Assembly (NCBI GenBank): GCA_013335405.1
Contig: JAAXVR010000026.1
Coordinates: 1-38,888 of the forward strand
Length of the DNA stretch: 38,888 bases
Reading direction: 5' to 3'
Source of the DNA: Chlorobiaceae bacterium
GTDB taxonomy: Bacteria > Bacteroidota > Chlorobiia > Chlorobiales > Chlorobiaceae
Positions 1 to 38,888 of the stretch are shown here, piece after piece. Made by a program: the position numbers and the translations under genes. Each line of letters begins with the position of its first letter. Position 1 is the stretch's first letter. The notes beneath the pieces are model-generated. The model was not told the origin of the DNA. It saw nothing but the letters and a program-made list of their open reading frames with translations, and did not search any database.

Positions 1-3
1 TTG

Positions 4-76
<73 letters not shown>

Positions 77-90
77 ATGTTATTGCATCA

Positions 91-118
91 AATATAACCG
101 TTAAATATTCTTATGCAA
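91..118 (-). promoter_or_regulatory. putative sigma-70-type promoter of the tRNA-fMet gene
   Basis: In the metG-tRNA gap the minus strand carries TTGCAT (118-113) and TATATT (96-91) separated by 16 bp. The second hexamer ends 14 bp before the mature tRNA 5' end. This would allow the tRNA to be transcribed independently of metG. It was identified by eye only, and read-through from metG is equally possible. Confidence 0.45.
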
Positions 119-121
119 GAA

Positions 122-2230
122 TTATTGCACCTGTTTTCCATTTATTTCATCACCGACAGGCTCTATCACAAAAAGAGCGCCTTCGGACCCTTCGACGGCA
201 AGGATCATTCCTTCGGAAACCTCGTCGCGTATTGTCCGCGGAGCGAGGTTGGCAACAAGGACGACATTCTTCCCGAGCATCTCTTCCGGGGTGTAATTCT
301 TCGCGACGCCTGCAAGAACCTGCCGGGTCGATGAACCCACCTGCAGATGCAGTTTCAGGAGTTTCCCGGCTTTTTTCACCTTCTCGGCCGCGATTACCTT
401 AGCCACCCTGAGGTCAACCTTGAGAAAATCATCGAAAGTGATCGGCGGCTTGAACTCCGTGCGCTCCTCCACCGCAGCCGCTTCCCGCTTTTCAGCATCC
501 TGCAGCAGTTTCTCGATTTTTTTCAGTTCAGGCTCGATCGCACTGTCCTCTATTTTGGCGAACAGGATTTCCGATGTTTTCCCTATCCTGTGCCCTTTTT
601 TCAGCGGAGGATCCCGGAGAACATCAAGAAGGGATTTTCCTCTTGAAAACAACTCTTCTATCGTTGCATCAAAACCGAGCATCGCATGGATCCGGTTGCA
701 GGTCCCGGGGATGACCGGATAGAGCACCAGTGAAAGCGCATGGCAGAGGTTCAGCGAAAGTGCCATTGTTTTTGCGGCGGCATCGCGGTCGATCTTGATG
801 GCTTTCCATGGTTCCGAACCGGTAAGAAAACGGTTGGAGGCTCTCGCGATCTCCATTCCGGCACTTACCGCCTCCCTGAAGTGGAACTGTTCGAATGCCT
901 CGTCCAGTTGCCCGAGGGTTTCCTGCCAGTCTATTCCAAGCGCATTCCACTCATCGGCAGTGCATTCGGCAGGGACTTCACCCTGAAAACGTGAATTGGT
1001 GAAATCTACCGACCTTTTAATGAAATTGCCGAGGGTATCGGCAAGTTCTCCGTTCGTCCGGTTCTGATAGTCGGTCCAGCTGAAATCGGTATCCTTGCTT
1101 TCCGGATAGTTCATGGCAATGCTGTAACGAAGGGTGTCAGCAGGAAATTTTTCAAGGAACTCGCCAAGATAGACGGCATAGTTCCTCGATTTGGAAAATT
1201 TCCTTCCTTCGAAATTCATGAATTCGGAAGCCGGAACGCTGTCGGCAAGATTGTAAATGCCTTCCTTGCGACCTTCATTCCATGCAAGCAGGATAGCCGG
1301 AAACATCAGGGTATGGAAAACCACGTTGTCCTTGCCGATGAAATGGATGAGGCGGCTCTGCGGGTCCTGCCAGTACTCTTTCCAAAGTTCGGGGCTCCCC
1401 TGCTGTTCAGCCCACTCCTTCGTGAACGAGATATAACCCAGCACGGCGTCGAACCACACATAGAGCACTTTTCCTTTCGCTTCTTCGCTTTCGAGCGGAA
1501 CGGAGATGCCCCAGCCGAGGTCGCGGGTTATCGCGCGATCGCCGAGGCCCTGCCTGAACCAGGTCCGCGAATAGTTCACAACATTCTGGCGCCACTCCTG
1601 TTCATGACTGTTCACGTAGGCTTCGAGCTGCGGCTGAAACCTGCCGAGCGGAAAATACCAGTGCATGGTGTCACGAAGTTCCGGAGTCGCATCAGAAAGC
1701 TTGCTTTTCGGGTTCAGGAGTTCGAGCGGACTCAGGTGGGTACCGCATTGCTCGCACTGGTCGCCGTTGGCTTCAGGGTTGTTGCAGATCGGGCAGGTAC
1801 CGGTTACATAACGGTCCGAGAGGAAACGTCCTGCCTTCGGATCGAAAAAGAGTTTTTCCGTCTTTTTCCTGAAAATGCCTTTCCGTTCGATATCCAGGAA
1901 AAATTCCTTCGCGGTTTCATGATGGAGCTCTGAAGAGGTCCTGCCATAATAATCAAAGGATATGTCGCATTTCGTGAACGCATCAAGGTTCATGCGATGG
2001 TAACGGTCGACGACATCACCCGGAGCAATTCCCTCCTTCTCCGCCGTCAGGGTGATAGGAACGCCGTGTTCGTCGGATCCGCCTATATGGACGATATCCT
2101 CACCCTTGAGCCTTTTGTAACGCACATACATGTCGGCGGGAAGATAGACTCCCGAAAGATGACCGAGATGCACCGGGCCGTTTGCATAGGGAAGGGCTGT
2201 CGTTACAAGCGTTCTGGAAAATTCGGGCAT
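122..2230 (-). CDS. metG: methionyl-tRNA synthetase
   Basis: Charges tRNA-Met and initiator tRNA with methionine in the cytoplasm, using ATP. The 702-residue protein has the class I signature HLGH at residues 21-24 and the KMSKS-type loop KFSKS at 344-348. A zinc knuckle is formed by Cys146, Cys149, Cys159 and Cys162. The last ~100 residues (about 600-702, beginning FDDFLKVDLRV) form the C-terminal EMAPII/Trbp111-like tRNA-binding and dimerisation domain of the long bacterial MetG class. The methionine start gives the normal N-terminus for the family (the PYANGP motif follows at about residue 14). It ends a minus-strand run with the aminotransferase, acyltransferase and PSP1 genes, and its cognate initiator tRNA follows 45 bp downstream. 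Identification is secure. Confidence 0.97.
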   Translation of the reverse strand: MPEFSRTLVTTALPYANGPVHLGHLSGVYLPADMYVRYKRLKGEDIVHIGGSDEHGVPITLTAEKEGIAPGDVVDRYHRMNLDAFTKCDISFDYYGRTSSELHHETAKEFFLDIERKGIFRKKTEKLFFDPKAGRFLSDRYVTGTCPICNNPEANGDQCEQCGTHLSPLELLNPKSKLSDATPELRDTMHWYFPLGRFQPQLEAYVNSHEQEWRQNVVNYSRTWFRQGLGDRAITRDLGWGISVPLESEEAKGKVLYVWFDAVLGYISFTKEWAEQQGSPELWKEYWQDPQSRLIHFIGKDNVVFHTLMFPAILLAWNEGRKEGIYNLADSVPASEFMNFEGRKFSKSRNYAVYLGEFLEKFPADTLRYSIAMNYPESKDTDFSWTDYQNRTNGELADTLGNFIKRSVDFTNSRFQGEVPAECTADEWNALGIDWQETLGQLDEAFEQFHFREAVSAGMEIARASNRFLTGSEPWKAIKIDRDAAAKTMALSLNLCHALSLVLYPVIPGTCNRIHAMLGFDATIEELFSRGKSLLDVLRDPPLKKGHRIGKTSEILFAKIEDSAIEPELKKIEKLLQDAEKREAAAVEERTEFKPPITFDDFLKVDLRVAKVIAAEKVKKAGKLLKLHLQVGSSTRQVLAGVAKNYTPEEMLGKNVVLVANLAPRTIRDEVSEGMILAVEGSEGALFVIEPVGDEINGKQVQ

Positions 2231-2297
2231 AGAAAAAATTCCTTTTCCCCGGTTATGGTGTCCACCCTGGAACCGCCGGAAGAGATTGTAAAAAAAG

Positions 2298-3275
2298 TTA
2301 TTTCCTTACGAAGAGCGAGTTGAACTTTTCAGCGGTGAACCTGCGCGTCTGGTCACTCTTCTGGTAACGCAGCCAGACAAGTTTTTTCTGCAGATCGACG
2401 CTTTCTACCATGGCAGGTCCTTCCGGCGTGGAAACCCTGCTGCCGACAGCCGGGAAAGCCGGCTGCCCGGACGGCTGCGAGTGGCAGCCCTTTTCATGCC
2501 TGGAATATCCAAGGCAGCATTTGGGGCGGTTGCAGATCCCGGTTATGTTGAAGGCATGACTTTCTGCGGATGATCCTTCTGCGTTCTGCGTTTTTTCGGA
2601 AAAAGGATTTGTCTGGATTTTCTGGAGCCAGCTCGAGCAGCAGAGAAGGCACCCGCAGGGACCGAAAGCGTTCGCCCTCCTGGCTTCCTCGCGTGTCGTT
2701 ATCTGCACCATCTGGATCCTTGCCTTGAACTCGCCGGCAAGGTCGCGCACCAGCATCCTGAAATCAACTCGGTGAGACGAAGTATAGTAAACGGAAAGTT
2801 TCTGCTGGTCCATGCGCAGCTCGACATCGACAAGCTTCAGGTCCAGTTCGTGCCGTTTGATCTTGTTCAGGCAGATATCCCTGATCTCAGCCTGTTTTTT
2901 TTTCAGTTCGGAGATGGCCTCCCTGTCGATTTCGTCGGCCGCCCGCAGGATGATGGCACACTCCTGGCCGTTTTTTTCAAGACCTTTCAGCTGATACTTC
3001 TTTCTGGCAATCCTGCCGGTCGAATAGACAACACCGAAATCATAGCCGCCGTCAGACTCGATAACGACCTGCTGGCCGACAGAGAGCAACTCCCCTGTGC
3101 TGTTTATGAAAAACTCCCGACGGCATCCCTGGAGCTCGACTTCGCAGATGGTGTCGTTCGTGTCCGGATCGTTCGGTCCGTAAATGGTGTCCATTTCGCT
3201 GTGCAGTAATTGCGACAGCCTCAGCCTCACTTTTGCATTATCACCAAGCAGGCAGCTGCAGATAACGTTACTCAT
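2298..3275 (-). CDS. PSP1-domain protein (RicT/YaaT-like)
   Basis: A 325-residue PSP1-family protein. Family members include Bacillus RicT (YaaT), part of the Ric complex that affects RNase Y-dependent mRNA processing; the role in this organism is not known. The PSP1 core covers roughly the central 200 residues. Cysteine-rich motifs follow (CGCLLCC, then CNRPKCCLGY), resembling the Fe-S-ligand cysteines reported for Ric proteins. The C-terminal ~60 residues look like a short beta-rich module. I chose ATG at 3275 because AAGGGA lies just upstream. The open frame continues to 3371, but that extension has no family character and reaches into the upstream acyltransferase gene. It lies 67 bp upstream of metG, so cotranscription is likely. 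Confidence 0.85.
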   Translation of the reverse strand: MSNVICSCLLGDNAKVRLRLSQLLHSEMDTIYGPNDPDTNDTICEVELQGCRREFFINSTGELLSVGQQVVIESDGGYDFGVVYSTGRIARKKYQLKGLEKNGQECAIILRAADEIDREAISELKKKQAEIRDICLNKIKRHELDLKLVDVELRMDQQKLSVYYTSSHRVDFRMLVRDLAGEFKARIQMVQITTREEARRANAFGPCGCLLCCSSWLQKIQTNPFSEKTQNAEGSSAESHAFNITGICNRPKCCLGYSRHEKGCHSQPSGQPAFPAVGSRVSTPEGPAMVESVDLQKKLVWLRYQKSDQTRRFTAEKFNSLFVRK

Positions 3276-3330
3276 AATATTTCCCTTGATTTCGGAACCT
3301 GTGGGCAAGGAGTGCCCTGCAAATATTCTA

Positions 3331-4116
3331 TTACTCTTTTCCGAAGCGCAACAAGCGCCTGATCTCTTCAACCCTCCTGTTGACCGACAGCGTTCCCCTG
3401 ACCAGGACCCTTGCTCCTGCCGTCATTCCGCCAATGATCTTCCGGTGAAGCTCATCGAGATGCTCCTCTGTTGTATCCTGCATCGAGGAAGTGAGAGCCT
3501 CCGCACCCTGATAGTCTGCCGGAACAATGAGCTGAGGCTTTTTGAAGGACAGAAACAGGTCGGGTTTTTGTTCGTTAAGATATTCAATCCGGCTGACAAC
3601 TGAAACAAGGTAAATTCCGGATGTTTTTTCCAGTACACGACCTGCCACCCGGGCCGTTCCTTTCATGAAAACAAGGGGTTTCCTGTCAACCGGCTCGATT
3701 TTGCCCTGCGGGAATATCCACAGCGCATTCTGGCGCCTGCTTTCGGCACAGAGGAGAGCTGCCGCGTAATCAAGCGTCCCGGGGATGGTTCTGGGACGGG
3801 AACGGTCGAGGGAAAAAGCACCGATACGGGTGAAAAAACGATGTTTCTCGAGTTGCTGGTATTCGATAATGATATACAGGTTCTGCCGGAAAAACTCTTC
3901 CGTGCAGAGCTGGGACCAGAAACCATCCCACCAGTAAGCATGGTTCGCATAAAAAATAACCGGAGTACGGATATCCATTTCCTGTACCCCGGGTTCCATG
4001 AAAACCTGCACTGAATTGAAATACCGCCTGAACTGGCGACGAGAATACCAGCTGAACCATAGGGTGTAGAGTCGGCTGCGGCGGACCTTCAGCATTCGCG
4101 GTTTATTTGAAGGCAC
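3331..4116 (-). CDS. PlsC-like lysophospholipid acyltransferase
   Basis: Probable 1-acylglycerol-phosphate-type acyltransferase of the PlsC/LPLAT superfamily, acting at the inner face of the cytoplasmic membrane in phospholipid or related lipid synthesis. Of 261 residues, the catalytic NHX4D box appears as NHAYWWDG in the first third. A second substrate block, FPQGKIEP, corresponds to the FPEGT motif with Gln replacing Glu, and there is a basic N-terminus. Family members are usually 230-260 residues. The ATG at 4116 overlaps the 3' end of the aminotransferase gene by 14 bp, which suggests translational coupling; an internal Met at 4095 would remove the overlap. The acyl acceptor cannot be predicted. 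It could belong to a specialised glycolipid pathway rather than bulk phospholipid synthesis. Confidence 0.82.
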
Positions 4117-5299
4117 TCCTGATACGGTTGACCGCCTCCCCGAGTGCGGCTATGGAAGCAGCATAGGACAACCTGAGGTTTTCCGGAGCACCGAACGCAT
4201 CCCCGGGAACAGTTGCCACATAATGATCCCTGAGCAGATACTCTGCGACATCGGCCGAATCTTTCATGACAATGCCGTTGAAGGTTTTGCCGAGAACGCC
4301 GCTGATATCCGGAAAGATATAAAACGCTCCCTGAGGCAGGGCTGTTCTGAAACCGGGAATACCGTTCAGGGCCTGGTACATGTAATCGCGCCGTTTTTCA
4401 AATTCCGCACGACGCTCTTCGACAATCGACTGGTCGCCGGTCAGCGCGGCGACAGCTGCCTTCTGTGCGATGGCGTTCGGGTTCGAGGTCGTCTGGGACT
4501 GGATTTTGTCGCACGCATCGATAAGCCATTTCGGCCCAGCAAGGTAACCGATCCTCCATCCCGTCATGGAGTAGGTCTTCGAAACACCGTTGCTGACGAT
4601 CACCCGGTCTTTCATCTCCGGAATCCTTCCAGGCGAGAACGGTTTGACACCTCCATAGGTGATCATGTCATACATTTCGTCGGAAACGACGAAGATGTTC
4701 CTTCCTTCGATAACCTTCATGAGTGCGCGCACTTCAGCCTCGCCATAGACCGCTCCGGTGGGGTTCGATGGCGAGTTCAGCACCAGGATTTTCGTCCTCG
4801 GGGTAATGGCGTCCTCAAGTTGTGCCGGGGTGATCTTATACTCATTTTCGAGCATTGTGCCGACAATGACGGGTTCGGCGCCTGCAAGACGGACCATTTC
4901 AGGGAAGCTGACCCAGTAGGGCGCCGGTACGATCACCTCGTCTCCCTCCTGAACGAGCGCGAGAAACGTGTTGGCGAGGGTCTGCTTGCCGCCGTTGCTT
5001 ACGATGATCTCTGTTTCAGTGAATTCCAGGCCGTTATCGCGGCGGAATTTTTCAACGATCGCCTTCTTCAGTTCAGGTATGCCCGAGTTGGCCGTATAGC
5101 GGGTAAAACCTGCCCTGATAGCGTCAATTCCCGCCTGGCAAACAAAGTCAGGGGTCGGAAAATCCGGTTCACCTGCTGAAAGGCTGACAATATCCTTGCC
5201 TTCGGCCTTCATTTTATTCGCGAGCGCGGTAATCCGCATGGTCTGCGATTCCTGCATGCTGAGCACCCTGCGGGTAAGAAATTGTTCTTCTGTAGACAT
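4103..5299 (-). CDS. aspC: class I aminotransferase, probable aspartate aminotransferase
   Basis: PLP-dependent enzyme of fold type I, subgroup Ib aspartate aminotransferase, interconverting aspartate and 2-oxoglutarate with oxaloacetate and glutamate. Visible features of the 398-residue protein are [10 protein letters not shown] near residues 41-50, the Asn of NSPSNPTG around 178, Asp207 and Tyr210 in SDEMY, and the PLP lysine Lys241 in [14 protein letters not shown]. Family length is about 390-400. Some Ib enzymes also transaminate prephenate, so a dual role in arginine-independent phenylalanine/tyrosine synthesis is possible; sequence inspection alone cannot decide. It lies 15 bp downstream of coaD and overlaps the acyltransferase gene. 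Confidence 0.92.
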
Positions 5300-5314
5300 G
5301 GTCTGGAAAGATTG

Positions 5315-5818
5315 TTATGATTTATTCTGATGCAAGTTTTCTCTCTTGCCGTTCAGCATCTCCATGACGCAGGGATGCACGAACTTGCTGACGTCACCGC
5401 CAAGCATGGCAACTTCTCGGATGATGGACGAAGCGACGTAGGTATACTTGACATTGGGCATGAGGAATACCGTGGTGACTTCCGGATAGAGATGACGGTT
5501 CAGAAGGGACATCTGGAATTCGTACTCGAAATCCTTTACCTGCCTGACCCCCCTGATGATTGCGGTAGCACCGAGCTGACGGGCGTAATCGGCCAGCAGG
5601 CCCGAATGAAGCACCCTGACATCGACACCCCTGTACTCACTTATGATCTCCTCGATCATCGTCTGACGTTCCTCGACGGAAAAGAGAGCGTTTTTCTGAT
5701 TGTTTTCAGCTATCACAACCGTCACCTCGTCGAATATATTGAGCGCACGCTCGAGGACATCGAGGTGTCCATTGGTAAAGGGATCGAAAGTCCCGGGATA
5801 GATGGCGTTCCTTTTCAT
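5315..5818 (-). CDS. coaD: phosphopantetheine adenylyltransferase
   Basis: Catalyses the penultimate step of coenzyme A synthesis, converting 4'-phosphopantetheine and ATP to dephospho-CoA. The 167-residue protein starts [18 protein letters not shown]. Thr10 and His18 belong to the nucleotidyltransferase (T/H)XGH superfamily motif, and the C-terminal half has VASSIIRE, matching the ISSTxVRE block. Length is close to the usual ~160. It lies 10 bp after rsmD, the common rsmD-coaD pairing of bacteria, and reads into the aminotransferase gene. Confidence 0.97.
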
Positions 5819-5828
5819 GGCTTCAAGC

Positions 5829-6365
5829 TCATCGCTGGAAAAAAGTTACCCTTGTCATCCCGTAGTCTTTATGGAACGAGTACCATAAAGAGCCGCCGAG
5901 ATCGACTGACGTACTGTGTTCGATGAGGAGCATGCCTTCTTCGGCAAGCACCCCTTTACCTGCTATTTTTTCGACCAGCCCGGGATAATCGGGCCATGCA
6001 TAGGGAGGATCGCAGAACACAAGATCGAACTGTTCCCTGGTCCGTCCGAGAAAAGAAACGACATCGGAGTTGACGATCCTCAGCCGATCCGGAGCACCCA
6101 ACTGCATTGAAGTGGCTTTCATATCCTTAAGGGCATCCGGGTGCCGGTCAACAAACCAGACACTCCCAGCTCCCCTGCTGAAAGCCTCGAAACCGAGGGA
6201 ACCGAAGCCGGCGAACAGATCGAGCACGGTAATCCCTTCAAAATCGATTCTTGCCGCGAGGGTATCGAAAATCGATTTCTTCACCCTGCTGCTGCAGGGA
6301 CGAACGTCCCTGGACGGGGAACTCCTGATTTTCATCCCTTTATATATGCCTGCCTGTATCTGCAC
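5829..6365 (-). CDS. rsmD: 16S rRNA (guanine(966)-N2)-methyltransferase
   Basis: SAM-dependent methyltransferase that modifies G966 (E. coli numbering) of 16S rRNA in the small subunit. The 178-residue protein has SAM motif [15 protein letters not shown], at about 47-60 and the N6/N2-methyltransferase catalytic motif DPPY at 119-122 ([11 protein letters not shown]). The N-terminal GxxKG-type segment and [13 protein letters not shown] near 22-34 are typical of RsmD. It is adjacent to coaD, as in many bacteria, and 17 bp downstream of the transketolase subunit gene. Confidence 0.95.
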
Positions 6366-6382
6366 CTGCCTCGCGGAACAGC

Positions 6383-7294
6383 TTAAAAATCGCCGAAAAT
6401 CGTTTCGCCGATTATTTCAAGTGCTTTTTCGGCATCCTCCTTCGAAGGAGGTTTTCCATGCCAGTTGGTATTATCCTCCATGGTACCCTCGAAGAAAGGC
6501 ACGCCTTTGCCCATGATCGTTTCGGCAAGGATTACCGCCGGCCCTGACCGTTTTTCTCCGTCGCGGAGTTTCTCCACAGCAGCCACGAAATCCTCTATGT
6601 CGTTACCATTGCAGTGATGGACATCCCATCCGAAGGCACGCCATTTATCGGCGAACGGTTCCAGGTTCATGACATCAGCAACCTGGCCATCGATCTGCTG
6701 GTTGTTGTAATCGACGATACCGATGAGATTGCCGAGTCCATAATGCGAGGCGCTCATGGCAGCCTCCCATATCTGCCCTTCCTGACATTCACCGTCACCC
6801 ATCAGGCAGATCACGAAACTCTCGCTGCCGTCCATGCGAAGACCAAGGGCGGCGCCGACCGCAGCTGAAAGGCCCTGTCCCAGTGAACCGGAAGCGATTC
6901 TGATCCCCGGAAGTCTTGATTCCGATGTGGGATGACCCTGAAGATAGGAATTGACCTGGCGAAGGGATGCAAGCTCCTCGATGGAAAAATAACCTGAACG
7001 GGCAAGTACGCTGTACCAGACCGGAGCGATGTGGCCGTTTGAGAGATATACCATATCCTGATCGTGGTGGTGCCAGAAAGCGTGCGGCTTGTGACGGAGA
7101 AGGCGGAAATAGAGCGCCGTGAATATATCGGCCATGCCGAGAGATCCGCCTGTATGACCGGAATTGGCCATTGCAAGCATTCTGATGATGTCACGGCGGA
7201 CCTGACGCGCCATTTCCCTGAGCTGTTCTACCGAATCGAGCTCGAGCAGCTGGCCTTTTTTTTCAGCAGGATAATGTTTTAAATCTCTTGCCAT
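6383..7294 (-). CDS. transketolase, N-terminal (ThDP-binding) subunit
   Basis: Provides the pyrophosphate-binding half of a two-subunit transketolase, transferring C2 units in the pentose phosphate pathway. The 303-residue product carries NSGHTGGSLGMADI, SNGHIAPVWY and the ThDP/Mg motif starting GDGE at about 166-169 and ending with the Asn pair at 197-198. It stops before the pyrimidine-binding and C-terminal domains of ordinary ~650-residue transketolases. No C-terminal partner gene is in this window. I start it at ATG 7294 (MARDLKHYP); the frame stays open to 7519, but that extension is hydrophobic, lacks family character and would run into the DedA gene. It sits between DedA and rsmD in a minus-strand series. 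Confidence 0.93.
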   Translation of the reverse strand: MARDLKHYPAEKKGQLLELDSVEQLREMARQVRRDIIRMLAMANSGHTGGSLGMADIFTALYFRLLRHKPHAFWHHHDQDMVYLSNGHIAPVWYSVLARSGYFSIEELASLRQVNSYLQGHPTSESRLPGIRIASGSLGQGLSAAVGAALGLRMDGSESFVICLMGDGECQEGQIWEAAMSASHYGLGNLIGIVDYNNQQIDGQVADVMNLEPFADKWRAFGWDVHHCNGNDIEDFVAAVEKLRDGEKRSGPAVILAETIMGKGVPFFEGTMEDNTNWHGKPPSKEDAEKALEIIGETIFGDF

Positions 7295-7367
7295 GGTATT
7301 GCGACAAAAATCTTGTGAATTGACGAGGCTAAAAATTAAAGGGCAGGTGATAAATAACAAAAAAAAC

Positions 7368-8012
7368 TCATTCATGCTGCCGCTTTCTCTCCCTGAAAAA
7401 ACGCCACAGGGAAAAAAACACGATGAGAAGAAATAAAAGCGTGACAGGAATACTGTAGATGGCCACATAACGACCGATATCCTGCCAGTTGCTTCCGAGC
7501 AGATAGCCTCCGTAAACAAGTAGGATATTCCATGCCGTTGCGCTTATGGCCGCAGATATGAAAACAGGCAGGATTTTAAGGTGCATGAAACCGGCCATGA
7601 CGGAAATAACCGCTCTCGATCCGAAAAAAAAACGGTTGGCAAGTACCGAAAGATATCCGTGGGCAGCGAATTTCCTGCGGATTACCTCCATTTCGGCGGG
7701 AGGAAAAAACCGGTGTACGGTTCTGGAAAGCCAGTGATGGACGGAAGTTTCGCCTTCGGCATAGAGTTTCAGGCCGAGGTTTCTGCTCAGAAGATAAACA
7801 AGCATGAACCCGGCAACGGAACCCGCGGAAGAAAACACAACCGCCCACCAGAATGAAAGAGGGCTGAAATTGATCAGGTAGCCGATGAACGCGACAGGAA
7901 CATCCCCGGGAATCGGAGGTACGACATTTTCCAGAAAGGCTACCAGAAAAAGAAAAACGCAGATCGCGACAGGATCCGCATGCTGCAGATATGTTATCGC
8001 AGAATCGAGCAT
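7368..8012 (-). CDS. DedA-family inner-membrane protein
   Basis: Polytopic membrane protein of the DedA/SNARE-associated (VTT) superfamily. Members have been linked to undecaprenyl-phosphate or phospholipid flipping and to membrane homeostasis. The protein has about 214 residues with several hydrophobic stretches, the conserved ENVVPPIPGDVP motif in the first third and the FFFGSRAVISVMAGF block (F/Y-x-R-x3-P/S-region) further on. ATG at 8012 is preferred over GTG at 8027 because GGGGA precedes it at normal spacing. It lies 27 bp downstream of purC. The substrate is not predictable. Confidence 0.88.
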   Translation of the reverse strand: MLDSAITYLQHADPVAICVFLFLVAFLENVVPPIPGDVPVAFIGYLINFSPLSFWWAVVFSSAGSVAGFMLVYLLSRNLGLKLYAEGETSVHHWLSRTVHRFFPPAEMEVIRRKFAAHGYLSVLANRFFFGSRAVISVMAGFMHLKILPVFISAAISATAWNILLVYGGYLLGSNWQDIGRYVAIYSIPVTLLFLLIVFFSLWRFFRERKRQHE

Positions 8013-8039
8013 CTCAGTCCCCGGCACTCAGCGCTGTTT

Positions 8040-8750
8040 TCAGTCAAGTTCCAGAACCCTTCTCTGAACCTCGCTGTATGCATCTTCGACACCGCCGAGA
8101 TCGAACCTGAAACGGTCTTTGTCCAGCTTCTCCTTTGTCTCGAGGTCCCAGAGGCGGCAGGTATCGGGGCTGATCTCGTCGCCGAGCAGTATGGCGCCGT
8201 CGTGGCGGCCGAACTCGAGCTTGAAATCCACAAGCATGAGCTTTCTTTCTGTAAAAAACTGCTGGAGCACGGCATTGATGGCTTCAGCCCGGTTTTTGAG
8301 AACGGCAAGTTCGTCAAGAGTGGCAACGCCGAGAGCGACAGCATGGGATTCGTTCATGAGGGGATCATCAAGGTCGTCATCTTTAAGGTAGATTTCCACG
8401 ATAGGACGATCGAGGACTGTGCCTTCGGCAAACCCGTAACGCTTGACCAGCGAACCGGCGGCAATATTCCTGACGACAACTTCTGCCTTGATGATATCGA
8501 GCTTTTTGCAAAGCATGTCCCGGTCGGAAAGTTTCTCTACCAGGTGAGTAGTGATGCCATGTTTTTCAAGAAGACCGAAAAGCTTGCAGGAAACGGCATT
8601 GTTCACCACGCCCTTGTCTGCGATGGTGCCTTTTTTCTTGTTGTTGAACGCTGTAGCATCATCCTTGAATTCCTGTATCACCAGATCGCTGTTTTCAGTC
8701 AAAAATACCTTCTTGGCCTTGCCTTCATAAAGCAGTGTCGTCTTTTTCAT
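8040..8750 (-). CDS. purC: SAICAR synthetase (purine synthesis)
   Basis: Phosphoribosylaminoimidazole-succinocarboxamide synthase joins CAIR and aspartate using ATP in de novo purine synthesis. The 236-residue protein begins MKKTTLLYEGKAKKVF and has IADKGVVNN, the VVRNIAAGSLVKRYG block and LVDFKLEFGRHDG, all diagnostic for bacterial PurC. Length equals the usual single-domain bacterial form. No other pur gene is nearby. Confidence 0.97.
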   Translation of the reverse strand: MKKTTLLYEGKAKKVFLTENSDLVIQEFKDDATAFNNKKKGTIADKGVVNNAVSCKLFGLLEKHGITTHLVEKLSDRDMLCKKLDIIKAEVVVRNIAAGSLVKRYGFAEGTVLDRPIVEIYLKDDDLDDPLMNESHAVALGVATLDELAVLKNRAEAINAVLQQFFTERKLMLVDFKLEFGRHDGAILLGDEISPDTCRLWDLETKEKLDKDRFRFDLGGVEDAYSEVQRRVLELD

Positions 8751-8823
8751 TATGGGTGTGGTTTTTTATTGACGGCTGTCGGAAAAGGCCGCCATGTTAC
8801 AGGATTAAAACGATCATGGGGGG

Positions 8824-9231
8824 TCAGACAACTGGGCCCTGGCTATCGGAAGCGGCTTGCTGTACGGCCCCGGTGAGAACGATGGTAATCTGGTCATCCG
8901 TCAGGCCTTTCTCCTTGAGGAAATTCATGAACCTGAAAACACCAAGGTCGGAAAGCATGGCTTTCGGCTGGTCTTTTTCTCCGAGCCCCCTCTGCCTGCT
9001 GTACTCGGCAGATGTTTCAATCCAGTCGGCAATGAACTGCTCGGATTTTCCGTTCTCGAGAAAAAAACCGGTAACAATCCGCACGACCTCTTCCCTGGAA
9101 GGATCAGGATGGGCCATGAACAGTAACTGCATCTCTTCAGAAATCCTGCCCAGAACAATAACCGCTTCCCGGTCAAGGGTTTCCTCGAGGATATCTTTCG
9201 CCTGCTCCTTGACATCACCCTTATGAGTCAT
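8824..9231 (-). CDS. uncharacterised 135-residue protein
   Basis: I do not recognise a family. The protein is hydrophilic, acidic and apparently all-helical, with no signal peptide, membrane segment or cysteine motif. The N-terminal part (VKEQAKDILEETLDREAVIVLGRISEEMQ split over two helices) and the C-terminal part (LKEKGLTDDQITIVLTGAVQQA) look like compact helix bundles. It is read away from the divergent phosphatase-family gene and towards purC, 73 bp away. Codon use resembles its neighbours, so it is probably a real lineage-restricted gene. Confidence 0.7.
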   Translation of the reverse strand: MTHKGDVKEQAKDILEETLDREAVIVLGRISEEMQLLFMAHPDPSREEVVRIVTGFFLENGKSEQFIADWIETSAEYSRQRGLGEKDQPKAMLSDLGVFRFMNFLKEKGLTDDQITIVLTGAVQQAASDSQGPVV

Positions 9232-9335
9232 AACACTTTACGGATCGTTGGAGAATAAATCATTGAAAGATGAAAAATCCCGATTAAGTTACATAATCCT
9301 TATGGTAAAGAAAAAAAATTACACCTGAAGCTTTT

Positions 9336-10355
9336 ATGCAAAAAGCGCTCTGCTTTATTTTCCTCCTTCTTCTCCCGTCTGCCTTCATTACCCTTCCCGC
9401 CGCAGGAAACCAGAGAAAAGACATCCCGCTGCTCTTGATGTGGTGGAATGTCGAGAATCTGTTCGATCCGATTGACGACCCCTCGACTGCAGACGAGGAT
9501 TTCACGCCGGACGGCAGGCGTCAATGGACCCGGAAAAAGCTTCTCCTTAAGCAGATGCGCATCAGGCACGTCATCTCTGCGGTCAAGTCGCACCCCGAGT
9601 ACATGAAATACCCCGATCTTCTCGCTTTCGCCGAAGTGGAGAACAGCAGAACATTCAGTGAAACCCTTTCTCCGCTTAACGGCATCCATTACAAAACCGT
9701 GTATTTCGAATCATCAGACCCGAGAGGTATCGACATCGGCATTGCCTTCAATCCGGAAACCCTTTCTTCCGGAACAGTGAAAACATACAAGGGACATGCA
9801 GCAAGGGAAATCATCGCTGCACGGTTTTCGTCTGCCGGCCGGCCCTTTCATGTCATCCTCAATCACTGGCCATCCCGCTCTTTCGACGAACAGTGGAGCG
9901 AACCGAAAAGAATTGCAGCAGCGAAAGTATGCCGCCATATCATCGACAGCCTTCTTTTGCGGAGCCCGAAAGCGGATATCATCGTCATGGGTGATTTCAA
10001 CGACGAACCTGGAAACCGCTCTATACACGAGGTGCTCCGCTCGTCATTCGATATCCGTCAAGTAAAGAACGGTGGCACATCGTGGCTTTTCAACTGCTGG
10101 AGCGGTTCGGGAAAAACCGGCAGCTACCGTTACGGACGTCGCTGGGAGCAACTCGACCAGATACTGCTCTCTCCAGGAATGTTCGATACGGCAGGGCTCT
10201 CGTTCCCCCATGGAGGATTCCGCTGTTTTTCGTTTTTCCGCATGCTCGAACCTTCGGACGGCAAGCCATGGCCAACATACGAAAAAGGGCGCTACCGGGG
10301 AGGCTATTCAGACCATCTGCCGCTGATTCTTAAAGCGGTGACAGGAAAGCGGTGA
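9336..10355 (+). CDS. secreted endonuclease/exonuclease/phosphatase-family protein
   Basis: Member of the EEP (DNase I/AP endonuclease-like) hydrolase superfamily with an N-terminal signal peptide (hydrophobic stretch from about residue 5 to 20, cleavage likely after AAG), so it is probably periplasmic or extracellular. Motifs in order are WWNVENLFD (residues 36-44), FAEVEN with the metal-binding Glu, LNHWPSR with the conserved His, MGDFND with catalytic Asp/Asn, and the terminal SDHLPL with the general-base His. The WNVENLFD form is typical of bacterial exported EEP proteins that may degrade extracellular nucleic acid; a phosphodiesterase or lipid-phosphatase activity cannot be excluded. Length is 339 residues. 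The gene stands alone on the plus strand. Confidence 0.87.
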   Translation: MQKALCFIFLLLLPSAFITLPAAGNQRKDIPLLLMWWNVENLFDPIDDPSTADEDFTPDGRRQWTRKKLLLKQMRIRHVISAVKSHPEYMKYPDLLAFAEVENSRTFSETLSPLNGIHYKTVYFESSDPRGIDIGIAFNPETLSSGTVKTYKGHAAREIIAARFSSAGRPFHVILNHWPSRSFDEQWSEPKRIAAAKVCRHIIDSLLLRSPKADIIVMGDFNDEPGNRSIHEVLRSSFDIRQVKNGGTSWLFNCWSGSGKTGSYRYGRRWEQLDQILLSPGMFDTAGLSFPHGGFRCFSFFRMLEPSDGKPWPTYEKGRYRGGYSDHLPLILKAVTGKR

Positions 10356-10506
10356 CCTGTTGCCCGCGCTCTCCTGTCCCGGATTACGGCTGCTCCTGCA
10401 GTGAAATGAGTGTCAAGCTGCCTGCTCCGGTCCGTCAATTCACCGGAAAATTCGTACTTTGCCTGAATTCCTGAAGACTATCTGAAAACAATAATCGTAA
10501 ACAACC

Positions 10507-10686
10507 ATGGAAGCAAAAGACAAAGTACTGGAGGTTCTCAACAATTCAGATCAGCCGCTCAGTGCAGGTCAGATAACGGAAATCAGCGGATTGGACAGGA
10601 AAGAGGTTGACAAGGCGATGAAAACACTCAAGGATGAAGAGCGTATCGTATCGCCGAAACGTTGTTACTGGCAACCAAAGAAATAG
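10507..10686 (+). CDS. small winged-helix-like protein (59 residues)
   Basis: The short frame encodes a 59-residue basic protein, [20 protein letters not shown] onwards. It has the pattern of a minimal winged-helix domain: helix 1 ([10 protein letters not shown]), helix 2 after PLSAGQI, recognition helix ([15 protein letters not shown]) and a beta wing ending RCYWQPKK. It could bind DNA as a stand-alone regulator. There is no strong Shine-Dalgarno site. The gene is followed about 50 bp later by the terminator of the convergent sigma-54 activator. The fold assignment is by pattern only. Confidence 0.72.
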
Positions 10687-10728
10687 TTCCGCCGGCGGAT
10701 ACGAGTAACAGAACCGGCAGAGCCGGAC

Positions 10729-10765
10729 ACAAAAGAAACATCCCCTCTGAAATCAGACGGGGATG
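10729..10765 (-). terminator. rho-independent terminator of the sigma-54 activator gene
   Basis: CATCCCC-TCTGA (10739-10750) pairs with TCAGA-C-GGGGATG (10753-10765), a 12-bp stem with one bulged C. On the minus strand it is followed by a T-rich run (TTTCTTTT). It lies 40 bp beyond the stop codon of the minus-strand activator gene and also separates it from the plus-strand winged-helix gene. Confidence 0.8.
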
Positions 10766-10804
10766 CACGATAATCCTGACCGACGATCCTTTGAAGGCAA
10801 ACGG

Positions 10805-12250
10805 TTACGGATTGATGGTTATGGTTTTCGTCAGATCGAAACGCTTCATTTTCCTGATCAGTGTCGAACGGCTGATACCGAGAAGTTCCGCTGTTTTCGT
10901 CTGGTTGCCGCCGCACTGCTTGTAAGCCTTGAGGATTGCCTGCAGTTCCATGTCCTTGAGTATCGGATGCCCCTGCACATCACCATCCGGAAGAAGTTTT
11001 CCGGCGTTTCCCGCAGCATCGTCGGCAAACCCTTCCTTTTCCGCTGCCGCCTCATGTTCCGGCGCCGCATGGGAAGCCGACGGCAGGTTGAAGGTGTCGA
11101 TCGTATTGCCCTTGCGGTTGATGACGGCCCGACGGATCACATTCTGGAGCTCACGGATGTTTCCCGGCCAGCGATAAGCCTTCAGGGAATTCAATGCTTT
11201 CGTCGAAATATCCGGCGGTTCGATATTGTTCGCCTTGCAGAATTCATTGAGAAAATGTCTGGCCAGCAGGACAATATCATCATCCCTTTCCCTCAATGGA
11301 GGTATATAAAGCGGATACTCTTCAAGACGATAATAAAGATCGGCCCTGAACGAGTTTGTCGCGATTGCCTCGGTGAAATCCCTGTGGGTGGCTGAAATGA
11401 GCCTGAAATCGACAGGTCGCTCCCTCTTCTCGCCAATCCTCCTGATCTTCTTTTCCTGCAGCACACGCAGAACCTTTGCCTGTATATCGATATTCATATC
11501 GCCGATTTCATCCAGAAAAATCGTACCATGGTCCGCCTGTTCGAAAAACCCTGTATGGTCACTGTTGGCACCGGTAAAGGAACCTTTCAGATGTCCGAAA
11601 AGAAGGCTGTCTGCAAGATCGTTGGATATGGCGGCACAATTGATGGTAACAAACGGCCCCTGCTTCCGCTTGCTTCCGTTATGGATAGCCTGGGCAAAAA
11701 GCTCTTTGCCGGTGCCGCTTTCCCCGTTGATCAGGACATTCATATCGGTTTCCATGACCTGCATGGCCTGTTCGACACATTGCTTGATGGCAGAGCTGGC
11801 TCCGACAATAAAATTGAAAATGTCCTTCTGTTTCAGTTCCTTTTTCAGCTCATTGATTTTCTGTTTCAGGCCGGATTCTGCCAGGGCGTTTCTGAGAAGG
11901 ATTTCAAGGCGTTGCTTGTCTACAGGCTTGGTGAGGTACTCGTAAGCCCCGAGCTTGATACATTTGACCGCCTGGCTGATGTCTTCCATCGCTGTGATGA
12001 TGATGACCGGAAACAGATAAGACTGATCCTGCAGGTAGGAAAGAACTTCCATACCGCTTTTCAGCGGCATGTTGAGATCGAGCAGAAGAACGTCGATCTG
12101 GTTCTTTTCGATCGTTTCAATGCACTGCTCGCCATTTTCCGCAGTCAGCACGTCGTAACCGAGCCTTTTGAGCAGATGGCTTATAAGGGTACGGATTACC
12201 GAACTGTCGTCGGCAACGAGTACCATTTGTTTTGAAACGTTCTGTACCAT
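10805..12250 (-). CDS. sigma-54-dependent response regulator (NtrC/LuxO type)
   Basis: Two-component transcription activator for RNA polymerase with sigma-54. Of 481 residues, about 8-122 form a receiver with phospho-acceptor Asp58 (LLLDLNMP), acidic pair near 14-15 and Lys108. The AAA+ domain (about 146-375) has Walker A GESGTGKE at 176-183, the sigma-54 contact loop as GSFTGA at 223-228 instead of GAFTGA, and Walker B TIFLDEIG at 243-250. A Fis-type helix-turn-helix is at about 436-472 (GGNQTKTAELLGISRSTLIR). The ATG has AGAGGGG upstream. With a CqsS-like kinase and CqsA-like synthase in the same cluster, this is the obvious candidate for the LuxO role. NtrC, ZraR and LuxO cannot be separated on domain content alone. 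Confidence 0.9.
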   Translation of the reverse strand: MVQNVSKQMVLVADDSSVIRTLISHLLKRLGYDVLTAENGEQCIETIEKNQIDVLLLDLNMPLKSGMEVLSYLQDQSYLFPVIIITAMEDISQAVKCIKLGAYEYLTKPVDKQRLEILLRNALAESGLKQKINELKKELKQKDIFNFIVGASSAIKQCVEQAMQVMETDMNVLINGESGTGKELFAQAIHNGSKRKQGPFVTINCAAISNDLADSLLFGHLKGSFTGANSDHTGFFEQADHGTIFLDEIGDMNIDIQAKVLRVLQEKKIRRIGEKRERPVDFRLISATHRDFTEAIATNSFRADLYYRLEEYPLYIPPLRERDDDIVLLARHFLNEFCKANNIEPPDISTKALNSLKAYRWPGNIRELQNVIRRAVINRKGNTIDTFNLPSASHAAPEHEAAAEKEGFADDAAGNAGKLLPDGDVQGHPILKDMELQAILKAYKQCGGNQTKTAELLGISRSTLIRKMKRFDLTKTITINP

Positions 12251-12436
12251 ATTGATACCCCTCTGTGATTATCCGGTAATATACTCGCAAAAAAATAAAC
12301 TAACACAATGGAACAGATAAAAATTGAAATCATCATGCTGACCGATTGCGCCCGATTATTTCATGATTTATCCGGAAAACAGACCGGCCTGGAGTAATTG
12401 CAGGCAAGCGCCGAAAAAAAGTGCCCTGCCGATATT

Positions 12437-12454
12437 TTGATACAACTGTATCAA
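12437..12454. promoter_or_regulatory. 18-bp palindrome, candidate activator (enhancer) site
   Basis: TTGATACAACTGTATCAA is an 8-bp perfect inverted repeat with a 2-bp centre, in the gap between the activator gene and the small gene at 12662. It lies 158-175 bp upstream of the start predicted for the sigma-54 promoter at 12586-12601, a usual distance for NtrC-family enhancer sites. A lone TTGATAC half-site occurs again in the activator's own leader at about 12252-12258. Binding is inferred, not shown. Confidence 0.5.
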
Positions 12455-12585
12455 TGTTTTTCTCAAATCCTCAGCCATGATTTGATCGGGAAAAAGGGCA
12501 ACAAACCGTTAATCGCTTTTATTAAATTACTTTACGTCGAAATCACCAGCAATCGAACCCCGCATCCTGATTCGCATACAACATC

Positions 12586-12601
12586 CGGCATGATTTTTGC
12601 A
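12586..12601 (+). promoter_or_regulatory. predicted sigma-54 (-24/-12) promoter
   Basis: CGGCATGATTTTTGCA fits the sigma-54 consensus TGGCACG-N4-TTGCA at all but the first and sixth bases. GG (12587-12588) and GC (12599-12600) have the obligatory 10-bp spacing. Transcription would begin near 12612, about 50 nt before the ATG of the 67-codon gene at 12662, which has AAGG at normal spacing. The closest encoded sigma-54 activator is the adjacent gene. Confidence 0.62.
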
Positions 12602-12661
12602 ATCATATCAGAAGATTTAAAAAAAACACAGCAATTCAGGACATGTTACATAAGGCCCGGT

Positions 12662-12865
12662 ATGACAAATGAACTATTCAACAGACTTGCATTCGCTGTT
12701 TCTGATATTGATTTCTCTGTCATTCAACTGAAACGCATTTACGAAGGCAATGCAACTCCGGGAAAAGACCGAAGCACAGAAACAAGGGAACTGCTCCAGG
12801 CGCTTGTAACCGACATAAAAACCATTGAAGCGAACCTGAATGACATTTTATCGAAATTATCCTGA
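12662..12865 (+). CDS. small uncharacterised protein (67 residues), putative sigma-54-driven
   Basis: I recognise no family. The 67-residue product starts MTNELFNRLAFAVSDIDFSV and ends with a long amphipathic, heptad-like helix (about residues 40-66, RELLQALVTDIKTIEANL within it). This suggests a coiled-coil or small adaptor protein in the cytoplasm, with no cysteines and no membrane segment. I prefer this start over the longer open frame from 12398. The ATG is preceded by ATAAGG, and the upstream part of the frame is not protein-like and contains a sigma-54 promoter and a palindrome. Its place between activator and sensor kinase makes it a candidate output or feedback component of the quorum-sensing module. 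Confidence 0.6.
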   Translation: MTNELFNRLAFAVSDIDFSVIQLKRIYEGNATPGKDRSTETRELLQALVTDIKTIEANLNDILSKLS

Positions 12866-13316
12866 CACAACAGTGTACGTTCTGTTCCTCTTGCCGTGAA
12901 AAGTCAGGGTCAAGCTCCGTAATGGCGCGCGATTGCACTTGCATGACCTGAGAGTCCCGACAAGTTCAGAATGAGGAATTCGATCCCTGCCCGTCGGGGC
13001 CAAACCGAGTCATGAAGGCTCAGAGACGATATCAACCAGAGGTCTCCGACAGCAGAGATCACACCAGGTCCGTTATCTCATCGGAAAAACAGCAGTTTCC
13101 CTTCTGACAGCAGGAACTCGCCGGAATCACGTTCCATAAAAGATCCGTACTGTTTGCTGTTGGAAGTTCTGCTTGCGGGTTAATGACGCCATTTCGAAGG
13201 AACAAATGAAATGCGGATCATTACCGGTGCGCATTCTTTCACTGTTCAATGGCATAGAGCAAGCTCGCAACCGTTTTCAGAAAACTGCTGATGCCGGAGC
13301 GGCAAAAAAGCGGGCA
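12866..13316. other. 451-bp region without a recognisable gene
   Basis: This stretch separates the 67-codon gene from the 3' end of the sensor kinase. No frame looks like protein, and the reading frame that enters it from 13173 is a shadow of the kinase. A short inverted repeat (AACAG/CTGTT) lies at about 12868-12886 without a T tract. Since LuxO-type systems act through small RNAs, a small RNA here is conceivable, but I see no convincing promoter and terminator. Confidence 0.4.
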
Positions 13317-15857
13317 TTATGTCTTTTCAAGACGGATATAGCGCTGCAGATCCTGAACAGTATCCGCATAGACTTTTTTCAGGATATCGAGCCATCCCGC
13401 CTTTTCAGGCCACTCCCCTCTCCGCGCCAGTTCGTTGAGATATTTGCAGAGAACATGCATTTTATTGGCCCCGACACTTCCGGACGACCCTTTCAGGGTG
13501 TGGGTCAGGTAGTCCACCTGTTCAATATCACGTTTTTCGCAGGCATCGTTCAGTTCCCCTGTCAGTTTGTCCGTATCGAGAATATACGTTTCAAACAGGC
13601 TTCCCAAGAGCTCATCACCGCCAATTTCCCTTAGTCCGTTGATGGTCGAAGGATCAAGCACTTTTTCAATTTCGAGTTTGCTCCAGAAATCCGGTCCCTC
13701 ATGGCCGGATTCCGTCATTTTTGTTTTGTTCATTGGTTTTTCCTCGGTCGTGTCATGTTTTAGCATTACTGCAATAGCGGAAAGAAGCTCATCTTTGAAG
13801 ACTGGCTTGCCAAGCATGTAATTCATTCCGGCGTTCCTGATATCCTGCACGCTCTTTTCATCTGTATTCCCGGTCAGCGCAATGATCGGAATCCGGCTGA
13901 ACGAGGTGAAACGCACGAAATTCTTCCCGCCCCTGATGGCCTTTGCCGCCTCGATTCCATCCATTACAGGCATCTGGATATCCATGAGCACCAGATCGAA
14001 ACTTTCCTTTTCGAGCATTTCGATGGCATCACGTCCGTTCAGGGCGTGTTCGGTAATACAGCCGTACTGGTTGAGCACCATGCTCATGAATTTTCTGCTG
14101 GTTTTGTTGTCGTCGACCAGCAGGATGCGTTTTCCGGAGATAACCTCCTCCTGCGTGTTCCTGATGGAAGAGATTTCGGAGAAGAAATACTTTTCAACGA
14201 TTCTTTTAATGTCGGAACGCTTGACCGGTTTTGACAGCACCTCGTTCATTCCGCTCTTTTTTCCTCTTTTGCCCGCTTCCTGTTCAGGCAGTGCCGTAAC
14301 TCCGACGACCGGAGCCTGCAGATAATGCAGTGCAAGGGCGGGATCGATATCCTGTGCGGAACGGATCATCTTGACGACACTGTCCCCGTTGAGGAACGGC
14401 ATCTCGAAATCCATGAAAATCAGATCGTAACGGTTCTCGGAGATAAGGGCGAGCGCCTGGTTTCCGTTTTCCGCCTGATCGAACTGGCAATTCATTTCGG
14501 AAAGAAATTTCGCAATGATGAGCCGGTTTCCAAGCTGATCGTCGACGATCAGGACTCTTTTTTTCCGGAGAATTCTGTTTTTAATTTCTGTAACAATCTT
14601 CGAATCATACTTTGGAAGCGTAATGGTAAATTCAGTCCATTCCCCTTCTCTTGAATCGCAGGATATCGTTCCTCCGAAAGACTCGACTACCCTTCTGCAG
14701 AAAGAGAGCCCAAGGCCGAATCCGCCTTTCTTGTTGGTATAAAAACTTTCGAAAATTTTCTCTTTTCGACCCGCAGGGATTCCGGGACCGGTATCCCTGA
14801 CCCTTATCCAATTTTCGGAATCGGTCCCGTCAGTCGTAATTTCTATGGAGAACCCGTGTTTATCCTTGTAATACAGGGCATTCTTCATCAGGTTGAACAA
14901 GACATAGAAAAACAGGTCCCGGTCACCAAGAAAATCAAAATCCCTTTTTTTCGTTACCGTAACCAGCGTTCTTTCTGCAGTGTCACTGTACGGATAACTC
15001 TTGACCACGGTATCCATCAGCAATGAGGAAGAGTTGCGAATAAAACCCGCTGTCGCCACCTCTCCCCCCTGCATGCTGGTCAGAATCGAGTCGATGATCT
15101 TGTTCGCCCTGTTCAGGGTGAAGGAACTTTCCTCGATGACATGATGAATGCTCGTAAGGCTTGTATGGCTTATATCATATCGTTCTTGTTCTTCTTCCCC
15201 GTCCGGTTTCCGCGGAAGACTTGCCTGCACCGTGGCTATCGCATTGGTGATGGAACTGAGCGGATTGCGCATTTCATGCGCGATACTGCCGCTCAGGCTT
15301 CTGAGCAGCGAGATTTTCGATTTATGTGCTGCCTGTTTTCTGTGGTTGATGATCAATCCGCCGAAAAGTGCGAAAAAGAAGGTGGGAATATATTCCGCCC
15401 TGAAATAGGTGAACCGGACCTCCCCTTCCAGAGCCCACACCGCGCCGTAAGCGGCAAAAAAGCTGAAAACCAGCATAACGCAGATGATCCGCCAGTCGTA
15501 GACGAGTATGATAAGAAGCACCAGACCGCCGATGGTCGACAATGCCCAGGTTAAAGACCAGGCGTTCTCGAACGTCATGAAAAAGAAAAAGAACGGCAGA
15601 AGCAGGGGGACCGAAAAAAGAAAATAGAGCGGGAAATAATCCTTGACCTTTTTCGGAAGGAATCGGTAAAAAAGCCAGGGAAGGCTTATAACAGCTTCGA
15701 GAAGACGAAATTCGAGGCTTTCGTAAGGTTGGGGCAGAATATCTTTCCAGACCACGTAGAAGAGCGGGTAACCAATAGTGGCAAACATCCCGATAACCGG
15801 GATATTGGGTTCAGCCTGCTCTATTAATTCTATAGCTTTTTGTTTAAGCTTCTGCAT
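13317..15857 (-). CDS. cqsS: CqsS-like hybrid sensor histidine kinase with two receivers and Hpt
   Basis: Probable receptor kinase for an alpha-hydroxyketone (CAI-1-type) autoinducer in the inner membrane. The N-terminus (AEPNIPVIG...GYPLFYVVW, PQPYESLEFR) and six hydrophobic segments at about 20-37, 52-66, 74-94, 104-120, 122-141 and 156-171 match the CqsS sensor. The kinase part has H box SIAHEMRNPLS with His194, N box around Asn322-Asn326 and G boxes DTGPGIP (355-361) and GFGLGL (379-384). Two receivers follow, with Asp483 (FMDFEMP) and Asp626 (LMDIQMP), then an Hpt domain with His786 (THTLKGSSGS). The 846 residues exceed the ~690 of Vibrio CqsS, which has no Hpt and a degenerate first receiver, as I recall. 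It is divergent from the CqsA-like synthase gene. Confidence 0.9.
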   Translation of the reverse strand: MQKLKQKAIELIEQAEPNIPVIGMFATIGYPLFYVVWKDILPQPYESLEFRLLEAVISLPWLFYRFLPKKVKDYFPLYFLFSVPLLLPFFFFFMTFENAWSLTWALSTIGGLVLLIILVYDWRIICVMLVFSFFAAYGAVWALEGEVRFTYFRAEYIPTFFFALFGGLIINHRKQAAHKSKISLLRSLSGSIAHEMRNPLSSITNAIATVQASLPRKPDGEEEQERYDISHTSLTSIHHVIEESSFTLNRANKIIDSILTSMQGGEVATAGFIRNSSSLLMDTVVKSYPYSDTAERTLVTVTKKRDFDFLGDRDLFFYVLFNLMKNALYYKDKHGFSIEITTDGTDSENWIRVRDTGPGIPAGRKEKIFESFYTNKKGGFGLGLSFCRRVVESFGGTISCDSREGEWTEFTITLPKYDSKIVTEIKNRILRKKRVLIVDDQLGNRLIIAKFLSEMNCQFDQAENGNQALALISENRYDLIFMDFEMPFLNGDSVVKMIRSAQDIDPALALHYLQAPVVGVTALPEQEAGKRGKKSGMNEVLSKPVKRSDIKRIVEKYFFSEISSIRNTQEEVISGKRILLVDDNKTSRKFMSMVLNQYGCITEHALNGRDAIEMLEKESFDLVLMDIQMPVMDGIEAAKAIRGGKNFVRFTSFSRIPIIALTGNTDEKSVQDIRNAGMNYMLGKPVFKDELLSAIAVMLKHDTTEEKPMNKTKMTESGHEGPDFWSKLEIEKVLDPSTINGLREIGGDELLGSLFETYILDTDKLTGELNDACEKRDIEQVDYLTHTLKGSSGSVGANKMHVLCKYLNELARRGEWPEKAGWLDILKKVYADTVQDLQRYIRLEKT

Positions 15858-16247
15858 CGTTGAATCGGTGATTCAGCCTCCCTCTGCCCTGGAACATGAT
15901 AAACGTCAACGAACTAAAAATATTTCAGCGGTTCAGCAAAAGCCTGCGGCCTTGAATAGAATGCCCGACGATGAAAGAATGAACAGGAAATCCGCTAAAA
16001 CACAAAAGTCACCCTCCATATCAAGAGGGCTGCATACGTAATGAGGATAGTGAAAGAATATATTTTGGGAGTAAGAAACTTTTCCGGTCATTCGTTATAT
16101 TACTCTAAGTATAATAAAAATCAAAACATTGGTGGTGTAGTTTTTTCATGTTCCGGTTGAAAGTCGTTTTCATTTTTACCTCTAAACAGTCATTACCCCG
16201 AAAATAAACGTATCGAAGAAACATCTGCACTCTGGTCTGATAAACTT
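15858..16247. other. 390-bp divergent regulatory region between kinase and synthase genes
   Basis: No gene is visible here. A perfect 6-bp inverted repeat with 3-bp centre, TGAATCGGTGATTCA (15861-15875), lies only 3 bp before the kinase start codon. On the plus strand a TATAAT hexamer stands in the A+T-rich stretch near 16110, with only a weak -35 match, and could serve the synthase gene about 135 bp downstream. No sigma-54 promoter with correct spacing was found for either gene. Confidence 0.5.
15861..15875. promoter_or_regulatory. 15-bp palindrome at the kinase start codon
   Basis: TGAATCGGTGATTCA is a perfect inverted repeat (TGAATC/GATTCA, 3-bp centre) placed 4-18 bp upstream of the kinase ATG. 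It could be an operator or an RNA hairpin covering the ribosome-binding region. It shares only TTGA...TCA ends with the palindrome at 12437-12454, so a common binding protein is speculative. Confidence 0.35.
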
Positions 16248-17498
16248 ATGGATAACAATCAGTTAAACATTCACGACAACCAAAGACCACCCTGCGGAGG
16301 AAAACTGGATTTTCCCGAGTTTCTGGAAAAAAAGCTTATTGAATGCGACAAGGAAATATTTCAGCCTCGAAAAAACGGCAAACCCCTTGTTGTTGGTGAC
16401 AGGAGCCCTGGTCCCGAAGCTATCGTTCTGCAAAGTAACGATTATCTGAACATTTCGAGCCATCCGGACATCCGGAAAGCCCAGCTCGATATTCTCCAGA
16501 ACAAACAGAGTGAGCCGGTCATGTCGGCGGTGTTCTTCCACGAAGACAGTCCGAACCACCTCTTCGAACAGGAAATGGCTCAATTCGCCGGTTTTGAAAA
16601 TTCGATCGTCTGTCAGTCGGGCTGGGCGGCAAATGTCGGTCTGATGCAGGTAATCGCTGACAGGACCACCCCTGTTTACATTGACTTTTTTACCCACATG
16701 TCTCTGTGGGAAGGGATCAAGGTATCGGGGGCAACACCGCATTCCTTCAGGCACAACGACCCGGAACACCTCGAACGGCTGATTCGGGAACACGGCCAGG
16801 GCATTATCCTGATCGATTCCCTTTACAGCACCATCGGAGACATCGCCCCGCTTGTCGACATCATTGAAATCGCCAACCGATACGAATGCATTTCCATTGT
16901 CGATGAATCCCATTCACTCGGGACACATGGCCCTCATGGTTCCGGCCTGGTTGCGGAATCTGGACTGACCGACAAGGTGCATTTCATAACGGGAAGTCTT
17001 GCAAAGGCTTTTGCCGGACGTGCAGGTATCATCATCTGCTCGAACCGGTTCGCGAAATATTACCCCTACATGGCCTTCCCTGCAATTTTCAGTTCCGCGC
17101 TTCTTCCGCATGAAATTGCGGGGCTGAGGGCAACGATCAAGGTCATCACGGAAGGGGACCAACGCAGGGAAAAACTTCGTGAAAACGCAAAATTCCTCCG
17201 TGACGGGCTCGACGGCCTTGGCTACAATATTGCAAGCCAGTCACAGATCATCGCCATAGAAGGCGGACTGGAGTCGGACACCGAACTCCTTCGTGATGCA
17301 CTGGAAACAAGAAATGTTTTCGGATCGGTTTTCATGACCCCTGCAACGCCGAAAACCAGGTCTCTCATGCGCTTTTCCCTGCACAGCGGCCTTGAAAAGG
17401 AAGCGTTGCAATACGTACTCGAAGTCTGCGAAGAAATCAGGGACGAAGTCGGCATGTGGAACTGGAAATCGACAAAGAGGAAATCTCCCCGTTCGTGA
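16248..17498 (+). CDS. cqsA: CqsA-like alpha-hydroxyketone (CAI-1-type) autoinducer synthase
   Basis: PLP-dependent alpha-oxoamine synthase-fold enzyme expected to condense a fatty acyl-CoA with an amino-acid-derived substrate to make a long-chain (amino/hydroxy)ketone signal. Diagnostic CqsA blocks are LQSNDYL (61-67), [11 protein letters not shown] (122-132), [14 protein letters not shown] (143-156), IDSLYSTIG (189-197), [11 protein letters not shown] (218-228), the PLP lysine Lys253 in [33 protein letters not shown] and [13 protein letters not shown] and BioF paralogues lack the YIDFF-HMSLWEG block. The 416 residues compare with ~390 in Vibrio. The N-terminal 20 residues are extra, and no clear Shine-Dalgarno precedes this ATG. 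The divergent neighbour is the cognate-type sensor. Acyl chain length and substrate choice are unknown. Confidence 0.92.
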
Positions 17499-17890
17499 GC
17501 CGTGCGACGGCAATCCGGATAATCAGATACCGCACTTCTCCTGCCCTGCCCCGCAATCGTCCCGTATACAGCATTTCCCCGCCAAAGCGGTACCCGTTTA
17601 TGACGCCTCACGCATCTTAACCGACCCGTTCCCTTTTTCTTCTGCAACTGATAAAAAAGCTGCTGAGAAATCACCCTGCTGTTTCCGACAATTTTTCACA
17701 CAGGAAAATCTTATTTGGTTCCCGCATTGAGAGCGAAACAGCTCGCCTTCCGGTTTTCCTCTCTTTTTTCGGAATAAGCCAACGCGCAACAAAGCAATAT
17801 TTTTCTGCCATATCAGACTTATTCATATTTTTTTACGGGAAACAACTATATTTAGCTTAATTATTAAAATAACCGAATTATTTGAACCCC
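17499..17890. other. non-coding stretch downstream of the synthase gene
   Basis: About 390 bp with no plausible gene on either strand. The distal part (from about 17790) is very A+T-rich and probably contains the promoter of the P-II/amtB genes, but no hexamer pair stands out. No rho-independent terminator for the synthase gene was recognised. Confidence 0.4.
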
Positions 17891-17897
17891 ATTACAA

Positions 17898-17965
17898 GGA
17901 GGTGCCAGCAGACAAGACGATCACTCGTCCGGCTCTTTGTCGCAGGGAAAGTACATCACACCTCC
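17898..17965 (+). promoter_or_regulatory. candidate structured mRNA leader upstream of P-II/amtB
   Basis: Three nested complementary pairs are visible. GGAGGTG (17898-17904) pairs with CACCTCC (17959-17965), GACAA (17911-17915) with TTGTC (17937-17941), and GACGA (17916-17920) with TCGTC (17925-17929) around a TCAC loop. The outer 5' arm includes a perfect Shine-Dalgarno-like AAGGAGG. The element ends about 76 nt before the P-II start codon. It could be a riboregulatory leader or protein-binding site. No known riboswitch class was recognised. Confidence 0.45.
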
Positions 17966-18006
17966 GGACCGATTCGCTTACGATCAATGTAACTGTCAAG
18001 GGAACA

Positions 18007-18045
18007 ATGACGTCAATCATCACAATGCAATCAGGAAAATCATGA
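18007..18045 (+). CDS. possible 12-codon leader peptide before P-II
   Basis: An ATG preceded by AAGGGA opens a frame for MTSIITMQSGKS whose TGA overlaps the P-II start codon in an ATGA arrangement. If translated it would couple initiation of P-II to upstream translation. P-II also has its own AGGA site, so this may be chance. Confidence 0.25.
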   Translation: MTSIITMQSGKS

Positions 18046-18395
18046 AAAAAATCGAAGCAATTATTCGCGCCACCAAGTATGAAGAGGTCAAGAAGGCTTT
18101 GCACGAAATAGACATTGACTTCTTCACCTGGTGGGATGTCACCGGGCAGGGAAATGATACCAAGCACAAAACAGAGATTTACAGAGGTACGGCAAGGGAC
18201 ACCTCCTATATCTCGCGGCGATACCTTTCCATTGTCGTTCGCGACCTCAATCTCCAGAAAACCGTCGACTGCCTGCTGAAGGTTGCCTGTACAGGAGAGG
18301 TCGGGGACGGGAAAATCTTTGTTTCGGATATCGAACAATCATACCGCATACGCACGGGAGAAAGCGGAGACGAGTCGCTTTACAACAAAGACTGA
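18042..18395 (+). CDS. P-II nitrogen regulatory protein (GlnK-like)
   Basis: Trimeric signal protein that senses 2-oxoglutarate and ADP/ATP; next to amtB it most likely docks on the ammonium channel to close it. The 117-residue sequence has the N-terminal MKKIEAIIRATKYEEVKKAL, T-loop residues TEIYRG (44-49), and the C-terminal signatures TGEVGDGKIFV and IRTGE. Aligning YRG with E. coli GlnB/GlnK places Arg52 where the uridylylated Tyr51 should be, so GlnD-type modification is unlikely. The sequence between TGQGND and YRG is also unusual (DTKHK). The ATG at 18042 has AGGA 6 bp upstream; the open frame before it is non-coding leader. amtB starts 52 bp downstream. Confidence 0.93.
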   Translation: MKKIEAIIRATKYEEVKKALHEIDIDFFTWWDVTGQGNDTKHKTEIYRGTARDTSYISRRYLSIVVRDLNLQKTVDCLLKVACTGEVGDGKIFVSDIEQSYRIRTGESGDESLYNKD

Positions 18396-18447
18396 AGCAT
18401 CTTTTTCGTCCGATTTTACCAACAACAATGAAATCACCCCTGAAACC

Positions 18448-19998
18448 ATGAGACACAGATTTCTTCTTGTAATTGCAGGTATCTTCCTGATGATGGGCAT
18501 GGCCCTTGGAGGAGATATCCATGCAGCATCGCTGCCTGATCCCGGCGGTTCAAAAACCGGTACGACAATCGACATCCCCGCTGCGCAACCGGGGACCCCC
18601 GTTGCAACTGAAATAACCGACCAGATAGGAAAAAACAAGGTTGCCGTCAATATGATCTGGGTGCTTGTTACCGGCTTCCTTGTCATGTTCATGCAGGCCG
18701 GATTCGCCATGGTGGAATCAGGTCTCACTCGTGCGAAAAACGCCGCCCACACCATGTCGATGAATATGATGATTTATCCGCTGGGTATGCTGGGCTTCTT
18801 CGTATGCGGATTTGCCCTCATGTTCGGAGGACTGGGGCCACTGGGAACATTGGGTGGTTACGATGGCCTTGATCAGGAGTTTGCTGTCAATCTGTTCGGA
18901 CACAGTTTCGGGCTGTTCGGAACAAAAGGGTTTTTTCTGCTTGATGTTTATGATGTCGGTGTTTTTGCCCTGTTCCTGTTCCAGATGGTTTTCATGGACA
19001 CGACAGCAACAATTCCGACCGGTTCAATGGCTGAACGATGGAAATTCTCCGCTTTTGTCGTCTATGGCCTGTTTGTCGGTACGATTATCTATCCGGTATT
19101 CGGAAACTGGACATGGGGAGGAGGATGGCTCGCAATGCTTGGCAAAGAATTCGGGTTGGGTCATGGCCATGTGGATTTTGCCGGTTCGTCGGTTGTTCAC
19201 CTGACCGGTGGCGTCCTTGCCTTCGTCGGAGCAATCATTATCGGGCCAAGGATCGGCAAATATAACAAGGATGGATCACCAAACGCCATTCCCGGCCATA
19301 ACATCCCCATGGCGATTGTCGGCGCATTCATTCTGGCATTCGGATGGTTCGGCTTCAACCCGGGATCGACCCTTGCCGCTACCGACCTGCGCATCAGTGT
19401 CGTTGCCGTCAACACCATGATCGCTTCCGCAACAGGCGCTTTCGGGGCCATGCTCTATATGTGGTGGTTCAAGACAAAAAAACCCGACCCTACCATGATG
19501 ATCAACGGACTTCTTGCCGGCCTGGTAGCGATCACAGCTCCCTGCGCATTTGTCAATGTCCAGACTGCAGCATTGATCGGGTTAATCGCGGGTGTTCTGG
19601 TCATTGAAGCAGCATTTTTCATTGAAAAAGTACTCAAAATCGATGATCCGGTAGGTGCAGTTGCCGTTCACGGCGTCAATGGAGCATGGGGTTGCATCGC
19701 GCTAGGCCTCTTTGCGGACGGAACTTATGGCGATGGCTGGAACGGTGTTGCCGGACCTGTCACCGGTCTCTTCTATGGCAGCCCGGACCAGCTTGTTGCA
19801 GAAATCATCGGTGTATCAGCCAATATCATCTATGTCGGTATAATCGGCTGGATTGTTTTCAAACTGATCGATATGACAATCGGCAACAGGGTCAAACCTG
19901 AAGATGAACTCGACGGTCTCGACATTCCTGAAATGGGTATCGAAGGGTATTGCGGCATCAGGCTCGACAAGAACTCCGAAACCCCGCTTTCAAAATAA
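18448..19998 (+). CDS. amtB: ammonium transporter (Amt family)
   Basis: Inner-membrane ammonium channel, trimeric in the family. The 516-residue precursor starts MRHRFLLVIAGIFLMMG with a signal peptide ending near DIHAA, then a ~40-residue linker, then 11 hydrophobic segments. The pore twin histidines are in SSVVHLTGG and AVHGVNGAWG, the ammonium-site Asp is in VDFAGSS, and the Amt signature FAMVESGLTRAKN is present. There is a moderate insertion around FGHSFGLFGTKGFFLLD compared with E. coli. I chose ATG 18448; the open frame runs back to 18283 inside the P-II gene, but that part is a shadow. It is cotranscribed with P-II and ends at a strong terminator. Confidence 0.95.
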   Translation: MRHRFLLVIAGIFLMMGMALGGDIHAASLPDPGGSKTGTTIDIPAAQPGTPVATEITDQIGKNKVAVNMIWVLVTGFLVMFMQAGFAMVESGLTRAKNAAHTMSMNMMIYPLGMLGFFVCGFALMFGGLGPLGTLGGYDGLDQEFAVNLFGHSFGLFGTKGFFLLDVYDVGVFALFLFQMVFMDTTATIPTGSMAERWKFSAFVVYGLFVGTIIYPVFGNWTWGGGWLAMLGKEFGLGHGHVDFAGSSVVHLTGGVLAFVGAIIIGPRIGKYNKDGSPNAIPGHNIPMAIVGAFILAFGWFGFNPGSTLAATDLRISVVAVNTMIASATGAFGAMLYMWWFKTKKPDPTMMINGLLAGLVAITAPCAFVNVQTAALIGLIAGVLVIEAAFFIEKVLKIDDPVGAVAVHGVNGAWGCIALGLFADGTYGDGWNGVAGPVTGLFYGSPDQLVAEIIGVSANIIYVGIIGWIVFKLIDMTIGNRVKPEDELDGLDIPEMGIEGYCGIRLDKNSETPLSK

Positions 19999-20010
19999 GA
20001 GCGGAAGACT

Positions 20011-20053
20011 CAAAAAAAAGAAGCCGCCCCTGATGAGGCGGTTTCTTTTTTTC
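20011..20053. terminator. bidirectional rho-independent terminator between amtB and pgi
   Basis: A GC-rich stem (AGCCGCC pairing with GGCGGTT around CCTGATGA) is flanked by an A run on the left and a T run on the right, so it can end both amtB (+) and pgi (-). It starts 15-20 bp after the amtB stop. Confidence 0.9.
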
Positions 20054-20067
20054 TCCGGATAACCGGT

Positions 20068-21771
20068 TCACTCATGCTCCGTCTGCGCACCATCGAAAAA
20101 TGAAAGCTGCGGACTTGGAGGCGGATTTTCCTTCAGTCTCAGCTCCCTGCAGGCGTTGATGAGCGAATTGGTCGAGCAGTCATGGGCTGTAACTGTTTCA
20201 CTGCCCTGCAGCTCGGGAAATATTCGTTTTGCAAGCTGCTTGCCCAGTTCGACGCCCCACTGGTCGAAGGAATTGATATCCCAGATAACTCCCTGTACGA
20301 ATACCTTGTGCTCATAGAGGGCAATCAGGCTGCCGAGATTGAATGGGTTGAGCTCCCTTATCATGATGGTATTGCTTGGACGGTTTCCCGGAAACACCTT
20401 GTGCGGCAGGAGCGCATCCCGCTCTTCCTGGCTGAGGCCGGATGCCGCGAGCTCTTCCCTCACCTCTTCCTCCGTCTTGCCTTTCATGAGCGCCTCGGTC
20501 TGTGCGAAACAGTTCGAAAGCAGAAGGTCATGATGATCGCCAGACGGATTCTGGCTTTTCATCGGAACGATGAAATCGGCAGGAATGATACGGGTCCCCT
20601 GATGAAGCAACTGGAAAAAAGCATGCTGGGAGTTGGTTCCGGGTTCACCCCAGATTACCGGTCCAGTCGCATACTCGATCACATTTCCCTGACGGTCGAC
20701 CCGCTTGCCGTTGCTTTCCATGTCGAGCTGCTGCAGATATGCCGGAAAACGATGCAGATACTGGTCGTAGGGGATGACCGCATGCGAAGCGACATCGAAA
20801 AAATTGTTGTACCAGATCCCCAGCACAGCGAGTATTACCGGAATATTGCGTTCCAGTGGCTCATCGCAGAAATGCCGGTCCATGGCATATGCTCCGGCGA
20901 GCAGTTCCTGAAATTTTTCGAAACCCACGAAAAGAGCGATGGTGAGCCCTATCGACGACCAGAGGGAATAACGGCCGCCAACCCAGTCCCAGAACCGGAA
21001 CATGTTGGCCTCGTCGATGCCGAACTCGACCACTTTCGCGCGATTGGTGGAGACGGCGGCAAAATGTTTCGCGATATGCGATTCATTGCCGGCATGACCT
21101 AAAAACCAGTCGCGGGCGGTCATGGCGTTCGTCAAGGTCTCCTGCGTGGTGAAAGTCTTGGAAGCGATGATGAAAAGCGTCGTCTCGGGATCAAGCCTTT
21201 TGAGCGTTTCACAGACATGGGTACCGTCGATATTGGAAACGAAATGAACCCGGAGTTTTCCGTGCGAGAACGGGCGAAGCGCTTCAGTCACCATAGAGGG
21301 GCCGAGATCGGAGCCACCAATTCCGATATTGACCACATCGGTCATCGGTTTGCCGGAATATCCCTTCCACGACCCTGAAATGATCCGCCTGCAGAACCCC
21401 TTCATCTGTGAAAGCACCTGGGAAACTTCTTCGGACACGTCCAGTCCGTCCACCTTCAGTTCATATCCCGGGGGTCTTCTGAGCACTGAATGAAGCACTG
21501 CCCGTTTTTCGGTGATATTGAAAATGCCGCCCCCGAACAGTTCATCCCTTTTGTTTTCGATTCCGGCATCTTTTGCCATATCGAGCAGGAGTTCAAGCGT
21601 TTGCGCTGTGATGCGGTTTTTTGAATAGTCGACCAGAAAATCTCCCCATTTAAGGGAAAAACGCCTGAACCGGCTGCCGTCTTTATCAAATAAATCCCTC
21701 ATATGAAGATGCCCGATCTCCTGCTTGTGGTAGGCAAGGGCACTCCATGCGGCGCTACGAGATAAATCCAT
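20068..21771 (-). CDS. pgi: glucose-6-phosphate isomerase
   Basis: Interconverts glucose-6-phosphate and fructose-6-phosphate. The 567-residue protein begins [20 protein letters not shown]. It contains [11 protein letters not shown] and SKTFTTQET (sugar-phosphate binding), [13 protein letters not shown] (PGI signature 1), the [18 protein letters not shown] block with catalytic Glu and His, and the C-terminal signature containing [19 protein letters not shown]. coli Pgi has 549 residues. ATG 21771 was chosen because the frame upstream of it has no family character. It lies 49 bp downstream of the RsbW-like gene. Confidence 0.97.
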
Positions 21772-21820
21772 AGTGTTCGAAACCTTTTTTAAAGATTGCT
21801 GTAGATTACAAGAAAACAGT

Positions 21821-22240
21821 TCAAGGTAATTTTCCTTCACAAACATAATGCAGGAGAAGGCTCTTCCCTTCCCCTTCATGAGAGCGAACCGACAGATCGG
21901 CCATGCTCCGGATGATATGAATCCCCCGACCGGACAATTTCATGAACACAGCATCGCTGCAAGGATCCGGCACTGCCCCCGGATCGAACATTTCACCGCA
22001 ATCCCTCACGGATGCCTCGAGACGGGCTCCGGTGACATTCAGCGAGCACCTGACAGGCAGTTCGTCCCTCTCGCGGTTGCCATGTTTTACCGCATTGACA
22101 AAGGCCTCCTTCAGCGTAAGGTGAAGTGCGTCGGTAAAACGTCCGCTGAAAAACATTTCCGATGCGAAAGCATCGATGAACCGGTGCAGTTCCGGATATG
22201 CGGTATAGCCGCCGGCAAGCACTACTTCAGCATACTTCAT
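21821..22240 (-). CDS. RsbW-like anti-sigma/serine kinase (HATPase)
   Basis: Small GHKL-ATPase protein of the RsbW/SpoIIAB type, which in known systems binds and inactivates a sigma factor and phosphorylates an STAS-domain antagonist. Visible motifs in 139 residues are the N box [15 protein letters not shown] (residues ~42-56), G1 DCGEMFDP and G2 [16 protein letters not shown]. No partner sigma factor or STAS protein is encoded nearby, so it may act on a distant partner or in a switch unrelated to sigma factors. It is upstream of pgi in the same direction. Confidence 0.85.
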
Positions 22241-22421
22241 CTCTTCAACCAGTTACGGATCCAAAGCAATTTGAACCAGAATTTACGATGATGCGGGCAC
22301 GACGGCAAATACGCGCTGAAGATGCTCATTGCCGCTTTATTAATGGCATAAGCCATTTTGTCCTTATATTTTTTACTTATTTGTATTTTTTTATAAAATT
22401 TTTATATTTCAAACGAGAGTT

Positions 22422-22453
22422 CTCTTAAAGAATATCAATATCGTATTTAAGAG
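22422..22453. repeat. inverted repeat upstream of the porin-like gene
   Basis: CTCTTAAA (22422-22429) and TTTAAGAG (22446-22453) are perfect 8-bp arms separated by 16 bp, about 60 bp before the ATG. It could be an operator overlapping the promoter or a hairpin in the 5' leader. The surrounding 150 bp are very A+T-rich. Confidence 0.4.
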
Positions 22454-22511
22454 TGCTTGAAACATTATCAACCAACACACAACCATACAAAAAAATCAGG
22501 AGTACATCACA

Positions 22512-23186
22512 ATGAAGAAAACCGTGAAATTATTGTGCCTTGCTGCGGCTTTGACCGTCGGAACCGGAAGCGCAGCCCAGGCAGAAGGTTTCAAAATCGG
22601 CGCGGACGTCGTCAGCAGCTATATCTGGAGAGGTTATGAGGTCGATAATGCCGTTAACGTTCAACCGGCTCTTTCCTATACGTTTCCTGGCATTGGAATC
22701 GTTGTCGGTTTCTGGGGCTCATACGGTGTTATAGAGAATGAAGGCGAAGATCGTTATAAAGAAATTGATACGTATCTGACGATACCGATTGGCAATGCAA
22801 GCCTCACGGTAACGAACTATTACAATCCGAACGCAGGCGATACATTCGACTTCGACGAATTTGGCCCGAACACCGTTGAACTCAGTCTCGGTTACAGCTA
22901 TAAGAATCTGAGCCTGCTGGGAGCTATCTTTGTCGCAGGAAATGATTACGATAATGCCAAATATTTTGAAGCAGGATACAAGTGCTACGACAAGGATGGT
23001 TATTCGGCAAAAGCGTTTGTGGGTGCGGGCAATGAGGGGTATTACGGTGATGGCGGTGAAGCAGGTGAAAACAATATCGCTGTCGTCAATACCGGTCTGA
23101 CGGTCTCCAAGGAGAGGTTCAGTGTTTCATATATCTACAATCCGGACCAGGAAGCCTCACATCTCGTCTTCATGGCGTCGTTCTGA
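22512..23186 (+). CDS. outer-membrane beta-barrel (TorF/porin-like) protein
   Basis: Predicted outer-membrane protein. A signal peptide covers about residues 1-24 (KKTVKLLCLAAALTVGTGSA, cleaved after AQA). The remaining ~200 residues alternate hydrophobic and polar positions, are rich in Gly, Tyr and Asn, and start GFKIGADVVSSYIWRGYE, as in the TorF-type putative porins. The C-terminal strand ends with Phe (VFMASF), the usual signal for barrel assembly. AGGAG lies 9 bp before the ATG. It is monocistronic, with an inverted repeat upstream and a terminator downstream. The substrate is not predictable. Confidence 0.83.
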   Translation: MKKTVKLLCLAAALTVGTGSAAQAEGFKIGADVVSSYIWRGYEVDNAVNVQPALSYTFPGIGIVVGFWGSYGVIENEGEDRYKEIDTYLTIPIGNASLTVTNYYNPNAGDTFDFDEFGPNTVELSLGYSYKNLSLLGAIFVAGNDYDNAKYFEAGYKCYDKDGYSAKAFVGAGNEGYYGDGGEAGENNIAVVNTGLTVSKERFSVSYIYNPDQEASHLVFMASF

Positions 23187-23205
23187 TCTCTTTGTGTGTG
23201 TGTTC

Positions 23206-23246
23206 AAAAACAGAAAAGCCCTGATCGAACCGGGGCTTTTCTGTTT
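23206..23246. terminator. bidirectional rho-independent terminator
   Basis: CAGAAAAGCCC (23211-23221) pairs with GGGCTTTTCTG (23233-23242 region), with an A run on the left and TTTT on the right. It lies 25 bp after the porin-like gene and also faces the 3' end of the minus-strand GNAT-like gene. Confidence 0.88.
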
Positions 23247-23291
23247 TATGCTCTTTCGAAAATCATCCCTGCAATAGCGCAGAGGAACCTT

Positions 23292-24425
23292 TCAGATATC
23301 CTTTTCGTAAATCACATACTCCTTGTAAGGAACACCGCCGATTACTTTGGCAAGCTTGCTCATCGCTTCGTTCGCTTTGAGCACCCAGCTCATCTCGGAG
23401 GCGAACAATCCATGCTTGCCGCCATAGTCGGCGATATATGCGTTCATGATACTGTCGACCCCCTTGTTGCGGTACTCGGGAAGCACTCCCATGGTTATGG
23501 TTCGTACAAGGGAAATGTTGCGGCTGTACCAGAGGTATTTGACAAGACCGACCGGTGAGAAGGGATTGCCATTGACATGCTTCAGTGCCTGGTTGATATC
23601 GGGAAGGGAGAGCGAAAAGCCGACGGTGCGCTTGTTCCGGTCCTCGACAAAATAAATATAATGCGGGTTGGCAAGGGGCTTGAGGCTTTTGGCAAGGAAA
23701 TCGAACTCCTTTCTCGTCATCGGCACAAATCCCCAGTTCTTCTCCCATGCCTTGTTGTAGATATCCCGTATCCGCTCGATTTCATTATCGAAATCCTTCA
23801 TGTTCATGATCCTTATCGAAAGGCCCTCCCTCTGCATGACATGGTTCGCAATCCGGCGGAGGCGGCTTATATCGATGATCTTCTGGTCGATATACCAGGC
23901 AAGGAGTTCCTGGCCGATATGATGGCCGGAATTCCGGACAAGATCGTTGTAGTAGGGCGGGTTGTAGAGCATGAGAAATACAGGGGAACTGTCATACCCT
24001 TTTACAAGCATGCCGCACTGGTCGTTCATCGAGGGAGAGACCGGACCGCGCATTGCGGTAAGCCCCTTGTTTCCGAGCCATCCGGCAGCGGCGCCGAACA
24101 GCGCATCTGCAACCTTCTGGTCGTTGACACATTCGAAAAATCCCCAGAACCCGACCCTGTCTTCATGCACTTCGTTATGCCTGCGGTTCTCGATGGCAGC
24201 GATCGTTCCCGACATGATGCCGTCCTTCCATGCGGTGAACATGGCAAGATCGGCATGATCGTACAAGGGAAACTCATCCTTGTCAAGCGTCTTCATGTAA
24301 TCCCCGATCACAGGGGGAACCCAGTATCTGTTCAGTTCAGAGTCCTTGCGGTATATCTGCCAGGCAAACCTGATGAACTCTTTCCGTTCTTTTTTGTTCT
24401 GAACCTGCCTGATCTCGATAGCCAT
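23292..24425 (-). CDS. GNAT-fold N-acetyltransferase-like protein
   Basis: A 377-residue protein of a conserved but poorly characterised family with a GNAT-like fold. The C-terminal part, VRTITMGVLPEYRNKGVDSIM, resembles the acetyl-CoA-binding V-x-P-x-Y-R-x-x-G motif A of GNAT enzymes. The N-terminal half (RKEFIRFAWQIYRKD, GFWGFFEC, MRGPVSPSMNDQCGML, LMLYNPPYY) is characteristic of this subfamily. The acceptor is unknown. AAGGGAGG stands 8 bp before the ATG, one of the best ribosome-binding sites in the window. It has no functional partner nearby. Confidence 0.78.
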   Translation of the reverse strand: MAIEIRQVQNKKERKEFIRFAWQIYRKDSELNRYWVPPVIGDYMKTLDKDEFPLYDHADLAMFTAWKDGIMSGTIAAIENRRHNEVHEDRVGFWGFFECVNDQKVADALFGAAAGWLGNKGLTAMRGPVSPSMNDQCGMLVKGYDSSPVFLMLYNPPYYNDLVRNSGHHIGQELLAWYIDQKIIDISRLRRIANHVMQREGLSIRIMNMKDFDNEIERIRDIYNKAWEKNWGFVPMTRKEFDFLAKSLKPLANPHYIYFVEDRNKRTVGFSLSLPDINQALKHVNGNPFSPVGLVKYLWYSRNISLVRTITMGVLPEYRNKGVDSIMNAYIADYGGKHGLFASEMSWVLKANEAMSKLAKVIGGVPYKEYVIYEKDI

Positions 24426-24529
24426 CGCTGATGCCTCCCTTGGTTAAGTAAGTACTGAGGTATGACGCCCTTGACAATCCCTCCGGAACGTTTTGACTGA
24501 TATCATGGCTCGGAACCGGATTGAGATGT

Positions 24530-24733
24530 TTATGTAAACGCCTGCCCCGGCTTTACTCCCGCTTTTTTAAGGATGAATACGAGCGGGCAGAAACCGGTCA
24601 ACGAAGCCTGGAAGAGGTTCAGACCGACAAAAGCAGTAAACCACAGCCAGTTGGGGTTGTGGAAATGGGCGAGCAGCAGGCTCGACATGATAAAAACACC
24701 AGCTACGGCCATCACAAAGCGATCAATATTCAT
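24530..24733 (-). CDS. DUF2892-type small membrane protein
   Basis: A 67-residue protein with two hydrophobic helices (about 8-24 and 30-46), the conserved N-terminal [14 protein letters not shown] pattern, a central NPNW and [15 protein letters not shown] near the end, all as in DUF2892/YgaP-type inner-membrane domains. In other proteins this domain is fused to rhodanese, suggesting a link with sulfur metabolism, but here it stands alone. It follows DAHP synthase by about 30 bp. Confidence 0.83.
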
Positions 24734-24763
24734 AATGAGGATGTTAGAATGTTATCTGTGGAC

Positions 24764-25831
24764 TTATCGTACTTCCTGTTTGTGCAGAAGCTTGCCGATT
24801 GTCTCCGCTCCTTCACGGAGCATACGTTCGGTCTCCTCCCAGGAGAGGCACTCGTCAGTGATGGAAACACCATACCTGAGCTTTTCACGCTCTTCGGGAA
24901 ACGGCTGGTTGCCGCAGTAAAGATTGCTTTCGATCATCACTCCGGCAATGCTCCTGTTTCCCTGCGTTTTCTGTCCGAGAATATCTTCCCAGACTTTGAG
25001 CTGCTGCTGGTGCTTCTTGCCGGAATTCGCATGACTCAGATCGACGAGTATCGATTGATCGAGTCCGGCCTTTTCGATCAGCACCTCGGCCCCGGAAATG
25101 CTTGCCGCATCGTAATTCGGCTTGCCGCCCCCGCGGAGCACAAGGTGCCCGAAAGGGTTTCCCTTCGTCGTAATGACACTGCTGTGTCCTTCCTGATCGA
25201 TACCCAGGAAACTGTGCGGGTGCATGGCAGAACGAATGGCGTCGACAGCCACATTGATGCGCCCGTCCGTTGAATTCTTGAATCCTACCGGCATTGAAAG
25301 TCCGCTGGCCATCTGGCGGTGGGTCTGCGATTCGATGGTTCTCGCACCGATTGCCGCCCAGCTTATAAGATCGGCAACGTACTGCGGTGTAATGGGGTCG
25401 AGAAACTCGGTTGCCGCCGGCAGACCCATTTCGTTAATTTCAAGCAGGAGCTTGCGTGCATGGTACAAACCATGCTCAATATCGTAAGTGTCGTCAAGGT
25501 GGGGATCGTTGATAAATCCTTTCCAGCCCACGCTCGTCCGAGGTTTTTCAAAATAGACCCGCATGAGAATGCAAAGATCCTGAGCGAGCTCCTGGCGAAG
25601 AAGGGCAAGTTTGCCGGCATACTCCCTTGCCGCATCGGTATCGTGTATCGAACATGGACCGACGATAACGATCAGCCGCGAATTCTGTCCGGTCAGAATG
25701 TTTTCCACCTCGTGGCGACCACCGGCCACTGTCGCGGCGGCACGATCATTGACCGGCAATTTCTCCTTCAGGGCTTTCGGAGAGCAGAGGCGAATAATCC
25801 TCGAGACCCTTAAATCATGTAATTGTTCCAT
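24764..25831 (-). CDS. aroG: 3-deoxy-7-phosphoheptulonate (DAHP) synthase, class I
   Basis: First enzyme of the shikimate pathway, condensing phosphoenolpyruvate and erythrose-4-phosphate. The 355-residue sequence matches the AroF/G/H class Ialpha: [88 protein letters not shown] and GVMIESNL. I start at ATG 25831 because [12 protein letters not shown] aligns with the E. coli AroG N-terminus; a GTG at 25870 in the same frame is less likely. Feedback specificity (Phe, Tyr or Trp) cannot be read safely. Confidence 0.95.
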
Positions 25832-25990
25832 CCCTTTTACAGCAATAATAACATCATGAAAATTCAGCACGAAAGATAAAAAACAACGGCAATATAATCA
25901 GCATCGGCAGCTATTAATTCCGGTATCCGTGCTCCTTCGGAACGATATTTTTCTTTTTTCAGCAAGACAGGGGAAGCGGTACCGGGAAAA

Positions 25991-26019
25991 TTTCTTTAAT
26001 TCTTGTCCATGTAAAGAAA
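25991..26019. repeat. inverted repeat upstream of serA
   Basis: TTTCTTTA (25991-25998) and TAAAGAAA (26012-26019) form perfect 8-bp arms with a 13-bp spacer, 100 bp before the serA start. It could be an operator or a leader hairpin. The rest of the 287-bp aroG-serA gap shows no gene. Confidence 0.35.
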
Positions 26020-26118
26020 TATATTCCAAGGATAAAGTAAAAAAAGGCGCGGATAAAAGAGTTCCGACGTTTTTTTTCTTTTTTACTGTTTCAGGAGCAA
26101 ATCAAATCATCAAGCAAC

Positions 26119-27699
26119 ATGAAAGTACTGATCACTGACGGTATTGATCCGCAATGCGGTCAAATCCTCGCACAAAACGGTTTCGAAGTGACCGAAAAAC
26201 CGAAAATCAGCAAGGATGAACTCAAAGCGATCATCGGAGGCTTTGACAAGCTGATCGTCAGAAGCGCAACGAAAGTTACCGCAGAAATAATCGAATGCGG
26301 AAAGAACCTCAAACTCATTGGCAGGGCAGGTGCTGGTGTCGACAACATCGATATCGCTGAGGCAACCCGCAGGGGCATCATCGTCATGAACACTCCCGGC
26401 GGCAACACCATTTCCGCGGCCGAGCATGCTTGCGCCATGCTGCTTTCCGCAGCCCGCAAGATTCCCCAGGCAACAGCCGATCTCAAAGGTGGCAACTGGA
26501 ACAAGAAAAAATTCACCGGTGTCGAACTGGAAGGCAAAACACTTTCAATCATCGGCCTCGGAAAAATCGGACGCGAAGTGGCAACCAGGATGCAGGCTTT
26601 CGGCATGAAAACCATCGCCTATGACCCGATGATCCCCGATGAATACGCAGCCATGCTGAACATCGACCTCCTTCCCCTCCATGAAAATTTCAAACGTGCC
26701 GATTTCATCACCATCCATTCATCTCTGAACGAATCGACCCGCAACCTGATATCGAACGAAACGTTTGCCCTCATGAAAGAGGGAGTGATCATCGTCAATT
26801 GCGCAAGGGGGGGGATCATCAATGAAAAAGACCTTGCCGATGCCATTACCTCGGGAAAAGTCGCTGCGGCAGCTCTCGACGTCTTCGAAACAGAACCGGT
26901 CAACCCCGACAATCCCCTGCTCTCTCTGGAACAGGTGATCGCTACTCCTCACATTGCCGCATCCACCGATGAAGCGCAGGTGAAAGTCGCTATCCAGATA
27001 GCCGAACAGATTGTCGGCTGGAAACAGCATGGAAAGCTCGAAGGTGCGGTCAACGCATCGGCAGTGGAACTTTCCCAGGCTCCTGGCGTACAGGCATACC
27101 TGACACTTGCCGAAAAACTCGGGGCCACTCTTGCCCAGCTCGCCCCGCACGAAGCGAACAGAATGACGATACGCACTTCGGGCGAATTTCTGCATAAATA
27201 CAATGAGGTCATTACCGCCGCCTGCCTCAAAGGGTTCCTCGATGTCAGGCAAACCGGAGACACGAACTATATCAATGTCTTCACGATGGCAAAAGAATGC
27301 GGACTTGTCCTTGAACAGCGCTTCGAAAAGGAAAATCCCGATTATACAAACCTGATCAGCATCGAGCTCGAAAACGGGACTGAAAAAAGAATGATCGGAG
27401 GTACGGTATTCGGGGAAAAAGAGGTGAGGATCGTCATGATAGACCGCTTCCTTGTGGAATTCAAGCCCGAAGGACATATCATCATTTACAACAATGTCGA
27501 TAAACCGGGCATCATTGCCCATGTCACCCAGCTACTCCTGCAGCATAATCTGAATGTCGCCTATGTCGCACTTTCACGCGATGAGGAAAAGAATATCGCC
27601 ATGACGGCAATTGTCGTTGACGGCGAAGTCACTCAGCAGCTTCTGGCAGAAATCAGGGAAGTCAACGGCGTTTCCTGCGCTGACCTGGTATCGCTGTAG
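26119..27699 (+). CDS. serA: D-3-phosphoglycerate dehydrogenase
   Basis: Oxidises 3-phosphoglycerate with NAD+ in the first step of serine synthesis. The 526-residue protein is the long type 1 form. It has an N-terminal substrate domain (VLITDGIDPQCGQIL), the NAD-binding Rossmann motif IIGLGKIGREVA (about residues 142-153), NCARGGIINEKDL with the conserved Arg, and PHIAASTDEAQ with the catalytic His. An intervening domain follows from about 320, and a C-terminal ACT domain begins near IIYNNVDKPGIIAHV, the probable serine sensor. It is monocistronic with a terminator downstream. Confidence 0.96.
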   Translation: MKVLITDGIDPQCGQILAQNGFEVTEKPKISKDELKAIIGGFDKLIVRSATKVTAEIIECGKNLKLIGRAGAGVDNIDIAEATRRGIIVMNTPGGNTISAAEHACAMLLSAARKIPQATADLKGGNWNKKKFTGVELEGKTLSIIGLGKIGREVATRMQAFGMKTIAYDPMIPDEYAAMLNIDLLPLHENFKRADFITIHSSLNESTRNLISNETFALMKEGVIIVNCARGGIINEKDLADAITSGKVAAAALDVFETEPVNPDNPLLSLEQVIATPHIAASTDEAQVKVAIQIAEQIVGWKQHGKLEGAVNASAVELSQAPGVQAYLTLAEKLGATLAQLAPHEANRMTIRTSGEFLHKYNEVITAACLKGFLDVRQTGDTNYINVFTMAKECGLVLEQRFEKENPDYTNLISIELENGTEKRMIGGTVFGEKEVRIVMIDRFLVEFKPEGHIIIYNNVDKPGIIAHVTQLLLQHNLNVAYVALSRDEEKNIAMTAIVVDGEVTQQLLAEIREVNGVSCADLVSL

Positions 27700-27731
27700 T
27701 TAACAAAAAAACATCTTCTCCGGTCTGAAGC

Positions 27732-27761
27732 AAAAAAACCTGCCATATGGCAGGTTTTTTT
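27732..27761. terminator. bidirectional rho-independent terminator between serA and arsA
   Basis: AAAAAAACCTGCCATATGGCAGGTTTTTTT-type hairpin: arms ACCTGCC and GGCAGGT around ATAT, with an A run left and T run right, 33 bp after serA. Confidence 0.92.
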
Positions 27762-27798
27762 GCTGATACCGAGATTGTTCCTTTCCGGATATCCGTGA

Positions 27799-28992
27799 CT
27801 ATGCGTCGACTTTCGTAAAGTCAACACTGAGCCACTTGTCTTCATATGATGCACCGGTTGATTCCAGGCCTGCAAGGAAAATCGGCAGTGCTACAATCTT
27901 CTGATAGTCACCGATCCTTATGGTAAGGTCATCACCGAGTTTCATGATCTTCGGTTCGAGACCCATGTGCTCCATGAACGGCAACCTGACCCTGACCTTG
28001 TAATGACCATCCGCAATTTTCTTGATATCGATAGGATCTTCCTTGAAGAAGATATCAAGCGGATTTTCGTCTCCGTAGACTTTCTCGCCAACCTTGCGAA
28101 GCATGTCAAGACCTACCACCTCGTCATCGAACAGAGGCACTTCAGCAATCGGGATCGGAGCGAAAGAGTCCCTGATCTGCTCGATATATTTCTGCTGGAT
28201 AGCACGCCATTTCTGGAAATATGGGTCCGGGCTATGATCAGGCATGACACGGTTGATGGTTATCCTGTCGACCGTGATACCGTAGAGGTTGAGATAAGTC
28301 AACGCGCGCATGGACTCCTTGATGACCATTTTTTCGGGGTTCATCACAAGGCGCATGGTTGTTTTCGAGCCGTCTGCAAGAAGTTCGATAATGCCTTCCG
28401 TTGAAGCAAACAGGTTGTCAACCTTGTCGTAAACCTCGACAGGGGCGACAAAATCGTCGATTTTCTTGATTTTCCTTGAAAGTGGTCTGATAACCGGTTT
28501 CACCATGTATTTCTCGACATTGCGGATCATCTTGATGAACCAGCCAAACGTTTCCGGAAGGGAAAGCAGGCGAAGAGTTTCACCGGTAGGAGCGCAGTCG
28601 ACGACAAGCAGGTCGTAATCTTTCTGTTCGTTATTGTAGCGTTTGATATAGGACAGCGAGAAAAGCTCTTCCATACCAGGCAGCACACCCATCTCTTCAG
28701 CATAGACGCCTTCAATGCCGCGCGCTTCCATCAGGTGGGCAAAATGCTCCCTGACGACATCCCAGTTGAGATTGAGATCACCGAAAACGCTGACTTCCTG
28801 GCCCCAGAGATTTTCAGCAACTTTGACGGGTGAAGGCCCAAGCTGCATATCGAGCGAATCGCCAAGGCTGTGCGCCGGATCGGTAGACATAATCAGGGTC
28901 TTGTATCCCATCTCTGCTGCTTTCAGTGCCGTTGCGGCTGCGACAGAGGTTTTGCCCACACCGCCCTTTCCGGTAAAAATGATATTACGCAT
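27799..28992 (-). CDS. arsA: ArsA/Get3-type ATPase with C-terminal HSP20-like domain
   Basis: Soluble deviant-P-loop ATPase of the ArsA/TRC40 family. The 397-residue protein has the P loop GKGGVGKTS at residues 8-16, [11 protein letters not shown] (switch region), [13 protein letters not shown] and INRVMPD. The last ~85 residues (from about [19 protein letters not shown]) form a beta-rich segment resembling the ArsA HSP20-like domain common in green sulfur bacteria and cyanobacteria. No arsenite pump gene is adjacent and the metalloid-binding cysteine set is not evident, so a chaperone or targeting role is more likely than arsenite export. A Fur-box-like sequence lies just upstream of the start. 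Confidence 0.88.
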
Positions 28993-28999
28993 ACGTTTT

Positions 29000-29012
29000 A
29001 ATGATTCTCATT
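29000..29012 (-). promoter_or_regulatory. Fur-box-like sequence before arsA
   Basis: On the minus strand AATGAGAATCATT differs by one base from the Fur core AATGATAATCATT and is a perfect 5-bp inverted repeat with a 3-bp centre. It lies 7 bp upstream of the arsA ATG, where a bound repressor could block expression. A short match like this may arise by chance. Confidence 0.25.
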
Positions 29013-29188
29013 TTTGAATTATTGAATACAGCCGTTGCCAGCATCAAACATTCACCTGCATTTGGAAAGGCATAAGATAAATAAAATTCTTATATAATCG
29101 TACAGGTATATATATAATTTCCATGCAGAAACACTGCAACGGAAGTTCAAGTGAGCGAGAGAGGGTTATGCCGGAAAAACGGCTGGAA

Positions 29189-30925
29189 TCATCTTCTGCG
29201 CTTCTTTTTCTTTGCCGGGGATTTAACCGCAACTTTCCCTTTCTTGCCTTTCCGGACAATCTTGTGTTTTGCCTCATTGCGGGCGTTCCGGGCATGTTTG
29301 AGGGAGCGACTGTGCCGTCCTTTCGCGACAACGGCGTGGCGGGATGAAGAACGGGATGACTTGCGAACAACGACTTCCGTTTCAACTTTGAGTCGTTTCC
29401 CGGCAGCTATCGATCTTGAGCTTCTCAGACCGTTGAGCGCCATGATTCTCTGGACAGTCGTATGGTATTTCCGTGCAATCAGGGCAAGCGTTTCACGCCT
29501 GCCAACTTTATGCATGACGATTTTCTTCTTGACGGAAGAGGTAACCTCGTCATCGCCGGCATCCTTATTCCGAGCACCGCGAGAACTGAAAGAGACGGTA
29601 TTGTCGGAACCGCCGAAAACGATGAGTTTCTGTCCGGGAGTAACATCCGCGTCTTTCAGATTGTTCCATACAATCAACTGGCTGACATAGGTACGAAACA
29701 TACGCGCAATGGATCCGAGGGTTTCTCCTTCCTGGACGATATGAACCTTTTCTATTTTTTCTCCTGACGATTCAACCCCTCCTCCCCTGCTGTTGCTTTC
29801 AACCCTTGCAAGCAGCATCTCCTGCTCGAGGGTTCTCGGTGATTTGTACGCGTAAATTTCCTGTTCCCGGTTCTGGAACTGGGATACATATTTTCTGGGA
29901 AGCCTGAGAACACTCGGCGTTATGCCTGTCGAAGCCGGAATGATACCGAGCTTGTACTGGGGATTGAGAAACTTGAGGTCCTGGAGGGGTATGCCGAGCG
30001 TTCCGTTGATCTGCTCGAAAGAAAGGAAATGAGATGTCCTGAGGGTATCGACATCCTGATAGAGATATCCCGGTTCCACGGGACGAATATTGTGTTCCTT
30101 GTAATAGTTCATGAGGTAGTTCACGGCAATGAACGCCGGTACATAACCCCTTGTCTCCGCCGGAAGGTAATCGTAGATAGCCCAGTAATCCTTGACACCG
30201 CCCGCCCTTCTGATAGCCTTGTTGACATTTCCCGGTCCGGCATTATAGGCGGCAAGTACAAGGAACCAGTCTCCGTAGATATTGTAGAGGTCACGAAGAT
30301 GCCTGGCCGCCGCAACGGTCGCCTTGTAAGGATCATATCGATCCTCGATGAATGATGAAGACTGGAGCCCGTACATTTTTCCGGTTCCGTACATGAACTG
30401 CCACAATCCTTTCGCCCCGGCAGGTGAAACGGCTGCAGGGTTCAGGGCGGACTCGACGATGGCGAGGTACTTCATCTCAAGCGGTACATTGTACTTGTCG
30501 AGCTTTTCCTCGAACAGGGGGAAATAGATCCTGGACAACCCGATGATTTTGGACATCGAATTCCGCTTGTCAACCGCATATACTTTTATGAACCCTTTGA
30601 CAGGATCGTTGTAGACAAGGTTGAACGGCGTTTTCCTGCGCAATGCCCCTATTCTGGAAGCATAGACCGAGTCACTGTACTGGGGAACGAAATTTGAAGG
30701 AAAACCGTATTTGTCAGCCTCTCTGGAAGCCGAAGAAAAATGCTCGTCCCTGAAATAGGTGACATTGACGAGACTGTCGAGAATATCCGAAACTGATGAC
30801 CTGCCTGCTCCTCTTTCGTCAGCAATGGCGTTACCGGAAGTTACCGGTTGCACAAGCAACGCGCATGCCAGCAGCAGAAAAACCTTTAAACCCTTATAAT
30901 AAAACCTGATGTTCACAAGCGGCAT
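29189..30925 (-). CDS. membrane-anchored lytic transglycosylase with LysM repeats (MltD-like)
   Basis: Cleaves peptidoglycan glycan strands in the periplasm. From ATG 30925 the 578-residue protein has a signal/anchor helix at about 14-30. An SLT (family 1) catalytic domain spans about 140-265, with Glu158 in [20 protein letters not shown] and [13 protein letters not shown]. Two LysM peptidoglycan-binding modules lie at about 394-437 and 470-514. The C-terminal ~60 residues are extremely Lys/Arg/Ser/His-rich and end KKKKRRR, which is not part of MltD. An in-frame codon at 30991 would add 22 residues before the signal sequence and is less likely. The gene lies 127 bp downstream of truA. Confidence 0.92.
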
Positions 30926-31052
30926 ATGCTTAAAGTATCGGAACTGGAAGATAAAAAGACAAACAGGAGCCCATGGCTGAAACTTTAACATAAAAACAGT
31001 TACTGATTAATACAATAACCACGTGGGAAAATACCAAACAATTGAAAAGGGT

Positions 31053-31799
31053 TCAGTAGGTTATCTCCCACAGAAAAAGTCCGTTAGGCTGGGCGGGCTT
31101 CAGGGAATCGTAAAAAACCCCGGCTTCGAGCATCTGCCTGAACTCCCCGGCTGACATCGATCCTCTGCCGGCACTGACCATGGCGGCAACGAGATAGCGC
31201 ACCATGCTTCGTAAAAACCTGTTCGCCGTGATCCGCAAGACAAAATATCGGTTGAACCGGTGCCAGCAGCAGGAATTGACGCTGCAGAAGCGGCCTTCAT
31301 TGTCGCGGTCAGGCTTTGAAAAAGCCGTAAAGTCATGCTCACCAAGGGTTAAGAAAGCAATTTCGCGCATTCTCTGAAGATCCAGTCTGCCGTATGAGCA
31401 TCCGGCGAACCTTCCGCAGATCGCTGAAGGATGTTCAAGCATGAAATAACGGTACTCACGTTCTTTTGCGCTGAAACGCGCATGAAAGTCCCCGGGAACT
31501 TCAAGAGAGTCAACGACCCTTATCGAAGCGGGCAGCAGTGAGTTCAGGGAATGTGCCATCCTTGAAAGCTCCATGGGAGAAGCCGTAAGGAAATTCCCGA
31601 CCTGCGCCCTGGCATGAACTCCCCTGTCGGTCCTCCCTGCCGCTGCCAGCGAAACCTGCTCCTGAAGGATCATCCGGAGGACTTTTTCGATCTCTCCCTG
31701 AACGGTAACGATTCGGCCATTCTGCCGCTGCCATCCGGCAAAATCGGTCCCGTCGTACTCTATCGTCATCCGGATATTCCTCATCGGTTGCCCGTTCAT
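31053..31799 (-). CDS. truA: tRNA pseudouridine(38-40) synthase
   Basis: Isomerises uridines 38-40 in the anticodon arm of many tRNAs. The 248-residue protein has YDGTDFAGWQRQ near the N-terminus, catalytic Asp58 in AGRTDRGVHARAQ, the HDFTAFSK block, and the C-terminal NRFLRSMVRYLV motif. Start 31799 is used; an internal Met five codons later (31784) is equally plausible, giving MRNIRMTIEYDG. Length is normal for the family. Confidence 0.95.
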   Translation of the reverse strand: MNGQPMRNIRMTIEYDGTDFAGWQRQNGRIVTVQGEIEKVLRMILQEQVSLAAAGRTDRGVHARAQVGNFLTASPMELSRMAHSLNSLLPASIRVVDSLEVPGDFHARFSAKEREYRYFMLEHPSAICGRFAGCSYGRLDLQRMREIAFLTLGEHDFTAFSKPDRDNEGRFCSVNSCCWHRFNRYFVLRITANRFLRSMVRYLVAAMVSAGRGSMSAGEFRQMLEAGVFYDSLKPAQPNGLFLWEITY

Positions 31800-32186
31800 G
31801 TTCTGTTTCGGAATCGTTCCATACAGTTTCCCGAATGTTCTTATTTAAACGGTAACATCAGTAACAGTATAAACCCGACAGGAAAATAAACATACTGCAT
31901 TGAACTTTTTATCCGATCCCCGGGTAGATTAACAATAGTTATTACCCGGCAAATCGAATGGATTATTCCTGCTTACGCTTGTCCTCATTCCACTTCTGAC
32001 CAGGCAACTCGTAAATTCAGTACGAATCCATGGATCCTTCATCCCGCAGCGAGACGACCTGGATGAGCGCCCGTGAAGCCGATGCTTCCTTGTGATCTGC
32101 AGGGGACAGCAGCACAAACCTGTTTCGATACGGAGCGTATTGTTTGTTGATATCTGCTCTTCAACCGAATATAAATCCAGAGACCT
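31800..32186. other. 387-bp divergent intergenic region
   Basis: No gene is visible. It contains a hairpin-forming repeat at 31920-31949 and must hold promoters for truA (-) and for the metal-handling operon starting at 32187 (+). I could not assign a clear promoter or a copper-regulator operator. Confidence 0.4.
31920..31949. repeat. hairpin-forming inverted repeat upstream of the metal cluster
   Basis: CCGGGTA (31920-31926) and TACCCGG (31943-31949) are perfect arms, with a second inner pair TAAC/GTTA between them. There is no T tract, so a terminator is unlikely. It lies 237 bp before the HMA-fusion gene and could be an operator or RNA element. Confidence 0.35.
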
Positions 32187-33530
32187 ATGGACAATTGCAG
32201 CTGCACCTTTACCGCAAGCGGAATGCACTGCCCTTCGTGCGAACTTGTCATCGAGCGGAAACTCCGGAATTTTCCCGGTATCACGAGCATCCGGGCGTCG
32301 TTGTCCGAAAAAACCGTAACGATCGTCCATGAAGGAACGAAGCCATCTCCGGATCTGCTCAACCAGTCACTCACTGGCACCGGCTATATCCTCTCCGATC
32401 CTGAACAGGCCGTCAAACCGACGACTTTCAGGCAATACCTTAAACCTTCAGCCTTCGTCATAGCCACTGCCGCCGCATTTTATCTTCTGTTCAGAACTGG
32501 CGTTTTTCCGATGATCATGGTATCGGAAAGCAGCAGCTACGGCGCTTTCCTGCTTTTCGGTCTTCTGGCAGGCATTTCAAGCTGCGCGGCGCTTACCGGA
32601 GGGATCGTACTGGCCTGCACTGCACGCTGGCAGGAAAAAAGGCACTTCAGTGAAGGTTTCACCGGAAGCGCTGCACCCCACTTTCTGTTCAACGGAGGAC
32701 GGATTCTTGCTTATGCCCTGTTCGGAGCCCTTCTCGGATATGCAGGGGAAACCGTGAAGATCTCGGCCTTTGTCTACAACAGTGCCATTCTTGCCGTCTC
32801 GATTCTTATGATCAGCCTGGCACTGCAAATGCTCGGGTTTTCTGTGCTGTCAAAAGTCAATATCCCCCTGCCGGAAAGAATTTCCCGCTTTTTCAGCAAG
32901 ATCGTCAGCGGCAGCATGACTGTCAAACCCTTCAATGCCGGAATACTGACGCTCTTCATTCCCTGCGGGTTCACCCTTATAGCCGAAGGAGCGGCAATTC
33001 TTTCGGGAAACCCGTTGCAGGGCATGATCATCATGGCCTGTTTCGTGATCGGAACCATGCCGGCACTTCTGGGAATCGGCATACTCAGCTCGAAACTCTC
33101 CATGAATGGTAAAACCGCACCATTGTTTCTGAAAACATCGGGAGGCCTCGTTCTCGTGTTTGTCATCTGGAATCTGAGCATGCAATTCGGTCCTCAGGCA
33201 GGCATAACCGGCCCGAGGGCTTCCGGCTCATTGAGTGATGCGCCTGCAGCTTTCGGCACAATCCATATCTCGACAGTATATTCTGATGCCCGGGATATAT
33301 CGCCGAACACCTTTACCGTAAAGAGAGGACAAACAGTCCGTTTTGTAGTCGATCCGCTCGAAACAAGCTACGGCTGCATGAGTACCATACTTGTTCCGGG
33401 TTTGTGGAACAGGCCGGAACCGATCGTCAAAGGGAAAAAAGTAGTCATGCAGTTCACACCAATGCAGACCGGCAGTTACAAAATAACCTGCGCCATGGGT
33501 GTTCCGAGAGGAGCGATTATTGTCAAATAG
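32187..33530 (+). CDS. HMA - TauE/SafE-like membrane - cupredoxin fusion protein
   Basis: Three-part 447-residue protein probably handling copper at the inner membrane. An N-terminal heavy-metal-associated domain has GMHCPSC at about 12-18 with both metal cysteines. Residues ~80-340 contain at least six hydrophobic segments with the GxxSSCAALTGG and IPCGFTL motifs of the cytochrome-biogenesis/TauE-SafE/UreH-like superfamily. The C-terminal ~85 residues look like a cupredoxin, with candidate copper ligands Cys397 (YGCM), Cys435 (ITCAM) and Met437. Such fusions occur beside CopA in other bacteria. It starts the operon with the DUF305 gene 33 bp downstream. No strong ribosome-binding site is seen. 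Copper is favoured by context, but other soft metals are possible. Confidence 0.83.
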   Translation: MDNCSCTFTASGMHCPSCELVIERKLRNFPGITSIRASLSEKTVTIVHEGTKPSPDLLNQSLTGTGYILSDPEQAVKPTTFRQYLKPSAFVIATAAAFYLLFRTGVFPMIMVSESSSYGAFLLFGLLAGISSCAALTGGIVLACTARWQEKRHFSEGFTGSAAPHFLFNGGRILAYALFGALLGYAGETVKISAFVYNSAILAVSILMISLALQMLGFSVLSKVNIPLPERISRFFSKIVSGSMTVKPFNAGILTLFIPCGFTLIAEGAAILSGNPLQGMIIMACFVIGTMPALLGIGILSSKLSMNGKTAPLFLKTSGGLVLVFVIWNLSMQFGPQAGITGPRASGSLSDAPAAFGTIHISTVYSDARDISPNTFTVKRGQTVRFVVDPLETSYGCMSTILVPGLWNRPEPIVKGKKVVMQFTPMQTGSYKITCAMGVPRGAIIVK

Positions 33531-33563
33531 GAAAATCCCACGTATAACCAAACACGGCTGATC

Positions 33564-34145
33564 ATGCGGAAAATATCGCTCCCGCTCGCCATAGCACTGA
33601 TGATCGTATCCTGCGTTATCGGTATAGGAGCGGGTTACTGGCTCACTCCTCAATATCGATTGTCCATGTACGACAAAAATACCATGGATCTCGGAGCACC
33701 GGATAAATGGCTTGATCTCAGGTACCTCGATGCCATGATTTCTCATCATCGGGGAGCCATGCTCCTTGCGCATCAGGCGTCACAGAGCAAAAAAAAGGAA
33801 ATCTCGGCACTCGCTGTCGATATCCTGCAAAACGAACCGCCTGCAATCAGGGAACTCTACCGATGGAAAAAAGAGTGGTACGGCGACAGCAGAATTGTTC
33901 CGGATCCCCAGGTCCCCCGTATCGGACGCTATGACCGGACCTTCGACCTGCGTTTTCTCAATGCACTTATCGCCCATCATGAAAACGGTATTCGCATGAC
34001 CAGGGAAATCCGTCTCAAATCGAGCCGAAGCGAAATCCTCGACAATGCCGATTCGGTTGAACTTTTCCTGCACAACGGCATCGGCATGCTCAGTGAGTGG
34101 AGAACGGAATGGTACCATGCTATCGATACAAACCCGCTGCCATGA
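33564..34145 (+). CDS. DUF305 protein, membrane-anchored
   Basis: A 193-residue protein with an uncleaved or cleaved N-terminal hydrophobic helix (about 6-26), then a four-helix-type DUF305 (ferritin-like) domain facing the periplasm. The paired motifs [14 protein letters not shown] and [14 protein letters not shown] have His-His pairs at equivalent positions, showing an internal duplication and suggesting metal binding. DUF305 proteins are often found in copper-resistance loci. Its stop codon overlaps the copA start in an ATGA arrangement, so the two are translationally coupled. Confidence 0.85.
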
Positions 34146-36418
34146 ACGTTGCGACTTACTCCGTCAGAGGCATGCACTGCGCGAGCTGCGCTGCGATCAT
34201 CTCCAGAAAGCTTTCAAAACTCGAGGGTGTAGCGGAGGTTGATGTCAATCTCGCCACAGAAAAGGCACGTATTGTTTTTCAGGGGGAACCGATCACCGAG
34301 GAGGCTCTCAACGAGCTTCTCGAAAAATTCGGGTACGGCCTCGTTTCCGACAACCCGGAACAGGGGTTCTGCCAGGTCACACCCGCTCTGGTTCCGGACG
34401 CATCACGCATGAGGGAGGAAAAAGAACGGGTACTTGCAGAACAGCTGGCGAAAGTGCAGCTTTCGCTTCCTCTGGCCCTTCTTGTCTTTCTCCTCATGCT
34501 GTGGGATATCTCGGCAAAGCTTTTTCCTGCAGTTCCGAACCTCCCGATTCCCATGGGGATGCTCAATATCATATCCATGGCCATCGCAACCTGGATGGTT
34601 TTCAGCATCGGGGCGCCATTCCTTCACGGAATCGTCATGTTCATGCGCAACGGTACTGCGAACATGGACACGCTTATCGGCATCGGAACGCTCACGGCAT
34701 ACCTCTACAGTGCCTTGATCACGCTCTTGCCCGAGTTGGCCCAACTTCTTGATCTGCCTGATGACACCTATTTCGACTCGACAATCGTAGTCATTGGATT
34801 CGTACTCCTGGGGAAATACCTTGAAGCCCGATCGAAAATGAAAACCGGTTACGCTATCGAAAAGCTCATCGGCATGCAGGCAAAATCAGCGCTTGTCAGG
34901 AGAATGGGAAAGGAAATGGAGATCCCGCTGGAACAGGTCAGGAAAGGGGATATCGTCATCGTCAAACCGGGTGAGAAAATACCGGTTGACGGCACCATCA
35001 CGGAGGGAACCTCTTCGGTCGATGAATCGATGGTATCCGGTGAACCGGTCCCGGTCGATAAAAAAGCCGGGGACACCGTTGTCGGTGGAACGATAAACAA
35101 ACAGGGCTCATTCACCTTTACTGCAACGCATATCGGAAAAGAGACTCTGCTCGCCAGGATCATCAGCATGGTCGAGGATGCCCAGGGATCCAAAGCACCG
35201 ATCCAGAATATCGCTGACAGGGTGGCGGGTGTCTTTGTCCCTGCAGTGCTGGTCATCGCGGCACTCTGCTTCATTACCTGGCTGACCCTCGGCTCTTACC
35301 TCATCGGCTTCTCCCAGGCCCTTTCATTCGGTATCATGGGCCTGGTAGGCATTCTCGTGATCGCCTGTCCATGCGCACTCGGGCTTGCCACTCCCACAGC
35401 CATCATCGTGGGAGTCGGCAAAGGCGCTGAATACGGCATCCTCATACGTAACGCCGAAAGCCTGGAAAAACTCAGTACGATCGACACGGTAGTGCTCGAC
35501 AAAACCGGCACCATAACAACCGGCGCTCCCAGGGTTTCTGACATCCTGCCCATGGACGCCACAACCTCTGAAAACAGATTGCTTGAGCTTGCGGCCGGTC
35601 TGGAGAACCGCTCGGAACATCCGCTTGCAAGGGCCATCGTGGAGGAAGCGGAACGAAGAAACATCGTCATGGAAGTACCCTCATCCTTCGAAGCGCTGGA
35701 AGGAATCGGCGTCAATGGCACCCTGTCCGGCGTGGCTGTCGCCGTTCGCAAACCGTCTGAACACGAAAAAAAAATGCAGGATGTCAGCAGGCTGCAGCTT
35801 CAGGGAAAAACCGTCGTAATGGTGGAGGAAAACGGGATACCGAAAGGACTCATCGCGCTGAGCGACAACATCAAGCCTGAAGCGGCAGAATCCGTTGCAG
35901 CCTTGCACAGACTCGGACTGAAGGTCATCATGCTGACAGGAGACAACCGTGCCGCGGCAGGGTACATCGGCAGCCAGGCCGGTATCGACGAAATATACGC
36001 TGAAGTAATGCCGCGTCAGAAAGCGGAAAAAATCAGGGAGATCCAGGCCGGACAACGGAAAGTCGCCATGGCGGGAGACGGTATCAATGACGCTCCGGCC
36101 CTGGCTCTTGCCGATGTCGGCATCGCCATGGCGACCGGAACCGACATCGCCATCGAATCGGCGGGGATGACCCTGCTCGGGGGGGATATCCGGAAAATCG
36201 CGCAGGCGATAACGCTTTCACGGGCCACCATGAATGTTATCCGGCAGAACCTTTTCTGGGCATTCATCTATAACATTATCGGCATACCCCTTGCCGCCGG
36301 AGCGTTGTATCCCTTGTGGGGAATATTCCTCAACCCTGTTTTTTCCGGAATAGCGATGGCCGGGAGCAGTGTTTCGGTTGTCAGCAATTCACTCCGCCTC
36401 AGGAGAAAAAAACTCTGA
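34142..36418 (+). CDS. copA: copper-exporting P1B-type ATPase
   Basis: Pumps Cu(I) out of the cytoplasm using ATP. From ATG 34142 (overlapping the previous stop) the 758-residue protein has one HMA domain with GMHCASC at 10-16, then eight predicted membrane helices. The metal-site CPC is at 409-411, Tyr-Asn at 710-711, and Met739 with Ser742-Ser743 in the last helix region, together the Cu(I) P1B-1 signature. Also present are the phosphorylation site DKTGT at 453-457, SEHP at 491-494 and GDGIND at 645-650. The frame is open to 34097, but those residues are a shadow of the DUF305 gene. It ends 17 bp before the convergent permease gene. Confidence 0.96.
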
Positions 36419-36435
36419 AAAGCATTTCCCCGCTT

Positions 36436-37605
36436 TCACTGTTTGCCGCAACCGCAATGCGTTTGCGAAACGCCGTGGGTATCCCGGGCAACGTCATGAG
36501 CTTCCCCGCAACAACCCTCCTCCCTTGTGGCACAAGTGCGTTTTGCAGGTAAAAATGCTTTCACGGCAAGCAGGAGAAGAATACAGGCCGATACTACCGG
36601 AATGACCCCGCCTTCCTCGTGCGAAACACGTCGCACCCAGTTCCCGGTATCGAGGCCGAGAAAGCCGTAGAGCTCATTGGCGAAAATCCCTGCAAGAACC
36701 GAGAGAACAATGATTGAAACAAGATATACCACGGTCGCTTTCCTGCCGATTATCCTTGAAATCACAGGAATAGACGCGGCATTGGTGGCCGGACCTGCAA
36801 GAAGAAAGACAAGGGCTGCTCCGGGAGAAATCCCTTTCAATGCGAGAGCCGCGACGATTGGAGTTGATGCCGTGGCACAGACATACATGGGAACCGAAAT
36901 AAGAACCATCAGCAACATGGAAAAAAATTCGTTCGAAAAAAACCGGGCCACCATTTCAGCTGAAACGAACACGGCGATCATCCCTGATATGAGGATCCCC
37001 ACCAGAAGCCATCCGGCTACATCCCTGAACAGTTCGCCGAACGCGTAAGCCATTCCTTCACTGAATTTTGCAGAGATCATCCTTTTTTCATTCCCGGCTT
37101 TGCTTCCGGTGCAGCATGCGGAAGCTCCTGTTTCATGCGGCGACGATCCATTCAGGGTTACCGAACCGGTATGCTGCTCCCCTTTTTCAGTGAACGAGAC
37201 GGCAATACCTGTCGCTATAGCTGTAAATAACGCGGCGATTGGCCTGAGCACGGTCATAAGCGGATCAAGCAGCGCATAGGATACCGTTATGGAATCGATA
37301 CCGGTTTCAGGCGTTGAAATAAGAAATGATGATATCGGGCCTTTCCCTGCCCCCTGTTTTTTCAGCCCCGCTGCGGCAGGAAGCACGCCGCAGCTGCAGA
37401 GCGGTATGGGAATACCGATCAGGGAAGCTTTGAAAATCCCCCCCATCCCCTTTCCGCTTAAATGTTTCGCAACAAAATTGTCAGGGACAAAAGCCTTGAG
37501 CAGGCCGGAAATGAAAAATCCAAGCAAAACATACGGAGCGGAATCCAGGAGAACGGTCCACGATTCGCCGATGATACGGTATACCAATGACATGATTTCA
37601 TTCAT
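36436..37605 (-). CDS. SO_0444-type permease (Cu/Zn efflux, DUF318/ArsP-like)
   Basis: Polytopic inner-membrane permease of the DUF318 family. Visible features in 389 residues are LLDSAPYVLLGFFISGLL, GIPIPLCSCGVLPAAAGLKKQGA with the conserved CSCG, STPETGIDS and, in the second half, PMYVCATASTPIVAALALKG. A central loop (ACCTGSKAG) and the tail (EEGCCGEAHD...HCGCGKQ) are rich in Cys and His and probably bind metal. The SO_0444 branch was annotated as copper/zinc efflux, and ArsP relatives export organoarsenicals. ATG 37605 is preferred to a TTG six bases upstream. The ArsR regulator is upstream in the same direction. Confidence 0.87.
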   Translation of the reverse strand: MNEIMSLVYRIIGESWTVLLDSAPYVLLGFFISGLLKAFVPDNFVAKHLSGKGMGGIFKASLIGIPIPLCSCGVLPAAAGLKKQGAGKGPISSFLISTPETGIDSITVSYALLDPLMTVLRPIAALFTAIATGIAVSFTEKGEQHTGSVTLNGSSPHETGASACCTGSKAGNEKRMISAKFSEGMAYAFGELFRDVAGWLLVGILISGMIAVFVSAEMVARFFSNEFFSMLLMVLISVPMYVCATASTPIVAALALKGISPGAALVFLLAGPATNAASIPVISRIIGRKATVVYLVSIIVLSVLAGIFANELYGFLGLDTGNWVRRVSHEEGGVIPVVSACILLLLAVKAFLPAKRTCATREEGCCGEAHDVARDTHGVSQTHCGCGKQ

Positions 37606-37634
37606 AAACAAAACTCGATATAATTATTACTATT

Positions 37635-37656
37635 CATATGAGAATATATTCATATG
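37635..37656. promoter_or_regulatory. candidate ArsR/SmtB operator before the permease gene
   Basis: CATATGA (37635-37641) and TCATATG (37650-37656) are perfect 7-bp arms with 8 bp between them. The same stretch also contains a 10-bp direct repeat TATTCATATG (37631-37640 and 37647-37656). A/T-rich imperfect 12-2-12-like palindromes of this kind are typical ArsR/SmtB targets. It lies 30 bp upstream of the permease ATG. Confidence 0.6.
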
Positions 37657-37673
37657 TTTTGACAAAAAAAAGA

Positions 37674-38042
37674 TTATTCAAGGACATGTTCCGAGCCCAT
37701 GGTAATCAGCCCGGAAACATGGGCGTCATCCAGACTGTAAAGCACATTCTTGCCTTTCTTCCTCGATTTCACGATTTTTGCGTCCCTGAGTACCCGCAAC
37801 TGGTGAGAAACAGCCGACTGGTTCATTGCGAGAATCGAGGTCAGATCACATACACAGAGCTCCGAATGATAAAGCGCACTGAGAATCCTTATACGCGTAT
37901 GGTCCCCCAGTACTTTGAACAACTGCGACAGTCCTCCGAGAAGCTCTTCCCCCGGCATCTGTTTGCGTATATGCTCGACGACATCGGGATGGTGGCACTC
38001 TTCGAGACAGCGCTCTTCACGCTTGCAAGGCTCAATACTCAT
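37674..38042 (-). CDS. ArsR/SmtB-family metal-responsive repressor
   Basis: Dimeric winged-helix repressor that releases DNA on metal binding. The 122-residue sequence has the ELCVCDL metal-binding motif in the alpha-3 region (as in ArsR/CadC), the recognition helix NQSAVSHQLRVLRDAKIV, and an N-terminal extension with Cys6, Cys12, Cys16 and His17-His18, reminiscent of CadC. This favours a Cd/Pb/Zn- or As-type thiol sensor; the exact metal is uncertain. It precedes the permease gene by 68 bp, with the probable operator between them. Confidence 0.92.
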   Translation of the reverse strand: MSIEPCKREERCLEECHHPDVVEHIRKQMPGEELLGGLSQLFKVLGDHTRIRILSALYHSELCVCDLTSILAMNQSAVSHQLRVLRDAKIVKSRKKGKNVLYSLDDAHVSGLITMGSEHVLE

Positions 38043-38396
38043 AATCGCCGGTGTTTTTATACATCAATTGACTCTTCGAAACCCTCCCGGATCATGAACG
38101 GGTAGATTTCCTGTTCCATTACTGATCATAACACCTTCCTCTCCCTGTTTGTTCTGACACCCGTTCATGGGTTCAAACTCCTGCTCACGGTACCGGATCG
38201 GTGTCTCACTTCAGACCCTCCCTGAATTACCTGCCGATGTCAAACACCGGATTACACGGATTGCAAATACAATTGAAAAATAATGACACATGAACGGTCA
38301 TAACAATCCGATCACCATCGGGCGAACCGTTGAACCGACTTCGACAGGATACGAGGCCGGATCGGCGGCAACTGAACGGCTGTGGCTGCCGATGGT
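38043..38396. other. 354-bp intergenic region with repeated CATGAACGG
   Basis: No protein gene is recognisable. CATGAACGGGT (38093-38103) and its inverted copy ACCCGTTCATG (38159-38169) are 11-bp perfect arms separated by 55 bp, and a third, direct copy CATGAACGGT lies at 38289-38298. The promoter of the ArsR gene should lie at the left end. Confidence 0.4.
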
Positions 38397-38888
38397 TCAA
38401 TTGAGTGGCGGAAGTGTCCTGATAATCGTCTGGCTATGTATCGTCTTTATGTTCGAAAGATCTGAAACGACAGCGGCTGACTGGTTCAGGATGACATCCC
38501 TGCCGGTATTCTTCGTTGAGTCAGCTTCGTGCATCCACTGTTTTTCAATGTGCCTGACTGTTTCCGTTTCTTCCCTGAATGCCTGTTCCTGGAGCGATAC
38601 GGCCTTTTTCCTGCGAACCCGGTCAAGAACGCCCAGATCATGTAAATAGGATTGATACTGGCGGTTTTTTGCCACCCTCTCCCTGAATTTCAGCCGGAGA
38701 ACGGCAAGATCATCGGTGGTGACATTTCCGAGAGGCTGGAAAAAAGAACGTGAAATACTGTTCCAGGGGAGACTGCTGGCATAGGTGTCCTCGCCTATGG
38801 TCGTCGTGTCGATCATCGACGGCATCGCTATATCGGGAACCACTCCCTTGTGCTGCGTGCTGCCGCCCGATACGCGGTAAAATTTCGC
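38397..38888 (-). CDS. C-terminal part of a tail-specific protease (Prc/Tsp), truncated by the window edge
   Basis: The frame enters from beyond position 38888 with AKFYRVSGGSTQHKGVVPDI, the end of the S41 peptidase domain as in E. coli Prc. It continues through PSMIDTTTIGEDTYASSLPW and the helical C-terminal domain (LRLKFRERVAKN, Arg/Lys-rich) to a TGA at 38399-38397. Such periplasmic proteases degrade proteins with nonpolar C-termini. About 163 residues are seen; the catalytic Ser/Lys and PDZ domain lie outside the window. The 5' end is therefore missing because of the window, not because of a mutation. Confidence 0.88.
   Translation of the reverse strand, partial: AKFYRVSGGSTQHKGVVPDIAMPSMIDTTTIGEDTYASSLPWNSISRSFFQPLGNVTTDDLAVLRLKFRERVAKNRQYQSYLHDLGVLDRVRRKKAVSLQEQAFREETETVRHIEKQWMHEADSTKNTGRDVILNQSAAVVSDLSNIKTIHSQTIIRTLPPLN

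Follow-up and report, generated by a model that had tools for sequence, protein, structure and literature searches.

The window is a 38,888-nucleotide stretch of a Chlorobiaceae bacterium genome (contig JAAXVR010000026.1). In it, a sigma-54 promoter and an upstream enhancer site probably drive expression of a 67-amino-acid helical-hairpin protein, through which the NtrC-family regulator encoded next to it would have a direct output within the locus. The first-pass annotation had already proposed that the neighboring activator has a direct sigma-54 target here, and this is the best reading of the region, given that both DNA elements are conserved, rpoN is present and the domains of the activator fit this role.

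Promoter and palindrome in the divergent spacer

The sigma-54 (-24/-12) promoter CGGCATGATTTTTGCA is located at 12586-12601 on the + strand and matches the consensus at 14 of 15 positions. Its coordinates and exact GG-N10-GC spacing, noted in the first-pass annotation, were verified: the -24 GG occupies 12587-12588 and the -12 GC occupies 12599-12600, within TGGYAY-N5-TTGC. The placement of the element between the activator and kinase genes also stands, but its target is not the kinase; it is a 67-aa ORF on the + strand that had been overlooked. The promoter faces this ORF and has the activator gene behind it, and the kinase gene (- strand) reads towards the small ORF, so the promoter is not that of the kinase. 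A transcript start 12 bp after the -12 GC, as predicted from the promoter position, would give a 5' leader of about 50 nt (12612..12661, + strand). Sigma-54 itself is encoded in the genome (PF04552, E 8.5e-55).

The presumed upstream activating site is the 18-bp palindrome TTGATACAACTGTATCAA (12437-12454, without strand), which has perfect 8-bp arms and a 2-bp center, and for which related elements were identified in the other full loci. It is inside the spacer between the divergent genes, where the activator gene starts about 186 bp to one side of it and the sigma-54 site is 149 bp to the other. About 166 bp separate its center from the predicted start near 12612 (a distance of about 165 bp had been reported, and the length of 18 bp is confirmed).

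In a single sequence, the significance of the promoter and palindrome is modest, and neither alone is conclusive. When the spacer was dinucleotide-shuffled 2000 times, a promoter match this good or better turned up at the equivalent position (a range of 40-65 bp, chosen after the data were seen) in 4 cases; genome-wide, TGGYAYN5TTGC is matched 28 times and its reversed control 23 times. Shuffling also produced an 18-mer with perfect 8-bp arms in 257 of 20000 spacers (1.3%), and any 8-bp inverted repeat with a spacer of 0-10 in 531 of 5000. The window holds three other 18-mers with perfect 8-bp arms. The exact 18-mer is unique in its genome, with one further place when up to three mismatches are allowed, and a genome-wide search for the palindrome pattern matched only the window locus and its counterpart in genome G008. 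The elements are convincing because they are conserved across relatives. Thus, although the form of the palindrome recurs in shuffled spacers and the promoter consensus is barely enriched in the genome, it is extremely improbable that they are chance matches in an AT-rich spacer, as their position and sequence are conserved over 11 loci with otherwise diverged spacers.

The first-pass annotation had proposed a search for the palindrome near other promoters. The one place found with up to three mismatches is near an adhesin gene on contig C26 of the same genome (G000:C26:58825-59582; L175:4826-5583). There, a large secreted repeat-adhesin-like gene is preceded at 138 bp by a sigma-54 site (TGGTATACTAATTGC), and a palindrome-like sequence (TTGATTCAGCTGTTTCAA, 3 mismatches) occurs 333 bp upstream of that site. 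The adhesin promoter is conserved in G097 (TGGTATACAAATTGC), but the palindrome-like element is not, so we treat the adhesin gene as a lead only.

Conservation of the elements, the activator and the small protein

The presumed output gene (12662-12865, + strand) has a coding signature and is conserved at 11 loci in 10 genomes, all of one genus, as shown by a profile search that covered 98 genomes of the order. Two extra profile matches (E about 0.0015) were set aside as short partial matches inside longer frames. The ORF is divergent from an orthologous activator at all 11 loci. These loci include close pairs, and G008, which contributes two copies (the one on contig C92 is cut by the contig end), is 7% contaminated; the 11 loci are therefore counted as about seven independent lineages.

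A sigma-54 consensus sequence (14-15 of 15 positions) occurs 44-61 bp 5' of the ATG at 11 of 11 orthologous loci. All six full loci, those with CqsA, kinase, ORF and activator, also have a TTGAnnCAnnTGnnTCAA-type element upstream of the sigma-54 site at a distance of 137-152 bp. The variants are TTGATACAACTGTATCAA, ATGACACAACTGTCTCAA (two loci), TTGACTCATATGCGTCAA, TCGACACAATTGTTTCAT and, in G072, the degenerate TTTACTCATATGCGGGAA. When the spacers of these six loci are compared in 16-bp stretches, conservation is highest at the sigma-54 site and at the palindrome, and the remainder has diverged. Five of the six, the window being the exception, have a second, ACTGTRTCA-like half-site, situated about 50 bp farther upstream. 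The five loci without CqsA have a half-site version (TTGATACA or GAGACAGTTGT type) about 80-112 bp upstream of the sigma-54 site; these short loci retain mainly one half-site of the palindrome, which, like the degenerate element of G072, weighs against the proposed reading. Upstream of four sister-type activators (54-61% identity) that lack the ORF, neither a 14/15 sigma-54 site nor such a palindrome was identified. According to the first-pass annotation, its reading would fail if neither element were conserved in genomes that keep the cluster. The comparison of relatives shows the opposite, as both are kept wherever the cluster is kept. On these comparative grounds, the region 12437-12601 is confirmed as a real regulatory element.

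The presumed activator (10805..12250, - strand) is an NtrC-family response regulator with REC (PF00072), AAA+ sigma-54 interaction (PF00158) and Fis-type HTH (PF02954) domains. The earlier description of this protein as LuxO-like holds by analogy only: with the LuxO equivalog model NF041946 it scores 361 bits, below the cut-off of 800 and below its scores with the AtoC and NtrC models, and the operator differs from the Vibrio LuxO site. The loop that contacts sigma-54 reads GSFTGA rather than GAFTGA in eight of ten orthologues (GAFTGA occurs in the other two), a departure that counts against the proposed reading. The activators beside the small ORF at other loci are 64-93% identical to that of the window, and the full-length orthologues 64-90%. 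The family splits cleanly into a subclade that scores at least 677 bits, all members of which occur with the ORF, and a sister type that scores at most 595 bits and occurs without it. No member of the subclade was found without the small ORF.

The sister-type activators (L124-L127) are encoded downstream of a conserved protein of about 200 aa that starts with MAAEELN or MAEELN and has repeated amphipathic segments. Among genomes with CqsA, the two activator types never occur together.

We infer that the palindrome is bound by the activator encoded next to it. Alternatively, it could be the site of some other regulator, or an operator through which the activator controls its own gene, so that only the sigma-54 site belongs to the ORF. 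The spacer is shared by both divergent genes, and the genome encodes further NtrC-type activators (many first-look candidates), both of which would allow for this alternative. We consider it unlikely, however, as the distance between palindrome and sigma-54 site stays at 137-152 bp in all six full loci, the activator is the sole regulator that is always linked to the ORF, and both elements are missing upstream of the sister-type activators.

Five loci encode the activator and the ORF in genomes that have no match to CqsA. The pair is therefore the core conserved unit, and it need not be tied to quorum sensing. The neighbors at the examined loci of this kind are housekeeping genes (e.g., a thioredoxin-reductase-like oxidoreductase and DNA polymerase III alpha), and no kinase was identified among the neighbors tested.

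The substitution pattern indicates that the small ORF codes for a protein and is under purifying selection, with dN/dS of about 0.16-0.3 where measurable and differences mostly at third codon positions. AlphaFold2 predicts a two-helix hairpin (mean pLDDT 88), and the invariant residues are M1, D17, L23, E40, E43, L44, A47 and D51. The protein and its family have no Pfam match, and the protein itself has no NCBIfam match. A PDB sequence search with the protein returned weak matches only, and a PDB fold search gave no convincing match. In the loci of G022 and G011, the small ORF is followed downstream by another conserved one of about 70 aa or more, which contains NVLRKLR..HISFPMFLV.LA and is on the minus strand (L122 ~6725-6955 and L123 ~6680-6910).

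The promoter might instead drive a regulatory RNA of the Qrr type, as beside Vibrio luxO, in which case the ORF would be incidental. In both cases, the target is divergent from the gene of a sigma-54 activator within an alpha-hydroxyketone signaling cluster: Vibrio qrr1 and luxO are oppositely oriented, with qrr1 151 bp upstream of luxO and provided with sites for LuxO and sigma-54 (PMC8043402). We nevertheless consider a Qrr-type RNA very unlikely. The ORF is conserved as a protein and its third positions are saturated, so the RNA itself is not conserved in the ORF. Further, no Rfam match was identified and a terminator scan found no terminator-like site. Qrr action in Vibrio is mediated by Hfq, and Hfq was identified in none of the 65 genomes of the genus (the control search recovered Hfq in 5 of 14 known genomes).

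Predicted signaling route

The window encodes CqsA, an alpha-hydroxyketone autoinducer synthase (16248..17498, + strand; NF005526, 616 bits versus a cut-off of 428), and a CqsS-like membrane hybrid histidine kinase (13317..15857, - strand) with the Pfam architecture HisKA-HATPase-REC-REC-Hpt, the membrane segments of which were judged by eye from the sequence. Each of the six full loci has the kinase gene next to cqsA, as do most of the other CqsA loci retrieved, and the kinase gene adjoins the activator-ORF pair in six loci. A scan of the genome_contigs collection with the kinase matched generic hybrid kinases, none of them a close relative. Within the order, an activator of either type is encoded in 24 of 30 genomes with CqsA versus 12 of 68 without (Fisher p 6e-9, a value that ignores the kinship of the genomes). 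The same genome has another cqsA gene elsewhere (G000:C57:6499-10854; L121), the product of which is 66% identical; a hybrid kinase gene of its own accompanies it, and no activator or small ORF was identified adjacent to it.

We predict that CqsA produces an alpha-hydroxyketone signal that would be sensed by the membrane hybrid kinase. Phosphate could then pass from the histidine to REC, to the kinase's own Hpt domain and to the activator, a phosphorelay suggested by the domain content of the proteins. A separate LuxU would not be needed, as the Hpt is within the kinase itself. The phosphorylated activator may oligomerize on the palindrome about 150 bp upstream (and, in most relatives, on the weaker second site) and remodel the sigma-54 polymerase at 12586-12601. 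The small protein would be made from the resulting transcript, and the pathway is probably active at low signal, by analogy with phosphorylated LuxO and qrr1 in Vibrio.

Because the pair persists without CqsA, we think it most likely that the small protein works near the activator, either as a feedback modulator or as a dedicated effector. A more speculative proposal, to which we give rather little weight, is that in this Hfq-lacking lineage a small helical protein does the job of the Qrr sRNAs in the alpha-hydroxyketone relay, as one signal-controlled molecule with several downstream targets.

Comparison with known quorum-sensing systems

In green sulfur bacteria, cqsA and cqsS are adjacent, as in the window (PMC10158934, PMC5289986). 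The passages on cqsA/cqsS in these two papers name no adjoining response regulator, sigma-54 promoter or target gene, and LuxO and sigma-54 are not mentioned in PMC10158934. No regulator or output of green sulfur CqsA/CqsS pairs is described in the literature covered by our search, which took in few subscription journals. The locus now supplies a specific candidate regulator, operator, promoter and target for these known pairs.

The Legionella Lqs system also combines an alpha-hydroxyketone synthase with a sensor kinase. Its regulator, LqsR, is described as a response regulator of the prototypic kind (PMC5289986), whereas the regulator encoded here is an NtrC-type sigma-54 activator with a target alongside.

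The locus has the layout of Vibrio luxO-qrr1, yet it does not belong to that family. Shared features are a CqsA-type synthase, a membrane hybrid kinase, an NtrC-type regulator, a divergent sigma-54 target and upstream palindromic sites. Unlike the CqsA/CqsS-LuxU-LuxO-Qrr pathway of Vibrio, the Hpt domain is built into the kinase, and the operator is of the TTGAnnCAnnTGnnTCAA type (TTGATACAACTGTATCAA in the window) rather than the Vibrio LuxO operator TTGCAWWWTGCAA (PMC10162802). The output also differs, being a conserved 67-aa protein here and an sRNA in Vibrio. The locus thereby suggests that, in the absence of Hfq, a protein can serve as the sigma-54 output encoded divergently from a quorum regulator.

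Follow-up and report, generated by a model that had tools for sequence, protein, structure and literature searches.

A CqsS-type receptor kinase with its own Hpt domain and a probable sigma-54 activator partner in a Chlorobiaceae bacterium

In Vibrio cholerae, the receptor kinase CqsS starts a relay that is described in PMC3310172 as running from His194 to Asp618, then to His58 of LuxU and finally to Asp47 of LuxO, while the roles of sensor residues W104, S107, F160, F162 and 170 are those given for the same protein in PMC3376566. The output end of this pathway has a recognisable layout in Vibrionaceae, where qrr1 lies directly upstream of luxO and is read in the other direction, sigma-54 and activator sites being found in the interval (PMC8043402). 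Kinases that end in an Hpt domain of their own form the HK-RR-Hpt class surveyed in PMC4558063. CqsA and CqsS genes have already been reported in coral-associated Prosthecochloris, as an adjacent pair, and in other green sulfur bacteria (PMC10158934, PMC5289986). As far as their main texts go, a fused Hpt is mentioned in neither paper: that of PMC10158934 contains none of the terms LuxU, LuxO and Hpt, and that of PMC5289986 does not contain Hpt. Likewise, the titles, abstract openings and passages searched, which included few subscription journals, yielded no description of a fused Hpt in CqsS or of the downstream wiring of green-sulfur cqsA/cqsS.

Here we describe such a gene pair in a 38,888-nt stretch of DNA from a Chlorobiaceae bacterium (GCA_013335405.1, contig JAAXVR010000026.1, positions 1-38,888), referred to throughout as the window. 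With a probability of roughly two in three, we read the locus as an alpha-hydroxyketone quorum-sensing circuit in which a CqsS-type receptor with its own Hpt domain feeds a sigma-54 activator.

Receptor and synthase

The receptor gene (13317..15857, minus strand, as are all of its domains) encodes a CqsS-type hybrid kinase of 846 aa. Its six-helix membrane sensor, delimited by alignment and structure model (residues 1-175, 15333..15857), carries W104, S107, F160 and F162, with Ile at position 170. The histidine kinase core, assigned by Pfam and alignment (residues 181-419, 14601..15317), contains phospho-His194 within an AHEMRNP motif that is invariant among 30 aligned receptors. Two receivers follow (residues 433-556, 14190..14561, with D439, D483, T521 and K543; residues 576-700, 13758..14132, with D582, D626, T662 and K684), so that in the alignment both retain the active-site set to be expected in a functional receiver (an acidic residue, Asp, Thr and Lys), and D626 aligns with D618 of Vibrio CqsS. 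The chain closes with an Hpt domain around His786 (residues 746-840, 13338..13622; Pfam 37.8 bits, cut-off 24.6). Among the other Pfam matches, Response_reg matched twice, with 157.2 bits over the whole protein (cut-off 30.2) and HATPase_c scored 89.1 bits, while HisKA, at 26.1 bits, fell slightly below its cut-off of 26.9. A preliminary description of the locus had placed His194, Asp483, Asp626 and Hpt His786 in one chain, and all four residues were located at exactly these positions. With phospho-His, receiver and Hpt and their active residues in a single protein, the receptor is an unorthodox hybrid kinase (HK-REC-Hpt).

From two structure models, only the secondary structure was taken into account. 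That of the receptor (mean pLDDT 79.4, pTM 0.48) predicts six long N-terminal helices suited to six membrane spans and a C-terminal helix bundle in which H786 falls within helix 778-795. Each of the two receivers, for which structure prediction had been proposed as a check, is modelled as a five-strand receiver fold.

Divergent from the receptor across a 390-bp intergenic region (15858..16247) lies cqsA (16248..17498, plus strand), assigned as an alpha-hydroxyketone autoinducer synthase by NF005526 (616.4 bits, cut-off 428). Its best solved-structure match is the CAI-1 synthase 3hqt, and the SLAK lysine is kept in all three aligned sequences. Judged by this neighbour, by its tree position and by W104, S107 and F162, the receptor is a relative of CqsS. 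These three residues are present in 52/52 receptors longer than 640 aa found beside cqsA, an alignment outside which 11 kinase-only receptors stand, whereas K9, a paralog from the same genome that adjoins an enzyme other than CqsA, has C107 and L162. In the receptor tree, the Hpt-type green-sulfur group is nearest to 24 Vibrionaceae CqsS (support 99/98, midpoint root). The protein departs from the receiver-terminated CqsS plan with a separate Hpt protein in having a C-terminal Hpt in the same chain. NCBIfam was set aside as a test of CqsS identity, as the best 25 of 154 listed matches included no CqsS model and were led by LuxN, which scored 242.8 bits (cut-off 1550). Paralogs included, the genome encodes four such Hpt-bearing CqsS-like receptors, not one. 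It also has two CqsA enzymes, whose receptors differ at residue 170, with Ile in one and Ala in the other.

The presence of two intact receivers raises the choice of relay aspartate. The preliminary description had placed the phospho-His of Vibrio CqsS at residue 194 and had its relay pass through a separate LuxU, in agreement with PMC3310172, and had called the first receiver-like segment degenerate. Indeed, the acidic residue of that segment is lost in 24/24 aligned Vibrionaceae CqsS, and its profile matches receivers at 84% probability, against 0.3% for an Hpt control. The first receiver has its full set of four residues in 19/20 green-sulfur Hpt-type rows, compared with none of the 24 Vibrionaceae, three Hpt-less green-sulfur and five Rickettsiales-type rows (the last have Asp in 4/5 and Lys in 4/5, with Asn replacing Thr in 5/5). 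This pattern would suit a relay in which Asp483 rather than Asp626 feeds the Hpt, or in which both do so alternately, but it is Asp626 that aligns with Asp618 of V. cholerae CqsS, for which biochemical proof exists, and two fused-Hpt receptors have a damaged first receiver: in paralog K23 of the same genome Thr is replaced by Lys and Lys by Arg, and L065 has D483E. We consider either form of such a relay improbable and D626 more probably the relay aspartate; the suggestion that the extra receiver is a branch point or sink is compatible with the data.

Fused and free Hpt domains

Among receptors beside cqsA, the fused Hpt occurs in 19/24 from green sulfur bacteria (of the other five, three lack it and two run off the end of a contig) and in 0/42 from elsewhere. 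A kinase-only type is represented by 11 Pseudomonadota receptors of 425-490 aa that stop after the kinase core. In one genome (G016), neither the synthase nor a full receptor was found, and the Hpt of the receptor remains as a free ORF with an intact His and a dN/dS of about 0.24-0.29 relative to the nearest receptors; the activator ortholog is retained there.

The preliminary description held that the fused Hpt makes a LuxU-type protein unnecessary, a claim that fares differently in the relatives and in the host genome. In six genomes (G064, G067, G070, G080, G084 and G086, with the reading frames of G080 and G086 separately verified), PF01627 detects no Hpt other than that of the CqsS-type receptor, and an activator ortholog is present in 6/6; completeness is estimated at 99% for the best one (G005/G070). 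For these relatives, gene content makes the dispensability of LuxU well supported. The search for a separate luxU in the host genome, however, returned a free 116-aa Hpt protein on another contig (C14; Pfam Hpt 41.3 bits). Its best PDB match is LuxU (E 1.5e-4), whereas the fused Hpt matches LuxU at only E 0.47, and thus the dedicated LuxU elsewhere that was named as counting against the claim is in part found in this very genome.

This free Hpt could be the working LuxU, with the fused domain reduced to a side branch or phosphatase partner. Apart from its LuxU match, what speaks for such an arrangement is that orthologs 51-68% identical to it occur in G008/G061, G030/G063, G062 and G085. The activators closest to that of the window (79-90% identical) are found in these four genomes and one more, which is without an Hpt of this type. 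On the other hand, its gene neighbours read as cydDC and cbb3-oxidase genes, and 9/12 CqsA-bearing genomes of the same genus have no match to it above 50% identity. In G009/G075, the receptor, the activator (79% identical) and the small gene described below occur together in a genome with no Hpt frame shorter than 200 aa, and H786 of the receptor is kept in 19/19 aligned rows that retain the region. On balance we regard the free Hpt as unlikely to be the working LuxU, and prefer the fused Hpt as the relay domain.

The sigma-54 activator and the adjoining small gene

The probable end point of the relay is an NtrC-family sigma-54 activator (10805..12250, minus strand) with a receiver, an AAA+ domain and a Fis-type HTH (Pfam) and a GSFTGA motif, which is a LuxO-like architecture; the phosphoacceptor predicted earlier, Asp58, is present at exactly that position. 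It scores 361.2 bits with the NCBIfam LuxO equivalog model (cut-off 800) and is outscored there by AtoC (419.3) and NtrC (405.7), each below its own cut-off. RpoN is encoded in the same genome. To call the activator 'neighbouring' is correct in that it is nearby, but 1,066 bp and an oppositely oriented small gene separate it from the receptor.

That small gene is a conserved 67-aa ORF (12662..12865, plus strand), divergent from the activator gene and predicted to form a helical hairpin. A conserved sigma-54 -24/-12-like site, CGGCATGATTTTTGCA (12586..12601, plus strand), lies 60 bp before it, and upstream of this site is a perfect dyad, TTGATACA-AC-TGTATCAA (12437..12454), a candidate activator-binding site. 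Together, the small gene, site and dyad are arranged much as at luxO-qrr1, a resemblance newly recognised here. The 67 codons are the last of a 155-aa plus-strand ORF (12398-12865), which was rejected as a gene since the conserved site and dyad overlap its initial portion. Elsewhere in the window, the one further sigma-54-like match, at 30855-30870, falls within a coding frame, about one being expected by chance, and the receptor-cqsA intergenic region, with both promoters, has none at up to one mismatch. At up to three mismatches, 1.85 dyads per window are expected by chance, so the weight of this one comes from its position and conservation and not from sequence alone: it is recognisable in 5/6 loci (not L051), and in the separate genomes G011 and G022 it is seen only at four mismatches. 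A Qrr-like sRNA was rejected, as positions 10600-17600 gave no Rfam match up to E 5.

Hpt and activator agree in 37/37 genomes of the same genus (both present in 17, both absent in 20). On the tree, this agreement reduces to three independent changes of one and the same direction, for which a sign test gives p 0.25, and as statistical proof it is weak once corrected in this way; nor was the prediction for the last 14 genomes blind, a prior query with another Hpt having matched 4/5 positives and 0/9 negatives. The activator is present in all five genomes that lack CqsA and bear the Hpt, and in three Chlorobaculum-type genomes, where the receptors are Hpt-less, an Hpt and the activator ortholog are both missing. 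A set of 26 genomes held two exceptions: G076 has the Hpt and no activator ortholog, its receptor having Glu for D483, and G078 has the activator but lacks the Hpt, with a receptor truncated at the end of a contig.

The phosphate of the receptor could instead go to a different regulator, with the nearby activator serving another kinase or acting independently. Activator orthologs do occur in the five genomes without CqsA, and in four of these (G011, G017, G022 and G025) the real partner of the activator may be an Hpt kinase of another type, which is present there. The activator is seen beside the receptor at only 6/25 loci, which are that of the window and five of the 24 others in which a receptor was found, although a few of the loci are not long enough to show it; in the remainder it lies at another place. 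G076 has a receptor without it. Set against this are the co-occurrence in all 37 genomes, few as the independent changes are, and the next-best activator of the host genome, which is 40% identical, lies on C37 and has an adjacent kinase of its own. We judge a different target to be rather improbable.

Proposed circuit and comparison with known systems

In the preferred reading, with the fused Hpt feeding the nearby activator, CqsA would make the signal, as its family membership suggests. At low signal, the receptor would autophosphorylate at His194 and pass phosphate to Asp626 of the second receiver, to His786 of the fused Hpt and on to Asp58 of the activator, while the first receiver (Asp483), live yet accessory, may tune or drain the relay. 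The phosphorylated activator and RpoN would then activate sigma-54 promoters, among which the divergent 67-aa gene would have the nearest, as its conserved site and dyad suggest. By analogy with Vibrio, signal binding would turn the kinase off and reverse the flow. The other Hpt-bearing CqsS-like receptors of the genome may converge on the same activator.

More tentatively, we can picture a compact Chlorobium-type Cqs circuit in which Hpts are interchangeable, several receptors with a built-in LuxU feed one activator, and the Hpt outlives its synthase and kinase; this is a possibility we would not yet call probable. Since the Hpt would there survive as a free LuxU-type protein, the separate-relay and fused designs would be interconvertible. 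If true, the nearest output at the qrr1 position would be a small helical protein in place of a small RNA. The group offers a natural contrast for a question of quorum-sensing design, why Vibrio pools its receptors through one free LuxU: related receptors with and without Hpt occur within one bacterial group, the activator follows the Hpt rather than the synthase, the qrr1-like output locus has a predicted small protein product, and one lineage seems to have set the Hpt free from its receptor.

The circuit resembles the Vibrio CqsA/CqsS-LuxU-LuxO system in its CqsA enzyme, its six-helix sensor with W104, S107 and F162, His194, the Asp618-aligned receiver and a sigma-54 activator as probable end point, and Vibrionaceae CqsS are the nearest group in the receptor tree. 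It differs in that the Hpt is fused where Vibrio LuxU stands alone, the first receiver is intact where that of Vibrio is degenerate, the activator is no LuxO equivalog and no Qrr was found; compared with luxO-qrr1, the product is a conserved 67-aa ORF and not an Rfam-recognised sRNA. With LqsS/LqsR of Legionella, itself outside the loci compared, and Burkholderiales relatives, the locus shares an alpha-hydroxyketone synthase beside a six-helix sensor kinase, but LqsS-type kinases extend no further than the kinase core and depend on a separate regulator. ArcB, BarA, EvgS and TorS are unorthodox kinases. They and the HK-RR-Hpt class resemble the receptor described here in having a His-Asp-His relay within one chain and the Hpt at its C-terminal end, but they have other sensors, whereas the present protein has two receivers and, as its probable ligand, a home-made autoinducer.

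Receptor, synthase and activator in the window

The receptor, an 846-aa CqsS-type hybrid kinase on the minus strand (15857 to 13317), contains by Pfam two receivers, a HATPase domain and an Hpt domain (37.8 bits, cut-off 24.6); HisKA scored 26.1 bits against a cut-off of 26.9. The preliminary description had named His194, Asp483, Asp626 and His786 of the receptor and Asp58 of the neighbouring activator, and all five residues are in place. Divergent from the receptor lies cqsA (16248-17498, plus strand), whose product scores 616.4 bits (curated cut-off 428) and has the V. cholerae CAI-1 synthase as closest solved relative. The NtrC-type activator (12250-10805, minus strand) has LuxO as its third-ranked solved relative, though it is not a LuxO equivalog (361.2 bits vs an NCBI cut-off of 800). 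An RpoN gene is present in the same genome (2.47 Mb, 62 contigs, completeness estimate 99.99%).

We scanned named genomes for CqsA and kept the best 80 of 216 relatives. The resulting 80 loci comprise 29 in 26 green-sulfur genomes and 51 from elsewhere. Within these best 80 of 216, a CqsS-like sensor frame is present at 24 of the 29 green-sulfur and 42 of the 51 other loci, the kinase core going undetected by profiles in two of the latter receptors (L097, L121). A midpoint-rooted tree of 66 sensor-kinase parts, built without L052, L067, L097 and L121, places the green-sulfur Hpt-type receptors with 24 Vibrionaceae receptors (support 99/98). W104, S107 and F162, on which recognition of the CAI-1 head group by V. 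cholerae CqsS reportedly depends (PMC3376566, in part), occur in all 52 receptors longer than 640 aa from these 80 loci (20 green-sulfur Hpt-type, three green-sulfur without Hpt, 24 Vibrionaceae and five from Rickettsiales-type MAGs; 11 kinase-only receptors fall outside the alignment). In these five MAGs (L078, L079, L081, L082, L083), whose labels are Rickettsiales, Rickettsia, Alphaproteobacteria or Proteobacteria, the gene right after cqsA encodes a CqsS-like receptor of 696-699 aa that has these three residues. A MAG labelled Cellvibrionaceae encodes a CqsA-like domain, 62% identical to that of the window, fused to NB-ARC and TPR repeats in one 1003-aa frame (L077:2295-5306), possibly through an assembly error.

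The paralog on contig C9 of the same genome, which has no cqsA beside it, differs in its head-group residues (C107, L162). The gene for this CqsS-like HK-REC-REC-Hpt receptor lies 7 bp downstream of one whose 464-aa product contains an LCM-type methyltransferase domain (PF04072, 95.1 bits) and also matches a thioesterase family below threshold (YiiD_C, 19 of 27 bits). By analogy with Ralstonia PhcB/PhcS, the pair (L042:7140-11037) may be a receptor and synthase for another signal.

Distribution of the fused Hpt and state of the receivers

Among the 80 loci (from the best 80 of 216 relatives), the profile search found a fused Hpt in 19 of 24 green-sulfur receptors beside cqsA (in one, L052, the gene is frame-split) and in 0 of 42 non-green-sulfur receptors. 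The profile was seeded with Hpt domains of the window's own genome, still picks up a distant Paraburkholderia Hpt at 29 bits, and agrees with Pfam in the five receptors checked (L063, L066, L072 and L112 without, L054 with). Two of the 24 (L053, L067) are cut near contig ends; for L053, the missing part fits a receptor terminus found on a different contig of its genome (L179). Three of Chlorobaculum type (L063, L066, L072) lack the Hpt; here the CqsS-like receptor paired with CqsA also has a degenerate first receiver. Since neither an Hpt domain nor an activator ortholog was found in these genomes, their output path must differ. The Paraburkholderia Hpt belongs to an 858-aa CqsS-like HK-REC-REC-Hpt protein encoded on P. 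caribensis plasmid NZ_CP013105.1 (L273:5864-9505), so the fused design is not restricted to green sulfur bacteria. The gene directly upstream encodes KAS III-type domains, and its product may be a different, third type of synthase serving sensors of this family.

His786 is kept in 19 of 19 aligned rows retaining the Hpt region. Of the 20 green-sulfur Hpt-type rows, 19 keep the complete set of four first-receiver residues (D439, T521 and K543 in 20/20, D483 in 19/20). The preliminary description gave the first receiver of Vibrio CqsS as degenerate, correctly: its acidic residue is absent in 24 of 24 Vibrionaceae rows, and in a profile comparison the segment still matches receivers, as a remnant would (84%, against 0.3% for an Hpt control). 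Five Rickettsiales-type rows are intermediate, with Asp in four, Lys in four and Asn replacing Thr in all five. Because Asp626 occupies the alignment position of V. cholerae Asp618, whose relay role is proven (PMC3310172, in part), it is the likely donor to His786, with Asp483 an additional receiver residue. A second paralog agrees with this assignment, its first receiver being damaged and its Hpt intact. This orphan receptor (L041:3581-6169, contig C23) lies upstream of apparent RND efflux genes; cqsA was not seen in the stretch read around it.

Fused or free Hpt in the proposed relay

A PF01627 search of the own genome found five Hpts, four in CqsS-like receptors (C9, C23, C57 and the window, C49). 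The fifth is a free 116-aa protein on C14, surrounded, by our reading of its neighbours, by cydDC and cbb3-oxidase genes. LuxU is its top solved-structure match (E 1.5e-4), which makes it a possible LuxU. Five other genomes have an activator 79-90% identical to that of the window, and four of them encode an ortholog of the C14 protein: G008/G061 and G030/G063 (51-52% identity), G062 (68%) and G085 (66%). In the remaining one, G009/G075, the receptor, activator and small gene are all present, with no Hpt frame shorter than 200 aa. A match above 50% identity is missing in nine of 12 CqsA-bearing same-genus genomes. Among the 26 green-sulfur genomes with CqsA (from the best 80 of 216 relatives), an Hpt is present in 22. 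Hpt frames shorter than 200 aa occur in nine of the 22, including the L179 piece in one and a 70-aa fragment in another, and are absent from the other 13. In six genomes (G064, G067, G070, G080, G084, G086) the sole Hpt found is in a 775-899-aa CqsS-type receptor frame, and all six have an activator ortholog; by coordinates G070 is the same assembly as G005 (completeness estimate 99%) and G084 matches G033 (completeness estimate 80%). The claim that the fused Hpt makes a LuxU unnecessary thus fits these six relatives, but is weakened in the own genome, where looking for a separate luxU did turn up the C14 protein.

Activator orthologs (identity at least 56%, one partial) occur in 17 of 37 same-genus genomes, 12/12 with CqsA and 5/25 without, and Hpt domains in exactly those 17. 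The outcome for the last 14 genomes was predicted beforehand, yet not blind, as another Hpt query had already matched 4/5 positives and 0/9 negatives. In the 26 green-sulfur genomes, which overlap the 37 (ten with common coordinates), both are present in 21 and neither in the three of Chlorobaculum type; G076 has the Hpt only and G078 the activator only. On a two-marker-protein tree of the 37, Hpt and activator each change three times, always together, and CqsA five times; with a sign test p of 0.25 on three joint changes, this is agreement, not proof. Four of the five activator-bearing genomes without CqsA encode a single-receiver hybrid kinase with an Hpt but no CqsS-like sensor, three of these kinases giving a PAS_4 match. 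In the fifth, G016, which has no cqsA and no full receptor that we could find, the receptor's Hpt is kept as a 146-aa free ORF with intact His (L185:6954-7394), the only Hpt of that genome, at the syntenic position of its relatives' receptor. From its tree position beside G005 and G033, we infer that G016 lost synthase and receptor. The dN/dS of this ORF against its nearest receptor relatives is about 0.24-0.29, a value that the G016 branch shares with theirs, so selection may be relaxed in G016.

We put the probability at about two in three that the receptor, through its own Hpt, relays phosphate to the activator in an alpha-hydroxyketone Cqs circuit; that the C14 protein is the working LuxU appears unlikely. 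The former was weighed down and the latter raised by the orthologs in two more near relatives and by the 14-genome prediction not being blind. On the observed genes, domains, residues, conservation and co-distribution, phosphate would pass from His194 to Asp626, His786 and then Asp58 of the activator, with Asp483 accessory and the signal inhibiting the relay. A second divergent CqsA/CqsS-Hpt pair lies on C57 (L040:6484-10866), its CqsA 66% identical to the window's. The two receptors differ at residue 170 (Ala on C57, Ile in the window), a position that in Vibrio sets signal tail length (PMC3285556, in part). This suggests signals of different tail length and, possibly, two private channels converging on one activator.

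The small gene and known Cqs circuits

A 67-aa ORF (12662-12865, plus strand) lies between activator and receptor, and is present at the six loci where the two were seen side by side (own, L048, L049, L050, L051, L064). Weak relatives (about 25-33% identity) stand divergent from the activator in CqsA-minus G011 and G022; among the loci searched, those with the more distant type of activator showed none next to it. For the 67-aa protein, no Pfam family scored above its cut-off. Across 15 pairs pN/pS is 0.29-0.53 in 13, 0.63 in one close pair and 0.07 in one, some dS values being saturated. A sigma-54-like site lies 39-60 bp upstream of the start in all six loci, scoring 11 or 12 of 12 positions; among 2000 base shuffles per locus, 0 to 0.5% score as high, results that are not independent as the loci are related. 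Similar sites precede the relatives in G011 and G022, the GC being lost in one, and a dyad farther upstream is perfect in the own genome and recognisable in five of six loci. The activator would switch this gene on.

CqsA/CqsS of green sulfur bacteria have been published (PMC10158934, PMC5289986, both in part) and the HK-receiver-Hpt architecture is a common one (PMC4558063, in part); in the portions of the literature searched, neither a CqsS with a fused Hpt nor the small gene was seen described. The qrr1 gene of V. harveyi starts 151 bp upstream of luxO and is oriented away from it, and the interval holds sites for LuxO and sigma-54 (PMC8043402, in part). Nothing in the small-gene region matched Rfam. 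The activator and small gene share this luxO-qrr1 layout.
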